Shown here piece after piece: positions 1 to 64,000 of a DNA stretch of 64,000 nt. The stretch spans positions 62,001 to 126,000 of the forward strand of contig JAKVJJ010000001.1 in NCBI GenBank assembly GCA_022487055.1, read 5' to 3'. The DNA comes from Oscillospiraceae bacterium (lineage in GTDB: Bacteria > Bacillota > Clostridia > Oscillospirales > Acutalibacteraceae). Each line of letters begins with the position of its first letter. Position 1 is the first letter of the stretch. The translations under genes and the position numbers were made by a program. The notes beneath the pieces were generated by a model. The model was not told where the DNA came from and did no database searches. It saw only the letters and a list, made by a program, of their open reading frames with translations.

Positions 1-822
1 CAGCGCGGACAGCAGGCTTCGATTCCGTTTACCCCTTACCAATTTGAAGAAGCGCCGCACCGCATTGCACCAAAACTTGCCCTGCGCGCGCGCTTTCCGG
101 ATGACCATGTGCCGCAGGAAGCAGCCCAGTGTGAGAGCATTCTGGTGCCGTGCAGTCTGCCACCCACTCGTCTGGCGGAGCTGCGCCGGTCCGGCATGAA
201 TGTCTGGCTGGAAATGCCGCGCGGAATGTTCGGCACAGAGGATGCGGTTCGGCAGGAGCTAGAGGAAGCACGGGACGCGGGTTTCTGTGATGTCTGGGCA
301 GGAACGCTCAACAGTGCCCAGCTTGCCAAAGAATTGGGGCTGATGATTCACGGCGGATTTTCATTGAATGTGACAAACTCTGCCGCGCTGCACTGGTATA
401 CTGAATTCGGCCTGACCGATACGGAGCTGAGTTTTGAACTGACACTGCAGCAGGCCAATGCCCTGACAGGAATACTTCCCCGCGGACTGCTGATTTATGG
501 TCGCCTGCCGCTGATGCTTACCCGCAACTGCCCTATTGCCAACGGCGGCGGATGCAGACACTGCCATACGGCGCATACGCTGACAGACCGCAAGGAAATT
601 GAATTTCCGGTGCAGTGCTTCGGCGGGTGCAGTGAGGTACTCAACAGTGTGCCGCTCTCCATGCTGGGTAAGCTCCGGCAGCTCAGCGGGCAGGATTTCG
701 GAACTTTACGCTTTACCACAGAAACAGAAGCAGAACGTGCGCAGGTGTTGCAGCTTGCCTTTGCGGACAGGCCTCTTTCCGGCAGTGTCACGTACGGACT
801 GTATTACAGAGGTGTACTATGA
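1..822 (+). CDS. U32 family peptidase-like protein, C-terminal part (5' truncated)
   Basis: The window opens inside this gene; 273 codons remain. They match the second half of a long U32-family protein (members of this architecture run roughly 650-780 residues), so several hundred N-terminal residues lie upstream. A barrel-like stretch is followed by the family's cysteine signature: NCPIANGGGCRHC, then LTDR, FPV and a last Cys before LNSVPLSML. In studied relatives (RlhA, TrhP, UbiU/V) these cysteines hold an Fe-S cluster and the proteins support RNA or quinone hydroxylation rather than proteolysis; the substrate here cannot be read from the sequence. The stop overlaps the dut start by four bases (ATGA), which suggests translational coupling. 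Confidence 0.88.
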   Translation, partial: QRGQQASIPFTPYQFEEAPHRIAPKLALRARFPDDHVPQEAAQCESILVPCSLPPTRLAELRRSGMNVWLEMPRGMFGTEDAVRQELEEARDAGFCDVWAGTLNSAQLAKELGLMIHGGFSLNVTNSAALHWYTEFGLTDTELSFELTLQQANALTGILPRGLLIYGRLPLMLTRNCPIANGGGCRHCHTAHTLTDRKEIEFPVQCFGGCSEVLNSVPLSMLGKLRQLSGQDFGTLRFTTETEAERAQVLQLAFADRPLSGSVTYGLYYRGVL

Positions 823-1256
823 ATCTTCCCGTTAAAAGACTTCGTCCGGAAGCTGTGCTGCCCACGCGTGCGACAGAGGGTTCTGCCGGACTGGATTTAT
901 ACGCCTGCCTGCCGGAACCGCTCTCGGTTGCGCCCGGGGAATTGAAACAGGTGCCTTCCGGTATCGCGGTTTCTTTGCCGGAGGGAACCGTTGGATTGCT
1001 GTGCGGCAGGAGCGGATTGGGTGTGAAGCACGGCATTACCCTGAGCAACAGCGTCGGTGTCATTGACTGTGACTACCGCGGGGAATTGGTTGTCGGTGTG
1101 TGTAATGTGGGCAAAGAGTCTTATACTCTGAAGCCGGGTGAACGTTTCGCACAGTTTCTGGTGGTACCGGTGCTTTTTCCCATGCCGGAGGAAACTGACA
1201 GCCTGCCCCAGACAGACCGGGGAGAAAGCCGATTTGGCTCAACGGGAAAGTGCTGA
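819..1256 (+). CDS. dut: dUTP diphosphatase (dUTPase)
   Basis: A 145-residue protein, the usual size for a homotrimeric dUTPase, which hydrolyses dUTP to dUMP and pyrophosphate, keeping uracil out of DNA and feeding dTMP synthesis. Visible motifs: motif 1 ATEGSAGLDLYA near the N-terminus; motif 2 GRSGLGVKHGI; motif 3 with the catalytic Asp region GVIDCDYRGEL; motif 4 KPGERFAQ; and the C-terminal P-loop-like motif 5, RGESRFGSTG, which closes over the substrate. The ATG overlaps the stop of the U32 gene. The stop codon falls inside an inverted repeat that reaches into the mreB promoter. Confidence 0.95.
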   Translation: MNLPVKRLRPEAVLPTRATEGSAGLDLYACLPEPLSVAPGELKQVPSGIAVSLPEGTVGLLCGRSGLGVKHGITLSNSVGVIDCDYRGELVVGVCNVGKESYTLKPGERFAQFLVVPVLFPMPEETDSLPQTDRGESRFGSTGKC

Positions 1257-1280
1257 GTGCAGGTTGAGAACTTTCCCGTT
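1241..1280. repeat. 11-bp perfect inverted repeat spanning dut stop and mreB promoter spacer
   Basis: AACGGGAAAGT (1241-1251) is repeated inverted as ACTTTCCCGTT (1270-1280) with an 18-nt loop. The -35 element of the mreB promoter starts in the loop and the right arm lies in the -35/-10 spacer. There is no T-run after it, so it is not a standard terminator. It could be an operator, or an RNA hairpin at the end of the dut message. Confidence 0.7.
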
Positions 1281-1292
1281 AAGAGGTATAAT
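1264..1292 (+). promoter_or_regulatory. Sigma-A type promoter of mreBCD
   Basis: TTGAGA (1264-1269), a 17-nt spacer and a perfect TATAAT (1287-1292), about 45 nt before the mreB start. Confidence 0.75.
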
Positions 1293-1337
1293 AGTAATTC
1301 AGACGCGTGCACCGCGCTGAAAGGAGTAAAAACGACT

Positions 1338-2345
1338 ATGGCGAAAGAAATCGGCATTGACCTTGGCACAGCGAACACGCTGGCATATATGAAAGGCAAA
1401 GGCATCATCATGCGCGAACCATCCGTTGTGGCGGTGGATGTGCGCACCGATGCCGTGGTGGAAGTGGGCAGCAAGGCAAAGGACATGATTGGCCGTACCC
1501 CCGGCTCCATTGTTGCGGTTAGCCCGCTGAAGGATGGCGTAATCGCTGATTTTGATATAACAGCTACCATGCTTAGGCATTTTATTCATATGGCGGCAAA
1601 AACCGGCCGCTTCTCAAAAGCAAATATCGTGGTTTGCATTCCTTCCGGTGTCACCGAGGTGGAGCGGCAGGCAGTGGATGATGCCATCGACAAGGCCGGC
1701 GCCCATGTGCTGGACTTTATTCCCGAACCGAAGGCGGCCGCGATGGGTGCTGGTCTGCCAGTGGATGACCCGGTTGGCTCCATGATACTGGACATCGGCG
1801 GCGGCACCAGCGAAGTCGCGGTCATTTCTCTGGGCGACATTGTTGCTTATGAGAGTGTGCGGGTCGCCGGCAATAAATTTGATGAGGCAATCATTCACTA
1901 TATTAAGCAGAAGTATGACCTGCTCATCGGCCAGCAGACAGCGGAAGAAATCAAAAAGCAGATTGGCTCCGCTTATCCCACCGATGAAACCTCCAATGCT
2001 GCCCTGCAGATTAAAGGCCGCAGCTTAGTGGATGGGCTGGCAAAAAACATCACTGTCACAGCGGAGGAAATTCGGGAGGCACTCTCCGATTCCATCCATA
2101 CGATTGTAGAGGCTGTACACACAACCCTGGAGAAAACACCACCGGAGCTGTGTGCGGATATTATTGACCACGGCATCACCATCACCGGCGGCGGCGCATT
2201 GCTGCACGGAATTGCCCCGCTGCTTCATCAGGAGACAGGCATGCCGGTGCGTGTGGCGGATGAACCGCTGGACTGCGTGGTGAATGGAGCGGGCGTGTAT
2301 CTGGACAAGGATGCACACCGCAAACCGAAAGAAACGGAAGCGTGA
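1338..2345 (+). CDS. mreB: Rod shape-determining protein MreB
   Basis: Bacterial actin homologue of 335 residues that forms membrane-bound filaments and directs the elongation peptidoglycan machinery. Actin-fold signatures are clear: phosphate-1 loop DLGTANTLAY at residues 8-17, phosphate-2 ILDIGGGTSEVAV in the middle, and the adenosine loop ITGGGALLHGI near the C-terminus. The reading frame stays open upstream to 1257, but ATG 1338 is preferred because AAGGAG (1321-1326) sits 11 nt ahead and the promoter -10 is at 1287-1292, which leaves no room for a longer protein. It is first in mreB-mreC-mreD-PBP. Confidence 0.96.
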   Translation: MAKEIGIDLGTANTLAYMKGKGIIMREPSVVAVDVRTDAVVEVGSKAKDMIGRTPGSIVAVSPLKDGVIADFDITATMLRHFIHMAAKTGRFSKANIVVCIPSGVTEVERQAVDDAIDKAGAHVLDFIPEPKAAAMGAGLPVDDPVGSMILDIGGGTSEVAVISLGDIVAYESVRVAGNKFDEAIIHYIKQKYDLLIGQQTAEEIKKQIGSAYPTDETSNAALQIKGRSLVDGLAKNITVTAEEIREALSDSIHTIVEAVHTTLEKTPPELCADIIDHGITITGGGALLHGIAPLLHQETGMPVRVADEPLDCVVNGAGVYLDKDAHRKPKETEA

Positions 2346-2410
2346 CGCTTCCCGGCACAGAATCCCACACCTACCGAAAAAGGCAGGCTGCCGGATGAAG
2401 GAGGCTCTCT

Positions 2411-3325
2411 GTGAACCGGTTTTTTCAGACTAAAAAATTCAAATGGCTGATTGTGGTGCTTTTCCTGCTTTTCAGCCTTGTGCTGTATACCAGTACAGCC
2501 GGGCCGGGTGCGGTCGGAAACATGATTAACAGCATTGCCACGCCGATGCAGAAAGTCTTTTCTGCGGCGACCGGCAAAGCGCAGACCAGCACGGAAAACA
2601 TTACAAAAAGCAAAGAGGAACTGCAGGCGGACAACCGTCAGCTTCAGAGTCAGGTGAATGAGCTGAATCAGAAACTGACCAATTATTATTCTGCCATGCA
2701 GCAGAATGAGCAGTATAAGCAGTTCCTCGGCATTAAAAATGAACATAAGGACTATCAGCTTTTGTCGGCAACGGTCATTGGGCGCAGCCCCAGTTCCCTT
2801 TCCGGCAGCTTTACCGTTGATCAAGGCTCCGCTTCTGGCATCACAAAGGATTGTCCGGTCATCACTTCTGCCGGTCTGGTCGGCTGGGTAAGTGAAGTGA
2901 GTGCGCTGTCCTCCAGAGTGACCACCATTATGGATGCAGGTACACAATTCGGCGTGCGTGACACGGCAAACCGTGACACCGGCGTTTTGGGCAGCGAGCT
3001 GAAACTTGCTGACCAGGGTTTGGTGAAAATGAGTTACCTTGCAAACGGCACGACTGTGAAAAAGGGAGACCAGATTGTGACCAGCGGCTTGGCGGTGGAG
3101 AGCGGCTTCGGTGGCAAATTCCCGCGTGGACTGCCTGTCGGCACGATTTCCGCAGTTAAAAACAGCCCCTATGACGTTTCGCTTTATGCGGAGATCAAGC
3201 CTTATGTGAATCCTGCCAAAGTTCGCGATGTCATGGTCATTACGAACTTTGCGGGAAAGGCGGAGGCCGCCAAAGAAGCTGCCGCAAAGAGCAGCAGTTC
3301 TTCTTCCAGCGGGGCATCCAAATGA
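2411..3325 (+). CDS. mreC: Rod shape-determining protein MreC
   Basis: A 304-residue bitopic protein that links MreB filaments to the periplasmic-side elongasome. It has a short cytosolic start, one transmembrane helix (about residues 10-30, KWLIVVLFLLFSLVLY), a coiled coil (about 60-105, SKEELQADNRQLQSQVNELN), then the beta-rich MreC domain with GRSPSSLSGSFTVDQGS and SGLVGWVSEV-like repeats. The C-terminus is a low-complexity Ala/Ser tail. The start is GTG with AAGGAGG a few bases ahead. The last four bases overlap mreD (ATGA). Confidence 0.93.
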   Translation: MNRFFQTKKFKWLIVVLFLLFSLVLYTSTAGPGAVGNMINSIATPMQKVFSAATGKAQTSTENITKSKEELQADNRQLQSQVNELNQKLTNYYSAMQQNEQYKQFLGIKNEHKDYQLLSATVIGRSPSSLSGSFTVDQGSASGITKDCPVITSAGLVGWVSEVSALSSRVTTIMDAGTQFGVRDTANRDTGVLGSELKLADQGLVKMSYLANGTTVKKGDQIVTSGLAVESGFGGKFPRGLPVGTISAVKNSPYDVSLYAEIKPYVNPAKVRDVMVITNFAGKAEAAKEAAAKSSSSSSSGASK

Positions 3326-3840
3326 TGAAACACAGCCAACTTTTTCGGTATCTTGCGTACACGCTGGAGATTGTTTTCCTGCTGATATTGCAGGATGCAC
3401 CCGGCGTGATACCGGAAATCCATTTTGCTCGTCCGTTGCTGCTGATTCCGGCGGCGGTGACGATTGCCATGTTTGAGCCGCAGACGCCCGCCATGACTTT
3501 CGGCATTCTGTGCGGTCTGCTGACAGATGCCGGAATGGATAGCGGGATTCTTGGGCTGCACGCCATGATTTTGGCACTGGTGTGCTTTACGGTCAGCTAT
3601 CTTGCGCGGGATCTGCTGCAGACCAATGTCATTACTGCTTTCACGGTATGCTGCATTGCCATGGGAGTGACCGTGTTGCTGCAGTGGCTTTTGGACTATG
3701 TTGCGCTGGGATATGCTGACCCGGGTTATGCGTTACTGCAGCACTATTTGCCACGGTTTGTCTATACCGTTGTTCTTGTCTTTCCTATTTATGCGCTCAA
3801 CCGGCTGCTTGCCCTGCGAATACAGCCGCCGGTGGTCTGA
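3322..3840 (+). CDS. mreD: Rod shape-determining membrane protein MreD
   Basis: A 172-residue, highly hydrophobic protein with about five transmembrane helices, fitting MreD, the polytopic partner of MreC in the elongasome. Sequence conservation in this family is low. The call rests on size, hydrophobic pattern (for example PLLLIPAAVTIAMFEPQTPA followed by GILCGLLTDAGMDSGILG, the typical MreD loop) and its position between mreC and the PBP gene. It starts inside the mreC stop, so translation is probably coupled. Confidence 0.9.
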   Translation: MMKHSQLFRYLAYTLEIVFLLILQDAPGVIPEIHFARPLLLIPAAVTIAMFEPQTPAMTFGILCGLLTDAGMDSGILGLHAMILALVCFTVSYLARDLLQTNVITAFTVCCIAMGVTVLLQWLLDYVALGYADPGYALLQHYLPRFVYTVVLVFPIYALNRLLALRIQPPVV

Positions 3841-3869
3841 CGGATACAAAACGCTGAAAGGAGAATTCC

Positions 3870-5954
3870 ATGCGACGCCATTCCAGAAAAAAATATACCC
3901 ATACCGGACGCTCCATTGCCTGTGCCGCGGTTGCGATGGTGATGGCTGCCGCCTTTTCCGTGCGGCTGTTTCAGTGGCAGATTGTGGGGGGAGCCTCCGC
4001 TGCCAAGGACGCGGATCAGAACAGCAGCACAAAGGTAATCATGCCGACCAATCGCGGAGAAATTGTGGATATTCACGGCGTGGGACTTGCAACTAACAAA
4101 ACCGGCTATGCCCTGCAGTTTGACCATGCTTATATGACTGTTTCCACAGAGAATGCCACGATTCTGCGGCTTATCAATTTGCTGGAAAAGCGCAAGGAAA
4201 AATGGCTGGATACTCTGCCGATTGTGATGGACAAAAGCGGAAATTACGCTTTTAAGGCGAACTCTGCCAGCGAAATCAAGTACCTGAAGTCTAAGGATTT
4301 CTTAAAAGTTAATAATTATGCAGATGCAAAGACTTGCATGCAGAATTTAGTGGACAAATATTTTGAAAAAACGCAAAGTGATAAAAATCCTACCGCAGGC
4401 TACAGCAAAGAGGATTTGCGGAAAGTTGTTTCTGTGCGGTATGCCATGACACTGCAGGGTTTTGACTATTCAATGAATACACCTTATACCTTTGCAGAGG
4501 ATGTCAGCCGCGACACAGTGGAAATTGTGAGCGAAAACAGCGATACCCTGCCCGGCGTGAAAGCAACCGTGACCACCACGCGTGAAAATCCAAACAGCAC
4601 GCTGATTCCGCAGGCGGTGGGCACTATGGGCGCAATTTCGGCGGATGAATATGAAAAACTGCAGACGAAAGGCTATCACCTGAATGACCGCTTGGGCAAG
4701 TCCGGCATTGAAAGTGCGTTGGAAACCACCCTGCGCGGAACGGAAGGCGAAAAGACGCTTACGATGGATTCCAATGGCAGCGTGACCGGAGAGAAAGTTG
4801 TGACCGCACCAGTCAACGGAAAAACTGTGTTTTTAACCATTGATTCCAAGCTGCAGAAAGTTGCGGCAGACGCGCTGGCGGAAAATGTGAAGGCGGCTCA
4901 AGCTTCACAGCCGATGTGTAAAGGCGGCGGTGTGGTTGTGCTGAACGTGAAGGACTTTTCTGTCCTGGCGGCGGCTTCTTACCCAACCTATGATTTGTCC
5001 AAGTATCCTTCAGATACCGCGTATACCAATAATTTGTTGACCAACCCGACACAGCCGCTGCTGGACCGTGCTTTTGGCTGTGCGTATACGCCCGGTTCCA
5101 TTTTTAAGCCTTCTGTTGCTTTGGCGGCTTTGCAGGAAGGCATTATCAATGAAAACACGACATTTGTCTGTAATCATATTTACCGCCGGTTTGAGGATAC
5201 TGGTTATATGCCAAAGTGCGAAGGCAATCACGGCCCGATTTCTTTGGATCGCGCGTTGGAACAGTCCTGCAATATCTTTTTCTTTGAAACCGGCTATCAC
5301 ACGAAGATTGCCAATATGAATGTTTATGCCAAGAAGCTGGGCCTTGGCGAAAAAACAGGCGTTGAGATCGCCGAGAGCACCGGAACACTGGCTGGCCCGG
5401 CAGAGAAAAAAGCGGCCGGCGGTGTTTGGTATGCAACAGATACGATTCAGGCGGCTATCGGGCAGAGCGACAACGCATTCACTCCGGCACAGCTTGCAAC
5501 TTATGTGGCAACCATTGCGAATGACGGCACCCGCAAACAGGTGCATCTGGTAGACCATGTGACGGATTACAGCCGTAAAAAGACAATTTCCACCACCAAG
5601 CCGGAAATTTACACGGACAACAGCAATTATTCTTTTCTTTCCCAAAAAAATTTGGACCTTGTAAAAACCGGTATGCGGGATGTCTGCGCCAGTCCGCATG
5701 GTACTGCTTACGCACTTTTCGGTGAATATCCAGTGAAAGTGGCGGCAAAGACCGGTACTGCTGAAACCAGCCAGTCAGATAACACCACATTCATTACATT
5801 TGCACCCTATGACAAGCCGGAGATTGCCATTGCGGTGGTCATTGAACATGGTCAAAAGGGCGCCTACAGCCAGAATGTTGCCAAGTCCATTTATGACGCT
5901 TACTTCAAGGTGGGCCAACCGGCCGCCAAAACAGCCTCCTCCAAAGCGGGATGA
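3870..5954 (+). CDS. Class B penicillin-binding protein (PBP2-type transpeptidase)
   Basis: A 694-residue monofunctional transpeptidase that cross-links peptidoglycan. An N-terminal membrane anchor (about residues 14-35) is followed by a PBP-dimer domain and the transpeptidase domain, which holds all three active-site motifs: S410-I-F-K413 with the acylated serine, S466-C-N468, and K627-T-G. The start has AAAGGAG at normal spacing. Position directly after mreBCD points to side-wall elongation (MrdA/PBP2 role) rather than septation, but FtsI/SpoVD-type relatives look similar, so the role is inferred from context. There is no PASTA domain at the C-terminus. Confidence 0.9.
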   Translation: MRRHSRKKYTHTGRSIACAAVAMVMAAAFSVRLFQWQIVGGASAAKDADQNSSTKVIMPTNRGEIVDIHGVGLATNKTGYALQFDHAYMTVSTENATILRLINLLEKRKEKWLDTLPIVMDKSGNYAFKANSASEIKYLKSKDFLKVNNYADAKTCMQNLVDKYFEKTQSDKNPTAGYSKEDLRKVVSVRYAMTLQGFDYSMNTPYTFAEDVSRDTVEIVSENSDTLPGVKATVTTTRENPNSTLIPQAVGTMGAISADEYEKLQTKGYHLNDRLGKSGIESALETTLRGTEGEKTLTMDSNGSVTGEKVVTAPVNGKTVFLTIDSKLQKVAADALAENVKAAQASQPMCKGGGVVVLNVKDFSVLAAASYPTYDLSKYPSDTAYTNNLLTNPTQPLLDRAFGCAYTPGSIFKPSVALAALQEGIINENTTFVCNHIYRRFEDTGYMPKCEGNHGPISLDRALEQSCNIFFFETGYHTKIANMNVYAKKLGLGEKTGVEIAESTGTLAGPAEKKAAGGVWYATDTIQAAIGQSDNAFTPAQLATYVATIANDGTRKQVHLVDHVTDYSRKKTISTTKPEIYTDNSNYSFLSQKNLDLVKTGMRDVCASPHGTAYALFGEYPVKVAAKTGTAETSQSDNTTFITFAPYDKPEIAIAVVIEHGQKGAYSQNVAKSIYDAYFKVGQPAAKTASSKAG

Positions 5955-5989
5955 AATTTTGTATAGGTTGCTACATCAAAATTCTATCT

Positions 5990-6010
5990 GGTGTTTTGTT
6001 ACAAAGCACC
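5990..6010 (+). repeat. Small hairpin after the PBP gene
   Basis: GGTGTTTTG (5990-5998) pairs with CAAAGCACC (6002-6010), one G-U pair, loop TTA. No T-run follows, so it is not an obvious intrinsic terminator. It lies between the PBP stop and the minD promoter. Confidence 0.5.
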
Positions 6011-6038
6011 AAAGAATTGAAAACGTTCGATAAAATCT

Positions 6039-6067
6039 TTGACTAAATCGGGATAGTGTGTTAGTAT
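6039..6067 (+). promoter_or_regulatory. Promoter of minD
   Basis: TTGACT (6039-6044), 17-nt spacer, TAGTAT (6062-6067). The expected start of transcription, about 6074, leaves a leader of only about 12 nt, which favours the second ATG of minD. Confidence 0.6.
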
Positions 6068-6085
6068 GAACATGAGGTTATGAGC

Positions 6086-6829
6086 ATGGGAGCAGTAACA
6101 GTTATCACATCTGGAAAAGGCGGTGTGGGAAAATCCACAACAACCGCGCACACAGGTCTGGCACTGGCAGCACGCGGCCGCCGGGTGCTGCTGCTGGACT
6201 GCGATGCTGGGCTTGGATGCCTGGATATGTTGCTCGGGGTTTCCCAGCGGCGTGTGTTTGACCTTTCGGATGTTGTTTCCGGTGCGGCATCTCCGGCGAA
6301 GGCTATCTATGCCAGCCCGCTGATGCCGGGACTGTATTTAATGCCGGCACCTCTGCATGAGGAAGATTTGGTCAGCTCCAGTGTCATGCGGCAGTTAGTG
6401 CCGGCACTTGCACGGCACTATGACCATGTGCTGATCGATTGCCCTGCCGGAGTCGGCACGGGGTTCCGCAGTGCGTGTGCCGCCGCTGACCGTGCTGTGA
6501 TTGTTTCCACACCGGATGGAATCAGCACGACTGCGGCAGCAAAAACCCGCGGGCAGCTTCTGGAAATGGGTGTTTCAGAGCAGCGGCTGGTGATTAACCG
6601 CTTTTCCGCTTCATTTTTCCGGCAGGCACACTTTTTCAGCGATTTAGATGCTGTAATCGATGCCGCGGGTGTTCAACTGATTGCCGTTATCCCGGAGGAC
6701 AGCACATTGCAGGCGGCAGCAGTCAGTGGTCTGCCGCCGAGAAATTCTCCGGCGGTGCTGGCTTTTGCGCGGCTTGCGCTTCGGCTGGAGGGCAGGGAAG
6801 TACCCTTGCCTTCCCTGCAGAAATTTTAA
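6086..6829 (+). CDS. minD: MinD-like ParA/MinD family ATPase
   Basis: A 247-residue deviant Walker A ATPase. SGKGGVGKST sits at the N-terminus, then the switch region LLDCDAGLG and Walker B-like HVLIDCPAGVG, as in MinD, the membrane-cycling ATPase that places the division septum. ATG 6086 is chosen over the in-frame ATG 6080 because GAGG (6074-6077) is 8 nt from the former and only 2 nt from the latter. Two oddities: no minC or minE is adjacent, and the C-terminus (LEGREVPLPSLQKF) shows no amphipathic membrane-targeting helix like that of classical MinD. It may therefore be a MinD paralogue (FlhG/orphan type). Confidence 0.75.
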   Translation: MGAVTVITSGKGGVGKSTTTAHTGLALAARGRRVLLLDCDAGLGCLDMLLGVSQRRVFDLSDVVSGAASPAKAIYASPLMPGLYLMPAPLHEEDLVSSSVMRQLVPALARHYDHVLIDCPAGVGTGFRSACAAADRAVIVSTPDGISTTAAAKTRGQLLEMGVSEQRLVINRFSASFFRQAHFFSDLDAVIDAAGVQLIAVIPEDSTLQAAAVSGLPPRNSPAVLAFARLALRLEGREVPLPSLQKF

Positions 6830-6914
6830 AATCAGATACATAAAAATTCCGTCTGCTACTCCGGCATGGAGATGCAAACGATTTTATTTTAAATTTTAAG
6901 AGGAGGACTTTTCC

Positions 6915-7319
6915 GTGAACATTGCTTTGATTGCGCATGACGCGAAAAAAGAATTGATGGTGCAGTTCTGCATTGCGTACTGCGGTGTGCTTAGCCGCCA
7001 TGACCTGTGTGCCACTGGCACGACTGGCAAGCTGGTCAGTGAAGCGACCGGCCTGCATATTCAAAAGTTCCTGAGCGGCAGTCAGGGCGGTGACCAGCAG
7101 ATTTCCGCGCGAATTGCCTGCAATGAAGTGGACTTGCTTCTGTTTTTCCGTGATCCGCTTACCGCAAAGCCGAGCGAGCCGAATGATATGAATATGCTTC
7201 GCCTGTGTGATATGCATAATATTCCGGTTGCTACCAATATCGCAACCGCCGAGGTTCTGATTCATGGGTTGGAACGCGGCGACCTTGATTGGCGCAATAT
7301 CCTCAACCCAAAAGCTTGA
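6915..7319 (+). CDS. mgsA: Methylglyoxal synthase
   Basis: A 134-residue enzyme converting dihydroxyacetone phosphate to methylglyoxal and phosphate, a bypass of lower glycolysis used when phosphorylated sugars accumulate. Family motifs are all visible: [10 protein letters not shown] at the start, ATGTTGKL (phosphate binding), [11 protein letters not shown], and [15 protein letters not shown] with the catalytic aspartate, then the C-terminal [11 protein letters not shown]. The start is GTG, with AGGAGG (6901-6906) 8 nt before. It lies 85 bp after minD and ends in a strong terminator, so it may share the minD transcript. Confidence 0.95.
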
Positions 7320-7348
7320 GATGGCTTGTCTGCTCCTTTTTCCGGCAG

Positions 7349-7406
7349 AAGCAAGCTGCCCAAAGATGGCAACCATGTGTGCCGATTTTGGGTAGCTTGC
7401 TTTTTT
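7349..7406 (+). terminator. Intrinsic terminator after mgsA
   Basis: A 16-bp stem (7349-7364 with 7387-7402, one G-U pair) followed by a run of six T (7401-7406). Confidence 0.9.
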
Positions 7407-7455
7407 ATATGCAGAGACGAAAGTTTCAGATTGGCTTTCCTTTGCCCTTTTAATA

Positions 7456-7464
7456 TGTTATAAT
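7456..7464 (+). promoter_or_regulatory. Extended -10 promoter of hisS
   Basis: TGTTATAAT (7456-7464) is an extended -10 element 30 nt before hisS. No good -35 is seen at the right distance. Confidence 0.5.
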
Positions 7465-7494
7465 GAGCAAGTCAGATTACAGGAGGGAAAGACT

Positions 7495-8778
7495 ATGGAA
7501 CTGATTACACGGGCACCTCGCGGCACACAGGATATTTTGCCGGGGGAAAGTGAAAATTGGCAGGCACTGGAGAAGGTACTGCGGGAAGAAGCTACCCTGC
7601 ACGGATTTGGCGAAGTGCGCACGCCGGTTTTTGAGCATACGGAGTTGTTTCAGCGCGGTGTGGGAGATACCACGGATGTTGTGCAGAAGGAAATGTACAC
7701 TTTCCGCGATAAAGGTGATCGCTCCATCACCCTGCGTCCGGAGGGAACTGCCGGTGCGGCACGCGCCCTGTTGGAGCATGGCTTGTATGCCGCCGCCCTG
7801 CCCCAGAAGTTCTGGTATGAAACTTCTTGCTACCGCTATGAAAAAGCACAGAAGGGACGTTTGCGGGAATTCCATCAGTTTGGTGTGGAGATGTACGGCT
7901 CTGCTGACCCGCTGGCAGATGCCGAAGTCATTTCCATTGCGGATTCCGTTTTTAAGCGTCTGGGTATTCGTGACCTGACACTGGAAATCAACTCCATTGG
8001 ATGCCCTACCTGCCGCGCGGCTTATACAAAAGCCCTGCAGGAATATTTCAGCCAGTATAAAGACCAACTCTGTGAGACCTGTCTGTCCCGTTTGGAACGC
8101 AATCCCTTGCGCCTGCTGGACTGCAAGTCTGAAACCTGTAAGAAAAATGCGGAAAACGCACCGTCTATTCTGGATTATCTCTGTAATGACTGCAAAGCAC
8201 ATTTTGAAAAAGTGAAGGCAGCCTTGGATACATTGGGTATTGCCTACAAGGTAAATGACCGCATTGTGCGCGGCTTGGATTACTACACCCGTACGGTCTT
8301 TGAATTCACAACCAATGACCTCGGCAGCCAGGGTACTGTCTGTGGTGGCGGACGATATGATGGTCTGATTCAGGAACTGGGCGGCCCGGAAATGCCTGCC
8401 CTTGGTTTTGGGATGGGCTTGGAGCGTTTGCTTCTGCTGATGAAAGCGCAGAACATTGAATTCCCTATGCCGAAAAAATGTGATGTGTATATTGGTAGTC
8501 TGGGTGATGCGGCACGGCTCAGGAGCTTCACCATGGCCAGTACTTTACGCACCTGCGGCATTGCAGCTGCATTTGATGACCTTGGCCGCGGACTGAAAGC
8601 ACAGATGAAATATGCAGACAAGATTGGCGCACGCTACAGCATGGTGCTGGGCGATGATGAAATTACGTCTGGTAAAGCACAGGTCAAGAATATGGCGACC
8701 GGAGAAAAAACAGAACTGCCGCTGGGCGATGACTTTACCAAGTCATTTGCCACGCTGGACTGCTCCGCCGTGCTTTGA
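7495..8778 (+). CDS. hisS: Histidine--tRNA ligase
   Basis: A 427-residue class II aminoacyl-tRNA synthetase that charges tRNA-His. The catalytic core is at residues 1-325: RGTQDILPGE at the start, motif 2 FWYETSCYRYEKAQKGRLRE, the histidine-specific RGLDYYTRTVFEF and GGGRYDGL, and motif 3 GFGMGLERLLLL. The C-terminal anticodon-binding domain covers the last 90 residues. AGGAGGG lies about 8 nt before the ATG. aspS follows 254 bp downstream in the usual Firmicutes order, but with a structured spacer between them. I see no T-box leader. Confidence 0.97.
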   Translation: MELITRAPRGTQDILPGESENWQALEKVLREEATLHGFGEVRTPVFEHTELFQRGVGDTTDVVQKEMYTFRDKGDRSITLRPEGTAGAARALLEHGLYAAALPQKFWYETSCYRYEKAQKGRLREFHQFGVEMYGSADPLADAEVISIADSVFKRLGIRDLTLEINSIGCPTCRAAYTKALQEYFSQYKDQLCETCLSRLERNPLRLLDCKSETCKKNAENAPSILDYLCNDCKAHFEKVKAALDTLGIAYKVNDRIVRGLDYYTRTVFEFTTNDLGSQGTVCGGGRYDGLIQELGGPEMPALGFGMGLERLLLLMKAQNIEFPMPKKCDVYIGSLGDAARLRSFTMASTLRTCGIAAAFDDLGRGLKAQMKYADKIGARYSMVLGDDEITSGKAQVKNMATGEKTELPLGDDFTKSFATLDCSAVL

Positions 8779-8873
8779 GGAGAAAATTGGGCGCTGGTGT
8801 CAGCTGATGCCGGAAGTTGGTTTCTCTGTGGCGAAGGAATTTATTTTATATATTTTTGTATAACAATACACAA

Positions 8874-8952
8874 TTTTCACCGAAGCAGTTTCCATTGCAA
8901 AGACACGCGGGAAACGCAGTGTCAGGCTGGATTTCGGCCGCTGCGGTGAAAA
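8874..8952 (+). other. Possible structured RNA between hisS and aspS
   Basis: Nested inverted repeats: TTTTCACCG (8874-8882) with CGGTGAAAA (8944-8952), and inside it GTTTCC (8888-8893) with GGAAAC (8910-8915). No T-box antiterminator motif (TGGNACCGCG type) and no T-run directly after are present. This may be a leader or processing structure for aspS. Confidence 0.35.
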
Positions 8953-9032
8953 CTGTTTCAGTTTGATGGTTACTTTTACTGCGGCAAGTAAAAGCTTTTT
9001 ATAAAAGTTATTTTTATGTGGAGGTTACATTT

Positions 9033-10814
9033 ATGGCAGAATTTATGACCGGACTGAAGCGAAGCTGCTATTGCGGTGAGCCGCGGCTGTCCGATGCCGG
9101 AAAAACATTGACTTTGTGTGGCTGGGTACAGCGTCAGCGTGACCTTGGCCAGTTGATTTTTATAGATTTGCGTGACCGTTCCGGCATCATGCAGCTTGCT
9201 TTCGACGAAGATACGGACCGCGAGGTCTTTAAAAAGGCATTTTCTTGCCGCAGCGAGTTCTGCCTTGCCGCGACCGGTGTCGTACGGGAACGCACCAGCA
9301 AAAATGCCGAGCTGCCCACCGGCGATGTGGAGCTGGCAGTCAAAGACCTGCGCATTTTTTCCAAGAGCGAAACACCGCCTTTTGCCATCGAGGAAAACTC
9401 CAATGTTACTAAGGAAACACGTTTGCGTTATCGTTACCTTGACCTGCGCCGTCCGGATATGCAGCACATTTTGATGGCACGCCACCGTATTACCAAGTGT
9501 GCGCATGATTACTTTGATGACAATGGTTTTCTGGAGATCGAAACGCCGGACCTTATCAAATCCACACCAGAGGGCGCACGTGACTATCTAGTGCCCAGCC
9601 GCATTTTCAATGGAAAGTTTTTCGCCTTGCCGCAGAGTCCCCAGCTTTATAAGCAGCTGCTGATGATGTCCGGCTTTGACCGCTATATGCAGGTTGCGCG
9701 CTGCTTCCGTGATGAAGACCTGCGTGCCGACCGCCAGCCGGAATTTACCCAGATTGACTTTGAGATGAGTTTTGTCAATCAGGAAGACGTCATGGCGATT
9801 GGTGAAGGCTTCATTAAGAAAACCTATAAAGAAGTATGCGGCATCGACATTCCCACTCCCCTGCGCCGCATGAAGTGGCAGGAAGCAATGGACCGCTTTG
9901 GCTCCGATAAGCCGGACCTGCGCTTTGGCATGGAGCTGCAGGATGTGAGTGACTGTGTCAGAAATACCGGATTCAAGGTGTTTTCCGGCGCGTTGGCAGA
10001 GGGTGGCTCTGTGCGCGGCATCAATCTGAAGGGCAAGGCAAATGACCTTTCCCGCAAGGAAATCGACAAGCTGGGCGACTGGGTGAAGTCCTATGGCGCC
10101 AAAGGTTTGGCATGGACACGCCTTGCTGAGAAGGAAACCAGCAGCTATGAAAAATTCCTGACACCGGAGGAAGCACAGGCAATTCGTGCGGCATTGGGTG
10201 CAGAGCCGGGCGATGTGCTGTTTCTGGTTGCCAGTGATGACAATACCGTTGTTTATGCTTCTCTGGGTGCTCTGCGGTGTGAGCTCGGCCGCCGTTTTAA
10301 CCTGATTGACAAATCCAATCCCTGCCTGCTGTGGGTAACGGATTTTCCGATGTTTGAGTACAGCAAAGAAGAAGGCCGCTGGATGGCCATGCATCATCCG
10401 TTTACCATGCCGAATCCGGAAGATTTGGATAAGCTGGAAAGTGACCCCGGCTCGGTGCGTTCCATTGCGTACGATATGGTTATCAATGGCTATGAAGCGG
10501 GCGGCGGCAGCCTGCGTATTCACGATTCTGCCCTGCAGGAGCGGATGCTGGAAGCTCTCGGCTTTAAACCGGAAGACGCACAGCGTCGTTTTGGTTTCCT
10601 GCTGAATGCGCTAAAATATGGTGCACCGCCGCATGGTGGCATGGCATGGGGCTTGGAGCGCCTTGTCATGGTCTTACTTGGTATTGATGATATGCGTGAT
10701 ACCGTTGCTTTCCCGAAGGTTTCTTCCTCCGCTGACCTGATGTCCAATGCACCTGATATTGTGGACGAGAAGCAGCTTGAGGAGCTTGGAATCGGTGTTA
10801 CAAAGGCTGAATAA
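9033..10814 (+). CDS. aspS: Aspartate--tRNA ligase
   Basis: A 593-residue class IIb synthetase of bacterial type. An N-terminal OB-fold anticodon domain (about 15-110) contains GWVQRQRDLGQLIFIDLRD. Motif 1 lies around LDLRRPDMQ and RHRITKCAHDYFDDNGFLEIETP, motif 2 at RCFRDEDLRADRQPEFTQID, a GAD insertion domain follows (about 290-410), and motif 3 is GMAWGLERLVMVLLG. The ATG at 9033 is chosen rather than the upstream in-frame GTG at 9018, because that GTG is itself part of the GTGGAGG ribosome-binding site, with GGAGG 8 nt ahead of 9033. Whether it is discriminating (tRNA-Asp only) or also charges tRNA-Asn was not determined. Confidence 0.96.
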   Translation: MAEFMTGLKRSCYCGEPRLSDAGKTLTLCGWVQRQRDLGQLIFIDLRDRSGIMQLAFDEDTDREVFKKAFSCRSEFCLAATGVVRERTSKNAELPTGDVELAVKDLRIFSKSETPPFAIEENSNVTKETRLRYRYLDLRRPDMQHILMARHRITKCAHDYFDDNGFLEIETPDLIKSTPEGARDYLVPSRIFNGKFFALPQSPQLYKQLLMMSGFDRYMQVARCFRDEDLRADRQPEFTQIDFEMSFVNQEDVMAIGEGFIKKTYKEVCGIDIPTPLRRMKWQEAMDRFGSDKPDLRFGMELQDVSDCVRNTGFKVFSGALAEGGSVRGINLKGKANDLSRKEIDKLGDWVKSYGAKGLAWTRLAEKETSSYEKFLTPEEAQAIRAALGAEPGDVLFLVASDDNTVVYASLGALRCELGRRFNLIDKSNPCLLWVTDFPMFEYSKEEGRWMAMHHPFTMPNPEDLDKLESDPGSVRSIAYDMVINGYEAGGGSLRIHDSALQERMLEALGFKPEDAQRRFGFLLNALKYGAPPHGGMAWGLERLVMVLLGIDDMRDTVAFPKVSSSADLMSNAPDIVDEKQLEELGIGVTKAE

Positions 10815-10844
10815 TTTCTATTTATCCATAAAGAATTGAACCTG

Positions 10845-10876
10845 AACCGCGCAATTCCTGTTATGCGCGGTTTTTT
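10845..10876 (+). terminator. Intrinsic terminator after aspS
   Basis: AACCGCGCA (10845-10853) pairs with TGCGCGGTT (10864-10872), then six T. Confidence 0.9.
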
Positions 10877-10908
10877 ATACCCGCGGTGCCGTTCAGGAGG
10901 CGGAAAAT

Positions 10909-11544
10909 ATGGTCAAACAAAATTATCAGTTGGCACTGGATAAGATTCTCAGCGGTCTTTCGCAGGAAAGAAGACCGCGCCTACTGTTGCACGCTTGCTG
11001 TGCGCCATGCAGCAGTTATGTGCTGGAGTACCTCTCCCAATACTTTTCCATTACTTTGTTCTATTACAATCCCAATATTTCTCCCAAAGAAGAATATGAC
11101 AAACGAGTACGGGAAGTGGAACGTCTGCTGCGGGAAATGCCGCTGGATTCTCCGGTGCAGTTTCTGCCCGGACCATATCATCCGGAGAAGTTCTTTGCCA
11201 TGGCGAAAGGGATGGAAAATCTGCCGGAGGGAGGCGAACGATGCTTTTCCTGCTATCGTCTGCGGCTGGAGCAGGCCGCACAGGCCGCAAAAGCAGATGG
11301 ATATGACTACTTTGCCACCACCCTCTCCATCAGCCCGCACAAGAACGCACAGAAGCTGAATGAAATAGGCTTTGCCTTGGCAGAGAAATACGGTGTGGCA
11401 TGGCTGCCGTCCGATTTCAAAAAACGCGGCGGATATCAGCGGAGCATTGTTCTTTCACATGACTATCATCTTTACCGTCAGAATTACTGCGGATGTATCT
11501 ATTCTGCTGCAGAAGCTGCCCGCCGCCGGGAGGAACGACCATGA
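10909..11544 (+). CDS. queH: Epoxyqueuosine reductase QueH
   Basis: A 211-residue DUF208-type protein that performs the last step of queuosine synthesis, reducing epoxyqueuosine in tRNA; it is the non-cobalamin alternative to QueG. The signature is LLLHACCAPCSSYVLEYL with adjacent cysteines near residue 30, and a second cysteine pair in GERCFSCYRLRLE; together these hold the Fe-S cluster and nearby metal. FYYNPNISPKEEY and TTLSISPHKN are also typical. AGGAGG is 7 nt upstream. The stop overlaps the start of the HxlR gene by four bases. Confidence 0.92.
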   Translation: MVKQNYQLALDKILSGLSQERRPRLLLHACCAPCSSYVLEYLSQYFSITLFYYNPNISPKEEYDKRVREVERLLREMPLDSPVQFLPGPYHPEKFFAMAKGMENLPEGGERCFSCYRLRLEQAAQAAKADGYDYFATTLSISPHKNAQKLNEIGFALAEKYGVAWLPSDFKKRGGYQRSIVLSHDYHLYRQNYCGCIYSAAEAARRREERP

Positions 11545-11897
11545 AAAAAGAGAAAAATAAAGAGAAAAAATCCAAGAAGCGCTTGCGTGTGGATGGGCAG
11601 AAAAGTGACCGTTTGCTTGCGAGTGCGCTGGAAAAAATCGGCGGGAAATGGAAGCTGCGTATCCTGATGGCACTTGGCAGCGGAGAAAGCCTGCGTTATG
11701 GAGAACTGCGCGGCCGAGTTGCGGGAATTACTGACATGATGCTCAGCCAGAGCCTGAAGGAGCTGTGCGCTGCTGGATTGACGGAAAGACACCAGTATCA
11801 GCAGATTCCGCCGCGGGTGGAGTACCAGATTACAGACAAAGCCGAGGGTGCGCTGCAGGCTGCGGTGCTTCTTTGCGGTTGGGCAGAAGACCTGTAA
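11541..11897 (+). CDS. HxlR family winged-helix transcriptional regulator
   Basis: A 118-residue protein with a very basic N-terminus (MKKEKNKEKKSKKRLR) and one HxlR-type winged helix: LEKIGGKWKLRILMAL, then RYGELRGRVAGITDMMLSQSLKEL as the recognition region and a wing ending VEYQITDKA. There is no conserved cysteine of the redox-sensing HypR/QorR kind near the N-terminus. The start at 11541 has GGGAGGA ahead and overlaps the queH stop, so the two genes are co-translated. Its target is unknown. The long intergenic region before nrdD begins directly after it. Confidence 0.85.
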   Translation: MKKEKNKEKKSKKRLRVDGQKSDRLLASALEKIGGKWKLRILMALGSGESLRYGELRGRVAGITDMMLSQSLKELCAAGLTERHQYQQIPPRVEYQITDKAEGALQAAVLLCGWAEDL

Positions 11898-12072
11898 ATG
11901 TTTTTACACTATGGATTGTGTTTTCAAAAGATTTTTTTGCACCTGATTTCTATATGTTGAAAACCGGTTGAAAAAAGTTGAAAAGTATGGAAATCCCCTG
12001 TCTGACTAGGCTTGTCCATGCTGATGACTGTTGATAACTTTGTGGACAATCTAAAAACGCAGGATTCGACGC

Positions 12073-12088
12073 ACACTATATATAGTAA
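12073..12088 (+). promoter_or_regulatory. NrdR box
   Basis: ACACTATATATAGTAA closely matches the known NrdR operator pattern acaCwAtATaTwGtgt. A weaker second copy, ATAAAGTATTTTGTGT (12111-12126), abuts the -35 element; its 38-bp start-to-start distance is not the usual 31-32 bp, so only the first box is called with confidence. NrdR represses ribonucleotide reductase genes when dATP is plentiful, which fits nrdD downstream. Confidence 0.8.
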
Positions 12089-12126
12089 TGAGAAACAAAA
12101 TTATGTCCACATAAAGTATTTTGTGT

Positions 12127-12155
12127 TTGACATTTTAAAATAGCGGTGTTAAAAT
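12127..12155 (+). promoter_or_regulatory. Promoter of nrdD
   Basis: Perfect TTGACA (12127-12132), 17-nt spacer, TAAAAT (12150-12155). Confidence 0.8.
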
Positions 12156-12265
12156 AATCACCAAAGGCAGAACAGATGCGGTTGTGGAATGATGCTGAAA
12201 AAGCACAATGCCACAGCCGGCTGTCTGCCAAATACAGCTGACGGGATAAGGGGATTGTTTTAATT

Positions 12266-14575
12266 ATGATAACTCAGATTCGCAAACGAAATGGCAGCCT
12301 TGCCGCTTTTGACAAGAAAAAAATCTCAAATGCCATTGCGCGGGCGAATAAAGCCGTGCATGATGAAAGCATTTCCGGCGACAGGCTGAGCCGCCTGACA
12401 GACAGTGTGGCGGGTGCGTTGCCGCAGGACGCTGTCTCCACGGTAGAGCAGGTGCAAGACATGGTGGAAGCCAAGCTGATTGAAGCAGACCTTGCCAAGA
12501 CAGCTAAAGCCTATATTCTTTACCGCGCGGAACACAGCAAAATGCGTCAGGCCAGCAGTGACCTGATGGATATTTACAGGGAACTGACTTACTGCGACGC
12601 AAAAGATGTTGACCTCAAGCGTGAGAACGCAAATATCGATGCTGACACGGCCATGGGCACGATGCTGAAATATGGCAGTGAAGGCAGCAAATACTTCATT
12701 AACAATTATGTTCTGCCAAAAGATATTGCGGCGGCGCACGTTAATGGCGATATCCACATCCATGATGAAGACTTCTATATGCTCACAGAAACTTGCTGCC
12801 AGATTGACTTGCTCAAGCTGTTCCACAATGGCTTCTGCACCGGACATGGTAACCTGCGGGAGCCGAATGACATCCGCTCTTATGCGGCTTTGGCCTGCAT
12901 TGCCATTCAAGCAAACCAGAATGAAATGCACGGCGGCCAGGCTGTGCCGAATTTTGATTACTGCATGGAACCCGGCGTGAAAAAGACATACCGAAAGATG
13001 TACCGCCTCGGTCTTACCATGTATTTTGAGGCAGCGCTTTCTATGGACAGCAAAGATGCTGAGGCGCTGGCGCAGTACATCTATGAGCAGCTTCAGGAGA
13101 GCATTTCCATCAGCACGATGGACGGACTGGAAAAGAAACTCGTTTCCCTGCTTCCGGCCCATCAGCGGGAGTGCGGCTATCAGGAGATTACAGAGGAGCA
13201 AGCGCACGCAGCACATCGTTTTGCGGCACATACAGCCTGGGAGGAAACTGACAAGGCAACCTATCAGGCAATGGAAGCACTGATTCACAACCTGAACACC
13301 ATGAATTCCCGTGCAGGCGCGCAGGTTCCGTTCTCCAGCCTGAATTATGGTACCTGCACCAGTGAAGAAGGCCGCATGGTGATGCGGAATTTGCTGTTGG
13401 CAACAGATGCCGGACTCGGTGACGGCGAAACCCCGATTTTCCCAGTGCAGATTTTCAAGATCAAGGAGGGTGTCAATTACAATCCCGGCGACCCGAATTA
13501 CGATCTCTTTAAACTTGCCATGAAGACCAGTGCCAAACGCCTTTTCCCGAACTTCAGCTTTCTGGATGCGCCCTACAATCTGCAGTATTACAAGCCGGGC
13601 GACTACAATACAGAGGTGGCCTATATGGGCTGCCGCACCCGTGTGATGGGGAATGTGCATGACAAGTCCAAAGAAGTGACTTGCGGGCGCGGAAACCTAA
13701 GCTTTACCAGTATCAATTTGCCGCGTATCGGCATTGAAGCGCACCATGATGTGGATAAATTCTTTAAAATTCTGGATGAACGCATTGACTTGTGTATCCG
13801 TCAGCTTCTGCACCGATTCAAAATTCAGTGCAGCAAGAAAGTTTACAATTACCCATTCCTGATGGGACAGGGTGTGTGGATTGATTCCGAAAAGCTGAAA
13901 TATGCAGACAGTGTGGAAGAGGTACTGAAAAACGGCACACTTTCCGTCGGGTTTATTGGTTTGGCGGAAACGCTGGTTGCATTAACTGGCAAGCACCATG
14001 GCGAGAGCGAGGAAAGCCAGAAGCTTGGCCTGAAGATTATCGGGCATATGCGTGACCGGATGGACGAGGAGAGCGAGAAAACAAAGCTCAACTTTACCCT
14101 GCTGGCAACTCCGGCAGAAGGCTTGTCCGGACAGTTTGTCAAGATTGATAAAGTCAAGTACGGCAGCATCCCGGGTGTGACAGACCGTGCATATTATACC
14201 AATTCGTTCCATGTGCCGGTTTATTATCCAATCAGTGCATTCAAGAAGATTCAGACCGAGGCACCTTATCACGAACTGACCAATGCCGGACATATCTCTT
14301 ATGTGGAACTGGATGGTGATACCTGCAAGAATCTGGATGCCTTTGAAGCGGTTATCCGCTGCATGAAGGAATCCGGCGTTGGCTATGGTAGTGTGAACCA
14401 TCCGGTTGACCGTGACCCGGTCTGCGGTTATAACGGCGTGATTGACAACGTCTGTCCGCGCTGTGGCCGCCGTGAGGGAGAACCCGTCAGTGTGGAACGG
14501 CTGAATGAACTGCGCAAGCGTTACCCCAATGTGCCGATTATCAATGGCGACGGCTGCGGGTGTGACGGCAAGTAG
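12266..14575 (+). CDS. nrdD: Anaerobic ribonucleoside-triphosphate reductase, large part lacking the glycyl-radical tail
   Basis: A 769-residue class III ribonucleotide reductase that makes dNTPs from NTPs without oxygen. Residues 1 to about 90 are an ATP-cone (ITQIRKRNGSLAAFDKKKI), the dATP-sensing domain. The catalytic barrel follows, with GDIHIHDEDFY, NEMHGGQAVPNFDY, GTCTSEEGRM and a C-terminal zinc knuckle, CGYNGVIDNVCPRCG, ending in GDGCGCDGK. The expected glycyl-radical segment (RRITGYLVG type) is absent from this chain. It is encoded by the next small gene, 166 bp downstream, so the enzyme is split. It is expressed from a strong promoter under an NrdR box. Confidence 0.93.
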   Translation: MITQIRKRNGSLAAFDKKKISNAIARANKAVHDESISGDRLSRLTDSVAGALPQDAVSTVEQVQDMVEAKLIEADLAKTAKAYILYRAEHSKMRQASSDLMDIYRELTYCDAKDVDLKRENANIDADTAMGTMLKYGSEGSKYFINNYVLPKDIAAAHVNGDIHIHDEDFYMLTETCCQIDLLKLFHNGFCTGHGNLREPNDIRSYAALACIAIQANQNEMHGGQAVPNFDYCMEPGVKKTYRKMYRLGLTMYFEAALSMDSKDAEALAQYIYEQLQESISISTMDGLEKKLVSLLPAHQRECGYQEITEEQAHAAHRFAAHTAWEETDKATYQAMEALIHNLNTMNSRAGAQVPFSSLNYGTCTSEEGRMVMRNLLLATDAGLGDGETPIFPVQIFKIKEGVNYNPGDPNYDLFKLAMKTSAKRLFPNFSFLDAPYNLQYYKPGDYNTEVAYMGCRTRVMGNVHDKSKEVTCGRGNLSFTSINLPRIGIEAHHDVDKFFKILDERIDLCIRQLLHRFKIQCSKKVYNYPFLMGQGVWIDSEKLKYADSVEEVLKNGTLSVGFIGLAETLVALTGKHHGESEESQKLGLKIIGHMRDRMDEESEKTKLNFTLLATPAEGLSGQFVKIDKVKYGSIPGVTDRAYYTNSFHVPVYYPISAFKKIQTEAPYHELTNAGHISYVELDGDTCKNLDAFEAVIRCMKESGVGYGSVNHPVDRDPVCGYNGVIDNVCPRCGRREGEPVSVERLNELRKRYPNVPIINGDGCGCDGK

Positions 14576-14740
14576 GAACAGCGTGCAGTCCTGCTAAAGC
14601 AGATTGCAATTTCCATTCTGTGCAGCTTAGCGGCAAACTTTATTTGGAATGCACTGCTTCCAATTTTATAACATGGATGAAAAAACACATTTGATAGATA
14701 TTTATATTGCTATAAATAAATTTGCAAAGGAGAAAAAATT

Positions 14741-14899
14741 ATGACAGAGCGTTTGATTGCAAAGAACAATATGGTTGGCGAAGGTGTCGGCTTTGAGCGT
14801 ATTCGCCGCATCACTGGTTATTTGGTGGGAACCATGGATCGTTGGAACGATGCAAAAGCTGCTGAGGAAAAGGACCGCGTGAAGCATGGCCTGCACTGA
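14741..14899 (+). CDS. Separate glycyl-radical domain of NrdD (52 aa)
   Basis: A 52-residue peptide whose core, GFERIRRITGYLVGTMDRWN followed by DAKAAEEKDRVKHG, is the canonical C-terminal glycyl-radical segment of NrdD, with G26 as the radical glycine. It has its own start with AAAGGAG (14726-14732) 8 nt ahead, and it overlaps nrdG by 14 bases. No frameshift or single point mutation would rejoin it to nrdD: the 165-bp spacer contains no continuing coding sequence that I can see. By analogy with the spare-part protein YfiD/GrcA for pyruvate formate-lyase, it probably docks on NrdD in trans after activation by NrdG. Confidence 0.88.
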   Translation: MTERLIAKNNMVGEGVGFERIRRITGYLVGTMDRWNDAKAAEEKDRVKHGLH

Positions 14900-15401
14900 G
14901 CTACAGCTGGCCGGCACGGAATCGGAATCCATTGTGGATGGCCGTGGCTTTCGCTACACGGTTTTTGTGCAGGGATGCCCGCATGACTGTCCCGGCTGTC
15001 AGAACCCACAAACGCACGACTTCAGCGGTGGATATCCGGTGTCCATTGAGAAGCTGCTGGGGGAAATTAAGCAGAATCCGCTGCTGAGAGGCGTTACTTT
15101 TTCCGGCGGAGAGCCGTTCAGTCAGGCGGCAGGACTTGCAAAGCTGGCGGAACGCATCAAGGCGGAAACCAAGCTGGACATCACGGCATATTCCGGCTGG
15201 ACTTATGAACAGCTTCTGCAGAGTGGGAAGCCGGAAGTTCTCCATCTGCTCAGTCTGGTGGATTACCTGATAGACGGGCCGTACATGGAGTCTTTGCGTG
15301 ACCTGACACTGAAATTCCGCGGAAGCAGCAATCAGCGTGTGATTGACTTAAATGCAACACGGCGGGAAGGCCATGTTGTCTTGGACAATCTGGATGACTG
15401 A
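14886..15401 (+). CDS. nrdG: Anaerobic ribonucleotide reductase activating protein NrdG
   Basis: A 171-residue radical-SAM activase that abstracts hydrogen from the NrdD glycine. The cluster motif is in VQGCPHDCPGCQNP (C-x3-C-x2-C), preceded by SIVDGRGFRYTVF and followed by the GGEP SAM-binding motif in TFSGGEPFSQA. The C-terminal YLIDGPYMESLRDLTLKFRGSSNQR stretch is typical of NrdG. The ATG lies inside the end of the glycyl-radical peptide gene, a tight coupling of substrate and activase. Confidence 0.95.
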   Translation: MACTELQLAGTESESIVDGRGFRYTVFVQGCPHDCPGCQNPQTHDFSGGYPVSIEKLLGEIKQNPLLRGVTFSGGEPFSQAAGLAKLAERIKAETKLDITAYSGWTYEQLLQSGKPEVLHLLSLVDYLIDGPYMESLRDLTLKFRGSSNQRVIDLNATRREGHVVLDNLDD

Positions 15402-15418
15402 TGTAAATAAAGAAAAAT

Positions 15419-15461
15419 AGGAGCCGTACCGAATGTTTTAACGTTCGGTACGGCTCCTTTA
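15419..15461. terminator. Bidirectional terminator between nrdG and rsmI
   Basis: A perfect 15-bp stem (15419-15433 with 15444-15458) and a 10-nt loop. T-rich on the plus side and, read on the minus strand, followed by TATTTTTCTTT, so it can end both converging operons. Confidence 0.9.
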
Positions 15462-15478
15462 TCTATGCTTATACAGGC

Positions 15479-16312
15479 TTATTTCGTGTCCTGTGTCAGA
15501 GCTTTGTAAATTTCATTTTTTCTGCGGCCGGTTTGCGCGGCGGCCTCTTTTGCGGCGGCAGAAGCAGAGTTGCCATCTGCTATGAAAGAGCGTGCGAGGG
15601 ACAGGGCATCCTCCAAAGAATCAACCGCAGCCTTTTCTTCCGGTGCACCGGCGATTACCAGCACAAATTCTCCACGCGGCGGATTTTCAGTATAGAAATC
15701 CACCGCCTCTGAAAGGGTTGTCCGGCGCACTTCTTCATGGACTTTGGTCAGTTCTCGCACCAGTGCCAGATGACGGTCCCCCCATGCGTCCAGCATATCC
15801 TGCAGCGTGGTCAGCAGTTTATGTGGTGCTTCATAAAAGACCATGGTGCGGTGCTCATTGCGAACTTCCTCCAGATGTTCCCGGCGGCTTTTTTTATTGA
15901 CACTCAGAAAGCCCTCAAAGGTAAATCGTCCGGTTGGCAGGCCGGACACAGCCAGTGCCGTAACGACCGCGCTTGGGCCGGGAACCGCAACCACAGGCAC
16001 TCCGCGCTCATGTGCCTGCCGCACCAGCATTTCTCCGGGGTCGGAAATGGCAGGCATTCCGGCATCACTGACCAATGCACAGTTTTCTCCGCCTTCAATG
16101 CGTGCCAGCACAATTTCTCCGCGCTCCCGCTTATTGTGTTCAAAATAGCTGATGAGAGGCTTTTTAATGCCAAAGTGTGTCAGCAGTTTCAAAGTGACAC
16201 GGGTGTCTTCCGCCGCAATAAAATCAACGTTGCCTAGCACAGAAATGGCATGTGGGGAAAGGTCGCTCAGATTGCCGATTGGTGTGCCGACTACATATAA
16301 AGTACCGCTCAT
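15479..16312 (-). CDS. rsmI: 16S rRNA (cytidine(1402)-2'-O)-methyltransferase
   Basis: A 277-residue tetrapyrrole-methylase-fold enzyme that 2'-O-methylates C1402 in the decoding centre of 16S rRNA. Typical features are the N-terminal LYVVGTPIGNLSDLSPHA, AAEDTRVTLKLL, ALVSDAGMPAISDPG and the SAM-site PGPSAVVTALAVSGLP. GGGGAGG precedes the ATG. It overlaps the upstream methyltransferase gene by four bases and matches yabC in the B. subtilis yaaO-yabC cluster. Confidence 0.96.
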   Translation of the reverse strand: MSGTLYVVGTPIGNLSDLSPHAISVLGNVDFIAAEDTRVTLKLLTHFGIKKPLISYFEHNKRERGEIVLARIEGGENCALVSDAGMPAISDPGEMLVRQAHERGVPVVAVPGPSAVVTALAVSGLPTGRFTFEGFLSVNKKSRREHLEEVRNEHRTMVFYEAPHKLLTTLQDMLDAWGDRHLALVRELTKVHEEVRRTTLSEAVDFYTENPPRGEFVLVIAGAPEEKAAVDSLEDALSLARSFIADGNSASAAAKEAAAQTGRRKNEIYKALTQDTK

Positions 16313-17064
16313 TTATGTCCCTCCCCATATTCTCCGTAAATTTTTTTCATTTCATCGGAACAGGCGCCTGTTTCCGTTTGCAGCAGCAGGGTTGGTTCCA
16401 CTGTCAGACCGGGTCTTCCGCCGCGGCGTGCTTCCAGTAAAAAAAGCGATGGCCTTTTTCCGCTTTGATGCTGCACCAGACGCATCCGTTTCGGTTCCAG
16501 CCCGGCGGCGGACAGAATGCGGAAAGTCTCCGGCATCCTTTCCGGACGCAGGCAGCAGACAAAGCGCCCACCCCACCGCAGCAGGCGTGTGGCTCCGGCG
16601 GCAATCTGCTCCAGTGTGCAGCCTACCTCATGCCGGGCGGCTGCTTTACTTTTCTGCGGATTTGGGATACCGGTGCCGAGCGGCTTATATGGCGGATTGC
16701 ACGCAACCAGATTTAGTTCCAACGGTACCGGCAGCAGCTTTGCGGGTTCCTGTGACAAGCGGCATAAATCATACTGCAGGACGTGCATCTGAGAAAAGCC
16801 GTTGCTTTCCGCACTTCGCTGTGCCTGACTGCAGGCCTGCTGCTGTATTTCCAGTGCAAAGACATCTTTCGGGGAACTTTGACAGCACCATAAAAGAGAA
16901 ACCGCCCCGCATCCCGTGCCGAATTCCGCACAGAGCTCTCCGGATTTTGGCATGGAGTAATTTGCCAGCAGCAGGGTGTCAGTACTAAAGGTGTGTTCTG
17001 TGCTGACAATGATGCTGTGACCCTCTCCAAGAGGCTCCCAGTGCTCTCCCGGCAGAAGCTGCAT
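16309..17064 (-). CDS. yabB: tRNA1(Val) adenine-N6 methyltransferase family protein (YabB/TrmN6-like)
   Basis: A 251-residue class I SAM-dependent methyltransferase. The SAM-binding motif is AEFGTGCGAVSLLW and the catalytic N6-adenine motif is ACNPPY, followed by the basic PLGTG region. Relatives modify A37 of tRNA1-Val. The start at 17064 is preferred over an in-frame ATG at 17097 because AAAGGAG lies 8 nt before it, inside the longer frame. The neighbours (rsmI overlapping downstream, RicT and HolB upstream) reproduce the yabB-yabC arrangement of Bacillus, though the GIY-YIG gene usually between them is missing. Confidence 0.87.
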   Translation of the reverse strand: MQLLPGEHWEPLGEGHSIIVSTEHTFSTDTLLLANYSMPKSGELCAEFGTGCGAVSLLWCCQSSPKDVFALEIQQQACSQAQRSAESNGFSQMHVLQYDLCRLSQEPAKLLPVPLELNLVACNPPYKPLGTGIPNPQKSKAAARHEVGCTLEQIAAGATRLLRWGGRFVCCLRPERMPETFRILSAAGLEPKRMRLVQHQSGKRPSLFLLEARRGGRPGLTVEPTLLLQTETGACSDEMKKIYGEYGEGHK

Positions 17065-17106
17065 GGCAAATTTCTCCTTTCCATTTTCGATTACCATCAG
17101 GGGTTA

Positions 17107-17150
17107 AAAGAAAAAGACGGCGTGTCATCAAAGTGGCACACCGCCTTTTT
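17107..17150 (-). terminator. Terminator after the ferredoxin gene
   Basis: A 9-bp stem with two G-U pairs (17116-17124 with 17137-17145). On the minus strand it is followed by TTTTTCTTTT. A-run and T-run on the two sides make it possibly bidirectional. Confidence 0.7.
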
Positions 17151-17163
17151 GCTCGAGAACTGC

Positions 17164-17334
17164 TTATGCTTCTTTCGGAGCACCAACGGGGCAAACGCCT
17201 GCGCAGGAACCACAGGAAATGCAGGTATCTGCATTGATTTCATATTTGCCGTCACCCTCGGAAATTGCATTTACAGGGCACTCTGCTGCACATGCGCCGC
17301 AAGAAATGCACTCACTACCAATTTCATATGCCAT
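17164..17334 (-). CDS. 2[4Fe-4S] ferredoxin (56 aa)
   Basis: A 56-residue clostridial-type ferredoxin, MAYEIGSECISCGACAAECP at the start, with two C-x2-C-x2-C-x3-C-P motifs: Cys 9, 12, 15, 19 and Cys 38, 41, 44, 48. Each set binds a 4Fe-4S cluster for low-potential electron transfer. GGAGG precedes the ATG. It has its own promoter and terminator although it is embedded in the yaaO-yabC cluster, roughly where yabA stands in Bacillus, so it is probably a separately expressed insert and a major cytosolic electron carrier rather than part of that operon's job. Confidence 0.95.
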   Translation of the reverse strand: MAYEIGSECISCGACAAECPVNAISEGDGKYEINADTCISCGSCAGVCPVGAPKEA

Positions 17335-17373
17335 TTTTGACACACCTCCATTTTTATATTCCGTTATTATTTT

Positions 17374-17402
17374 ATCATACTTTGGATGAAATGCAAGGAC
17401 AA
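17374..17402 (-). promoter_or_regulatory. Promoter of the ferredoxin gene
   Basis: Minus strand TTGTCC (17402-17397), 17-nt spacer, TATGAT (17379-17374), about 40 nt before the start codon. Confidence 0.55.
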
Positions 17403-17423
17403 TTTTGTCTAGTCCGCGAAATG

Positions 17424-18323
17424 TCAGCTATCTGCTCCCTCAGTGGGGACAATATTGTCTTCCGGCTTGAGTTTGCGTTCATGTGGCTTTTGTCGGCTGT
17501 GCGGGGCAGGCCCATGCAAAACTTTAACCTGGCTGACTTTATAGTTGGCCGGTGCCGCGTCCTGAGAGGAACTGTCCAGATGAATCTGCAGCACGCCGGT
17601 GAGCAGGCTGACGCCGACGATAGTGCCGCGTCCCTCTGGGGTACTGACATAGGAGCCCTGTGGTGGAGTGTTTTTCTGCAGGTCCTGATAAGCTTCCTGT
17701 TCATATTTTAGGCAGCACATCAGCCGCCCGCAGGTGCCGGAAATTTTCACAGGGTTGAGGGAAAGTCCCTGCTCCTTTGCCATTTTGATGGAAACGGGCT
17801 GGAACCCCGCGAGGAACTGGCTGCAGCAGAAGGGCCGGCCGCACAGCCCAAGGCCGCCCAGCATCTTTGCCTCATCACGCACACCAATCTGTCGCAGCTC
17901 AATGCGGGTGCGGAAAACGCTGGCTAAATCTTTCACCAGTTCACGGAAATCCACACGTCCGTCCGCTGTGAAATAAAACAGAATTTTGCTGTTGTCAAAG
18001 GTATATTCCACATCCACAAGCTTCATTCCCAGCTTGTGGATGGCAATCTTTTTCTGGCAAATGGCGAAAGCATCCACTTCTTTGTGGCAATTTTCTGCCA
18101 GCTTGTCCATGTCTCCATCGGTTGCGACACGGATAATGGGCTTCAGCGGCTGAACAATGTGGTCGTCAGCAATTTCGCGGTTTGGCATGGCAACTTCACC
18201 GCACTCAACACCGCGCGCTGTTTCCACAATCACATGGCTGCCGGATTGTATTTCACAGCCTTCCGGGTCAAAATAATAAATTTTCCCGAGATTTTTGAAC
18301 CGAACTCCGATTACTGTTGCCAT
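17424..18323 (-). CDS. ricT: PSP1-domain protein RicT (YaaT)
   Basis: A 299-residue protein of the PSP1/RicT family. In B. subtilis RicT works with RicA and RicF to steer RNase Y maturation of mRNAs and affects sporulation, competence and biofilm decisions; the complex carries Fe-S clusters. The characteristic cysteines are present: CGRPFCCSQFL and CGRLMCCLKYE (about residues 160-205), with IGVRDEAKMLGGLG just before. The N-terminal PSP1 segment reads VGVRFKNLGKIYYFDPEG-like. AAAGGAGG precedes the ATG. It is located directly after holB, as in most Firmicutes. Its presence alone does not prove sporulation. Confidence 0.92.
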   Translation of the reverse strand: MATVIGVRFKNLGKIYYFDPEGCEIQSGSHVIVETARGVECGEVAMPNREIADDHIVQPLKPIIRVATDGDMDKLAENCHKEVDAFAICQKKIAIHKLGMKLVDVEYTFDNSKILFYFTADGRVDFRELVKDLASVFRTRIELRQIGVRDEAKMLGGLGLCGRPFCCSQFLAGFQPVSIKMAKEQGLSLNPVKISGTCGRLMCCLKYEQEAYQDLQKNTPPQGSYVSTPEGRGTIVGVSLLTGVLQIHLDSSSQDAAPANYKVSQVKVLHGPAPHSRQKPHERKLKPEDNIVPTEGADS

Positions 18324-18379
18324 AGTACCTCCTTTATATGGTTATGATAAATGCGCTCACATTCTTTACGAAGCGAATT

Positions 18380-19246
18380 TTAATGCCCTGCCGCCTGCCG
18401 CAACTGTGCACAGAGGTCGGTTGCCAGCAGTGTCGTATTGGCATTTCGTTCTGTCCGGCTGTGCATTTCCCGCACTAACTGCGTTATCTGATAGAGCTGT
18501 GTGCGTGTGAGTGCCTGTGCCAGTGTCTGCGCTGTGTCCGCACAACCGGAAATCATCTCGGTTCCGCCGCACCGCAGAATCAGCGCATCCCGGCAGATTT
18601 GCAACAAATGTTCCAGTACCGCCCGCAACTTTAGGCGGTCTTTCACCAGCGGAGCAGTCAGATAGAGCAGCGTGCTTTCCTTTGGACTGCAGACTGCCAG
18701 AGCCATTTTTTCCGCCAGACCGTCATCTTGTGGCTGCTGGGTCTCTTCTAATGTATAAATCTGGGAGCGGCTGCGCACAGTGCTGAGCAGGGAGGAAGCG
18801 CGGTCACACGTCAAAAGGAACTGAACGGAGGCCGGCGGTTCCTCCAGAATTTTGAGCAGGGCGTTTTGTGCCTGCGCAGAAAGATTCTGGGAATTTTCAA
18901 GGATAAAGACACGGTTTTCCGCTTCATTTGGACAGATATAGGCATCCCGCCGCAGATTTTCAATATCTTCTTTATGAAATGAGCGGCTTGCCTCTCCTCC
19001 GCCGAAAGTGAGAATATCCGGATGACTGCCCGCCTGTGCCTTAATGCAGCCTGGGCAGTGTCCGCAGGGACGTTCCTCCTCAGACCGACATACGGCAGCT
19101 TGTGCCAGCCACTTTGCCAGTGTCAGCGTCTGTCCGGTTGAACCTTCCAGAATCAGCGCATGAGGAATCCTGCCGCTGCTGTAAACAGAAAGAAGTGCCC
19201 GCCGCACATCAGACGGGCACATTTCCTGCGGAATCAATAGTTTCAC
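18380..19246 (-). CDS. holB: DNA polymerase III subunit delta'
   Basis: A 288-residue clamp-loader subunit that opens the DnaN sliding clamp together with DnaX and HolA. AAA+ features: the N-terminal GRIPHALILEGSTGQTLTLA, where the P-loop is degenerate (no GKT), as is usual in delta'; a zinc site CRSEEERPCGHCPGCI; the sensor region NALLKILEEPPASVQFLLT; and RSRSQIYTL, the SRC-like segment in modified form. The start is GTG and overlaps the darA stop (GTGA). Downstream is ricT. Confidence 0.92.
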   Translation of the reverse strand: MKLLIPQEMCPSDVRRALLSVYSSGRIPHALILEGSTGQTLTLAKWLAQAAVCRSEEERPCGHCPGCIKAQAGSHPDILTFGGGEASRSFHKEDIENLRRDAYICPNEAENRVFILENSQNLSAQAQNALLKILEEPPASVQFLLTCDRASSLLSTVRSRSQIYTLEETQQPQDDGLAEKMALAVCSPKESTLLYLTAPLVKDRLKLRAVLEHLLQICRDALILRCGGTEMISGCADTAQTLAQALTRTQLYQITQLVREMHSRTERNANTTLLATDLCAQLRQAAGH

Positions 19247-19566
19247 AGTTTTTCAAAGCGGTCGACATTCAGCACAAAGACTGTGGCACCGCCCACTGCC
19301 ACCTCAATGGGATAAGTAGAATACATGGCACCATCCATTGCGGTGGTGTTGGGCATCATCTGTGTGCGGCGGCTGCACTGGCGGCGCAACAGTTCCAGCA
19401 CTTTGTCGACCTTTTCATCTTCCGTGCCGATAATAAAAGTGGTGTTGCCAGCTTTCAGGAAGCCGCCGGTTGTTGCGAGCTTGGTTACATGAAAGCCTGC
19501 TTTGGTCAGACTGCTGTTCACCAATGATGCGTCATCGTTGCTAACGATTGCAAATACCAGTTTCAT
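19243..19566 (-). CDS. darA: Cyclic di-AMP receptor DarA (PstA/YaaQ), PII-like
   Basis: A 107-residue PII-like trimeric protein that binds cyclic di-AMP, the essential Firmicutes second messenger for potassium and cell-wall homeostasis. Typical features are the start MKLVFAIVSNDDASLV, TKLATTGGFLKAGNTTFIIGT and the C-terminal beta strand VAVGGATVFVLNVDRFEKL. The ATG at 19566 is chosen over the TTG at 19572 since AGGAGG stands 8 nt before it. It overlaps holB by four bases. In Bacillus tmk precedes it; tmk is not here. Confidence 0.93.
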   Translation of the reverse strand: MKLVFAIVSNDDASLVNSSLTKAGFHVTKLATTGGFLKAGNTTFIIGTEDEKVDKVLELLRRQCSRRTQMMPNTTAMDGAMYSTYPIEVAVGGATVFVLNVDRFEKL

Positions 19567-19701
19567 ACTCAATTCCTCCTGTCTGTTTTTGTAACATGGG
19601 GAAATTACTTATTGATTAAAAAACGACTGATTTTCCGTAAAACTCTCTGGTTTTGCCAAATTGACGAAACACAGCCGGAAAAGTCAAGATACTTTGGCTG
19701 T

Positions 19702-19730
19702 ATTATAGCACACGCAGAGAAAAAAATCCA
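19702..19730 (-). promoter_or_regulatory. Possible promoter of darA-holB-ricT
   Basis: Minus strand TGCTATAAT is an extended -10 (TATAAT at 19707-19702) overlapping the stop of the decarboxylase gene. The -35 (TGGATT) is weak. Confidence 0.45.
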
Positions 19731-20989
19731 TACCCGGAAAGAAACTCTACCGCCTGAGCGGTCACTTCTTCCCCGGGCATCACTACCGGAATTCCCGGCG
19801 GGCAGGGGCATGCAGCTTCGGCGGCAATGCGGCCCACTGCCTGTTTGAGCGGCACCGAGCGGGATGGTGAAAAAACGGCCTTACGCAAAGGAATGCGTAC
19901 CGGCGGCAGTTCCGGCAGCTCCGGCAGTTTTGGCAGCGGTTTTCCGGCGGGCAGCAGAGCAATCGTTTTTTCCAAACGGCGATAATTCTCAGCCGTATTC
20001 CAGGGTGTGCAGATGAAGACGACATAGCCGCCGTCCGCCATTTCCGGTTCCACACCATTTTGTCGGAAAATTTCTGCGGCCTGTGCGCCGGTCAGACCAA
20101 TATCCGAAGTGCGCAAGGACAGCCGTGTGGGGTCATCGCTGACATTTGTGATGCCATGAGCAGCGGCAGCCTGTTCCAGATGCTGTACCTGCTGCTGCAC
20201 CGGCGTAAACGCTTCCGGGTGTTCCTGCAGAAAAGCGCGGGCGAGGTCAAGGCTTGCCATGATAGGATAGGACGGACTGGTAGAGGCAAAGAGGCTCATG
20301 GCGGACTTTGCGCCGGGAACGTAACGTGGATTTCCGATTTGCAGCCATGCGCCGCCGGTCAGGACGTTCAGCGTTTTGTGAGCACTGTCAGCGGTCATAT
20401 CGGCGCCCAGATGCAGTGGATGCAGGTCCGGATTGGTAAAGGCAAGCTGAGTGCCGTGGGCGTTGTCCACCAGCAGCGGAATGTGACGATGTTTGCACGC
20501 CTGTGCCAGTGCCGGAATATTCAGCAGGCGGCCATAGTAATCCGGACTGGTCACATAGCACGCATTTATACTTTTAGTACTATTATTTAATACATAAAGT
20601 ATATTATTCGGCATTGCCCAGAGTGGTTGCAGACCGAGCAATGCCATGGCATTCACAGCGGTGCGGTGGGCGTTGCGCGCGCAAAGCACCGTACCGCCGG
20701 AAGGACACGCCAACCGCAGCATTGCCTGAATACACAGAGAACATCCTCCGGCAGAAAACAGCGTGCGTTTTGCCCCAAACAAGGACGCAGCCAATTTTTC
20801 CGCCTGCAGGATGGCACCGGAAGCTTCAAACAGGCTGTCCGTGTCGGGCAATTCCGTATAGTCTAGGCGGAGGAGATTAGTTGGCAAAGCATTGGGCGCG
20901 CATTTGTGTCCCGGTGTGTGAAAGGGTGCCATGTGCTTTTCCTGATGTTGCAGCAGGGCGGTATAAAGCGGTGCTTCTGTCATATACAT
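19703..20989 (-). CDS. Orn/Lys/Arg decarboxylase family PLP enzyme (YaaO-like)
   Basis: A 428-residue fold-type I PLP enzyme related to the ornithine/lysine/arginine decarboxylases. HTPGHK near the N-terminus, LFSAGGCSLCIQAML, the PLP-ring Asp in LLVDNAHGTQ and the Schiff-base lysine in DSAHKTLNVLTGG are visible. It is shorter than biosynthetic SpeA, as is YaaO of Bacillus, which stands at the same place before tmk-yaaQ. Substrate unassigned. The start is ATG 20989 or ATG 20983; AAAGGAAAG lies just upstream of both. An extra ATG at 21013 has no ribosome-binding site. Confidence 0.85.
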   Translation of the reverse strand: MYMTEAPLYTALLQHQEKHMAPFHTPGHKCAPNALPTNLLRLDYTELPDTDSLFEASGAILQAEKLAASLFGAKRTLFSAGGCSLCIQAMLRLACPSGGTVLCARNAHRTAVNAMALLGLQPLWAMPNNILYVLNNSTKSINACYVTSPDYYGRLLNIPALAQACKHRHIPLLVDNAHGTQLAFTNPDLHPLHLGADMTADSAHKTLNVLTGGAWLQIGNPRYVPGAKSAMSLFASTSPSYPIMASLDLARAFLQEHPEAFTPVQQQVQHLEQAAAAHGITNVSDDPTRLSLRTSDIGLTGAQAAEIFRQNGVEPEMADGGYVVFICTPWNTAENYRRLEKTIALLPAGKPLPKLPELPELPPVRIPLRKAVFSPSRSVPLKQAVGRIAAEAACPCPPGIPVVMPGEEVTAQAVEFLSGYGFFSLRVL

Positions 20990-21033
20990 TCTTTCCTTTG
21001 CATGGAAATTCATAGATATGAAACTCTCTGCAC

Positions 21034-21065
21034 ATAAAAATGTCGCAGAGCAGGATCACTCTGCG
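21034..21065 (-). terminator. Terminator after the LCP gene
   Basis: Minus strand CGCAGAG / CTCTGCG stem (21065-21059 with 21050-21044), followed by ACATTTTTAT. Confidence 0.6.
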
Positions 21066-21082
21066 GCAGTATTTGCATTTTA

Positions 21083-22330
21083 TCAGTTGCCGGTGTCAGT
21101 CTCAGAAGCGGCAGATGTGCTTGTTTTATCAGGACTTGAATTATCAGCAGATGATGTGGTGTTATTGTTGTCCACTGCCGCCAGCCCTACATGGGACACA
21201 TCGGGCTTGTCAGACTCATAGATAAAGTTCAGGCCGTCCTCCACCACTTTTTTGTTGTTGATAATTTGCACAATGTCACCAACAGAAACCAGCGGAGTGG
21301 TGTAATTACCCTCCCCCGGAATCTGGTTTTGCTTGATAGGATAATTGACAATGGTCATTACCTGTGTCAGAAGGCTGTAAACTTCATTTCGGCTGAAGTT
21401 AGTAATGACTTTCGGCAGCACGCCGGAAGCAAGTTTGGAAATTGTGCCGAGATCACTGGACTTAAACTTATTGACCAATGAAGTAACCACCGCACGCTGG
21501 CGCTCGGCACGTCCCATGTCACCGTAATGTCCGTTCACATTCGGAATGGTGATGTTATTGCCTTTTTTGTCAATGCCTTCCTGCCGGATACGGCCGTAAT
21601 AATGCGCCTGCGCGCCGTCCAGATGCTGCACGCCGTCCTTTTCCTCCAGTGTGCAGCCGGCACCAGAGCATTTGTTGATAATAGCGGCCTCCTTGGCGGT
21701 CAGGTTCACATCCACGCCGCCGAGGATGCCAATGACATCATCAAAAGCGGAATCCTTTACCACTACATAGCGGTCAATATTCATGCCAAAATTCAGCTCG
21801 ATTGTCTGAAGGCACAGCTGCGCGCCGGCATTGACGCTGGTCACCGATCCAACTTTGGATTTTCCGCTTTCCACGGAGTCATAAGCAGCAAAGTGATAAG
21901 CAGTGGTCAGTTTGTTGGAGCCGTTATTTGGAATAGCAACATAAGTGTCACGCATGAAAGAAGTGAGTTTCAGCTTTTTGTGGCGGTTGTCAATGCTGAC
22001 CAACATCATGCTGTCAGAGCGGCCGATGGGGTCATCTTTCTGGTAATCATCAAGCCCCAGCAGCAGGATGTTGGTGATGGCATCGTCCTTAATCAGGCCG
22101 TTCACCTGGTTTGCGCCGGCGGAATTGAATTTTGTGCCGGAGTCAACCGTGCTGGCGGTGATGGGCGCGCTGGATATACTGCCGTCATTCACAAAGTTTC
22201 CATGCCCGACCAGACTGTCCACGTAGATGCATCCGGTGCCAGCTGCCAGCAGCACGATACTCATCACTAAAACTAGGACATTGCGGACAATATATTTTTT
22301 GGCCAGAGGAGGCCGCTTTTCCTGTTTCAC
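21083..22330 (-). CDS. LytR-CpsA-Psr (LCP) family cell-wall ligase
   Basis: A 415-residue membrane-anchored phosphotransferase that attaches teichoic acids or capsule polymers to peptidoglycan from lipid carriers. A short basic cytosolic end and one transmembrane helix (about 16-36) precede the LCP domain: NILLLGLDDYQKDDPIGRSDSMML, KLTSFMRDTYVAIP, the long NIDRYVVVKDSAFDDVIGIL segment, LDGAQAHYYGRIR and DMGRAERQRAVV, with the Arg/Asp residues that bind pyrophosphate. The C-terminal 30 residues are Ser/Thr/Asn-rich, a wall spacer. The start is GTG with AAGGA 9 nt before. Confidence 0.93.
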   Translation of the reverse strand: MKQEKRPPLAKKYIVRNVLVLVMSIVLLAAGTGCIYVDSLVGHGNFVNDGSISSAPITASTVDSGTKFNSAGANQVNGLIKDDAITNILLLGLDDYQKDDPIGRSDSMMLVSIDNRHKKLKLTSFMRDTYVAIPNNGSNKLTTAYHFAAYDSVESGKSKVGSVTSVNAGAQLCLQTIELNFGMNIDRYVVVKDSAFDDVIGILGGVDVNLTAKEAAIINKCSGAGCTLEEKDGVQHLDGAQAHYYGRIRQEGIDKKGNNITIPNVNGHYGDMGRAERQRAVVTSLVNKFKSSDLGTISKLASGVLPKVITNFSRNEVYSLLTQVMTIVNYPIKQNQIPGEGNYTTPLVSVGDIVQIINNKKVVEDGLNFIYESDKPDVSHVGLAAVDNNNTTSSADNSSPDKTSTSAASETDTGN

Positions 22331-22410
22331 ACAATCAATCCTTTTTGATGGTTTTCTGACATAAAGGTTTGCTTTATCCGTAACAGTATACTAAAAAAGA
22401 AAAGAGATTT

Positions 22411-22427
22411 TATTCTTTTAAAGAATA
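22411..22427. repeat. 17-bp perfect palindrome between divergent genes
   Basis: TATTCTTT-T-AAAGAATA, 8-bp arms around a single base, lies 80 bp upstream of the LCP gene and 190 bp upstream of the YfhO-like gene. It could be an operator; no regulator is assigned. Confidence 0.5.
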
Positions 22428-22554
22428 TATAATGTAAAAATGATTTGGAAATTCTGTAAGTAAAGAGAGTATGGGCATTTTTTCGGTAAACCTGCATGGA
22501 AAGGAAAAAATTCTGAAGCCGGGTGGAAAGTTGCCTTTGTCTGCCAAAATTCCG

Positions 22555-22582
22555 TTGTTGTCCGGCACAGATGTGCTATAAT
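22555..22582 (+). promoter_or_regulatory. Promoter of the YfhO-like gene
   Basis: TTGTTG (22555-22560), 16-nt spacer, TATAAT (22577-22582) with an extended -10 TG. Confidence 0.6.
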
Positions 22583-22616
22583 AAACGATAACGAAAAAAT
22601 GCTGGGAGGCGATGAC

Positions 22617-25028
22617 TTGGAACGTATCCAAGCCCCTGAAAGGCACAGTTATGCTCTGCGTGCGCTGCTGATAGGCATGGCTGTGGCGGCGGTGATTTTC
22701 ATTCCCTTTATGATTTATGACAAAGGCTATTTCCTCTTTTACGGGGATTATAATGTGCAGCAGGTGCCATTTTATCAAATGTGCCATGATGCCATCCAAA
22801 GCGGGAACTGGCACTGGAGCTGGACAACCGACCTTGGCGCCAACTTTATCGGTTCCTATTCTTTCTATCTTTTGGGCAGCCCTTTTTTTTGGCTGACCAT
22901 GCTGTTCCCCAGTGCGGTGGTGCCGTATCTGATGGGACCGCTGTTTATTCTGAAATTCGGCTGTGCCTGCATGACCGGCAGCATTTATCTGCGTCGCTAC
23001 TGTAAAAACGGCGAATTGGCGGTGCTGGGCGGAATGCTTTATGCGTTCTCCGGCTTTTCCGTTTATAATATCTTCTTCAATCATTTTCATGAGGCAATCG
23101 TTTTCTTCCCGCTGTTTTTGTGGGCGATGGATGAATATATGTATCATCGGCGGCGGGGCGTGTTTGCTTTTTGCACTTTCTGCTGCTGCATTGTCAATTA
23201 CTATTTCTTTGTGGGACAAGTCGTTTTCGTCATTATTTACTGGCTGGTGCGTTTCTTTGCCCACAATAAGGAGTACTTTGAAATCAGCAAAAAGGATTTC
23301 GGCCTGCTTTGTGTGGAAGCGGTGCTGGGTGTGGCGTGTTCCTTTGTTTTGCTGCTGCCGACTTTGTATGCGATTACGCAGAACAACCGCATCAATAATC
23401 CAAGCAATGGCTGGAATGCGCTGCTTTATGACAGTAACCAGCGGTATATGCACATCCTGAGCTGCTTTTTCTTCCCGCCGGATTTGCCCGCGCGCGCGAA
23501 CTTTACCCCAGACAGCAACAGCCAGTGGGCGTCATTGGGTGCATGGCTGCCGTTGTTCAGCATGAGCGGTGTGATTGCGGTGATGCAGTCCCACCGGAAA
23601 TGCTGGTATAAAACGCTGCTGACCATTCTGTTTGTTATGGCACTGGTACCAGGACTCAACAGCGCGTTCCAACTTTTCAATGCTTCCTATTATGCCCGCT
23701 GGTACTATATGCTTACTTTGATGATGAGCTTGGCGACCATTTTCTGTCTGCAGCGGAATGATGTGGACTGGGGGCGTGCCATCCGCTGGACCTTGGGCAT
23801 TACCCTGCTTATCGGCTTGTCCATTGGCCTGATGCCAAGTTTCAGTACCGACAGTGCTACGGGCAAGCGCACAGTGACCTATGGACTGGAAAAATATCCG
23901 ACACGCTTCTGGGCTTATGTGTCGATTGCACTGGTGAGTCTGCTTCTGCTGATTATTATTTTCAAATATTATCAGCATCATAAAAAGCTGTTTCTCCGCA
24001 TGGCAACGGGCGGTGTTGCGGTAATTGCCGTTGTTTACAGCCTTTTCTATATTACAACCGGTAAAACACAGGGTGATGACACACATCACGAGATTATTCC
24101 CTATGCGCTCAATAACGGTGCGGACATTCATCTGCCGAGTGACGGAAAGCAGTTCTGCAGAATTGATGTTTATGACGGAATGGACAACCTGCCGATGTAC
24201 TGGAAGCGCCCAACAATCCAGGCATTTCACAGCATTGTGCCCGGTTCCATCATGGAATTTTACCCGACGGTCGGTGTTACCCGCGATGTCGGCAGCCGCC
24301 CCGGTGTGGAGGCCTATGCCATTCGCGGACTGCTGAGCTGCCAGTGGTTGTTTGACCCGCAGAATCATGGGCAGGATTTCATTGACCCTAACACCTCCAA
24401 ACCGCGGATGCCCGGCTGGAAATATTACGGCGAACAAAACGGCAGCAAAGTCTATCAAAATGAGTATTTTGTCCCCATGGGATTCAGCTATGACCAGTAC
24501 ATTACCCGCACAGAATACAATACCCTGCCGGAAGCAGACCGCGGTCTGGCGCTGATGAAGGCACTGGTGGTGGAGAATCAGGACGTTTCCCAAGCCAAGT
24601 CCACCTTGACGCACTGTGAGCAGATTGATTCCCAAAATTATACAGAGGCAAGTTATTTTCAGGACTGCAGGGCGCGTGCTGCCACCTCTTGCACTTCCTT
24701 TACAACGGATAATCAGGGATTTTCGGCCACAGCAAACTCGGCAAAAGAACGGCTGGTTTTCTTCAGTGTGCCATGGGAAAAGGGCTGGAGTGCCACAGTC
24801 AATGGCACGCCGGCGGAAATTGTGAAAGTCAACGTCGGATTTATGGCGGTCAAGGTACCTGCCGGGAAAGCGGACGTTCGGTTTTCCTACCACACACCGG
24901 GACTCAAGGCCGGCGCGCTGGTGACCGGTGTCAGTTTCCTGCTGCTGGGCGGTTATCTGTATTCGACAGATACCACCGGACGCTGGCGCAGAAAGAAAGT
25001 GCCGGAGAAACCTAAAACCAGTAACTGA
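22617..25028 (+). CDS. YfhO family multi-spanning membrane protein
   Basis: An 803-residue integral membrane protein with about 12-14 helices and a large C-terminal extracytoplasmic domain (about residues 480-770), followed by a last helix (ALVTGVSFLLLGGYLY). This is the layout of the YfhO/GT-C-like family, which in Bacillus and Listeria is linked to glycosylation of lipoteichoic acid. Acidic residues follow the first helix (FYGDYNVQQVPFY, then WSWTTDLGANFIGSYSFYLL). TTG 22617 is chosen as start: GGGAGG (22604-22609) stands 7 nt before it, and the in-frame ATG at 22599 has no such site. Donor and acceptor are unknown. Confidence 0.87.
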   Translation: MERIQAPERHSYALRALLIGMAVAAVIFIPFMIYDKGYFLFYGDYNVQQVPFYQMCHDAIQSGNWHWSWTTDLGANFIGSYSFYLLGSPFFWLTMLFPSAVVPYLMGPLFILKFGCACMTGSIYLRRYCKNGELAVLGGMLYAFSGFSVYNIFFNHFHEAIVFFPLFLWAMDEYMYHRRRGVFAFCTFCCCIVNYYFFVGQVVFVIIYWLVRFFAHNKEYFEISKKDFGLLCVEAVLGVACSFVLLLPTLYAITQNNRINNPSNGWNALLYDSNQRYMHILSCFFFPPDLPARANFTPDSNSQWASLGAWLPLFSMSGVIAVMQSHRKCWYKTLLTILFVMALVPGLNSAFQLFNASYYARWYYMLTLMMSLATIFCLQRNDVDWGRAIRWTLGITLLIGLSIGLMPSFSTDSATGKRTVTYGLEKYPTRFWAYVSIALVSLLLLIIIFKYYQHHKKLFLRMATGGVAVIAVVYSLFYITTGKTQGDDTHHEIIPYALNNGADIHLPSDGKQFCRIDVYDGMDNLPMYWKRPTIQAFHSIVPGSIMEFYPTVGVTRDVGSRPGVEAYAIRGLLSCQWLFDPQNHGQDFIDPNTSKPRMPGWKYYGEQNGSKVYQNEYFVPMGFSYDQYITRTEYNTLPEADRGLALMKALVVENQDVSQAKSTLTHCEQIDSQNYTEASYFQDCRARAATSCTSFTTDNQGFSATANSAKERLVFFSVPWEKGWSATVNGTPAEIVKVNVGFMAVKVPAGKADVRFSYHTPGLKAGALVTGVSFLLLGGYLYSTDTTGRWRRKKVPEKPKTSN

Positions 25029-25052
25029 TTTCACAGGATCAATCAAAAAGCA

Positions 25053-25086
25053 CCGCAGGAATTGAGCATTTTCCTGCGGCGTTTTT
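25053..25086. terminator. Bidirectional terminator between YfhO-like gene and ABC permease
   Basis: CCGCAGGAA (25053-25061) pairs with TTCCTGCGG (25071-25079), then a T-run at 25082-25086; on the minus strand it is followed by CTTTTTG. Confidence 0.88.
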
Positions 25087-25103
25087 CTATATTCAGCCGA
25101 AAG

Positions 25104-28100
25104 TCAGTCCACGGATTTCAGGCTTTCCACCATATTGATTTTGCGGAACTTCGGGAACATAATCAAGTCCACTACGGCGGTGAAGCCCAGGGTCAGCAAA
25201 ATGCTCCACAGATAGGATAAACTGTTGATTTCCCGCCCAAACATACAAACATCCACCTCAATGGTTGTAATCACTGCCCGGTGCATGAAAATTCCGAGCA
25301 CCAATCCCAGCGCACAGCCGATAAATGTCAGAATGGAAGTTTCCCGATAGATATATTCGGCGGTTTCCCGCTGATGGAAACCGAGCACGCGCAAGGTGGC
25401 CATTTCGCGGCTGCGCTCTGTGATATTGATATTGGTCAGGTTATAGAGCACCACGAAAGACAGCATTCCAGCGCAGAAAATCAGCACAGCCACCACTGCA
25501 TTCAGCGCCTGAATCATGTTGTCGAAATTCTTTGTATAGTCGTGAACAAACACCATGGTCATCACATCGCCCTGCTGCATCAGCCGGTGATTCAGGGTTG
25601 CCTGCCCGGCTTCACTGCCGGTATAGTTGCCCCAAATGCCGCTGTAATTCGGTGTTTCCTTGGTAATCTGCTGATACAGAGCCGGGTCCACATAGACATA
25701 ATGATAAATATAATTTTCGGTAATTCCGGTTACAGTAAAGGTGTGCTTTTTTCCGCTGCTGTCCGGCAGAATGAGCTTGCTGCCTGGCTTCAGTCTTAGC
25801 CGGTTCGCCAGCTTTTCCGTCACCACCACGCTGTCCCGGCCAAAATAAACCGGTTTTTTGGTACGGCGATCACGCAGGCGGATAAACTGCGGCAGGGTAC
25901 CTGCGTCCTTTGGCACCAGCAGATTGACGGACATAGAGCTTCCCTTGGCGTTTTCCACATCCACCGACCGGCAGGAATACTGCATCCACTGTGAAATGGC
26001 AGAGCGGTCATTGAGAATGGTTCTGGTGCTGTTTGACAGCGTTTTTTGCAGATTCGTTACCATATTATACTGGCAAATATCGTCATATTGATTGGACACA
26101 ACATGGGAGATGCTGTCCTTTAACCCAAACCCTGTCAGAATCAGCGCGGTGCAGCCGGCAATCCCCACCACTGTCATAAATAAGCGCTTTTTGTAGCGGA
26201 AAAGATTGCGTGCGGTCACTTTGGCAGAAAAATTCATGTGCCGCCAAATAGGCGTGATATGCTCCAAAAGAATCCGTTTTCCGGGTTTCGGCGCTTTTGG
26301 CTGCAGCAGAGAGGCCGGTTTTTCCCGCAGCACTGCCCAGCACGAGGCGAAAGTTGCCAGCACAGTGACCAGCACGGAGGCACAGCAGCTAATGACGGAA
26401 TAAAATAAGTTTATCTGTGGTGTCAGCGGTGGTGCGTTGTACATCAGACGATAAGCATTCCAGCACACGGTGGGCAGCGTCAGGCAGCCAATGATGACGC
26501 CTGCAATGCTGCCGCTGACACTGACCAGCAGCGCATACAGAAGGTATCGGTTGGCGATGGCCCGGCGGGAGAATCCCATGGCTTTGTAGGAACCGATTTC
26601 CGTGCGCTCCTCATCCACCATGCGCGTCATGGTCGTCAGCACAACCAATGCCGCCACCAGAAAGAAAAATACCGGAAAAAGACGGGCAATCGACTGCATT
26701 CGGTCGGCGTCGGAGGTAAAACTGCTGTATCCGACATTCTGGTCACGGTTCAGCACATACCATGTGGGTTTGGAGAGCACATTGAGCTGTGCTTTTCCCG
26801 CTGATAGTTTCTTTTGGGCAGCGGCAAGTTTTTCCTGTGTATCTTTTTCGGACTGAGCATATTTGAGCCGGTTTTCATTTAGGAGATTTTGGGCGGCGGC
26901 AAGCTGTGTCTGTCCCTGCTCCAACTGCTTTTGTGCTTGCTCTAATTCTTGCGCCTTTTGGTCAATCCGCGTTTTTGCCTGCTGCAACCGGTTTTCTGCA
27001 TCCGCAAATTGTTTTCGTACAGCATTTCGCTGGGTGCGGTACTGTGCTTCCCCATCATCGAGCTGCTGTTGCGATTTTTCTAAATGATTTGCGGCATCGT
27101 CAAGCTGCTGCTGTGCTTGTTCCAGTTTCGGCTGAGCGGCCGCGCTCTGGCGGTCGTATTCCTGCTGTGCTTGCGCAAAAGCTTGCTGCCCTGCTGCATA
27201 CTGTGTTTGAACGTCTTTGAGTTGTGCGGACTTCTGTTCATAATCTGTAATGGTCTGACGCAGAGTGGACGCTTCCTGAGAGGCACCCTGACCGGAATTT
27301 TCCAGCAGAGCCAGCGCCTGCCGTGCTTGTTCCACTTCACCGGAAGCATCCTCCAGCTTTTGGCGGGAATCATCAATTTGCATTTTGGCATCAGAGAGTT
27401 TCTGCCCTTGCCCGTCAAGCATAGCCTTTGCATCGGCAAGTTTCTTTTCCTGTGCTGCCAGTTGCGCTTTTCCGGCATCATATTTTTGCTGTGCCTGTGC
27501 GATGGAAGCTTTCCCTTCCTGCAGTTTCCGGGAAGCATCCGCAAGCTGCCTTTCCGCTTGCGGCTTTTGCTGGGCGTACTGTGCGGCATTGGATTCATAG
27601 GAGGCACGGGCTTCTTTTAGTTTATCCTTGCCGGTGGTGATGCGGTTCTGTGCATCAGCAAGTTTGGTGGTATTTTGCCGTATCTGCACGGAAGCATCGT
27701 TCAACTGCTGGTTTGCTGCGGCGAGCTTCTTTTGCGCATCCGCTTTCTGTGTCTCATAGGACTTTTGTCCGTTCACAAGCTGCTGCCGGGCAGAAGCGGT
27801 CACCTCTTTTTCCCGCAGAGGGGCACGCTGCTTGCCAAGCGAAGACAGACTGTCACACACTGGATTGACAGTATTGTGATAAGCGGCAGTAAAGGAATTA
27901 CAGGAAGCGGCGTTGTTGACTTTCACAGCGAGCAGGGTGTAATCGGCAGCGGAAAAAGTCTGAGGCAGCACATAAAGATAGCGGCTGAGCTGCCCGTTGC
28001 CAATATTGGTATTGCCAAGCGTAAAGCTCAGGTACATAGGTGACTGCACAAAACCGGTAATACGGAATTCTGTGGATTTTAGCAGTTTCAGCCCATTCTG

Positions 28101-28583
28101 CTCCTGCACGGTCACCTTGTCGCCGATGTGCATGGTTTGTTTGCCCAGCGTTTTTTTCTTGTCAACCACACATTCCTGTGCGGTCTTTGGCCAGCTTCCG
28201 GATACCAGCACCGGCCGGTTCATGGAGCCGCTGCCGGTATCCTCCGCGCCATTCTGCGGCAGAGCATGAATACGGATGGCGGTATCCATGCCGTCAATGT
28301 GACTCATCACATCTTCCTGCCAAGTGGGCATCACGGCTTCTACACCGGCGGTCTGCTGCACGGCCTGCACATCCTGTTTGGTAAAGCCCAGCGTGGAAAT
28401 CAGGCCGATGTCCATAAAATTCTGCCGATCCATATAGCTGTCCACTGTCTGGCGCATATTGGGTGCGGCTGCGGAAATGCCGGCATAGAAACCGGAACCG
28501 AGCGCCATGATGGCAAAAATAGCAATGAAGCGCGGTTTGGAGCGGGAAACTGCGCGAAGAATTGCTTTTCCATATGCTTTCAC
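25104..28583 (-). CDS. FtsX-like ABC transporter permease with long coiled-coil insert
   Basis: A 1,159-residue permease. Residues 1-45 hold the first helix (FIAIFAIMALGSGFYAGI), followed by a MacB-type extracytoplasmic domain. A Gln/Ala/Lys-rich coiled coil of about 370 residues (roughly 250-620) comes next, then FtsX block 1 with three helices (around LFPVFFFLVAALVVLTTMTRM), a second extracytoplasmic domain and FtsX block 2 at the C-terminus. A long coiled coil outside the membrane suggests mechanotransmission to a cell-wall partner, as in FtsX/MacB-type systems. The start is GTG 28583 (or TTG 28595, which lacks a site). It is coupled to the ATPase gene. Confidence 0.88.
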   Translation of the reverse strand: MKAYGKAILRAVSRSKPRFIAIFAIMALGSGFYAGISAAAPNMRQTVDSYMDRQNFMDIGLISTLGFTKQDVQAVQQTAGVEAVMPTWQEDVMSHIDGMDTAIRIHALPQNGAEDTGSGSMNRPVLVSGSWPKTAQECVVDKKKTLGKQTMHIGDKVTVQEQNGLKLLKSTEFRITGFVQSPMYLSFTLGNTNIGNGQLSRYLYVLPQTFSAADYTLLAVKVNNAASCNSFTAAYHNTVNPVCDSLSSLGKQRAPLREKEVTASARQQLVNGQKSYETQKADAQKKLAAANQQLNDASVQIRQNTTKLADAQNRITTGKDKLKEARASYESNAAQYAQQKPQAERQLADASRKLQEGKASIAQAQQKYDAGKAQLAAQEKKLADAKAMLDGQGQKLSDAKMQIDDSRQKLEDASGEVEQARQALALLENSGQGASQEASTLRQTITDYEQKSAQLKDVQTQYAAGQQAFAQAQQEYDRQSAAAQPKLEQAQQQLDDAANHLEKSQQQLDDGEAQYRTQRNAVRKQFADAENRLQQAKTRIDQKAQELEQAQKQLEQGQTQLAAAQNLLNENRLKYAQSEKDTQEKLAAAQKKLSAGKAQLNVLSKPTWYVLNRDQNVGYSSFTSDADRMQSIARLFPVFFFLVAALVVLTTMTRMVDEERTEIGSYKAMGFSRRAIANRYLLYALLVSVSGSIAGVIIGCLTLPTVCWNAYRLMYNAPPLTPQINLFYSVISCCASVLVTVLATFASCWAVLREKPASLLQPKAPKPGKRILLEHITPIWRHMNFSAKVTARNLFRYKKRLFMTVVGIAGCTALILTGFGLKDSISHVVSNQYDDICQYNMVTNLQKTLSNSTRTILNDRSAISQWMQYSCRSVDVENAKGSSMSVNLLVPKDAGTLPQFIRLRDRRTKKPVYFGRDSVVVTEKLANRLRLKPGSKLILPDSSGKKHTFTVTGITENYIYHYVYVDPALYQQITKETPNYSGIWGNYTGSEAGQATLNHRLMQQGDVMTMVFVHDYTKNFDNMIQALNAVVAVLIFCAGMLSFVVLYNLTNINITERSREMATLRVLGFHQRETAEYIYRETSILTFIGCALGLVLGIFMHRAVITTIEVDVCMFGREINSLSYLWSILLTLGFTAVVDLIMFPKFRKINMVESLKSVD

Positions 28584-28584
28584 G

Positions 28585-29286
28585 TTACCACTCAATCCTT
28601 TCCGCGGGAACTGGATTCGGGTTTAGCAGAACTTCTTGCACTTTGCCGGAATGGATACGAATGACACGGTCTGCCATGGCGGAAAAGGCCTGGTTGTGCG
28701 TAATGACTACAACGGTGCGGCCAAATTTCCGGCAGGTTTGCTGCAGAAGCTCCAGCACCTGTTTGCCAGTGAGGTAGTCCAGTGCGCCGGTTGGTTCGTC
28801 ACACAGCAGAAGTTTGGGATTCTTGGCCAGCGCGCGTGCGATTGCCACCCGCTGCTGTTCTCCGCCGGAGAGCTGCGCAGGAAAGTTGTTCATGCGCTGC
28901 TGCAGACCAACCTGCCGCAGCACAGTGCATGGATTGAGCGGTTCGGGGCATATCTGAGAGGCAAGCTCTACATTTTCCAGCGCGGTCAGGTTCTGTATCA
29001 AATTATAAAACTGAAAAACGAAACCGATATCACAGCGGCGGTATTCCGTCAATTCTCTGTCATTGCAGGCGCTCACGTCCCGTTTGTCCACCAGAATTTT
29101 GCCGGAAGTGCAGCTGTCCATGCCGCCCAGCATATTGAGCACTGTGGTTTTGCCCGCACCGCTGGGCCCGACAATGACAACAAACTCTCCCTGTTCAATG
29201 TCAAAAGTGACGCCATCCGCGGCGGCAATCACACTGTTCCCCATGTGATATTCTTTGCGTACATTGCGAAATTCCACAAAAGCCAT
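28585..29286 (-). CDS. ABC transporter ATP-binding protein (MacB/LolD type)
   Basis: A 233-residue ATPase of the MacB/LolD/FtsE group. Walker [15 protein letters not shown], signature [15 protein letters not shown], Walker [13 protein letters not shown] and the switch His in VVVITHN are all intact. AGGAGG precedes the ATG. It is the partner of the coiled-coil permease encoded immediately downstream, whose start lies within 12 bases of this stop, so the pair forms one exporter or mechanotransducer. The Smr gene lies 22 bp upstream in the same direction. Confidence 0.93.
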
Positions 29287-29308
29287 CTGTATCCTCCTGT
29301 CTTGCCGG

Positions 29309-29563
29309 TCACCGGTCCTTTAAAATCAGCAGGGTTTCTCCGGGATTGAGAGTGACCATCTTGGAGGCAATGCGCGGGTGTTTCAAACGGTGGCGCACCA
29401 TATCCCGCAGCACAGTCCCCCCGTGGCAGCCGTGAATGACATGCACTTCCTTCACATCCGCGGGTGCCCGGGAAAGCCAGTGTGTCAGCAGGTGCAGTGC
29501 GCTTTCCTCAGTTTCTCCGTGAATATCCAGTTCCACCACGGAACCGCGACGGTACTCTGTCAT
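29309..29563 (-). CDS. Stand-alone Smr domain protein (84 aa)
   Basis: An 84-residue protein consisting of a single Smr (MutS2 C-terminal) domain: VELDIHGETEESAL at the start, VHVIHGCHGGTVLRDMVRHRL as the HG-x-G-x-G-like core, and HPRIASKMVTLNPGETLLILK at the end. Smr domains nick or bind branched DNA or RNA, and some cleave stalled-ribosome mRNA. The GCHGG core replaces the usual G-[KR]-G-x-G, so activity is uncertain. The ribosome-binding site is weak. It may be cotranscribed with the ABC genes without a functional tie. Confidence 0.75.
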   Translation of the reverse strand: MTEYRRGSVVELDIHGETEESALHLLTHWLSRAPADVKEVHVIHGCHGGTVLRDMVRHRLKHPRIASKMVTLNPGETLLILKDR

Positions 29564-29700
29564 AATTTGTATGCTTCTTTCTGCGTGAGAGGGTTTGCCC
29601 CAATCTCATTTAAATTTTGTAGACACCCTTTTATTATACTATCTTTCATACGAAAAGAAATGATGAAAATAAATCGGGGGCTGCAAAAAAACAGAATCTG

Positions 29701-29709
29701 TGTTATAAT
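29701..29709 (+). promoter_or_regulatory. Extended -10 promoter upstream of the gene at 29792
   Basis: TGTTATAAT, an extended -10 about 80 nt before the start codon; no clear -35. Confidence 0.45.
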
Positions 29710-29791
29710 GGGCAAATATTATGGAAATAGGCATCAGCTGCATGGAATGCGGCAGTTTGCTTTAATTTTTGTGTAAAAAGGGGGTGCGGCT

Positions 29792-30958
29792 ATGAACATT
29801 GCAGACCTGCGCCAGACGCTGAAAACCTGTAACGACCGGTTCATCGGCATCAGAGGGGAACATATTTATTACGCGGTGGAACGAGCAATGGATGGTCAGC
29901 CGCACCTTTTGCTGATGGATTGTAATTGGGCAGAGCGGCAAACCCGCACTTTGGCGGATTACTGCATCAACCGGCAGGATTATGTGCTGCATTGCTTTTT
30001 GTTTGCGGAAAACATCCTGCTGATTATGGAAAACGGCGGAAGTGAGGCATGGCTGCTAAAGCTCAGCCGGTACAGCGGTGAACAGCAGTCCCTGCGGCAA
30101 GCACGCTTTGCCGGCAGCTTTGTGAAATGCAGCGCGCTGGACGCTGACCATGTGATTTTTTACTCCCGTGCCAGCCGGATGGATGCTTCGTTGTTTCGGG
30201 AATACAGCCGCCGCACCGGATATATGCAGGCAGCATGCCTGTATGATATGAAGCAGGACTGTTGCTGGTCGATTCAGGATGCACGCATTTGTGCAGGTGC
30301 GGAGCTGCTGACTTTTTCCGGCGGCGGAGAGCAGAAATTGCTGCTGACACAGACAGGCGGTACAGAAGCGGAAAAAAGACGGGATTATCGAAACCGCCGT
30401 TTTGTGCGCAGCCGGCAGGAAGACAGCATTTCGGTGTGTTCACTGGCGGAATTTATTGCGGAAATTGAACAGGAAACCTCCCGCATCCCCATGCAGCAGC
30501 TTTTTCGGGCAGGCATTTCCGGCATGGTTCGTTATGTCTGTATGGACAGCGAGAGCCTGTATTTCCGTGCGCTGGATTTTCCAAGCAATGAGCAGCATGT
30601 TTTCGCGGTCAGCCGCCACACCGGTGCTGTGCGGGATGCCGCTGCTCTCACGCTTCAGCCGGAAGAACCGGATGCCCGTTTCACAGCGGAACATGGCCGA
30701 TTCTTCCGGCTGACTGAGCGAGCAGACGGGCAGATTGATGTGCAGGGATTTTTAAACAGTACCGCACAAATTTCCTATGACGCGGAATTTGGCGAGATGG
30801 TTTCCTGCTTGGATGACCGGTATCTGGTGCTGCGCGACATTCTGAAAGATGATACGGACACGCTGATTTTTTCTTCTGTCTGTGATACAAAGACCGGACA
30901 GGTGCGACAGTTTGAGGGAAACTGTGCAGTACAGGAAAATGTGATTTTGCTGTATTGA
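29792..30958 (+). CDS. Hypothetical protein (388 aa), unrecognised
   Basis: I do not recognise this 388-residue protein. It has no signal peptide, transmembrane helix or known catalytic motif. It is soluble, rich in short alternating beta-strand-like segments ending in Asp/Arg turns (for example YVLHCFLFAENILLIMENGG, HVIFYSRASRMD, SESLYFRALDFPSN, DRYLVLRDIL), which may form a beta-propeller of WD or DUF5050 type, with a charged linker around residues 190-215 (EKRRDYRNRRFVRSRQE). AAGGGGG stands near the ATG. It is monocistronic with its own promoter and terminator. Confidence 0.7.
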   Translation: MNIADLRQTLKTCNDRFIGIRGEHIYYAVERAMDGQPHLLLMDCNWAERQTRTLADYCINRQDYVLHCFLFAENILLIMENGGSEAWLLKLSRYSGEQQSLRQARFAGSFVKCSALDADHVIFYSRASRMDASLFREYSRRTGYMQAACLYDMKQDCCWSIQDARICAGAELLTFSGGGEQKLLLTQTGGTEAEKRRDYRNRRFVRSRQEDSISVCSLAEFIAEIEQETSRIPMQQLFRAGISGMVRYVCMDSESLYFRALDFPSNEQHVFAVSRHTGAVRDAAALTLQPEEPDARFTAEHGRFFRLTERADGQIDVQGFLNSTAQISYDAEFGEMVSCLDDRYLVLRDILKDDTDTLIFSSVCDTKTGQVRQFEGNCAVQENVILLY

Positions 30959-30990
30959 TTTCTGACAATTATCCATATACATAACACAAA

Positions 30991-31030
30991 GGCTCTGAAA
31001 CACAAAATTCATGTGTTCCAGAGCCTTTTT
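30991..31030. terminator. Terminator after the hypothetical gene and GGGtGRT gene
   Basis: GGCTCTG (30991-30997) with CAGAGCC (31019-31025), plus inner AACAC/GTGTT, then five T. It is placed to serve both converging genes. Confidence 0.85.
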
Positions 31031-31057
31031 CATCTGCCGAAAGAAATACGAACAGAA

Positions 31058-32074
31058 TTATTTGTTTTTTTGGCAGGCTTCGTAAACAGCAACTGCGCAG
31101 GCAACGGTCGCACCGACCATCGGGTTGTTGCCCATGCCGATGAGGCCCATCATCTCAACGTGCGCAGGCACGGAGGAGGAGCCGGCGAACTGTGCGTCAC
31201 TGTGCATACGGCCCATGGAGTCAGTCAGGCCATAGGAAGCCGGGCCGGCGCCCACGTTATCAGGATGCAGAGTACGGCCCGTGCCGCCGCCGGAAGCAAC
31301 GGAGAAGAACTTGCGGCCGTTTTCATAGCACCATTTCTTATAAGTGCCTGCAACCAGATGCTGGAAACGAGTCGGGTTGGTGGAGTTACCGGTGATGGAA
31401 ACATCAACGCCCTCATCACGCATGATGGCAACACCTTCCTGCACATCGTTTGCACCGTAGCACTTAATCTGTGCGCGGTCACCGCTGGAGTATGCAATGG
31501 TTTCTTCAATGTTGATTTTATCATTGAAGAAGTCATAGTCGGTCTTTACATAGGTAAAGCCGTTGATACGGGAAATGATGTAAGCGGCATCTTTGCCAAG
31601 ACCGTTCAGGATAACGCGGAGAGGCTCTTTGCGGGCACGATTTGCTGTGCGGGCAATGCCGATGGCACCTTCCGCAGCAGCGAAGCTTTCATGGCCCGCC
31701 AGGAAGCAGAAGCACTTGGTTTCGTCATGCAGCAGACGAGCACCAAGGTTGCCGTGGCCAATACCGACGTTACGATGCTCAGCAACAGAGCCGGGCACGC
31801 AGAACGCCTGAAGACCGACACCAATCAGTTCACTTGCTTCTGCAGCAGAGCTGACGCCTTTTTTCAAGCCGAGCGCGACGCCCAGTGTGTAAGCCCAAGA
31901 AGCATTATCGAAAGCGATGGGCTGCACACTCTTGACAATCTTGTCCACATCAATGCCCTTGGAGAGGCACAGGTCGCGGGCTTCTTCCAGGCTGCCGAGG
32001 TCGTATTCTTTCAGGAATGCCTCGATTTTCGGCATTCTTCTCTCTTTACCTTCAAACATGACATCGTTTGCCAT
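31058..32074 (-). CDS. GGGtGRT protein (unknown function)
   Basis: A 338-residue protein named after its motif, found here as SGGGTGRTLHPDN (G262-T268). It is a recognised family in anaerobic Firmicutes with no established function. Other conserved-looking segments are FCVPGSVAEHRNVGIGHGNL, FLAGHESFAAAEGAIGIART and the C-terminal HVEMMGLIGMGNNPMVGATV. Several glycine-rich turns suggest nucleotide or cofactor binding. AAAGGAGG precedes the ATG. It is the second gene of an operon with a NifU-like protein, 26 bp downstream of it, which hints at an iron-sulfur or metal-linked role. Confidence 0.88.
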   Translation of the reverse strand: MANDVMFEGKERRMPKIEAFLKEYDLGSLEEARDLCLSKGIDVDKIVKSVQPIAFDNASWAYTLGVALGLKKGVSSAAEASELIGVGLQAFCVPGSVAEHRNVGIGHGNLGARLLHDETKCFCFLAGHESFAAAEGAIGIARTANRARKEPLRVILNGLGKDAAYIISRINGFTYVKTDYDFFNDKINIEETIAYSSGDRAQIKCYGANDVQEGVAIMRDEGVDVSITGNSTNPTRFQHLVAGTYKKWCYENGRKFFSVASGGGTGRTLHPDNVGAGPASYGLTDSMGRMHSDAQFAGSSSVPAHVEMMGLIGMGNNPMVGATVACAVAVYEACQKNK

Positions 32075-32100
32075 TGTTTTGGGTCCTCCTTTTGTATTGA

Positions 32101-32802
32101 TTATTCTTTGCGCGGGTCGATGAACTTGACGGCGCCCTCTTCTTTGGTATAGCGGCCATAGTGACCGACATTTGCCTTGTAAGCTTCGTCCGGGCTGGTG
32201 CCCTTGCGGATAGCGTCCATCATCTTGCCAAGGTTAATGAATTCATAACCGATGACTTCATCGTTCTTGTCCAGTGCCATATGCAGGACATAGCCCTCAG
32301 TCATCTCCATGTAGCGGACACCCTTTGCTTCGGTGCTGTACATGGTGCCAGTCATGCTGCGCAGACCTTTACCAAGGTCATCCAGACCAGCGCCGATGGG
32401 CAGGCCGCCCTCGGAGAAAGCAGTCTGGCTGCGGCCGTAAACAATCTGCTTGAACAGCTCACGCATAGCAACGTTGATAGCATCGCACACGAGGTCGGTG
32501 TTCAGGCACTCCAGAATGGTTTTGCCAGGCAGAATTTCTGCTGCCATAGCGGCGGAGTGTGTCATGCCGGAGCAGCCGATGGTTTCGACCAAGGCTTCCT
32601 TAACGACACCTTCCTTAATGTTTAGGGTGAGCTTGCAGGCGCCCTGCTGCGGTGCACACCAGCCGACACCATGTGTCAGACCAGAGATGTCTTTGATGTC
32701 ATAAGCCTTTACCCATTTTCCTTCTTCAGGAATCGGGGCGGGGCCATGCTTCGGGCCTTTTGTGACTGTGCACATATTTTCCACTTTTGCGGAATAGTTC
32801 AT
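32101..32802 (-). CDS. NifU/IscU-like iron-sulfur scaffold-type protein
   Basis: A 233-residue protein whose middle (about residues 55-110) resembles the NifU N-terminal scaffold domain: VKEALVETIGCSGMTHSAAMA, then EILPGKTILECLNTDLV. The cysteine positions differ from canonical IscU: Cys in GWCAPQQGACKL and in GCSG, with no clear third ligand in the usual C-terminal place. The C-terminal half (GKGLRSMTGTMYSTEAKGVR and YVLHMALDKNDEVIGYEFIN) is specific to this family. ATG 32802 is chosen because AAAGGAG stands 8 nt ahead; the longer frame has no site. First gene of the GGGtGRT operon. Confidence 0.8.
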   Translation of the reverse strand: MNYSAKVENMCTVTKGPKHGPAPIPEEGKWVKAYDIKDISGLTHGVGWCAPQQGACKLTLNIKEGVVKEALVETIGCSGMTHSAAMAAEILPGKTILECLNTDLVCDAINVAMRELFKQIVYGRSQTAFSEGGLPIGAGLDDLGKGLRSMTGTMYSTEAKGVRYMEMTEGYVLHMALDKNDEVIGYEFINLGKMMDAIRKGTSPDEAYKANVGHYGRYTKEEGAVKFIDPRKE

Positions 32803-33107
32803 AGCGGTACTCCTTTCGATTTCAAGTCCTTGGTTTTGCTCCAATCAAACCGATGCCCGCACACAAGCAGACACCCAAACCAATGATTGTCTTTATTATA
32901 GGACTTTTCGTGCAAATTCGCAACAGATTTGTGAAATGAAAACAGCAGGGAAAAATACTTTCTATGCGGAAAGAAAAGAGAGATATTTTAAATTTATGAA
33001 TGCATCAACTTTAAAATGGAAAATATAAATTTTTTGTCTGCACTCTGCCATGCTGAAAAGATATATAATAGGAAGCAGTGAACGCGGCGCAGAAAGGAGA
33101 ATAAATT
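32803..33107. other. Divergent intergenic region (305 bp)
   Basis: Contains the minus-strand promoter of the NifU-like/GGGtGRT operon, an AT-rich middle with no ORF, and on the plus strand a TATAAT (33064-33069) with AAAGGAG shortly after, for the gene at 33108. Confidence 0.5.
32895..32923 (-). promoter_or_regulatory. Promoter of the NifU-like/GGGtGRT operon
   Basis: Minus strand TTGCGA (32923-32918), 17-nt spacer, perfect TATAAT (32900-32895); leader about 85 nt. Confidence 0.65.
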
Positions 33108-33677
33108 ATGAAAAAAGCGAAAAGACCGCTGATAATTGTACTATGCGCTCTTGGGGTGGTGCTGGTGGCCAGTGTTGTGATTTATTTTCATGGGCCGGGC
33201 GTTCAGTCGACAAAAGGGCCGTTCGTCACCGCAGCACAAGCAAAGCAGATAGCCCAGCAGAGGGTTTCCGCTACCTCCGGCAATGCGTGGACGAAAGACA
33301 GCCGGGTAACTTTTGTCCTGCCGGAGTATGATCTTTCCGGGAATGCCGTGATGTATGACTGTCGTGTTGAAACCAACGGCAAACCGACCGGGGACATCTC
33401 GGTGATGACACAGAACGGCGGCGCGGCAGGTTCTGCAAATACGGGTTCTGGTCAGGCTGTTTGTGACCGGAAACTGCAGACCGTTTTCAAGCGCGATGCG
33501 CAGGAAAATGACTATCTGATTAATGCGGCACAGTGTGGCTATGACATTGCGCTGAAAAACGCGGACGGCGGCTATACTGTGGCGGAAATGAACGGCAAGC
33601 CGAAGAAAATTTCTGAGAAACAACTGCTGTGGCACGCCTGGTTTTACAAGAATCTAAAAATTCCCGGATGGGCATAA
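33108..33677 (+). CDS. Membrane-anchored hypothetical protein (189 aa)
   Basis: A 189-residue protein with a lysine-rich start and one N-terminal transmembrane anchor or signal peptide (LIIVLCALGVVLVASVVIYF, about 8-27). The exported part begins with FVTAAQAKQIAQQRVSATSG, which resembles the first helix of a PepSY domain, followed by VMYDCRVETNGKPTGDISVM as the strand pair. Two Cys (DCRV, AVCDRK) and a third (QCGYD) could form disulfides. AAAGGAG precedes the ATG. It is monocistronic, ended by a terminator at 33731. A small PepSY-like exported protein is possible; no function is assigned. Confidence 0.7.
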   Translation: MKKAKRPLIIVLCALGVVLVASVVIYFHGPGVQSTKGPFVTAAQAKQIAQQRVSATSGNAWTKDSRVTFVLPEYDLSGNAVMYDCRVETNGKPTGDISVMTQNGGAAGSANTGSGQAVCDRKLQTVFKRDAQENDYLINAAQCGYDIALKNADGGYTVAEMNGKPKKISEKQLLWHAWFYKNLKIPGWA

Positions 33678-33730
33678 CTTTCCAGGGAATCCGTAAAATA
33701 ATTCTATAAATGAAAGAGCAGAGCGCATAT

Positions 33731-33763
33731 GCAGGGAAAAGCTGTGTGTGTTCCCTGCTTTTT
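33731..33763 (+). terminator. Terminator before secA
   Basis: GCAGGGAA (33731-33738) with TTCCCTGC (33751-33758), then five T. Confidence 0.88.
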
Positions 33764-33816
33764 GTAATTCACAACACCAAATTCGCATAAAATCTCTTTC
33801 TTTTTGGGGGGCGCTA

Positions 33817-33825
33817 TGTTATAAT
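33817..33825 (+). promoter_or_regulatory. Extended -10 promoter of secA
   Basis: TGTTATAAT, about 60 nt before the secA ATG; weak -35. Confidence 0.5.
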
Positions 33826-33886
33826 CTGTAGGTATGCAATTATTTTGGAAATCGGTAGCTGGATTTTACCGTTATGAGGTGACACT

Positions 33887-36697
33887 ATGCCAAACAATAT
33901 CCTGACCAAATTCTTCGGGAATTACAGCAAGCGCGAGCTGAAGCGTGTGAAGCCAATCTGCGATGCTGTTTTGGCACTCGAAGACAAGTATAAAAAATTA
34001 TCCGATGAGGAACTGCAGGCACAGACACCTGCCCTGAAGGAACGGCTGGCAAACGGCGAAAGTCTGGATGACATCTTGCCAGACGCCTTTGCTGTCTGCC
34101 GTGAAGCGGGCGCCCGTGTGCTGGAAATGCGTCACTTCCCCGTGCAGGTCATCGGCGGCATTGTGCTGCATCAGGGCCGCATCGCTGAGATGAAGACCGG
34201 CGAAGGCAAAACGCTGGTTGCCACCCTGCCAGCCTATCTGAATGCCCTTGCAGGCAAGGGAGTCCATATTGTCACGGTCAATGATTATCTGGCACGCCGT
34301 GACAGTGAGTGGATGGGCAAAGTCTACCGCTTTCTCGGCCTGTCCGTTGGTCTGATTACCCATGAAAAGGACAACGCTGCCCGCAAAGAAGCTTATAACG
34401 CCGACATTACTTACGGCACAAACAATGAGTTTGGCTTTGATTACCTGCGTGACAACATGGTCATCTACAAAGAGGACAAGGTGCAGCGCGGCCACAGCTT
34501 TGCCATTGTGGATGAGGTGGATTCCATCCTGATTGATGAGGCGCGTACGCCGCTGATTATTTCCGGCCCGGGCGAAAAGTCCACGGAAATGTACACAGTC
34601 GCCGACCGCTTTGCTCAGACGCTGAAAGAAGTCAAGGTTGCGGAACTGGACGACAAAGAGGACAATGATGCCCTGTATAAGGACGCAGATTACATTGTCG
34701 ATGAAAAGGCAAAGACCGCTACCCTTACCCCATCTGGCGTGAAAAAGGCTGAGGAATACTTCCATGTGGACAACCTTACCGATGCCGAGAACATCGGTCT
34801 GCAGCACTATGTGACACAGGCAATCAAGGCACGCGGTGTTATGACACGCGACGTGGACTATGTGGTAAAAGACGGCGAAGTCATTATCGTGGATGAATTC
34901 ACCGGACGTTTGATGTATGGCCGCCGCTACAATGAAGGTCTGCATCAGGCTATCGAGGCCAAGGAAGGCGTAACCGTCGCGCGTGAAAGCAAGACGCTGG
35001 CAACCATCACCTTCCAGAACTACTTCCGTTTGTATGACAAGCTCTCCGGCATGACCGGTACCGCTATGACAGAGGAAGACGAATTCCGTGAAATCTATAA
35101 ACTGGATGTCATTGAAGTCCCGACCAACAAGCCCATGATTCGTGAGAACTTGCATGATGTCGTCTATAAGACCGAAAAGGCAAAGTTCAATGCGGTTATC
35201 GACGACATTGTGGAGCACCACGAGAAAGGACAGCCGGTTCTGGTCGGCACCATTTCCATTGAAAAGAGTGAGCAGCTCTCCAAACTGCTGAAGCAGCGCG
35301 GGATTAAGCACGTTGTCTTGAACGCCAAGTACCATGAAAAGGAAGCAGAAATCGTTGCGCAGGCCGGTAAACAGAACGCTGTGACGATTGCGACCAACAT
35401 GGCTGGCCGTGGTACAGATATTATGTTGGGCGGCAACAGTGAGTATATGGCGAAGGCCGAGATGCGCCGCATGGGCTTCAGCTCGGAACTGATTGCACAA
35501 GCAACGGCTTACGGGGAGACCGATGATGTCGATGTTCTGAATGCCCGCGACACTTTCCAGAAGCTGGAAGATAAATACAAAGAGCAGATTAAGCCGGAAG
35601 CCGAAGCAGTGCGCAAGGCCGGCGGTCTGTATATTATCGGCACCGAGCGCCATGAATCCCGCCGTATCGACAACCAGCTGCGTGGTCGTTCTGGCCGTCA
35701 GGGTGACCCCGGTATGTCCCGCTTCTATATTTCACTGGAAGACGACTTGATGCGTCTGTTTGGTGGCGAGCGCGTTGCCGCAATGATGGAAACCCTGAAT
35801 GTGGATGAAGACACGCCGATTGAAAACAAGATGCTGACCAGGACTATTGAGAATGCACAGCGCAAGATTGAGGGACGTAACTTTGGTATTCGTAAAGATG
35901 TGCTGAAGTATGACGACGTCAATTCCCGTCAGCGTGAGATTATCTATAAGCAGCGTGACCAGGTGCTGAACGGCGAAAACGTACATACACAGGTCATGGA
36001 AATGATTAAGCAGGCAATCGAGAATCAGGTGAAGGTCTACCTGCCGATGGATGAGTCCAATCTGGACAACCCGCGCCATAACTGGAATATGAGCGGCCTG
36101 CGTGACCGTTACATGGGCTGGCTCTTGACGGATGCTGACCTTACCTATACAGATGAGGAAATGAAGAAGCTGAAGCCGGAGGATGTTTCCAAGACGCTGT
36201 ATGAGAAGGCAGAAGTCATTTGCAAGCAGCGCGAGGAACAGTTCGGTGACCAGATTTGCAGTGAACTGGAACGCGTTATCTTGCTGAAGAATGTGGATAC
36301 CGAGTGGATGGATCATATCGATGCAATGGAAGAACTTCAGCGCGGCATTCGGCTGCGTGCTTATGGCCAAAAAGACCCCGTGGTTGAATATCGTATGGAA
36401 AGTTTCGATATGTTTGATGCCATGATTGACACCATCCGTGAAAACACCGCCCGCATGATGCTGACGGTTCGCCTGCATACACAGGAGGAACCGCAGCGTG
36501 AAAAGGTCATGGAGCCGACTGTTGCTTCCGGTGCGTCGGAGGGAGAAGAATCGGATATCCAGACAGAGGAACACCCCGGCCAGCATAAAATCGGCCGCAA
36601 TGAACCTTGCCCCTGTGGCAGCGGCCTGAAGTGGAAAAAGTGTACCTGTGCCAAGTATCATCCGGCAGACGGAAGTCAGCCGTATGTTAATGACTGA
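33887..36697 (+). CDS. secA: Preprotein translocase ATPase SecA
   Basis: A 936-residue motor that drives secretory proteins through SecYEG. NBD1: [20 protein letters not shown] (Walker A), then [20 protein letters not shown] (DEAD-box and helicase motif II). The preprotein cross-linking domain occupies about 230-370, NBD2 contains [15 protein letters not shown] and [12 protein letters not shown], and the helical scaffold follows. The C-terminal zinc motif [17 protein letters not shown], which binds SecB or lipids in relatives, is present. Length is at the long end of the family owing to the linker before that motif. GAGG lies upstream of the ATG. It ends in a strong hairpin. prfB, often downstream of secA, is not adjacent. 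Confidence 0.98.
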
Positions 36698-36715
36698 GAA
36701 AAGATAGCAAAATGG

Positions 36716-36758
36716 AACAAAGGAGCCGGGCATAGCTTGATGCCACGGCTCCTTTGTT
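36716..36758 (+). terminator. Terminator after secA
   Basis: A perfect 13-bp stem (36716-36728 with 36746-36758) with an inner GGCAT/ATGCC. Only short T-runs are present, inside the right arm. Confidence 0.8.
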
Positions 36759-36789
36759 ATACAATATGTTGATTATACTATTTGTATAA
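36757..36789. repeat. Inverted repeat around the promoter of the gene at 36816
   Basis: TTATACAA (36757-36764) and TTGTATAA (36782-36789), 17 bp apart; the right copy overlaps a TATAAT -10 (36785-36790). Possible operator. Confidence 0.45.
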
Positions 36790-36815
36790 TTTGGCTTGTG
36801 TGCGGGAGGAAGAAA

Positions 36816-37103
36816 ATGAACTTGGAAATATTGCCGATGTTTATGATCGGCATCGTCAGCAGTTTGATTTATTATCAGACAGACAAGAAAAAACAGCTTT
36901 TTCAGAAGTGCTGTGAAAAATTTCATGTTAGTGGCAGGCGGCTGGCCGTGTGCAGCCTGCTCATCCTTCTAGTGGCGACTGTGCTGTTGAAGCTGCTCAG
37001 TCTGGCGGTTGACTGGCCGGACAGTGTTTGGTATGCACTGACTGGTGTTCCCTTTGGCTGGGCACTGTTTACCGCAAGCCATAAAAAAACGAATCAAAAA
37101 TAA
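36816..37103 (+). CDS. Small membrane protein (95 aa), hypothetical
   Basis: A 95-residue protein with probably three hydrophobic segments: residues 3-22 (LEILPMFMIGIVSSLIYY), about 46-67 (AVCSLLILLVATVLLKLLSL) and about 75-88 (YALTGVPFGWALF), with a basic tail HKKTNQK. ATG 36816 follows GGGAGG by 7 nt; an upstream in-frame start at 36798 lacks a site. No family recognised. It lies between secA and the convergent fba gene, with its own promoter and an inverted repeat over the -10. Confidence 0.65.
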   Translation: MNLEILPMFMIGIVSSLIYYQTDKKKQLFQKCCEKFHVSGRRLAVCSLLILLVATVLLKLLSLAVDWPDSVWYALTGVPFGWALFTASHKKTNQK

Positions 37104-37147
37104 AAAAACAGACCTTTGGTTTGAAACCGAAGGTCTGTTTTTATTTT
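37102..37147. terminator. Bidirectional terminator between small membrane gene and fba
   Basis: An 11-bp perfect stem (37106-37116 with 37130-37140) extended inward by GGTTT/AAACC, flanked by A-run and T-run. Confidence 0.88.
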
Positions 37148-37153
37148 GCAAAC

Positions 37154-38092
37154 TCAGGCTTTGCCGTTGCAGCCCATCACGTCCACAATCTTGTGAGCAA
37201 CCATTTCTTTCACTGCCTGACGTGCAGGAGCGAGATACTGGCGTGGGTCGAAGTGGTCCGGATGGTCATGGAAGTACTTGCGGATGTTTGCAGTCATAGC
37301 AAGACGAATATCGGAATCGACGTTAATCTTGCAGACAGCCATCTTAGCAGCCTTGCGCAGTTCACTCTCCGGAATACCGATTGCGTTCGGCATATTGCCG
37401 CCGTTTTCGTTAATAATCTTTACGAATTCCTGCGGAACACTGGATGCACCGTGCAGAACGATTGGGAAGCCGGGCAGACGGTCTGCCACTTCCTGCAGAA
37501 TGTCCAAACGGAGTTTTGGATCCTGGCCGGGTTTAAACTTGTATGCGCCGTGGCTGGTGCCAATAGCGATTGCGAGGCTGTCCACACCGGTGCGCTTAAC
37601 AAAGTCCTGCACCTGATCCGGGTCTGTATACATTGCCTTGTCCGCTTCCACGGAAACTTCATCCTCAACACCGCCCAGGGTGCCCAGCTCAGCTTCAACG
37701 GTTACATTGTATTTGTGTGCGTATTCCACGACCTTGGAAGCCTCGGCAACATTCTCCTCATAAGGCTTGGAGGAACCATCGAACATAACGGAAGTAAAAC
37801 CGTCATCCACGCATGCTTTGCACATCTCAAAAGACGGGCCGTGATCCAGATGCAGCACAATCGGGATGTCCGGGTTCTCAGCAACAGCGGCTTCCACCAG
37901 CTTGACCAAGTAGGTCGGGTTGGCGTAAGCGCGTGCACCTTTAGAAACCTGCAGAATCACAGGAGCTTTTAGCTCGCCGGCAGCTTCTGTGATACCCTGG
38001 ATAATCTCCATGTTGTTCACGTTAAAAGCACCGATAGCGTAACCGCCCTCATAAGCTTTTTTGAACATTTCCTTAGTGTTTACTAATGCCAT
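37154..38092 (-). CDS. fba: Class II fructose-1,6-bisphosphate aldolase
   Basis: A 312-residue zinc-dependent aldolase that cleaves fructose-1,6-bisphosphate to DHAP and glyceraldehyde-3-phosphate. Motifs: GAFNVNNMEIIQGI at the start, VLHLDHGPSFEMC with catalytic Asp and zinc His, VEAELGTLGGVED with zinc/active Glu, IAIGTSHGAYKF with zinc His, PIVLHGASSVP with the third zinc His and substrate loop, and CKINVDSDIRLAMT for phosphate. ATG 38092 has GGAGT-type spacing; the upstream extension (12 residues) is not supported. With mgsA in the same window, this supports DHAP-centred glycolysis. Confidence 0.96.
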   Translation of the reverse strand: MALVNTKEMFKKAYEGGYAIGAFNVNNMEIIQGITEAAGELKAPVILQVSKGARAYANPTYLVKLVEAAVAENPDIPIVLHLDHGPSFEMCKACVDDGFTSVMFDGSSKPYEENVAEASKVVEYAHKYNVTVEAELGTLGGVEDEVSVEADKAMYTDPDQVQDFVKRTGVDSLAIAIGTSHGAYKFKPGQDPKLRLDILQEVADRLPGFPIVLHGASSVPQEFVKIINENGGNMPNAIGIPESELRKAAKMAVCKINVDSDIRLAMTANIRKYFHDHPDHFDPRQYLAPARQAVKEMVAHKIVDVMGCNGKA

Positions 38093-38126
38093 GGTTTTCA
38101 CACTCCTAATCAATTTTAGCAGTTCC

Positions 38127-38155
38127 ATTATACAACACTTCCGCGAAAAAAGAAA
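38127..38155 (-). promoter_or_regulatory. Possible promoter of fba
   Basis: Minus strand TATAAT (38132-38127) with a weak -35 TTTCTT at 17-nt spacing. Confidence 0.45.
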
Positions 38156-38191
38156 CAGACAATCGTTAAAAATTTATCGTGTCGGAAGAAG

Positions 38192-38965
38192 TCAGGGATG
38201 GCGTCGGGCATAATCAAAAATATACTGCTGGGCTAGTCCTGCCGCCGGACCGAAATCTGCCGGATTCACACCGGGAAACCACTGTTTCATAGCGCGTTTC
38301 ATCCAGACATCCATGGGGAAAGCTTCCATGCGGTGAAGTCCATATAATAAAGTACAGTCAGCAACCTTTGGTCCCACGCCGACAATTTGCATCAGAGACG
38401 CGCGCGCTTCTGCCAGTGGAGCGGTGCGCAGTTCCTCCAGATTTACTGTGCCGTCTGTCACTTTTCGGGCGGCGTCCAACACATATCTTGCCCGAAATCC
38501 GCACCGAAGCGGAGCCAGCGCATCCACCGAAAGTCCCGCCAGCGCTTCTGGTCTTGGAAACGGGTGCGCTGCCGGTCCTTCCTGCAGTTTTGTGCAGGGC
38601 GGCATGGTGTCATCCTCGCCGCACAGCCGGGAAATAATCCCTTGAATTCTGGGGATATTATTGTTTTGAGACAAAATGAAGGAACACAGAGCTTCCCATG
38701 GGTCTTGCCGCAGAATATGGATGCCAGCACCGCAAACGGCGGCTTCCCGCAGATTTGGGTGCAGATTTGCCAGTGTTTGATTGAAGGTTTGATAATCGGT
38801 GTCCATATCAAAATACTGCCGCCAAAAAGGATTTTTTGTGAGCGGCGGGATGTCCTGCTGTGTCAGTGTGACAGAACGGCCGCCGACGGTGCCGCAGAAA
38901 ACATCCGGCGCAATTTCTTTCCACCGAAAACACTGTCCACACAGAAGCGTTTTGCGCAGATTCAA
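38192..38965 (-). CDS. ogg: 8-oxoguanine DNA glycosylase (OGG1 family)
   Basis: A 257-residue base-excision repair enzyme with the OGG1-type domain order. The N-terminal LLCGQCFRW leads into the beta sheet, then the helical domain with FILSQNNNIPRIQGIISRLC, and the helix-hairpin-helix MQIVGVGPKVADC, whose lysine is the Schiff-base nucleophile, followed by FPMDVWMKRAM with the catalytic Asp. It removes oxidised guanine and nicks the strand. The start is TTG 38965 with GGAGG 8 nt upstream. The N-terminus is slightly shorter than in most relatives. Confidence 0.9.
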   Translation of the reverse strand: MNLRKTLLCGQCFRWKEIAPDVFCGTVGGRSVTLTQQDIPPLTKNPFWRQYFDMDTDYQTFNQTLANLHPNLREAAVCGAGIHILRQDPWEALCSFILSQNNNIPRIQGIISRLCGEDDTMPPCTKLQEGPAAHPFPRPEALAGLSVDALAPLRCGFRARYVLDAARKVTDGTVNLEELRTAPLAEARASLMQIVGVGPKVADCTLLYGLHRMEAFPMDVWMKRAMKQWFPGVNPADFGPAAGLAQQYIFDYARRHP

Positions 38966-39209
38966 AAGGTCTGCCTCCTTTCAAGGAATGTAATTTGTAA
39001 AATAACGGAAATGAATCAGACAAAAATAACGTATTTCAATGAATTGTAAAAAATGTTATAATATCTCGGAAATCATGTCACAATTAGGCGAAGAATAGGG
39101 ACATTATACGCCGAAAATACAGAAAGTTAAAGACATTTTTCAAATTTAGTTTACATAATATTGTTTTCACCAATAGTGAATATTTATCGGAAGCGCTTAC
39201 TCAAGCAGT

Positions 39210-39378
39210 CTTTCAACACTTTCAACAGAGTTTTCCACACTCTCCACATTGTTTTCGACAAGTATTATGTAAACCTATGAAAATACGAAGTGTATAAACG
39301 CCGGTTTGACGCAAAATCTGGGATGTATACTGCCGGCTGACCCGTGCGCTGCCGCCTGAGTATTCCACATATTCCACA
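39210..39378 (+). repeat. Head-to-tail 9-mer repeats resembling DnaA boxes
   Basis: Group 1: CTTTCAACA (39210), CTTTCAACA (39219), TTTTCCACA (39231), CTCTCCACA (39240), TTTTCGACA (39252). Group 2: TATTCCACA (39361) and TATTCCACA (39370). Starts step by 9 or 12 bases. TTTTCCACA fits the DnaA consensus TTWTNCACA and the others are one to three changes away. This is a candidate DnaA-binding or titration site, or an unknown operator array. Confidence 0.55.
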
Positions 39379-39483
39379 GGGAAAACTTTTTTAGTCGAAA
39401 ACATAGTAACCTTGTGTCACATCGCTGTATATCTTTTCCTTTTCACAAATTTTCTGAAAGAACGTGCAGGAACGGCAGCCTTG

Positions 39484-39492
39484 TGGTATAAT
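39484..39492 (+). promoter_or_regulatory. Extended -10 promoter of rlmB
   Basis: TGGTATAAT, 36 nt before ATG 39528; the -35 is weak. An in-frame ATG at 39501 would be nearly leaderless. Confidence 0.5.
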
Positions 39493-39527
39493 CAATTATT
39501 ATGGGAAAAGTATCTGGAGGAGCCAAA

Positions 39528-40310
39528 ATGAGAGATAATCAAATGGAACAAACAGACCGTGTGCGCGGCGATGATATTATTGCCGGACGCAACGCAGTAA
39601 TGGAAGCACTGAAAAGCGGACGCACACTGGAGGCACTTTATATAGGACGCGGACAGCATGGCGGCAGCTTGGGGGCTATCGTTGCCCGTGCAAAGGATGC
39701 TGGGCTACCGATTAAGGAAGCCGACCTGCGCAAGCTGGATGCCATGTGCAATGGCGCTGCCCATCAGGGTGTGGTTGCAGTGGCAGCTGTCAAAGAATAT
39801 GCAACCTTGGATGATGTGTTTGCTTTGGCAGAGGAGCGTGGCGAGCCGCCATTCCTCATTGTGGCCGATGGACTGGAGGACCCTCATAACCTGGGAGCGG
39901 TGCTGCGTGTGGCAGAGTGCGCGGGTGCACATGGCGTGATCATTCCGAAACGCCGCAGTGTGGGACTGACCTATGCTGTGGGCAAAGCAAGCGCCGGCGC
40001 GGTGGAATATGTGCCGGTGGTGCGCGTCAACAACCTTGCCTCTGTATTGGACGAGCTGAAAAAGCGCGGGGTGTGGCTGTATGCCGCTGATATGGGCGGC
40101 GAACCGTGGTGCAATGTGGACTATGCGGGGCCATGCGCTGTGGTCATTGGCAGCGAGGGCTTTGGTGTTGGCCGCCTGATTAAGGAAAAATGTGATTTTG
40201 TAGTTTCACTGCCGATGAAAGGAAAGATAAATTCGCTGAACGCTTCCGTCGCCTGTGGCGTAGTGTGCTATGAAGTGGCACGGCAGCGTGCGGGAATCCA
40301 CTCCAAGTAA
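39528..40310 (+). CDS. rlmB: 23S rRNA (guanosine(2251)-2'-O)-methyltransferase RlmB
   Basis: A 260-residue SpoU-class (SPOUT, trefoil-knot) methyltransferase. The N-terminal L30e-like substrate domain (GDDIIAGRNAVMEAL) precedes the knotted domain with motif 1 DPHNLGAVLRVAECAGAHGV, motif 2 VIGSEGFGVGRL and motif 3 LPMKGKINSLNASVACGV. It methylates G2251 in the ribosomal P-loop. GGAGGAG before ATG 39528 decides the start. In many Firmicutes this gene follows cysS and the ribonuclease-III-like mrnC; here it follows an intergenic region, and the degenerate P-type-ATPase-like gene lies 19 bp downstream. Confidence 0.92.
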   Translation: MRDNQMEQTDRVRGDDIIAGRNAVMEALKSGRTLEALYIGRGQHGGSLGAIVARAKDAGLPIKEADLRKLDAMCNGAAHQGVVAVAAVKEYATLDDVFALAEERGEPPFLIVADGLEDPHNLGAVLRVAECAGAHGVIIPKRRSVGLTYAVGKASAGAVEYVPVVRVNNLASVLDELKKRGVWLYAADMGGEPWCNVDYAGPCAVVIGSEGFGVGRLIKEKCDFVVSLPMKGKINSLNASVACGVVCYEVARQRAGIHSK

Positions 40311-40329
40311 GAAAGTGGGGCAAAGCAGG

Positions 40330-43300
40330 ATGGACGATAAGAAAATCAGCACAGGAACTCCGACCGAAAATCCAGAGGAACCAGTCGCAGATGCGATGGC
40401 TTTTTCCTCCAGCGCTAAAAAAGAGCGGGAGAAAGAAGAAGAGGAGCGGCGCCGTGCCGAGCAGGAGGAGGAACGCCAATTTTTGGAACAGCGGCGTGCC
40501 GAAAGAGCAGCTGCCCAGCATCGGGGACCGGAGCCACCGGAAAACCATTGGGCAGAAGAATTGGAATCCAACCGTAAAGAGAAAAAAGCCAGCCTGAAAA
40601 AGCAGGATAAAATAAAACGCCGCAGCAACAAAAAGAAATTTTCCGAGAAAAAAGACCCCTATTACGGACTGGAACTGAAGCCGCTGGAGGTTTATCAGAA
40701 AGAATATGAGGAAACTCTGTCCTTTAAACCGGTGCGGCCAGAGGAACAGCCCAGCGAAATGACCGGTACATTCACTTATCTCTTTGACGGAAGTAAACCG
40801 GAAGAATCAGACCCGGAACTTTCCAAAAAAGTGCAGAAAATGCATGAAGAACGCCGCCGCCGTGTAAAAGAGGTAGTGCACAAAAGCGGTTCCAGCGATG
40901 TTGCCAAAGAGGACATTTATTCTATTACAACGGCGATCAGTCTGGACGAGATTCGTAAAGAAGCCGCCAAAAAAGGTGTGACGGTCCCTACGGAAAGGTT
41001 CACCGCATCCGGCACAAATAAGAACGACCGTCCTTCGGTGAAAGAACCGGAGAGTATACCGCAGAAACCGGAGAAGGAAGTACAATCTTCTCCGCCGGTG
41101 CAGGAGCCGCAGGAACGCCCACAGCCGGTGAAAGCGGTACAGGAACCGCAGACTGAGATGCATTGTGCGCAGTCCGGCGAACCAGTGGGCTATCGGCCAA
41201 CAGGTACGCCGGTACATATTGTTAACCTGCAGGATTTGATTACGCCGATTTTTAATGAATCGCGGGGATATCCCAAGTCGATTTCTCCCTCTCGGGAACA
41301 GCCAGTGCTGCTTGTGCAGACAGCAAAACCGGTTGAAACCGAAATCAATTCTGACGCGGAAGTAGCTGCCAAACCTGCTGCGTCACAGCCGGAGGAGGAG
41401 CACGACGAAGCCGAGCGGCCGCAATCCGCACCGGTCGTTCCTTTCCGCCAAAAAGATGAAATGGCAGAGCCACCGGAAACAAAGTCAGAGAAATCGGCCC
41501 ATGTGTCGGACTCGTTTATGGCCGGAGCAACCGAAACGGAACCGGAGCAGCCACCTGCTGCCGAAATTCCTGTACCTGCTGTTGATAAGGCTGTACCGCC
41601 GGAACAGACATCCTACCGTCTGTATGGAGAAGCGGCACGGGCAATGGTGCAGGATATTACTTCGGAAGAATCGGAAGAGAAGGCACCGGAAAAGCCGCGT
41701 CGGAAGATTCTGCATAAAATGCCGGTTATTCAGCCTGTAGCGCAGACACAAAAAACAGAACAGACTGATGATACGACGTCACAGCCGGAGAAACCGGTAC
41801 AGGCTGCGGTTCCGGTTGAAGACGAGCTGGATGATTATAATAAGCCGGAGGACGCCGCCCCCATTTTTCATCAGCTTGGCGGTGACCTGCGAGAGCTGAT
41901 GTTGCGCCTGACCGTAACGGGAATCTGCGGCATGATAGAAGCCATCTTTGGCTGCCTTGGTGAATATGGCTTGTTTGGGCTGCGACCGATCAATATTACC
42001 GTCTACCTTATTTGTAACCTGATTTTCCTTTCCATTGCAGTCGGTTTTTGCGGCGTGACTGTGCTGAATGGCCTGAAAGCGCTGGTGAAGCTGCGTGCCA
42101 ATGCGGATTCCGGCGTGGCTGTAGCGAGCATTATCGGTATGATGCAGAGCATTGCATCGCTATTTTACCAGAACACCTTTGCGCATGGAGAATTGCACCT
42201 GTATTCCGTCATCATCTGCGCTGCCTTGTTCCTGAATACACTGGGCAAGTGGACACTGGTGCGCCGTGTGAATAAGAATTTCCATTATATTACTTCACCG
42301 GATAAAAAGTATTCCGTTGAAAAATTCAATGACCACAATACCGCACTGCAGATGGCCGAAGGAGTAACACTGGATTCTCCCGAGATTGCCTATCAGCAGG
42401 AAGCGGATTCTCTGAAACATTTTCTGCGTCTGTCTTATAGTGACGACCCGAGTGACCGCAGCAGTCAGTTCCTTGCACCGGTGCTTTTCTGTGCGAGTTT
42501 GGTGCTGTTCCTTGTCATGTTGTTGCTGATTCAGCCTTATAATGTGAACAGCGCGCTCACGGCATTTGCCGCGGCGACCTGCGTGAGTGTGCCAATTATG
42601 AATATGCTGTCCGTTAATCTGCCGCTGACACGTATCAGCAAGGTAGCGGCACAGTGCGGCGGCATGGTTATCGGGTTCCCGGCGGTGCAGTATTTTGCGG
42701 ACACCAATGCGGTTATGGTGGATGCGCAGGATTTGTTCCCGAAGGGAAGTGTCATCCTGAATGGCATTAAAACTTTCGGCAGTGCACAGATGGACGATGC
42801 CATTGTTGACGCGGCCGCACTGATGCACGCAGCCGGAGGGCCACTGAGCAGCCTGTTTGGCCAGATTATCCGCAGCCGTCAGGAAGCAATGCCAAAAGTG
42901 GAAAATGTGCAGTACGATGACGGTATGGGTATTTCCGGTTGGGTTGGCGGCAGGCGGGTGTTTATTGGCAACCGCCGCCTGATGAGCCACCACAACATCA
43001 CACCGCCGAGTGAGAATCTGGAGGCAAAGTATCTGCAGGGCGGCAAGCAGATTGCATATTTGTCTGTCAGCGGCGAACTGATGGCGATGTTTATCGTCAG
43101 TTATCGCGCTGACCGGCACCGCACGGTTGAGTTGCAGCGGATGGAGGATAATGGCATTTCACTGATTGTGCGCAGCAATGATCCAAATGTGACGGCACCG
43201 TTTATTTCGGCCCTGTTTGGTCTGGATGTGCACACCGTGCGTGTTCTGCCGGAACGTCTGGGGCAGGTATATGAATCACTGGGAAAGCAGCCGGAAAAGG

Positions 43301-43554
43301 AAACGAATGCGCTGATGGCAACAAACGGCCGGCCCAGCACGATGATGCGTTTAATTACCGCGTGTGCGCGCCAGCGTGCGAATATTTCTATTGCGGTTGT
43401 TCTGCAGAATGTCGGCGCGATTCTCGGGTTTGTGCTGGTGGCATTTCTGTGCTGTCAGAAGGGAATGCAGCAAGTCAATACGCTAAGCATGGTTTTGTAT
43501 GAGCTTTTCTGGGTTTTGGCTATTTGGCTGGTTCCTAAACTTCGCCGTCCTTGA
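40330..43554 (+). CDS. Degenerate P-type-ATPase-like membrane protein with long disordered N-terminus
   Basis: A 1,074-residue protein. Residues 1 to about 510 are cytosolic, highly charged and disordered (Glu/Lys-rich at the start, then Pro/Glu/Gln-rich). From about 530 there are helices laid out like P1B-type ATPases. The helix-6 metal motif CPC is replaced by TCVSVP; the phosphorylation motif DKTGTLT by D798-AQDLFP, so the Asp aligns but KTGT is gone; the N-domain keeps a recognisable GISGWVGGRRVFIGNRRLM (867-885); TGDN becomes VRSNDPN (947-953); and the hinge GDGINDA becomes TNGRPST. It should therefore not pump by the P-type cycle. It may be a scaffold or sensor. It is probably cotranscribed with rlmB. 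Confidence 0.82.
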   Translation: MDDKKISTGTPTENPEEPVADAMAFSSSAKKEREKEEEERRRAEQEEERQFLEQRRAERAAAQHRGPEPPENHWAEELESNRKEKKASLKKQDKIKRRSNKKKFSEKKDPYYGLELKPLEVYQKEYEETLSFKPVRPEEQPSEMTGTFTYLFDGSKPEESDPELSKKVQKMHEERRRRVKEVVHKSGSSDVAKEDIYSITTAISLDEIRKEAAKKGVTVPTERFTASGTNKNDRPSVKEPESIPQKPEKEVQSSPPVQEPQERPQPVKAVQEPQTEMHCAQSGEPVGYRPTGTPVHIVNLQDLITPIFNESRGYPKSISPSREQPVLLVQTAKPVETEINSDAEVAAKPAASQPEEEHDEAERPQSAPVVPFRQKDEMAEPPETKSEKSAHVSDSFMAGATETEPEQPPAAEIPVPAVDKAVPPEQTSYRLYGEAARAMVQDITSEESEEKAPEKPRRKILHKMPVIQPVAQTQKTEQTDDTTSQPEKPVQAAVPVEDELDDYNKPEDAAPIFHQLGGDLRELMLRLTVTGICGMIEAIFGCLGEYGLFGLRPINITVYLICNLIFLSIAVGFCGVTVLNGLKALVKLRANADSGVAVASIIGMMQSIASLFYQNTFAHGELHLYSVIICAALFLNTLGKWTLVRRVNKNFHYITSPDKKYSVEKFNDHNTALQMAEGVTLDSPEIAYQQEADSLKHFLRLSYSDDPSDRSSQFLAPVLFCASLVLFLVMLLLIQPYNVNSALTAFAAATCVSVPIMNMLSVNLPLTRISKVAAQCGGMVIGFPAVQYFADTNAVMVDAQDLFPKGSVILNGIKTFGSAQMDDAIVDAAALMHAAGGPLSSLFGQIIRSRQEAMPKVENVQYDDGMGISGWVGGRRVFIGNRRLMSHHNITPPSENLEAKYLQGGKQIAYLSVSGELMAMFIVSYRADRHRTVELQRMEDNGISLIVRSNDPNVTAPFISALFGLDVHTVRVLPERLGQVYESLGKQPEKETNALMATNGRPSTMMRLITACARQRANISIAVVLQNVGAILGFVLVAFLCCQKGMQQVNTLSMVLYELFWVLAIWLVPKLRRP

Positions 43555-43671
43555 CCAGACTGAGCCTGGATGCAGTCCACGAGCCTGCACGCCTAGTTTG
43601 ACTTCTGGGAAAGCACCCAAGAAGCTAAAAGTATAAAAGTTTCGCTCGCCTTTTCAAAGGTGGTTAAAGTT

Positions 43672-43699
43672 ACCGGATACAGTTTGTATCCGGTTTTTT
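43672..43699 (+). terminator. Terminator after the P-type-like gene
   Basis: ACCGGATAC (43672-43680) with GTATCCGGT (43686-43694), loop of five, then six T. Confidence 0.92.
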
Positions 43700-43769
43700 G
43701 TTTCTATTTTTTAATTTCATGTAGCGTTTTGCTCTTTCCATTCGTGTTACAGACAGAGGAGATGAAAAA

Positions 43770-44300
43770 ATGAAGAAGGAACCGATGCGAACGCAGGTGT
43801 TCATGGAAGGTGCAGTGAAACGGTTCGGCGCGCCTGTATATCGATTGGCGCTGATGCACACACAAAACCGCACGGATGCCGAAGATGTTTTTCAGGAAAC
43901 CTTTTTGCGGCTGTATCTGGATGGCACATCTTTTGCCGGCACAGAACATTTGAAAGCTTGGTTGTTGCAGGTGACTGTGAACGTTTGTCATGACCTGCAT
44001 CGCAGTGCGTGGAATCGCCGCCGCGCGGATTTATCAGAGGATGTTCCAATTCCATTTGAAACAGAGGAGGATTCCGGCCTTTGGACAGCCGTTGCCGGTC
44101 TGCCGAAAAAGTACCGTGATGTCATCCATCTGCACTATCAGGAAGGATATTCCGCTGAGGAAATCGGAAATATCCTTCACCGCAAGACCTCGACCGTGCG
44201 CGCGCAAATGTGTCGTGCCCGTAAGCTGCTGAAAACCAAGATGGGAGGATTTTATCATGAAGAACAAGTATCAGAAAATGTGCAGTCAAATCATGCCTGA
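43770..44300 (+). CDS. ECF-type RNA polymerase sigma factor
   Basis: A 176-residue sigma-70 family factor with only regions 2 and 4. Region 2 includes VYRLALMHTQNRTDAEDVFQETFLRLY (shown in parts: NRTDAEDVFQETFLRLY is the core-binding and -10 region), and region 4 is LPKKYRDVIHLHYQEGYSAE followed by the helix-turn-helix RKTSTVRAQMCRARKLLK. GGAG precedes the ATG. The next gene starts 44 bp before this stop and encodes a single-pass membrane protein, the classical arrangement of an ECF sigma with its anti-sigma factor. The stimulus is unknown; given the wall-related neighbourhood, envelope stress is possible. Confidence 0.88.
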   Translation: MKKEPMRTQVFMEGAVKRFGAPVYRLALMHTQNRTDAEDVFQETFLRLYLDGTSFAGTEHLKAWLLQVTVNVCHDLHRSAWNRRRADLSEDVPIPFETEEDSGLWTAVAGLPKKYRDVIHLHYQEGYSAEEIGNILHRKTSTVRAQMCRARKLLKTKMGGFYHEEQVSENVQSNHA

Positions 44301-45249
44301 TGATGCCCTGACTGAGCAAACACTGCATCAGTTTACCGGTGTGCCGCTGAAACAGCACAAGCGCCGCCGGGTGTGGAAACCAGTGGCCATTACAGCCGCT
44401 GCCCTTGTGTTTGCGGTTGCTTTTCCGCTTACCCAGCCCGGAGTTGGATATATTATTCCTAATGATAATGGGAAAGACATGGTGACCACCGGCGCAAAAA
44501 ACAGTTTTGGTCTGGCGGCATACGCGGCAGATGGTAAACTGACGGTTGCGGCAAACGGCAGCCAAGTTGTGTTTGGCGGTGCAGCAGGCACATGTGGTTT
44601 CAAAAGTGGTTCTACGATTGAAGACTTATTTCATGTTGCAGGCACAAATATTGCGCAGCTCGACATGAGCATTGACCGCGGGGAACTGACACGCTATGAA
44701 ATGGTCACGAAAAAAATTTTCGACGCGCAGTTAGGCGGCACTGACCGTTTCCTTCAATCTGAGGTAAAGACAAAAGGAATAGACGAGAATTTTACAGATA
44801 TAACGTCTGAGAATAAAGATTCGCTGACGCTGAACTTTGGCGAGGTCAAGCGGATGGGTAAGCACTTCACCATGCCTTATGAGCAGCAGTATTATTTTGG
44901 CCTCTTTATTCCTGCCGCAGACGCAGCAAAGCTTGCGCCTTTAACAGATAAACAGTTGATAAGACTTGGCTATAAATATGATTCCATAGCCCTATTCGCC
45001 AGTGATGAAAAGACCGGTGTGGTAAAGGCAAAACAGTTTTTTGACGGAGCCACCATTACCATGAAGGTAACGTATTTGAATGGGCATACTGAAACCAAAA
45101 GACTACATTTGAAAGCTGGAAATAAGGCTTTCCGATACACAAAAAATTGGAGCAAAAAACCCACGCCGTTTTTCACTTACGCGGTGCCAAAAGGGCAGGC
45201 AACAAGCAAGGATTATTCTGATTATGTCATTTATGCTGACATTGCCTGA
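44257..45249 (+). CDS. Putative membrane anti-sigma factor (DUF4179-like)
   Basis: A 330-residue protein with a cytosolic part of about 45 residues, one transmembrane helix (about 46-64, PVAITAAALVFAVAFPL) and an exported domain of about 260 residues with alternating beta strands (YFGLFIPAADAAKLAPL, TITMKVTYLNGHTETKRL). Size, topology and overlap with the ECF sigma gene mark it as its anti-sigma factor. The cytosolic part lacks a zinc-binding HxxxCxxC, so it is of the zinc-free RsgI/DUF4179 kind. GGGAGG precedes the ATG inside the sigma gene. The exported domain is the likely sensor. Confidence 0.75.
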   Translation: MKNKYQKMCSQIMPDDALTEQTLHQFTGVPLKQHKRRRVWKPVAITAAALVFAVAFPLTQPGVGYIIPNDNGKDMVTTGAKNSFGLAAYAADGKLTVAANGSQVVFGGAAGTCGFKSGSTIEDLFHVAGTNIAQLDMSIDRGELTRYEMVTKKIFDAQLGGTDRFLQSEVKTKGIDENFTDITSENKDSLTLNFGEVKRMGKHFTMPYEQQYYFGLFIPAADAAKLAPLTDKQLIRLGYKYDSIALFASDEKTGVVKAKQFFDGATITMKVTYLNGHTETKRLHLKAGNKAFRYTKNWSKKPTPFFTYAVPKGQATSKDYSDYVIYADIA

Positions 45250-45280
45250 TAACAAAGTAAATACAAACGCACATCGGATT

Positions 45281-45323
45281 CAGCGGTCAGCCATGATTTT
45301 CAAGTGGGCTGGCCGCTGATTTT
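45281..45323 (+). terminator. Terminator after the anti-sigma gene
   Basis: CAGCGGTCAGCC (45281-45292) with GGCTGGCCGCTG (45307-45318), one G-U pair, then ATTTTA. Confidence 0.8.
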
Positions 45324-45387
45324 ATGCTATATTGTCTAAAAATAAAGAATAATATCTGTTATAATCATATGAATTTTCTAAATGCCA

Positions 45388-45416
45388 TTGCCTTTAGTTG
45401 TAATTTGCGCTATAAT
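45388..45416 (+). promoter_or_regulatory. Promoter of the EF-G-like gene
   Basis: TTGCCT (45388-45393), 17-nt spacer, TATAAT (45411-45416). Confidence 0.65.
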
Positions 45417-45476
45417 ACGAGTATCATTTAAGAAAATATTTGTTAAAAATTACTGCTAATGAAGGGGGCATCATCC

Positions 45477-47531
45477 TTGAAACTGTATCATGCGAAAAAT
45501 ATACTCAACATTGCCTTAATGGGGCACGCAGGTGCTGGCAAAACAAGTATTGCGGAAGCCATGCTTCGTCTTTCCGGTGCGGCTGAGCGGCTGGGAAAAG
45601 TCAGCGATGGCACCACAGTCTGTGATTATGACACCGAGGAAATTCGCCGCAAAGCAAGTATTTCCGCCGCCGTCGCTCCAATGGAGTGGAAGGGATGCAA
45701 AATCAATTTATTGGACACACCGGGCCTGTTTGACTTTGCGGGTGCCGCCGCCGAGGCTGTGCGCGCTGCCGACAGTGTGGTGATTGCCGTAAGTGGCCGT
45801 AACGGGGTAGCGGTCGGCACGGAAAAGGCAGTGGAAGCGGCAGAAACACGCGGCTTGGCAAAGGTGTTTTTTGTGAACGGGCTGTGTGATGAAAGTGCGC
45901 GTTTCTATCATGTATTTGAGGACTTAAAGGCAAAGTTCGGGCCTGCGGTCTGCCCGGTCGTGGTGCCATATTTTGAGGATGGCAAAGCCGACATTTACAT
46001 AAATTTACTGGAGTACAAAGCATATGATTACTCCGACGGCGCACCTGTTGAGGTGGATATGCCGGATATGGGTGACCACAGACTGCAAGGACTGCGCACA
46101 GCAATTTGTGAAGCAGTCGCGGAAACAAGCGATGAACTTTTTGAAAAATATTTTTCCGGCCAGGAGTTTACACCGGAAGAAATTATCGTTGGTATCTCCA
46201 AAGGTGTCAAAGCCGGTACCGTCCTGCCTGTTTTTTGCGGAGACGCACTTCTGATGCACGGTATGGAGCAATTTTTGGACGGCATTACATGGCTGCTGCC
46301 GAGAGCTGCGGACAAAGCGGGGGAAATTGGCACAGACATGAATGGCGACCCGGTGGAATTAGCAATCAATGAAGATGCTGCCACAGCGGCACTTTGCTTC
46401 AAGACGATTGTAGACCCATTTGTCGGTAAAGTGAGCTTTTTAAAATGCATATCCGGAAAAGTGAATCAGGACAGCAGCTTGCTGGATATGCGAACCGGCG
46501 CTTCGGAGCACATTGGCAAAGTGATGCTTATGCGCGGCAAAAAGCAGGAGGAAATGCCTGCAATTCCGGCCGGCGACATTGGCGCGGTGCTGAAGCTTTC
46601 CGGCGTTTCCACCGGGGATACGCTGTGCGCGCCTTCCAGAAAATTGGCACTGGACGGCATTGATTATCCGACACCGGTTCTGCGTATGGCAATCGTGCCG
46701 AAAAAACGCGGAGAGGAAGATAAGATTGCGCAGGCAGTCCAGCGTATGATAGAGGAAGATCCAACTTTGCAGTTTGAAAATAATGCGGAAACACATGAAA
46801 TGGTCATTTCCGGATTGGGGGAGCAGCATTTGGATGTGGTGCTTGCGAAACTGCAGAACCACAGCGGTGTGGAAGCCGAACTGAGAGTGCCCCGTATTCC
46901 GTATCGGGAAACCATACGCAAAGCGGTGAAAGTGCAGGGACGCTATAAAAAGCAAACGGGCGGTCATGGGCAATTCGGCGATGTCTGGATTGAGTTCAGT
47001 CCGTGCGACAGCAATGAACTGGTCTTTGATGAAAAAGTGGTTGGCGGCAGTGTACCGAAAAGCTATTTCCCGGCGGTGGAAAAAGGGCTGCGGGAATGCA
47101 CCGCGAAAGGGCCGTTTGCCGGTTATCCGGTGGTTGGGCTGCACGCGACTCTTTATGATGGCTCTTATCATCCGGTGGACAGCTCGGAAATGTCCTTTAA
47201 AACAGCGGCAGCGCTGGCTTACAGAGCCGGTATGCCACAGGCGGAGCCAATTTTATTAGAGCCAATCGGCACACTGCGGGCAACCGTGCCGGACAGCAGC
47301 ATGGGAGATATCATGGGCGCTGTCACCAAGCGCCGTGGGCATGTGCTGGGCATGGAGTCGGCAAAAGCAGGTTTTCAGATTGTTACGGCAGAGGCACCGG
47401 AAGCAGAAATGACAGACTTTTCGGTATTCCTTCGTCAGGTAACACAGGGACGCGGTTCTTTCAGCTTCCGCTTTGCACGGTACGAGCCGTGCCCGCCGCA
47501 GATTGCGCAGAACGTGCCAAAACAGGCGTAA
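45477..47531 (+). CDS. Elongation factor G-like GTPase (EF-G paralogue)
   Basis: A 684-residue paralogue of EF-G with domains G, II, III, IV and V. G1 GHAGAGKTS is at residues 16-24 and G3 DTPGLFDF is intact; switch I reads IRRKASISAA instead of ERGITITSAA, as in the TM1651-like EF-G group. G4, normally NKMD, reads NGLC in FFVNGLCDESARF, so guanine specificity is doubtful. Domain IV contains KQTGGHGQFGDVWIEF and domain V SSMGDIMGAVTKRRGHVLGM. The start is TTG 45477, since AAGGGGG (45462-45468) lies 8 nt before it. Role unknown: back-up or ribosome recycling factor. Confidence 0.88.
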   Translation: MKLYHAKNILNIALMGHAGAGKTSIAEAMLRLSGAAERLGKVSDGTTVCDYDTEEIRRKASISAAVAPMEWKGCKINLLDTPGLFDFAGAAAEAVRAADSVVIAVSGRNGVAVGTEKAVEAAETRGLAKVFFVNGLCDESARFYHVFEDLKAKFGPAVCPVVVPYFEDGKADIYINLLEYKAYDYSDGAPVEVDMPDMGDHRLQGLRTAICEAVAETSDELFEKYFSGQEFTPEEIIVGISKGVKAGTVLPVFCGDALLMHGMEQFLDGITWLLPRAADKAGEIGTDMNGDPVELAINEDAATAALCFKTIVDPFVGKVSFLKCISGKVNQDSSLLDMRTGASEHIGKVMLMRGKKQEEMPAIPAGDIGAVLKLSGVSTGDTLCAPSRKLALDGIDYPTPVLRMAIVPKKRGEEDKIAQAVQRMIEEDPTLQFENNAETHEMVISGLGEQHLDVVLAKLQNHSGVEAELRVPRIPYRETIRKAVKVQGRYKKQTGGHGQFGDVWIEFSPCDSNELVFDEKVVGGSVPKSYFPAVEKGLRECTAKGPFAGYPVVGLHATLYDGSYHPVDSSEMSFKTAAALAYRAGMPQAEPILLEPIGTLRATVPDSSMGDIMGAVTKRRGHVLGMESAKAGFQIVTAEAPEAEMTDFSVFLRQVTQGRGSFSFRFARYEPCPPQIAQNVPKQA

Positions 47532-47554
47532 CTGCTGAAAATAGAATCAAAAAC

Positions 47555-47600
47555 AAAAAGGTGTCCTGCACACGGGTTTTCCGGTGTGGGACACCTTTTT
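47555..47600. terminator. Bidirectional terminator between EF-G-like and ArsR genes
   Basis: A perfect 12-bp stem, AAAAAGGTGTCC (47555-47566) with GGACACCTTTTT (47589-47600). The ArsR stop codon overlaps its edge. Confidence 0.88.
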
Positions 47601-48147
47601 ATACTTTTCGGTAAATGCCGTCTTTTCTCACCAAAAGTTTTTCGGCAACCATATCTTTGCGCAGTGTGCAAAAATCATCATAAAAATCTGCGATTAGCAG
47701 GTTCACTTCTTTCTCTGTGTAGTTCCGGCCTGCCTTGAAAACTTTAGCGATTTCTTCGAGGAGGATGCGCTCTTTCTTTTTTTGCGCGGGAATGGATTTC
47801 AGCTTGCCGTACTCCATGAAAGAAGCAATCACCTTTTTCCGGTAATCCGCTTCACGTTGTTCCTGCTCACTTTCCTGAGGAGAATCTGTTTGCACCATTT
47901 CCAGCAGTGTATGCTGAAAAATTTCCGGGCAAAAGGAATAAACAATGTAATATTGCTCTCTGTGAGAAACAACTGCACCCGTTTCCTCCAGCTTTTTTAG
48001 GTGAAAGGAAATGGTGGCAGGGGATAAATCCAGTCTTTGTGCCAGCCTCTCCACATACATATCTTCCTTGCTGAGGGATCTTAAAATGCGCAAGCGAGAT
48101 TTATCTGACAGGCATTTAAAAAGCCGAAGGACTTGTTCTTCAGTCAT
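47599..48147 (-). CDS. ArsR family regulator with DUF2087 C-terminal domain
   Basis: A 183-residue two-domain regulator. Residues 1-85 are an ArsR winged helix (LFKCLSDKSRLRILRSLSKE, then LDLSPATISFHLKKLEETGAV as the recognition helix). Residues 110-183 match DUF2087 (KKERILLEEIAKVF, NYTEKEVNLLIADFY, LRKDMVAEKLLVRKDGIYRK). No metal-sensing ELCVCDL-type cysteines are present, so metal sensing is unlikely. ATG 48147 has GGAGG 6 nt ahead. It overlaps the upstream gene by eight bases and forms an operon with it and the M29 peptidase gene. Confidence 0.87.
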   Translation of the reverse strand: MTEEQVLRLFKCLSDKSRLRILRSLSKEDMYVERLAQRLDLSPATISFHLKKLEETGAVVSHREQYYIVYSFCPEIFQHTLLEMVQTDSPQESEQEQREADYRKKVIASFMEYGKLKSIPAQKKKERILLEEIAKVFKAGRNYTEKEVNLLIADFYDDFCTLRKDMVAEKLLVRKDGIYRKV

Positions 48148-48511
48148 GGCTTGCCTCCAGAAGTTCCGCAAACTTCTTTCGGATTTGCTCCACGGTCTGA
48201 AGCTTCAGTTCCTCCGCTGTCTGCTTTTGAAAATCTCCGTGCTGTTTGGCGGCGGCAAGGGAAATTTTCCAGCTCTGCGGAATCGTATCTAGCTTTTGCA
48301 GAAAGAACTGCTGTGCTTTTTCAGCATCGCCGCCGGACTGCTTGCAGCCAACCGAAAGCATGGTTCCGAAAATGTCAAAGATATTCGCACGGATTTTCTG
48401 CAGATTGCATTCATCCATACGGCTGTCTTTGCAAAGTTTGTCTGCCTGTGCAGTACAGGCCTCTTTTTCTACCAAAAGATAATTTGTAAATTCCTGCATT
48501 TGCTTTATCAT
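48140..48511 (-). CDS. Small helical hypothetical protein (123 aa)
   Basis: A 123-residue, charged, all-helical protein without membrane segments (MIKQMQEFTNYLLVEKEACT at the start, EELKLQTVEQIRKKFAELLE at the end); one central stretch, NIFDIFGTMLSVGCKQSGG, is more hydrophobic. The lysine/glutamate heptad pattern suggests a helical bundle, as in DUF6483-like clostridial proteins. GAGGAG precedes the ATG. It sits between the M29 peptidase gene (10 bp upstream) and the ArsR-DUF2087 gene (overlapping downstream), so it probably acts with the regulator. No function is assigned. Confidence 0.75.
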   Translation of the reverse strand: MIKQMQEFTNYLLVEKEACTAQADKLCKDSRMDECNLQKIRANIFDIFGTMLSVGCKQSGGDAEKAQQFFLQKLDTIPQSWKISLAAAKQHGDFQKQTAEELKLQTVEQIRKKFAELLEASHD

Positions 48512-48521
48512 AGCGTTCTCC

Positions 48522-49520
48522 TCATTTTATCTGGAAGTCTGTGTTTACAAAATCCATGTGGACAGTGGATGAATTGCTGCCGCCGAACATGACGTTTGCG
48601 CCAATGGCAATATGGCAGGTATTGGCAGCTTTTTCATCCAATACCGTGTAGCCACACAGCGTATGTACCTTTTGGTTCATTCCAATGCCCAGCTCACAGA
48701 CGGTGCGGTCGTTGGCGCTGAGTTTTGCCAAGTGGTCATTGAAATCCGGATTGTCTGTTTGTGTTAAGATGCCGTCCTTCACAGTCAGCGTCAAATTCTG
48801 AAAAGTGCCCCAGTCCTCCGCATAAAGTTCCGGATAGAAAATGGTGCCGAAAGTCTTGTTTTCCAGGGGAGCAATGTAAATTTCACCGCAGGGCATATCT
48901 CCACTTCCGCAGTCTGCAACCCAGTTCCTTCCGGCCAAATCAAAGTGCAGGCAGCAGTTGTTTCCGGTCAGGAGGGAAAGTTGACTTTTCTGCGCAAGGA
49001 CCGAAATTTGCTTTTTGCAGTCTGATTTTATCTGCTCATAGTCAATGTCATAGGCAGCAGTCATGCGGCAGATAAAATCCTCTGGATCCAGTCCGGATTC
49101 CTCTGCATTGGCGGCGAGCGGCAGACGAATTTGCACAAAATGTTCCGCATGCATCAGTGTGTGAAACAGATTTTTCATGTAATTTCGGTAAATCTCCATT
49201 TGCGTATCCGGAAGCTTTGCTCCGAGAATCACCGGATGATAGCAGAAAATGTCCAGAATGGTGTCCACCTGGCCAAAAATTTTGAAATAGTTTTCCTGAT
49301 AACAGCCTGCCGATGCTACGGCAAAACGCTTTTGATTACTGGTGCGGCATTCCTGCAGTTCCAGCGGAGAAGCACCCAGTGCAGCGACAGCCGTGCTAAA
49401 TTCATGTAGAATGCCGATATTAGCGTCTTCACCCCAAAAATGAAGAAGCACTAGACTGCCCGGCTGTACACCACTTGCCCTGACAATTTTATCGATTAGC
49501 TTTTGATTCGTGTTTATCAC
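48522..49520 (-). CDS. M29 family aminopeptidase-like metallopeptidase
   Basis: A 332-residue member of the M29 (thermophilic aminopeptidase T/AmpS) family, shorter than the usual 370-410. The C-terminal metal-site region is well kept: DMPCGEIYIAPLE, then CELGIGMNQKV with the catalytic Glu, LDEKAANTCHIAIGANVMFGG with a metal His, and HMDFV with His and Asp ligands. The N-terminal half is divergent. These enzymes remove N-terminal residues with a two-metal centre. The start is GTG with a modest AGGA site. The operon continues with a helical protein and an ArsR regulator. Confidence 0.85.
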   Translation of the reverse strand: MINTNQKLIDKIVRASGVQPGSLVLLHFWGEDANIGILHEFSTAVAALGASPLELQECRTSNQKRFAVASAGCYQENYFKIFGQVDTILDIFCYHPVILGAKLPDTQMEIYRNYMKNLFHTLMHAEHFVQIRLPLAANAEESGLDPEDFICRMTAAYDIDYEQIKSDCKKQISVLAQKSQLSLLTGNNCCLHFDLAGRNWVADCGSGDMPCGEIYIAPLENKTFGTIFYPELYAEDWGTFQNLTLTVKDGILTQTDNPDFNDHLAKLSANDRTVCELGIGMNQKVHTLCGYTVLDEKAANTCHIAIGANVMFGGSNSSTVHMDFVNTDFQIK

Positions 49521-49612
49521 TCATTCCTAATTTATTTGATGGTTTTACTGTACAACTATAAAAACAGAATGTCAATAATAATTTTATAATTATCTAAATA
49601 AATTTGTCTCAA

Positions 49613-49653
49613 TAAAAAACACACAACCCCGAAAAATCGGAAATTTGTGTGTT
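49613..49653 (-). terminator. Terminator after the VanY-type gene
   Basis: Minus strand AACACACAA (49653-49645) with TTGTGTGTT (49626-49618), then TTTTTT; an inner CCGA/TCGG helix. Confidence 0.85.
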
Positions 49654-49732
49654 AAAGCTGCTGCCCATAAAAGCGGCAGATTCGCTGGCAGCAACAAAAA
49701 GCGCCCCAAACGGAGGCACTGCAAAAAGGGCT

Positions 49733-50524
49733 TTATGCTTGTCCGACATATTCTTCCAGACAAATGTTTTTTCCCTGCATTTCTTTTGCGGCGGCAGTGC
49801 CAATATAGCGGTAATGCCATGGTTCATAGATGATTTTAGTGATGTCTTCTTTTCCCTTGGGATAGCGCAGGATAAATCCGTATTTATAAGCATTCTGCAT
49901 GAGCCACTGTCCTTCCGGTGTATTGCCGAAAGATTCATCACAGAGCTGATTTCCTGTGCTGCCGAAATCAACGGCCAAACCGAGGTTATGCTCACTGGTG
50001 CCGGGCTTTGCCACAACGGTTGCCGCAGTCTGTACAGCGTCGGAGGCACCGTTTTGCTCCGCTTTTTGAATCTCTGTTTTAAAGAGCGAGGTTTGGTAAC
50101 TGATGCTTCTATATGCGGAACAAATCAACAGATGATGCCCCTGCGCATTGCAGTCACTGATGAGTTTTTGCAGAAAGGGGGCAGCGCGGGAGTCAAACCG
50201 GTGTCCCGCGACGATTGAGGTTTGCACTGTGAAATTTTCCGGCAACGGATGGGTATTATTGACCAGCCGAAGTTGCCAGGAGCTTTTATCAATCGTTGTT
50301 GCCTTTTGGGGAGTTGCCACTTTTTTGTTGACAACCGAGGATGACGGTGCAGAAAGTGTCTTTTCGTTGGATGGGAAAGACCGAAGCAGGGAACGTGTTC
50401 CAGCCACAGCAACTGCAATGATTGCAATGCTGCACAGAACGATAACTACATGGCGGCGGCGCCTTTTGTGCTTGAAATAGTTGGTTCGAGAGCGGGACAT
50501 TTTTGGGGGCTGATATCTTGACAT
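49733..50524 (-). CDS. D-alanyl-D-alanine carboxypeptidase, VanY/M15B family
   Basis: A 263-residue membrane-anchored zinc carboxypeptidase that trims the terminal D-Ala from peptidoglycan stem peptides. A very basic cytosolic start (FKHKRRRRH) and one helix (VVIVLCSIAIIAVAVAGT, about 26-43) precede the catalytic domain: ICSAYRSISYQTSLF, then GTSEHNLGLAVDFG with zinc ligands His and Asp, and YEPWHYRYIG with the base Glu and third zinc ligand. It is probably a DdcY/YodJ-type housekeeping enzyme; no van genes are nearby, so vancomycin resistance is not implied. AAAGGAG stands 7 nt before ATG. Confidence 0.93.
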   Translation of the reverse strand: MSRYQPPKMSRSRTNYFKHKRRRRHVVIVLCSIAIIAVAVAGTRSLLRSFPSNEKTLSAPSSSVVNKKVATPQKATTIDKSSWQLRLVNNTHPLPENFTVQTSIVAGHRFDSRAAPFLQKLISDCNAQGHHLLICSAYRSISYQTSLFKTEIQKAEQNGASDAVQTAATVVAKPGTSEHNLGLAVDFGSTGNQLCDESFGNTPEGQWLMQNAYKYGFILRYPKGKEDITKIIYEPWHYRYIGTAAAKEMQGKNICLEEYVGQA

Positions 50525-50553
50525 AAAAGTACTCCTTTATTTTCAATAAAAGT

Positions 50554-50583
50554 ATTATAGCACAGTTGATATGGATTCGTCAG
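50554..50583 (-). promoter_or_regulatory. Promoter of the VanY-type gene
   Basis: Minus strand CTGACG (50583-50578), 18-nt spacer, extended -10 TGCTATAAT ending at 50554. Confidence 0.55.
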
Positions 50584-50659
50584 GTGAAATTTGATGGCTG
50601 TTCTTATTCTCTGAAAATCTGCATATCTTTTATGGAAAATACAACGGGGGGTGGAGTCT

Positions 50660-51112
50660 GTGACAATCTCTTTTCACGGCACGAAAAGGAAAGTCCTTTT
50701 TGCAGTGGTAGCAGCGATACTGGCGGCGGCAATTATTTTTTTGGTTAATGCGGCCGGAACATCCATGAAGAGTGGAATCCCCGGGGAAAAAAACAATGAC
50801 CGCATTAACTTTTTGGTGCAGTGCGGCTGGCAGGTAGAACCAGAACCTGTGAGTGCGCGGGAAGTGGCTATACCTACAGAGTTTTCCCAAGTTTACCAAA
50901 ATTATAACAAACTAAATCAGCAGGCTGGGTTTGACCTGAAAAAGGTAGCGGGCAAAACTTGCCGGCAGTATGTTTACCGGGTGAAAACGGCGCAGAGCGG
51001 GCAGGAGGTACACGCGACACTGCTGATTTACGGCGGGCAGATTGCGGGTGGGGATATTTCCACAGCAGCACTGGACGGCTTTATGAAGCCGCTGCGGACA
51101 TTGTCCCACTGA
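50660..51112 (+). CDS. DUF4830 domain protein, membrane-anchored
   Basis: A 150-residue protein: short basic start, one transmembrane helix (about 13-31, LFAVVAAILAAAIIFLV) and an exported domain that reads like DUF4830: RINFLVQCGWQVEPEPVSAR, VAIPTEFSQVYQNYNKLNQQ, GFDLKKVAGKTCRQYVYRV and IYGGQIAGGDISTAALDGFM. The family is common in Ruminococcaceae and has no known function. The start is GTG 50660, 9 nt after GGGGG (50646-50650); another GTG at 50651 lies too close to it. The rsuA promoter follows directly. Confidence 0.78.
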   Translation: MTISFHGTKRKVLFAVVAAILAAAIIFLVNAAGTSMKSGIPGEKNNDRINFLVQCGWQVEPEPVSAREVAIPTEFSQVYQNYNKLNQQAGFDLKKVAGKTCRQYVYRVKTAQSGQEVHATLLIYGGQIAGGDISTAALDGFMKPLRTLSH

Positions 51113-51124
51113 TGCGTGTTTTGG

Positions 51125-51153
51125 TTGCGTTTTGCTGTGTTTTTCGGTATAAT
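51125..51153 (+). promoter_or_regulatory. Promoter of rsuA
   Basis: TTGCGT (51125-51130), 17-nt spacer, TATAAT (51148-51153). A second TATAAT at 51172-51177 may be an alternative. Confidence 0.65.
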
Positions 51154-51226
51154 TTTTATATTTCTTTGTTCTATAATGAATATAACAGATAAAGACAGAC
51201 CAAAATGCAGAAACGGGGGATGTGCG

Positions 51227-51943
51227 ATGGACAGAATGCGGCTGGATAAACTTCTAGCGCTGCAAATGGACATCAGCAGAAAAGACGCGGGTGCACTGGT
51301 CAGACAAGGGAAAGTGTGTGTCTGCGGGCAGCAGGTGCATGATTCTGCCCAGAAAGTCTGCCCCGCGGATGTAACATTCAGCGGAAAGCCGCTTGACTAT
51401 CAGGCGAACTTTTACCTGATGATGAACAAGCCTGCCGGTGTTCTGACAGCAGCATGGGACGCCAAACAACCCACTGTGATGGGACTGGTGCCGGATAAAC
51501 TGATGCGCCGCGGACTGCAGCCAGTGGGCAGGCTGGATAAGGATACGACCGGTTTGTTGCTGCTGACCGATGACGGCGAACTGGCGCACCAGCTGCTCTC
51601 ACCCCGGCACCATGTCTGGAAAACTTATCAGGCCCGGCTTATTTGCCCACCTTCCCCATGTGCGGAGGAGCGCTTCGCACATGGGATAGAACTGTCAGAC
51701 TTTACCTGCCAGCCCGCTCGGCTGCACCGGCTGAAGGATGGGGATACACCGCTGTATGAGGTGTGCCTGCGCGAAGGAAAGTTTCATCAGGTGAAGCGGA
51801 TGTTTGCGGCGGTGGGCAGCGAAGTGACGGCGCTGTGCCGCACAGGCTTCGGGCCGCTTCTGCTGCCGGACACGCTGGCGCAGGGGCAGTGCCGCAGTTT
51901 GACACGGGAAGAAACAGAGGCTCTGCTGAAAAGTGGCAAATGA
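51227..51943 (+). CDS. rsuA: 16S rRNA pseudouridine synthase, RsuA/RluB/E/F family
   Basis: A 238-residue pseudouridine synthase. An N-terminal S4 RNA-binding domain (MRLDKLLALQMDISRKDAGA, residues 4-55) leads into the catalytic domain with LMMNKPAGVLTA and GRLDKDTTGLLLLTDDGELA, whose Asp (in RLDKDT) is the nucleophile, and KFHQVKRMFAAVG near the end. RsuA modifies U516 of 16S rRNA; related RluE/F act on 23S, so the exact target is an inference. ATG 51227 is chosen because the in-frame upstream extension would start before the promoter. GGGGGA precedes it. Confidence 0.9.
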   Translation: MDRMRLDKLLALQMDISRKDAGALVRQGKVCVCGQQVHDSAQKVCPADVTFSGKPLDYQANFYLMMNKPAGVLTAAWDAKQPTVMGLVPDKLMRRGLQPVGRLDKDTTGLLLLTDDGELAHQLLSPRHHVWKTYQARLICPPSPCAEERFAHGIELSDFTCQPARLHRLKDGDTPLYEVCLREGKFHQVKRMFAAVGSEVTALCRTGFGPLLLPDTLAQGQCRSLTREETEALLKSGK

Positions 51944-52146
51944 CATTTTCACTAAAAATGGTTAATCTATTTTGGAAAAGGCAGTTGACAAAATGGACGA
52001 ATTTCAACTTGCATTTTTGTCTTTTAGAAGAATTCCATAAACCACGGCAGGCAAGTTTGGATAAAACACGGCTGTACAGGCCGCGTTACTTCTGCTATGA
52101 TTATAGTGTTGAATTGTAGAGAATGAAATAACAGGAGGCAAATGTT

Positions 52147-53259
52147 ATGGCAAGCGTTACCCTGAAACACGTTTACAAAATCTATGACGGCGGCGTTCAG
52201 GCCGTGAGCGATTTCAACCTGGAAATTGCAGATAAAGAATTTATCATCTTGGTCGGGCCTTCCGGCTGCGGCAAATCCACCACACTGCGTATGATTGCAG
52301 GTCTGGAAGAAATCACAAAAGGTGAGCTGTATATCGGTGACACTTTGGCAAACGATGTTGCACCGAAGGACCGCGATATCGCCATGGTGTTCCAGAACTA
52401 TGCTCTGTATCCGCATATGACCGTGTTTGACAACATGGCATTTGGTTTGAAGCTGCGTAAAACCCCGAAAGACGAGATTAAGGCGCGTGTTGAGGAAGCT
52501 GCCCGCATCCTTGACATTTCCCATTTGCTTGACCGTAAGCCAAAGGCTTTGTCAGGCGGCCAGCGTCAACGTGTTGCTCTGGGCCGTGCCATTGTGCGTG
52601 ACCCGAAGGTCTTCCTGCTGGATGAACCGCTGTCCAACTTGGACGCAAAGCTGCGTGCGCAGATGCGTACAGAAATCAGCAAACTGCATAAACGTTTGGG
52701 CACAACCTTCATTTATGTTACACATGACCAGACAGAAGCGATGACCATGGGTGATCGCATCGTGGTTATGAAAGACGGCATTATCCAGCAGGTGGATACC
52801 CCGCAGAACCTGTATGACTATCCGGTCAACGAATTTGTCGCAGGCTTTATGGGCAGCCCGCAGATGAACTTTATTGATGCGAAGATTAACAAGAATGATA
52901 AGGGCTACACCGTTGACTTCGGCAAGTACAGCCTGCTTATCCCTGCTGAAAAGGCAAAGGCAGAGGTTTTGGATCCGTATGTTGGCAAGGACGTTGTTTT
53001 TGGCATCCGTCCGGAAGATGTGCATGATGAGCCTGAGTTCCTGCAGAACCATCCGGAGTATATGACAGAAGCTCAGGTGGATGTGACAGAGCTGATGGGC
53101 GCTGAAACTTATCTGTATCTGACCTGTGAGGGCAATAACCTGACAGCCCGTGTTGAGCCGACCTCCACTGCTAAGAGCAACGACACCATTAAGATTGCTC
53201 TGGACATGAGCAAGGCGCATCTGTTTGACAAAGATTCCGAAGTTACCGTTATGAACTAA
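52147..53259 (+). CDS. msmK: Sugar ABC transporter ATP-binding protein, UgpC/MsmK type
   Basis: A 370-residue ATPase of the carbohydrate CUT1 group. N-terminal nucleotide domain: Walker A GPSGCGKSTTLRMIAG, signature LSGGQRQRVALGRAI, Walker B VFLLDEPLSNLDAKL, switch His in VTHDQTEAM. The C-terminal TOBE/OB regulatory domain (about 240-370) has GFMGSPQMNFIDAKI and FGIRPEDVHDEP. Such ATPases often serve many sugar importers in trans. No permease or binding protein is nearby, so that multi-purpose role is likely here. AGGAGG lies upstream. The next gene encodes a CdaR-type regulator. Monocistronic with a strong terminator. Confidence 0.93.
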   Translation: MASVTLKHVYKIYDGGVQAVSDFNLEIADKEFIILVGPSGCGKSTTLRMIAGLEEITKGELYIGDTLANDVAPKDRDIAMVFQNYALYPHMTVFDNMAFGLKLRKTPKDEIKARVEEAARILDISHLLDRKPKALSGGQRQRVALGRAIVRDPKVFLLDEPLSNLDAKLRAQMRTEISKLHKRLGTTFIYVTHDQTEAMTMGDRIVVMKDGIIQQVDTPQNLYDYPVNEFVAGFMGSPQMNFIDAKINKNDKGYTVDFGKYSLLIPAEKAKAEVLDPYVGKDVVFGIRPEDVHDEPEFLQNHPEYMTEAQVDVTELMGAETYLYLTCEGNNLTARVEPTSTAKSNDTIKIALDMSKAHLFDKDSEVTVMN

Positions 53260-53280
53260 TCGGGGTTTCCCATTTTTTGG

Positions 53281-53319
53281 CGAGGAGGACTGCAGAGAAT
53301 GCGGTTCTCCTCGTTTTTT
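53281..53319 (+). terminator. Terminator after msmK
   Basis: CGAGGAG (53281-53287) with CTCCTCG (53307-53313), then six T. Confidence 0.88.
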
Positions 53320-53372
53320 CACAGGCAATTTTCAAGAAATCAAGAAAAAATTATGAATTCTTTTAGAAACAG

Positions 53373-53401
53373 TTGAAAAACAGCATGAAAGTATGTAAAA
53401 T
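53373..53401 (+). promoter_or_regulatory. Promoter of the CdaR-type regulator
   Basis: TTGAAA (53373-53378), 17-nt spacer, TAAAAT (53396-53401), 110 nt before the start codon. Confidence 0.6.
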
Positions 53402-53511
53402 TAGATAAAAGCATACTTGACTTTTGGTCTGCTTCTTATGAATTCCTACATGGTGCCTGTGTACTTTTGCCGGGGCCTACAAATATTTTGAAGAAGCGGG
53501 GGATTTGTGTT

Positions 53512-54597
53512 ATGTCTAACAGATTATTTCAGGGCGTTATCCATCAGATGCGGGACGCAATCGACCGAACGATTGGCGTAATTGATGAAACGTCTGTTAT
53601 TATTGCCTGCAGCGAACTGGGCCGTATCGGTGAAGTGAACGAAAGTGTTACCCCAGAGCTGATGATGTCACAGGAAACTTTTGTGGTGAATGGCTATACC
53701 TATAAGGCATTTGGCAGTATGCCGCGGCCGGAATATGCAATCTTTGTGCTGGGCACAGACCCGGAGGCGGCACGCTATGCGGGACTGCTGGCTGTGTCCC
53801 TTTCCAGCATCAAACAGTATTATGATGAAAAATACGACCGCAGCAATTTCGTCAAGAATGTGATCCTCGATAATATTTTGCCGGGTGATATTTATTTGAA
53901 AGCACGGGAACTGCATTTTAATAATGATGTCAGCCGCGTGTGTATGCTCATCAAAGTGACCAACAAAACCGATGTTGCCGCTTATGATGTGATTCAGAAC
54001 CTGTTCCCGGATAAAAACAAAGATTTTGTCATTAATATCAATGAAACGGATATTGCGCTGGTCAAAGAAATTAAGCCCGGTATCGACAGCAAAGATCTTG
54101 AAAAGCTGGCCAGTTCCATTGTCGATACGCTATCCAGTGAATTTTACACGCATTGTGTGATAGGCATCGGCACTCCGGTGGAAGGTGTAAAAGACCTTGC
54201 GCGTTCCTTTAAAGAAGCGCAGGTCGCACTGGAAGTCGGAAAAGTCTTTGACACCGAGCGCAGCATTGTTCGCTATGACAACCTCGGCATTGCGCGTCTG
54301 GTCTATCAGCTTCCGACCACTTTGTGTGAGATGTTCCTCAAAGAGGTCTTTAAAAAGGGCAGTATTGAGAGCCTTGACCATGAAACACTGTTCACCATCC
54401 AGCGTTTCTTTGAAAACAACTTGAATGTTTCTGAAACCAGCCGAAAACTTTTTGTGCACCGCAACACATTGGTATATCGTCTGGAGAAGATTAAAAAAAT
54501 CACAGGACTTGACTTGCGGGAATTTGAAGATGCTATTGTCTTTAAGGTCGCGCTGATGGTCAAGAAGTATCTGGACTCCAATCCGGTGAAATTCTGA
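53512..54597 (+). CDS. CdaR/PucR-type transcriptional regulator
   Basis: A 361-residue regulator. The C-terminal 70 residues hold the PucR-type helix-turn-helix: LFTIQRFFENNLNVSETSRK, then LFVHRNTLVYRLEKIKKITG. The middle (about 120-260) is a GGDEF-like/CdaR domain (TDIALVKEIKPG, SEFYTHCVIGIGTPVEGVKDL), and the N-terminus resembles a diacid-recognition type sensor. The start ATG 53512 has GGGGGA at suitable distance; the longer frame from 53467 is not supported. Known relatives control sugar acid or purine use. Following the multi-purpose sugar ATPase, a role in carbohydrate uptake control is a reasonable inference. Confidence 0.85.
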   Translation: MSNRLFQGVIHQMRDAIDRTIGVIDETSVIIACSELGRIGEVNESVTPELMMSQETFVVNGYTYKAFGSMPRPEYAIFVLGTDPEAARYAGLLAVSLSSIKQYYDEKYDRSNFVKNVILDNILPGDIYLKARELHFNNDVSRVCMLIKVTNKTDVAAYDVIQNLFPDKNKDFVININETDIALVKEIKPGIDSKDLEKLASSIVDTLSSEFYTHCVIGIGTPVEGVKDLARSFKEAQVALEVGKVFDTERSIVRYDNLGIARLVYQLPTTLCEMFLKEVFKKGSIESLDHETLFTIQRFFENNLNVSETSRKLFVHRNTLVYRLEKIKKITGLDLREFEDAIVFKVALMVKKYLDSNPVKF

Positions 54598-54601
54598 ATG
54601 G

Positions 54602-54635
54602 AAAGCGGCTGTGCAGTATTGCAGCCGCTTTTTTT
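54602..54635 (+). terminator. Terminator after the CdaR-type gene
   Basis: AAGCGGCTG (54603-54611) with CAGCCGCTT (54622-54630), then seven T. Confidence 0.92.
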
Positions 54636-54720
54636 GGCAAGATATGCTTCCATAGGAAATGATTGAGATGGGAAAAGCCATCCGCTGGGAGCCTGCTATT
54701 GGTTTACAAATTGATTACAA

Positions 54721-54743
54721 GATAGTTCTTCTAAAGAACTATC
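54721..54743. repeat. 10-bp perfect inverted repeat upstream of ftsE
   Basis: GATAGTTCTT-CTA-AAGAACTATC, 90 bp before ftsE. No T-run follows. It could be an operator or a small RNA hairpin in the 5' leader. Confidence 0.55.
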
Positions 54744-54833
54744 AACTTGTGAGATGTGGTATTATGTTAACAAAGTGTCGAAAAATGTTGGTTTGTGACA
54801 CAGCAAGTTGACGAATAGAATGGAGCGATTTGC

Positions 54834-55517
54834 TTGATAGAGCTGAAACATATAAGCAAGACCTACCCCAATGGCACACACGCCCTGTATGACATCAACC
54901 TGAAGGTGGACAAGGGTGAATTTGTGTTTATTGTGGGTTCTTCCGGCGCGGGCAAGAGTACTTTGCTCAAGCTGATAACGTGCGAAGAAAGACCGGATGG
55001 CGGCGAACTGACGGTGAACGGGCAAAATTTAATTGGAATCAAACGGCATGAGGTGCCTTACCTGCGGCGCACCATGGGTATGGTGTTTCAGGATTTCCGT
55101 CTGATAGCCACAATGACGGTCTTTGAGAATGTGGCTTTTGCTATGCATATTGTGGGTGACAGCCGCCGGGAAATCAATAAACGGGTTCCCTATATTCTCG
55201 GGCTGGTCAATCTGCAGGACAAGGCAAAATGCTATCCGGCGGAGCTATCCGGCGGTGAACAGCAGCGTGTTGGACTTGCGCGCGCATTGGTCAACAACCC
55301 GGATATGATTATTGCGGATGAACCGACCGGCAATATTGACCCGGCGCTTTCTTTTGAAATCGTTGACCTGCTCAGTGAAATCAATCTGCGTGGGACAACC
55401 ATTCTCATGGTTACACATGAACACAGTCTGGTCAAGCATTTTCAGAAGCGAATCGTAGAAATACATGCTGGCCGGATTGTGGCCGATACCAAGGAATTGG
55501 GGGCTGCAGGGATATGA
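54834..55517 (+). CDS. ftsE: Cell division ATP-binding protein FtsE
   Basis: A 227-residue ABC ATPase that, with FtsX, turns ATP hydrolysis into activation of an extracellular peptidoglycan hydrolase. Walker A VGSSGAGKSTLLKLI, signature [15 protein letters not shown], Walker B MIIADEPTGNIDP and VTHEHSLV are intact, and IELKHISKTYPNGTHAL is typical for the start. The start is TTG 54834 with GGAGCG upstream. ftsX begins within its stop codon (ATGA), and a peptidase gene follows, forming a three-gene cell-wall module. Confidence 0.96.
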   Translation: MIELKHISKTYPNGTHALYDINLKVDKGEFVFIVGSSGAGKSTLLKLITCEERPDGGELTVNGQNLIGIKRHEVPYLRRTMGMVFQDFRLIATMTVFENVAFAMHIVGDSRREINKRVPYILGLVNLQDKAKCYPAELSGGEQQRVGLARALVNNPDMIIADEPTGNIDPALSFEIVDLLSEINLRGTTILMVTHEHSLVKHFQKRIVEIHAGRIVADTKELGAAGI

Positions 55518-56422
55518 AAAATTTCGGCTATCTCTTAAAAGAGGGCATAAAGAATATCTGGACAAACCGCACCATGTCGCTTGCCTCTGTGGCAGTGCTG
55601 ATGAGTTGCCTGCTGATGACGGGTGCGGCGGTGCTGTTCAGTTGGAACATTAAGTCTGCCATGGGCATGGTGGAGGGCAATAACTCTATTAAAGTTTACA
55701 TCAAGCAGGATGTGCCTTCCCTCAAGGCCATTCAGATTGGTGACCAGATACGGAAGCTTGATAATGTGTCCACCTGTGAATTCGTCTCGAAAGATGACGG
55801 GATGAAGCAGATGAAGCAGATGGTCGGCGAGCAAAATGCCGGCTTGCTGGATGGACTGGAAGGCGACAACAACTGGTTGCCGAACGCTTTCCGCATTTCT
55901 ATGAAAGACCTCTCCAAATACAAGGAAACCGCCTCGAAGATAACTGCCATTGAGGGTGTGGATAAAATTTACGATTATCAGGCGCTGGCGGATAAGCTGA
56001 CACATATTGACCAAATTGTCGGCAATGTCGGCCTGGTCATTGTCATTGCACTCAGTTTGGTTTCTCTGTTTATTATTGCGAATACGATTCGGGTGGCGAT
56101 GTATTCCCGCAGGTTGGAAATCAGCATTATGAAGTCCGTTGGTGCAACAAACGGTTTCATACGAGTGCCATTTTTGGTAGAAGGCATGTCGATTGGTGTA
56201 GTGGCAGGAGCCATCGCCGCGGGACTGCTGCACCTGCTTTATTACTATGTGGTCAGTTCACAGGGCATCAGTTCTGTTTTCAATGTTGTAAACCTCAATG
56301 CAATCATGGTGCCCGTTGTGGTGCTGTTCATCCTTGTCGGAATGCTATTCGGCGCACTGGGCGGCATCATTTCCATCGGGCGTTATCTAAAAAAAGAGGG
56401 AGGCGCTATCGTTGGCTGGTAA
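55514..56422 (+). CDS. ftsX: Cell division permease-like protein FtsX
   Basis: A 302-residue membrane partner of FtsE with the expected four helices: one near residues 22-42, an extracellular domain of about 120 residues (SIKVYIKQDVPSLKAIQ, then DNVSTCEFVSKDDGMKQMK), and three helices in the C-terminal FtsX domain (VGLVIVIALSLVSLFIIANT, RLEISIMKSVGATNGFIRVP between helices, and the last at VVVLFILVGMLFGALGG). The extracellular loop should contact the coiled coil of the downstream peptidase. It overlaps ftsE by four and the peptidase gene by 11 bases. Confidence 0.95.
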   Translation: MKNFGYLLKEGIKNIWTNRTMSLASVAVLMSCLLMTGAAVLFSWNIKSAMGMVEGNNSIKVYIKQDVPSLKAIQIGDQIRKLDNVSTCEFVSKDDGMKQMKQMVGEQNAGLLDGLEGDNNWLPNAFRISMKDLSKYKETASKITAIEGVDKIYDYQALADKLTHIDQIVGNVGLVIVIALSLVSLFIIANTIRVAMYSRRLEISIMKSVGATNGFIRVPFLVEGMSIGVVAGAIAAGLLHLLYYYVVSSQGISSVFNVVNLNAIMVPVVVLFILVGMLFGALGGIISIGRYLKKEGGAIVGW

Positions 56423-57683
56423 GCAGAAAAAGCCGGCAAAAATTCTTGGCCGGGCCGCTGCGCTCCTCATGGCCGCAGCACTGGTTCTGACCTCCAGTAC
56501 AACAGCATTTGCTGCCGGAGATTTGGACTCGCTTAAGCAGAAGCAGGCAGAGTATGCACAGCAGAAAAAAGATAATGACGGCAAACTGGCTCAGCTCCGA
56601 CAGGACAAGAGCAAAAAAGAGGACTATAAGGACGCACTGGAAGCGCAGATTTCCACCCTGCAAAACCAGATAGATACATATAACGCACAGATTGCGAATT
56701 TGGATGACAATATTCTGCAGACACAGAAAGCTATCACAGGCAAGCAGACGGATATTACGGCAAACACAGAAAAGCTGAAACAGCGTTTGTGTGCTTTGTA
56801 TATGTCCGGCGGTGCCAGTAATTTGGAGATCCTTCTCTCTGCCAATAGTGTAGTGGATTTGGCAGACAAGGCGGAAGCGCTGCAGATGGTGACACAACAT
56901 GACACTTCGTTGATTGAAACGCTGCGGAAAGACATGGATTCCGTAAAAAAGCAAAAGGAAACCATTGAAGCGAACCGGGAGGAGGCATCCACGGCAAAGA
57001 CTTCCGTGTCCTCCAAACAGGGCGAACTTTCCGGTCTGGTCAGTGAGGCACAGAGCGTTATTAATGATATGACGTCAAAGGAAAGTGATATGCAGTCCGC
57101 CAGCGATGATTTGGCGCAAAAGGAAGAAAGCGCGGGCGCCGCCGTCGATAAATGGTATGCGGACTATGAAGCAAGCCAGCAGAAAAAGAAGGTGGAAGCT
57201 GCTCAACAGCAGGCGGCTCAGCAGCAGAAGCCGAGTAGCGAGAACAGCGGCGGCTCTTCCTCCGGCAATGCCAGTGCGGTGGGCAGCGGTTCCCTGATGT
57301 GGCCGGTGCCGAGTTGCCAGACGATTACTTCTCCGTTTGGCTATCGTGAAAGCCCCGGGGGCATCGGCAGCAAATATCACAGAGGGATCGATATTGGCGC
57401 AAGTTATGGCTCAGCCATTGTCGCGGCAGACAGCGGCACGGTCATCATGGCGGGCAGCGGTGCCGGCTATGAGGGTTACGGCAATGTTGTGGTGATTGAC
57501 CATGGCAATGGAATTTCCACATTGGCGGCGCATATGAGCAGCGTGGCTGTCAGCAATGGGCAGACCGTTGCGAAGGGACAGATTATCGGTTATGTGGGCA
57601 GCACCGGAAACAGTACCGGCCCACACTGCCACTTTGAGGTGCGAGTCAATGGTTCCGCGGTGGACCCGATGGGTTATGTATAA
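56412..57683 (+). CDS. Secreted coiled-coil M23 (LytM) peptidoglycan endopeptidase, FtsEX partner
   Basis: A 423-residue exported hydrolase. A signal peptide (about 1-36, ending FAA) is followed by a long coiled coil (about 38-265, SLKQKQAEYAQQKKDNDGKL at its start), a Gln/Ser/Gly linker, and a C-terminal LytM domain with all zinc ligands: H323-RGID327 and H405-C-H407. PcsB, CwlO and EnvC have the same coiled-coil plus catalytic plan and are controlled by FtsEX; unlike EnvC, this domain keeps its catalytic residues. The start is TTG 56412, 7 nt after GAGGGAGG, and overlaps the end of ftsX. Confidence 0.93.
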   Translation: MAGKQKKPAKILGRAAALLMAAALVLTSSTTAFAAGDLDSLKQKQAEYAQQKKDNDGKLAQLRQDKSKKEDYKDALEAQISTLQNQIDTYNAQIANLDDNILQTQKAITGKQTDITANTEKLKQRLCALYMSGGASNLEILLSANSVVDLADKAEALQMVTQHDTSLIETLRKDMDSVKKQKETIEANREEASTAKTSVSSKQGELSGLVSEAQSVINDMTSKESDMQSASDDLAQKEESAGAAVDKWYADYEASQQKKKVEAAQQQAAQQQKPSSENSGGSSSGNASAVGSGSLMWPVPSCQTITSPFGYRESPGGIGSKYHRGIDIGASYGSAIVAADSGTVIMAGSGAGYEGYGNVVVIDHGNGISTLAAHMSSVAVSNGQTVAKGQIIGYVGSTGNSTGPHCHFEVRVNGSAVDPMGYV

Positions 57684-57696
57684 AGTAAAATAAAGC

Positions 57697-57741
57697 AAGC
57701 AGACAGCAGATGCCGTGTGGCAGGATGCTGTCTGCTTTTTT
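57697..57741 (+). terminator. Terminator after the ftsEX operon
   Basis: AAGCAGACAGCA (57697-57708) with TGCTGTCTGCTT (57726-57737), then T-run to 57741. Confidence 0.9.
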
Positions 57742-57773
57742 ATAAGGATTCTGCAGAAAGGAGCGTGGAAAAA

Positions 57774-58529
57774 GTGGAATCTAAAAATGTGATTATGGAT
57801 TTCTCCGGCATCTATGAGCAGGAGAACTTTTATCGGCACACACATTTTCATTGGATAGACTGCAGGGATATTGCGGGCACAAACTGTTACTGTACCCCGC
57901 AGGCCGCCGGGGAAATTCGCCGCAGGATAGCGGACAGCCCGGTGGGAGGCATTCATTTTCTGGATTCCGGAGATTATCATTATGTCAGTGAATTTTGGAT
58001 GGAAAAAATCCGGAAACCATTTCATCTGCTGATTTTTGACTACCACAGCGATATGCAGCCGCCCAAATTTCCGGAACTGCTTTCTTGTGGTTGCTGGGTG
58101 AAAAGTGCAATGGAAAAGAACCCAATGTTGCGGCGTGTGTGCATTATCGGCCCGGATGAACGTGCCTTCTCTGTGATTGAGCCACAGTTTCGCGGCCGGT
58201 TGCTGTGTATTAGCTTACAGGCACTGCAGGAAGCGGGTACATGGGAAAAAATTGAGGAGTTGCAGAGCAGCCTGCCACTCTATATTTCTATTGACAAGGA
58301 TGTGCTGAACACTTATTTTGCCCGCACCGATTGGAGCCAGGGCGGGCTGTCCCTAAAAGTGCTGGAACGTCTGCTGGAGCTGTTTGCACGGCAGAACAAA
58401 GTGCTTGGCATTGACATCTGCGGCGAATGCAAGGCGGATGTGCAGTTTCTGTTAAACAACCATGAAGCCGGAATCAACGATAAAACAAACCATGCGTTAC
58501 TGCGTTTTCTCCTGCGGCAAAGAGAATAG
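57774..58529 (+). CDS. Ureohydrolase (arginase/agmatinase) superfamily-like protein
   Basis: A 251-residue protein carrying the metal motifs of the arginase fold in order: SGDYHY (in place of GGDHS), FDYHSDM (the D-x-H-x-D motif), SIDKDVL (D-x-D) and GIDICGE. The region between motifs is divergent (LLSCGCWVKSAME, RVCIIGPDERAFSVI), so it is not a classical arginase, agmatinase or formiminoglutamase; a related but unassigned C-N hydrolase is likely. GTG 57774 is chosen because AAAGGAG (57757-57763) is 10 nt ahead; ATG 57801 is an alternative. It stands alone between two terminators. Confidence 0.78.
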   Translation: MESKNVIMDFSGIYEQENFYRHTHFHWIDCRDIAGTNCYCTPQAAGEIRRRIADSPVGGIHFLDSGDYHYVSEFWMEKIRKPFHLLIFDYHSDMQPPKFPELLSCGCWVKSAMEKNPMLRRVCIIGPDERAFSVIEPQFRGRLLCISLQALQEAGTWEKIEELQSSLPLYISIDKDVLNTYFARTDWSQGGLSLKVLERLLELFARQNKVLGIDICGECKADVQFLLNNHEAGINDKTNHALLRFLLRQRE

Positions 58530-58572
58530 AAAAATACCGATGCATTTGTGTTGCACCGGTATTTTTCTATTC
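58524..58572. terminator. Bidirectional terminator after the ureohydrolase-like gene
   Basis: A perfect 16-bp stem (58524-58539 with 58557-58572) containing AAAAA/TTTTT. The stop codon of the gene lies in the left arm. It also faces the end of the glycosidase operon. Confidence 0.8.
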
Positions 58573-58649
58573 GGAGTGGGTGCTCCGAAAAGTTTAATGA
58601 GGAGTTATATCTGAAAAGGTGACTTGTAGACATTATGATGAACAAAAGA

Positions 58650-60446
58650 TTAATCTTTATAGCCGAAGTCTGGAATCTGATGCCAACGGCGGCGGAAATA
58701 GTGAGCCGCGAGTTTTGGACGGCGGTCACGGGTGAACAGACCTTTTTTATTTCCGTCCACCCGCATACATCCCTGAACAGTGGCAAAATCGGCAAAATTC
58801 CATACTTGCTCACCAACAAAAAATTTGCGTTTATCCAACTCAGCGTTCAGCCGGCGGTAATATTCCATCTGAAATTCTTCACTGAACATTTCCGGCACGG
58901 TCTGATGAATGCCGGCAACCGCATCAGCACCATATTCTGTGAACATGACAGGCTTGCCCTGCTTTTCCCAGAAATCCATCTCAATATTCAGTGCGTCGCA
59001 GGCAGCGTCAAGGTCACCGCTGAGGTTGTACCAGCCATAGTAGCGGTTCAGACAGACCACATCCATGGTGCGGGTGACAATGTCCTTGGTGTAGTTGTTC
59101 TGGCAGCAGACAAGTGTGACCGGGCGGTTCTGCGGGTCGCATTTGTGTGCCAGCTCATACAGTGGCCGGAAATAGTCATAAGCGGACTGTGGAAAATTTT
59201 CTGTGTCCGGCTCATTTGCAATAGACCACATGACCACAGAGGGGTGGTTCTTGTCACGGGCAATCATGTCCCGGATAACCTGACCGTGATAGTCGCCGAT
59301 GTTCATTGCCTGATAAACATCCGTGCCGCTGCCCATGCCCAAGCCCACCGCCGGCACTTCATCAATGATAACGATGCCTTCCCGGTCACAGAGGTCATAC
59401 ATTTCCTCTGCATAGGGGTAATGACTGGTGCGAAAAGAGTTGGCACCCAGCCAATGAATCAGGCTGGTATCCTTGACATCCAGGCAGATGTCCATGCCGC
59501 GGCCGTGGAAAGGAGAATCCTCGTGTTTACCAAAGCCTTTAAAGTAAAAAGGTTTGCCGTTTATAAGAAACTGTGTCCCCTTGACCGCAACCGTGCGCAC
59601 ACCAAAAGTCTGGGAGTAACAGTCCTGCCCGAAAGTAACCTCGGCTGTATAAAGATAAGGACTGCCCGGTTGCCACAGATGCGCATTTGAAATGGTTATG
59701 CTGCCGGAAGTTCCGTCTGCTGCGGCTACTTCTTTGCCTTCAGCGTCATGAATGGAGAGATGTACGTTTCCCTCACCAACTGTTTGGACGGAATAAGATA
59801 CCATGCCGTTTTTCCCCTGAATATTCGGTGCCAGCGTAATATCCTCAATGTATGCAGCAGGCGTAGTGTAAATTTTGACCGGACGGTTAATGCCGGCATA
59901 GTTGAAAAAGTCGAAGTTCGGCAAGTTTTGCGGGGCACGGCGGCTTTTGACAAGCTCTACACTGGGAATGCCGGGGTTATCTGAGCCGAAAAATGCGGTG
60001 CCGCCTTCATTGCCAACGGGCAGGGTGCTGCGGTCGACACGATTGTCGGCTGCGATGGTCAGCAGCACTTCTTTGCCGCATTCCACTTTATCCGTGATAT
60101 CTGCTTCAAAAGGTAGAAAGCCGCCTCTATGCTCGCACAGCAGCTTGCCATTGAGATAAACTTTCGCAAAGTGTGTTACAGCGGAGAAGCGCAGGACGAT
60201 GCGCTGCCCCGCCAGAAAGGCCGGGATAGTAAGGGTACGCTGGTACCATACCCAGCCGCAGTGCGTGCGATAAGCCGGATCTTCCCGCTGATCATTAAAG
60301 GAAGCAGGCACAGCAATGGTTTGGGAGTCTTTCAGAGGGGCGTTTTGCCACTCTTCGTCGAAACCACAGCCGTTATCCAGTTTAAAATTCCAGACACCTG
60401 AAAGGTCAATCAGGTCACGTGACCGGTTTAGTTTTGGATACAGCAA
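58650..60446 (-). CDS. uidA: Glycoside hydrolase family 2, beta-glucuronidase-type
   Basis: A 598-residue GH2 enzyme. Domains: sugar-binding jelly roll (1-180, with the conserved THFAKVYLNGKLLCEHRGGF), immunoglobulin-like (180-270), and TIM barrel (270-598). Acid/base E412 in SIANEPDT, nucleophile E504 in FTEYGAD, and the glucuronate-recognising N-x-K, here N566-K-K568 in GNKKGLFTR. This set points to beta-glucuronidase rather than beta-galactosidase. The start is TTG 60446, 8 nt after GGGGG; the TTG at 60452 is too close to it. Second gene of the operon with GH35. Confidence 0.9.
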   Translation of the reverse strand: MLYPKLNRSRDLIDLSGVWNFKLDNGCGFDEEWQNAPLKDSQTIAVPASFNDQREDPAYRTHCGWVWYQRTLTIPAFLAGQRIVLRFSAVTHFAKVYLNGKLLCEHRGGFLPFEADITDKVECGKEVLLTIAADNRVDRSTLPVGNEGGTAFFGSDNPGIPSVELVKSRRAPQNLPNFDFFNYAGINRPVKIYTTPAAYIEDITLAPNIQGKNGMVSYSVQTVGEGNVHLSIHDAEGKEVAAADGTSGSITISNAHLWQPGSPYLYTAEVTFGQDCYSQTFGVRTVAVKGTQFLINGKPFYFKGFGKHEDSPFHGRGMDICLDVKDTSLIHWLGANSFRTSHYPYAEEMYDLCDREGIVIIDEVPAVGLGMGSGTDVYQAMNIGDYHGQVIRDMIARDKNHPSVVMWSIANEPDTENFPQSAYDYFRPLYELAHKCDPQNRPVTLVCCQNNYTKDIVTRTMDVVCLNRYYGWYNLSGDLDAACDALNIEMDFWEKQGKPVMFTEYGADAVAGIHQTVPEMFSEEFQMEYYRRLNAELDKRKFFVGEQVWNFADFATVQGCMRVDGNKKGLFTRDRRPKLAAHYFRRRWHQIPDFGYKD

Positions 60447-60481
60447 AGTCAAATCCCCCTTTTGGTTTCATACGAATATTT

Positions 60482-62248
60482 TTAATCTAATGCCGGAGAA
60501 TCCATCAAAGAAACCGTCGTGCCTGCTTTCCCCTCTGTTTCAAAGAGAATCAACTCGTTTTCCCCCTGCTTTAGCAGCGGTGCCGGGATATAGAGCCGTT
60601 TCTGCGGCCCGGTCTGCCAGAAGCGTCCAAGGTTAAAATTGTTCAGTAGAACACAGCCTTTTCCCCATCCGGTCAGGTCAAGGAAGGTATCGCAGGGTTC
60701 TTCCACTGTAAACGGAATGCGGTAAAAAGCGGGTGTGCCGGAAAGATAAGCCTTGCTGAAATCAATTTTCGATGCCATATTAGCGTCCATCGGCAGGGGA
60801 TACATCTGCCAGCTGGAGTGGCTGTGACCGTTCAGCAGAACAGCACCGTCAATGCCTTTGCGCTGATGCTCCATGCGGGGGCCATAATTGACGCGTCCCA
60901 TGTTTTCCATCAAAATATCCAAACGGGAATAGACACTGGCCGGTGCAACCGGATATTCTTTCTGCAGTTCCAAATCATACAGCGTGAGAAAATGTTTTTG
61001 GTCGAAAAAAATCTGAGCGCGGTCGTTAGCGCCGGTGAGCTGAATTTTTTCCAGTGGCATATCCGGCATCAGGTCTGTGGAATACATCGTATAGCCGAAA
61101 TTTTGTCCCAGCTTTTCCATGCAGAGAGGCCATGGCTTTGTCGTTGGTGCGGAAATATCTTTCAAAACAGAAAAGAGGGATACGGCATTTTTTACATTCC
61201 AAGTGCCATAGGCCTTTTTCTCAATTTGGGTGGAGAAGTTTACGTCCGGCAGAGGTGCGTATTGACGGATGATTTTCTGAAACGCACGGTATTTCGGTGT
61301 AATCGTGCCGTCTTCAGAGAGCGGTGCGTCATAATCATAAGAAGTAACATCCGGCTGCAAATGCTCATAATAATTGGAACCATTTGTGAAGCCAAAGTTG
61401 GTGCCACCATGAAACATATAAATGTTGACGCTGCCCCGCTTTAAAATTTCGTCTAGGTTATGTGCGCAGACATTTACATCAGTGATGTGGTGCGCTTTAT
61501 CACCCCATGCATCAAACCAGCCAATCCAGAATTCTGTGCACATGAGCGGCCCGCCGCTTGTGTGTTTTTGCAGGCGAGGAAACTGCTCGGCGGCATTGGA
61601 ACCAAAATTGGCGGTGGCGAGGGTGCCCGGCAGACTGCCACAGGACAAATAGTCACCCCATGGACCGTCCGAAGTAATGAACGGCACGGTTATACCATTT
61701 TTCCGCATATTATCACGCAGTGCGGTCAGATAAGCGGTCTCATTGCCATAGGCACCATATTCGTTTTCCACCTGCATCATCAGGACAGGGCCGCCATGGT
61801 CAATCTGCAGCGGTACCAACAAAGGCAGAAGTTGCTGGTAGTAGCTGTACACATGGTTTAGGAATGGCGGGTAAGAGCAGCGCAGCTTCATGCCGTCCTC
61901 TGCCAGTAACCACGCGGGCAGTCCGCCAAACTCCCACTCACCGCAGATATACGGAGAAGGACGCACAATCGCATAAAGTCCGACTTCCTGCGCGGTTTTG
62001 AGGAACGCGACAAGGTCAAGCGCTCCGGAAAAGCAGAACTGTCCGGGATGCGGCTCATGCAGGTTCCACGGAACATAGGTTTCCACCGTGTTGCAGCCCA
62101 TGGCACGCAGCTTTTCCAGCCGGTCGCGCCAATACTGCGGTACCACACGGAAGTAGTGAATGGAACCGGAGATAATATGAAATGGGTTTCCATTCAAATA
62201 AAAGCAATCTTTTATTTCAAATTTGTGGGTATGATTTTTTGATTTCAT
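60482..62248 (-). CDS. Glycoside hydrolase family 35 beta-galactosidase
   Basis: A 588-residue GH35 enzyme that removes terminal beta-galactose. The barrel holds TYVPWNLHEPHPGQFCFSG, VRPSPYICGEWEFGG, the acid/base E163 in MMQVENEYGAYG and the nucleophile E239 in CTEFWIGWFDAWG, followed by two jelly-roll domains (WGKGCVLLNNFNLGRFW near the end). There is no signal peptide, so it is cytosolic and acts on imported oligosaccharides. ATG 62248 has AAAGGA ahead; the longer frame from 62302 is not supported. First gene of the operon, 35 bp before the GH2 gene, under a LacI-type operator. Confidence 0.92.
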   Translation of the reverse strand: MKSKNHTHKFEIKDCFYLNGNPFHIISGSIHYFRVVPQYWRDRLEKLRAMGCNTVETYVPWNLHEPHPGQFCFSGALDLVAFLKTAQEVGLYAIVRPSPYICGEWEFGGLPAWLLAEDGMKLRCSYPPFLNHVYSYYQQLLPLLVPLQIDHGGPVLMMQVENEYGAYGNETAYLTALRDNMRKNGITVPFITSDGPWGDYLSCGSLPGTLATANFGSNAAEQFPRLQKHTSGGPLMCTEFWIGWFDAWGDKAHHITDVNVCAHNLDEILKRGSVNIYMFHGGTNFGFTNGSNYYEHLQPDVTSYDYDAPLSEDGTITPKYRAFQKIIRQYAPLPDVNFSTQIEKKAYGTWNVKNAVSLFSVLKDISAPTTKPWPLCMEKLGQNFGYTMYSTDLMPDMPLEKIQLTGANDRAQIFFDQKHFLTLYDLELQKEYPVAPASVYSRLDILMENMGRVNYGPRMEHQRKGIDGAVLLNGHSHSSWQMYPLPMDANMASKIDFSKAYLSGTPAFYRIPFTVEEPCDTFLDLTGWGKGCVLLNNFNLGRFWQTGPQKRLYIPAPLLKQGENELILFETEGKAGTTVSLMDSPALD

Positions 62249-62310
62249 AGGAGAATATCCTTTCTGCACAGGGCTGTAGAGATAGTTGAGGCAGTCTCGC
62301 AAGCAAAAAT

Positions 62311-62322
62311 GAAACCGGTTTC
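62311..62322. promoter_or_regulatory. LacI-type operator of the glycosidase operon
   Basis: GAAACCGGTTTC, a perfect 12-bp palindrome with AA/TT just outside, located about +7 to +18 from the predicted transcription start, a repressor position. It resembles LacI/GalR operators with the central CG step. The regulator gene is not in the window. Confidence 0.65.
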
Positions 62323-62335
62323 TTTTAACAACTCA

Positions 62336-62364
62336 ACTATAGCACGTTTCATTTTGCGCGTCAA
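62336..62364 (-). promoter_or_regulatory. Promoter of the GH35-GH2 operon
   Basis: Minus strand TTGACG (62364-62359), 17-nt spacer, TATAGT (62341-62336). Confidence 0.75.
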
Positions 62365-62411
62365 TATTGCAAAAAGTACAATTTTACTGCTCTGATTTTG
62401 ATAGGCAAGAA

Positions 62412-62458
62412 AACAAAAAGCGAAATGCCACAACCTTAGAAAAGGCCATGCAGCATTC
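62412..62458 (-). terminator. Possible terminator after the PAP2-like gene
   Basis: Minus strand AATGC/GCATT stem with wobble pairs inside, followed by TTCGCTTTTTGTTTTC. Imperfect. Confidence 0.4.
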
Positions 62459-62476
62459 CGCAGAATTTATCTTTGA

Positions 62477-62914
62477 TTACAGGTAGTGCTGGGCAAAAAT
62501 GCCTTCTATCAAAACCGCCATGACAATGCCAAGAAGTCCGCCGGCCGTTACTTCCAGAGGGCGATGACCGAGGCTGGTTTCCAGCGGAACAAAGCCGCTT
62601 GTCGGTTCCAACCGGGCTTCCATCTGATTGATGGCGGCGGCATGACGGCCTGCCTCCCACCGGACACCGAGTGCATCGTAAATCACCACGGCAGAGAGCG
62701 TAACACCAAGGGCAAATTCTGCCGAGTTAAAGCCGCACACCATGCCACTGCTGAATGCGGTTGCGCAAACAAAAGCGGAGTGGGAGCTGGGCATTCCGCC
62801 TGTACCAACGGCAATGCGCAGAGTGACCTTATTGCCGCGCACCCGGCAGATGATAACCTTGATGAGCTGGGCAGTCAACCATGCCATAACCGCCGATACG
62901 ATTATCCAATTCAT
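62477..62914 (-). CDS. Divergent PAP2 family membrane protein
   Basis: A 145-residue integral membrane protein with about four helices, of the YuiD-like divergent PAP2 (DUF212) family. The conserved acid-phosphatase-like residues are visible: AVGTGGMPSSHSAFVCATA with the SSHS motif, YDALGVRWEAGRHAAAINQ with the Arg-His pair, and LGHRPLEVTAGGLLGI at the end. The substrate is probably a lipid phosphate but is not known. ATG 62914 is chosen since AGGAGG lies 5 nt before it; the longer frame to 63028 is rejected. Confidence 0.9.
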   Translation of the reverse strand: MNWIIVSAVMAWLTAQLIKVIICRVRGNKVTLRIAVGTGGMPSSHSAFVCATAFSSGMVCGFNSAEFALGVTLSAVVIYDALGVRWEAGRHAAAINQMEARLEPTSGFVPLETSLGHRPLEVTAGGLLGIVMAVLIEGIFAQHYL

Positions 62915-63026
62915 ATATCCTCCTTCTGGCAATGCCGAAAGAACGGAAAATTTCCGGCTGCAAAGTAAATCTATTTTCCATGACAGATGGGTAAAATCTG
63001 CCAGAAACTGCAAAGCGCCTGTCTGC

Positions 63027-63055
63027 ATTATACATTCTTAGGCAGCTAAAGTAAA
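63027..63055 (-). promoter_or_regulatory. Promoter of the PAP2-like gene
   Basis: Minus strand TTTACT (63055-63050), 17-nt spacer, TATAAT (63032-63027); leader about 105 nt. Confidence 0.5.
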
Positions 63056-63136
63056 GGAGTGTGTCCGGCGCAGTGGTTCTTTGCAAAGGATTATGGGAGA
63101 ATTTTCGCAGCTCAATCATTCTGCTGCCGCCGGCGG

Positions 63137-63166
63137 TTGCTTTCTGCTGGAAGAATGCGTTACAAT
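63137..63166 (+). promoter_or_regulatory. Promoter of recQ
   Basis: TTGCTT (63137-63142), 18-nt spacer, TACAAT (63161-63166). Confidence 0.45.
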
Positions 63167-63202
63167 ATATAAAAAGGAAACGCAGGGAAAGGCCGGGAAG
63201 CT

Positions 63203-64000
63203 TTGAATCAGTTACAGGTATTAAAAGAATATTTCGGATATGACAGCTTTCGGTCGGGACAGCAGGAAGTGGTGGACGCTTTGCTGAAGGGGCGGGATGT
63301 GTTAGCGGTAATGCCCACCGGAGCCGGAAAATCTATCTGTTTTCAGGTGCCGGCTTTGTTGCTGCCGGGCATTACGCTGGTTATTTCTCCTTTAATTTCC
63401 CTGATGCAGGACCAAGTGCGGGAATTGGTCGAGGCAGGTGTGCCGGCAGCTTATCTCAACAGTGCCTTGACGGACGCACAGTATGCCCATGCCCTGAGAA
63501 ATGCCGCTGCAGGAAAATACAAAATCATTTATGTTGCGCCGGAACGCCTATTGACAGAGCGTTTTTTAGCGTTTGTGCGGCGGGTGCAGATTTCACTAGT
63601 GGCGGTGGACGAGGCACATTGTGTTTCACAGTGGGGGCAGGACTTCCGTCCCGGTTATCTGCAGATTACACAGTTTACCGCCGGACTGGATGTGCGCCCG
63701 ACTTTGGCAGCATTTACCGCGACGGCAACGGAAACTGTCAAGGCAGATATTGTGCGGCTGCTGGAACTGAAAAACCCCTGCGAAGTTGTGACAGGATTTG
63801 ACCGCGAAAATCTCTTTTATGAAGTGCGCCGCCCCCACAGCAAAAAAGATGAGCTGCTGAAGCTGCTGACACGTTTTCCGGAGGAATCTGGCATTGTTTA
63901 CTGCTCCACCCGAAAAGCCGTGGAGGATGTCTGCACCTTTTTAAATGACCAGGGTCATCCGGCTGCGCGCTATCATGCAGGACTGACACAGGAGGAACGG
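63203..64000 (+). CDS. recQ: ATP-dependent DNA helicase RecQ, N-terminal part (3' truncated)
   Basis: Runs off the window after 266 codons of an expected 590-730. Superfamily 2 helicase motifs are in order: motif 0 YFGYDSFRSGQQEVVDALL, motif I VMPTGAGKSICFQVPALL, motif Ia VISPLISLMQDQV, motif II VDEAHCVSQWGQDFRPGY (DEAH with the RecQ aromatic-rich loop), motif III FTATAT, and the beginning of motif IV, GIVYCSTRKAVE. It unwinds branched DNA in recombination repair. The start is TTG 63203 with purine-rich AAGG/GGGAAG sequence upstream. The helicase C half, zinc and HRDC domains lie outside. Confidence 0.94.
   Translation, partial: MNQLQVLKEYFGYDSFRSGQQEVVDALLKGRDVLAVMPTGAGKSICFQVPALLLPGITLVISPLISLMQDQVRELVEAGVPAAYLNSALTDAQYAHALRNAAAGKYKIIYVAPERLLTERFLAFVRRVQISLVAVDEAHCVSQWGQDFRPGYLQITQFTAGLDVRPTLAAFTATATETVKADIVRLLELKNPCEVVTGFDRENLFYEVRRPHSKKDELLKLLTRFPEESGIVYCSTRKAVEDVCTFLNDQGHPAARYHAGLTQEER

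Follow-up and report, generated by a model that had tools for sequence, protein, structure and literature searches.

A conserved pseudo-P1B-type ATPase family in Clostridia with a possible role as a membrane docking platform

The stretch of DNA analysed here (the window) consists of 64,000 nucleotides from an Oscillospiraceae bacterium. It carries an open reading frame whose product resembles a P1B-type metal pump but does not show the motifs by which such pumps work. The question raised by this locus is whether the protein is a pump with an unusual catalytic site, a pump in decay, or a pump body with a different function. The original prediction took it to be a pseudo-enzyme with a disordered tail of about 500 residues, recruited as a membrane scaffold or as a nucleotide or ion sensor. 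Features of the locus are given in Table 1.

The reading frame is open and real, and its product runs from a tail through a membrane part and P, N and P segments to a second membrane part. The longest frame starts at position 40270. The start at 40330 (MDDKK) is backed by three relatives from the same genus (L043–L045), which begin MDDKK, MDDNK and MDEQK. The upstream SpoU-family gene is probably rlmB, as judged by the original prediction and by sequence resemblance, and its stop is situated 19 nt ahead of the start at 40330. A search of the window against Rfam yields no match at gathering scores, and a PHROGs search yields none.

Table 1. Features at the pseudo-P1B locus (window coordinates; residues are those of the 1074 aa product)
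Feature	Coordinates	Strand	Basis or conservation
Probable rlmB-type SpoU methyltransferase gene	39501..40310	+	Pfam SpoU_methylase 4e-41, SpoU_sub_bind 1.7e-18; direct upstream neighbour
Pseudo-P1B gene, entire	40330..43554	+	1074 aa, reading frame open
Charged, proline-rich N-terminal tail, residues 1–505	40330..41844	+	predicted disordered by composition
Predicted membrane helices 1–4, residues 506–655	41845..42294	+	AlphaFold helices, hydropathy
Predicted A-domain remnant, residues 656–706 (about 50 residues), without TGE	42295..42447	+	alignment, AlphaFold
Predicted membrane helices 5–6, residues 707–775	42448..42654	+	AlphaFold, hydropathy; last helix (core 259–276) weakly hydrophobic
CVSVP at CPC site	42580..42594	+	CPC 0/94; Pro 83/94; one Cys 6/94
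DAQDLFP at DKTGT site	42721..42741	+	DKTGT 0/94
Predicted N-domain, residues 806–925	42745..43104	+	best conserved region by relative entropy
N-domain motif GISGWVGGRRVFIGNRRLM	42928..42984	+	its two glycines 93/94 and 94/94
Predicted P-domain, second part, residues 926–1001, GDGxND segment deleted	43105..43332	+	alignment, AlphaFold
RSNDPN at TGD site	43171..43188	+	Asp kept 91/94; Gly in none
TNGRPST	43321..43341	+	aligned past the GDGxND deletion, on a later strand
Predicted membrane helices 7–8, residues 1002–1071	43333..43542	+	AlphaFold, hydropathy
Terminator-like stem with T run, 3′ of the pseudo-P1B gene	43672..43694	+	consensus scan only

The NCBIfam CopA model matches residues 709–988 of the window protein (E-value = 2.6e-19) and TIGR01525 matches residues 709–975 (E-value = 4e-14), both far under the curated cut-offs; PDB 3rfu (LpCopA) matches with an E-value = 1.3e-16. 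A Pfam search of the window protein shows nothing significant. In the family, 57 of 67 members are matched by the NCBIfam CopA model at E = 0.001, and any one of the Pfam P-type or HAD models matches two of the 67 at most. The P1B homology of the window protein is far above chance, and the P1B segment order claimed for its C-terminal half is present. The family ancestor was a P1B pump, probably of the CopA-like type. The source genome itself has six sites with an E1-E2 ATPase domain, each with DKTGT and GDGxND intact; thus the cell also has ordinary P-type pumps.

The motifs were followed through a set of homologues, for which approximately 6–18 kb was fetched around 89 matches in other genomes and six loci were added from named genome contigs. 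Of the 96 proteins found, L037 (on a contig shared with L044) and the frame-broken L069 were dropped. The alignment combines the 94 remaining rows, some of them nearly identical, with two true pumps from the source genome. L121 is included without its 3′ part and a few rows, e.g. L051 and L086, are without a tail. A smaller alignment, A1, has 67 rows, the window protein and 66 distinct-enough rows, with 71 picked at 55% identity.

In register with CopA, DKTGT, TGE, CPC, SEHPL and GDGxND are each found in 0 of 94 rows. Gaps stand opposite the GDG letters of CopA in all 94 rows and opposite TGE in at least 91; thus the family has lost both the A-domain segment and that of GDGxND by deletion. The family shares a common fold and sequence descent with P1B pumps, and none of the features that define these, i.e. 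DKTGT, an A-domain with TGE, the GDGxND hinge, CPC on helix 6, and SEHPL, is found in it. Thus it descends from P1B pumps but by those motifs is no pump. The loss extends to all relatives aligned, a check that the original prediction had called for. With register ignored, neither DKTGT nor GDGxND occurs anywhere in the 94 cores. TGE is found in 11 of the cores and TGD in 9, all scattered. Three of the 11 (L083, L107 and L110) have TGE within the A-domain remnant region, in unlike surroundings. These scattered letters are taken as chance.

The replacements are themselves informative. CVSVP, DAQDLFP and RSNDPN do stand at the CPC, DKTGT and TGD sites in the alignment with CopA, as first read. 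At the DKTGT site the last four positions show a conserved pattern, [DE][LI][FY]P, with D/E in 84, L/I in 82, F/Y in 89 and P in 70 of the 94 rows, and the TGD site has the family consensus TxDxNIT. TNGRPST had been read as a worn GDGINDA. Since the GDGxND segment is deleted, TNGRPST is no counterpart of it, and this candidate is rejected.

A pump that is still active by way of an unusual catalytic site might use the acidic residue that 84 of 94 rows carry at position four of the former DKTGT site, together with the Asp retained at the TGD site. However, the Asp that is phosphorylated in pumps is kept in only 48 of 94 rows and the Lys in 0 of 94, and the dephosphorylating A-domain is deleted. 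Such a pump is very improbable and is rejected, the catalytic motifs being lost across all 94 rows. With phosphorylation motif and A-domain both absent from alignment and models, an ordinary pump cycle is not possible.

The fold appears to have been retained. AlphaFold, run on A1, gives the window core a pLDDT of 94.9 and a pTM of 0.91. For L125, a distant member only 19% identical to the window protein, the values are 88.5 and 0.86. High AlphaFold confidence may partly reflect how familiar the P-type fold is. Compared with 3rfu_A, the window core model has Z = 25.1 with an rmsd of 8.8 over 491 aligned residues (17% identity), and the L125 model has Z = 24.4 with an rmsd of 9.2 over 481. For both models the top match among the compared chains is a P1B pump. 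The predicted family fold consists of eight membrane helical segments, a split P-domain and a full N-domain, and a small remnant appears to replace the A-domain between helices 4 and 5. Of the P-, N- and A-domain arrangement expected from the original prediction, the P and N domains are present and the A-domain is largely missing, so that the expectation holds by half.

Regional conservation is unlike that of the pumps. Mean pairwise identities were taken over the 20 genomes that yield both a CopA and a family protein, with the CopA region limits set by hand. True CopA shows 46.8% in TM1–4, 56.4% in A, 65.6% in TM5–6, 60.3% in the first part of P, 36.6% in N, 59.0% in the second part of P and 67.7% in TM7–8. 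The family values in the same order are 15.7, 13.8, 21.1, 25.1, 23.3, 16.5 and 20.1%. The constraint is thus inverted: the N-domain, which varies most in true CopA, is one of the two best conserved regions in the family. Relative entropy over the 67 rows has a mean of 1.78 bits in the N-domain, 1.62 and 1.30 in the first and second parts of the P-domain, and 0.97–1.18 in the membrane regions. Strong single columns are W871, H888, Y910 and Y925 in the N-domain, and D951.

Higher than any of these is W1061 in helix 8, the top column overall, and P755, the Pro of the CPC site in helix 6, is also high. Thus the membrane part retains some constraint and may have a role of its own. A passive channel or carrier, whose membrane bundle would conduct an ion or small molecule without ATP, would make use of the conserved Pro of helix 6, of a polar H/Q at core residue 107, and of the Trp and Gln of helix 8. 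It is improbable, as the membrane regions are the least conserved of all save the A remnant and the metal-site motifs are lost. The latter also tells against the proposed metal sensor: the whole CPC is found in no row, one Cys survives in six, and neither YN nor MxxSS, the motifs of the copper site, is found in register, in an alignment that is gapped there in helix 8.

The N-domain motif GISGWVGGRRVFIGNRRLM, described in the original prediction as convincing, is present and its glycines are nearly invariant. The residues that would make it an ATP site are another matter. P1B N-domains hold ATP with the His and Glu of SEHPL. At this site the family has His in 0, Glu in 4 and Pro in 63 of 94 rows; thus His is lost in 94 and Glu in 90. 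A nucleotide sensor, whose N-domain would have kept the ability to bind ATP or a different nucleotide and would signal via the tail, fits the retained N-domain fold, its good conservation and its two glycines, as well as the Asn of GN (55/94) and the Asp of TGD (91/94). The first Gly of GxG, however, is kept in only 36 of 94 rows. With the His and Glu for ATP largely gone the sensor reading loses ground, and it is considered unlikely.

Recent decay of a pump, or a pseudogene, would also leave lost motifs, and the frame is in fact broken in 2 of 95 loci (L069 and L121). The distribution of the family does not agree with this. Of 98 relatives, 92 give a match in a single-sequence search, true pumps being among the matches. 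A family profile gives a strong match (best E-value = 6.7e-59 or better) in 193 of 198 genomes of the order, which we take to be GTDB's Oscillospirales; the motif checks cover the 94 aligned rows of the family. The remaining five (G379, G400, G409, G415 and G512) show pump-level matches only, with best E-values of 6.1e-35 to 2.8e-22, and 3.0e-35 for G409. One relative, Ruminococcaceae bacterium UBA4871, shows 83% identity and is placed by the NCBI taxonomy in Clostridia, Oscillospiraceae.

Family-level matches appear confined to the order. In a search of the class, 14 of 15 genomes of the order match nearly the whole profile with at least 317 bits. None of the 278 class genomes outside the order reaches the family level (best 143.6 bits), and the outside matches listed span about profile positions 213–500, like those of true pumps. 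The search of the phylum, with 117 genomes outside the order, gives at most 127.9 bits and again none at the family level; G124 is counted in both outside sets. Scoring covered the best 4 (class), 6 (order) and 11 (phylum) first-look candidates per genome, a depth at which some remote cousin from outside the order might escape.

The core is under strong constraint and the tail under moderate constraint. Core dN/dS is approximately 0.02–0.16 in 12 close pairs (e.g. 0.014/0.57, 0.009/0.24 and 0.109/0.70) and tail dN/dS approximately 0.04–0.40 in the 11 pairs with two tails, values that are rough for pairs near synonymous saturation. Order-wide conservation together with low core dN/dS shows that the pseudo-P1B protein is not a product of decay, and no homologue with intact motifs is found (0/94). 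Recent decay is thus refuted and has next to no probability. The fold is kept, the catalytic residues are consistently lost and selection is purifying, the combination looked for in a pseudoenzyme. The original claim of a pseudo-enzyme is therefore well supported and proves wider than it was made, since it applies to the order.

The explanation that we prefer, with a somewhat better than even chance of being correct, is that the protein is an ancient, vertically inherited, non-catalytic membrane adaptor derived from a P1B pump, docking through its N-domain and carrying a flexible tail. From the ancestral pump, sequence and model show the loss of the actuator domain and the segment with GDGxND, and of the motifs for phosphorylation and for the metal site; what remains is a membrane bundle that now holds a cytosolic P/N lobe. 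Judged by conservation, selection has shifted onto the N-domain together with the DLFP strand and the TxDxNIT loop, and the face that they form would dock a protein partner. The long charged N-terminal tail could be a flexible arm bringing partners to the membrane. A scaffold role, one of those originally proposed, is thus plausible and is the preferred reading, although it is one that we infer. In favour of the adaptor are the motif loss, the two confident models, the order-wide presence, the low core dN/dS, the inverted constraint, the rlmB neighbour, the want of a close rlmB in the five genomes without the family, and a tail motif nearly specific to it; the constraint in the membrane part, the variable tails and the absence of the strict tail motif from most members tell against it.

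The tail is charged, proline-rich and, by composition, predicted to be disordered. Residues 1–499 have 19.8% D+E, 15.6% K+R and 10.6% P and fall on the disordered side of the charge-hydropathy line. The length of the tail varies widely. At least 100 residues are found ahead of the core in 79 of 90 rows and fewer than 60 in 7, these lengths being upper bounds from open frames. With seven such short tails, a flexible arm is not universal in the family.

Some tails contain a short motif, [YF][ST][LVI][DE][DE]I[LIV]x[DE], which occurs 17 times among 1272 neighbourhood proteins, always in the pseudo-P1B family. A looser form is found close to the N-terminus in 30 of 91 members. The strict form is missing from the window protein and from most members, and same-genus relatives L049, L050 and L052 carry YSLDEILAE. 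Searched as DNA in 96 genomes, the motif gives 26 exact matches vs. 7 for the pattern read backwards. Eighteen of the 26 are placed in family tails (L135 and L147, on short contigs, by resemblance) and 8 in unrelated proteins, as judged by eye. FSLDDILxE as a docking motif common to other proteins is thus a weak candidate. With its matches mostly in family tails, the motif marks the pseudo-P1B family and not a shared partner. It may form a short helix for a specific partner.

The rlmB linkage seen in the window is kept among relatives. In 87 of 95 loci the gene immediately upstream, on the same strand, is rlmB, 81 by a strict end test and 6 with a frame overlapping the rlmB end. Of the other eight, two have rlmB at a greater distance, past two intervening genes, four are at a contig edge and two have none in reach. 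The five genomes of the order without the family have SpoU-type matches only 23–32% identical to the window rlmB, vs. 44–65% for the rlmB of the eight family loci with identities given. Either joint loss or a joint assembly gap would account for these five genomes without the family and a close rlmB. A genus shared by two of the five speaks for joint loss. Linkage to rlmB may be mere co-expression, and this counts against the adaptor reading.

An EF-G paralogue is found near the gene in 18 of 93 loci, two of these being fragments far off. The 16 full-length paralogues occur in seven families of the order and 13 of them lie within 500 nt, one on the opposite strand. Beyond rlmB and the EF-G paralogue, no comparable neighbour is seen in the family loci. 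An apparent antisense cluster at −1, present in 14 loci, coincides in position with the reverse frame of rlmB and is set aside.

Gene order, taken alone, hints at a link between the pseudo-P1B protein and translation. As a first guess, a role beside translation or ribosome assembly might be drawn, weakly, from the rlmB linkage and the closeness of the EF-G paralogue. The fuller version, a pump turned membrane platform whose N-domain docks and whose disordered arm tethers components of translation or ribosome assembly (RlmB, the EF-G paralogue or ribosomes) to the membrane, is doubtful. A different partner would be a true P-type pump such as CopA, with the protein pairing as a regulatory subunit that tunes it. 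The two have the same fold, and CopA is found above the curated cut-off in 34 of 39 genomes of the order. However, none is found above the cut-off in the other 5 of the 39, and the conserved neighbour is rlmB and no pump. A regulatory subunit is therefore quite unlikely.

The preferred adaptor has some bearing on annotation. Few pumps are as well studied as the P-type ATPases, and no free-standing conserved inactive bacterial member was found described in the open-access literature. The family, from a group of gut-type Clostridia, offers a natural example of a transporter that has kept its body without transport, and suggests that a pump body has been reused as a docking platform. Metal export would be wrongly assigned by annotation that relied on the weak similarity to P1B pumps. 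Pfam models miss nearly all of this family, which is present in 193 of 198 sampled genomes of the order.

The original prediction knew of no described system of this kind. For bacteria this agrees with a search of the open-access literature, where no bacterial pseudo-P-type ATPase was found; the excerpted text of a review (PMC10654040) names no inactive member. A precedent exists outside bacteria. Plasmodium guanylate cyclase beta (PfGC beta) has a degenerated P4-ATPase domain, according to an excerpt of PMC6592433. As described there, it resembles the pseudo-P1B protein in retaining a degenerate P-type ATPase body, in this case within a signalling protein. It differs in being eukaryotic, of the P4 type and fused to a cyclase, whereas the window protein is bacterial, of the P1B type and free-standing. 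PcrP is a non-catalytic protein of the HAD superfamily that binds protein partners, as given in an excerpt of PMC12632274. It is likewise a HAD fold without activity, partner binding being a feature of PcrP, but by the same excerpt is phosphonatase-like with a cap domain and no P-type ATPase. The closest comparison is with the P1B copper pumps themselves (CopA, LpCopA 3rfu and ATP7B). Overall fold, membrane helices, and P and N domains are common to these pumps and the pseudo-P1B family. Unlike the pumps, the family is without DKTGT, TGE, CPC, SEHPL and GDGxND in register, its A-domain is a remnant, and no metal-binding domain is seen in it, a long tail predicted to be disordered standing in its place.

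In some members of the pseudo-pump family the N-terminal tail carries a short motif of the type FSLDDILxE, which is almost exclusive to this family among the genomes compared here. The motif lies within the first 20 tail residues of three members (L049, L050 and L052) and is carried by 14 more.

The EF-G paralogue is found 1.9 kb downstream of the pseudo-pump gene in the window. In 13 of 93 loci, representing seven families of the order, 500 nt or less separate the two genes. The ORF that follows the ECF-type sigma factor gave no match in a Pfam search, and by its position may encode the anti-sigma partner of that factor.

At L099 and L101, two additional same-strand genes, encoding about 711–759 and 573–609 aa, separate rlmB from the pseudo-pump gene. 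Two pseudo-pump copies, L069 (genome G081) and L121 (genome G070), show a disrupted frame, which may represent either assembly errors or real decay.

Features near the pseudo-pump gene and true P1B pumps of the source genome
Feature	Location	Basis
ECF-type sigma factor and subsequent 330-aa ORF	window 43770-45249	Pfam (sigma factor)
EF-G paralogue	window 45459-47531	every EF-G domain matched in Pfam
True P1B pump pair (L031, L035)	G000:C12, about 36600-41300	

The two true P1B pumps of the source genome are situated less than 5 kb apart. Their frames, of 866 and 624 aa, both display CPC and intact motifs.
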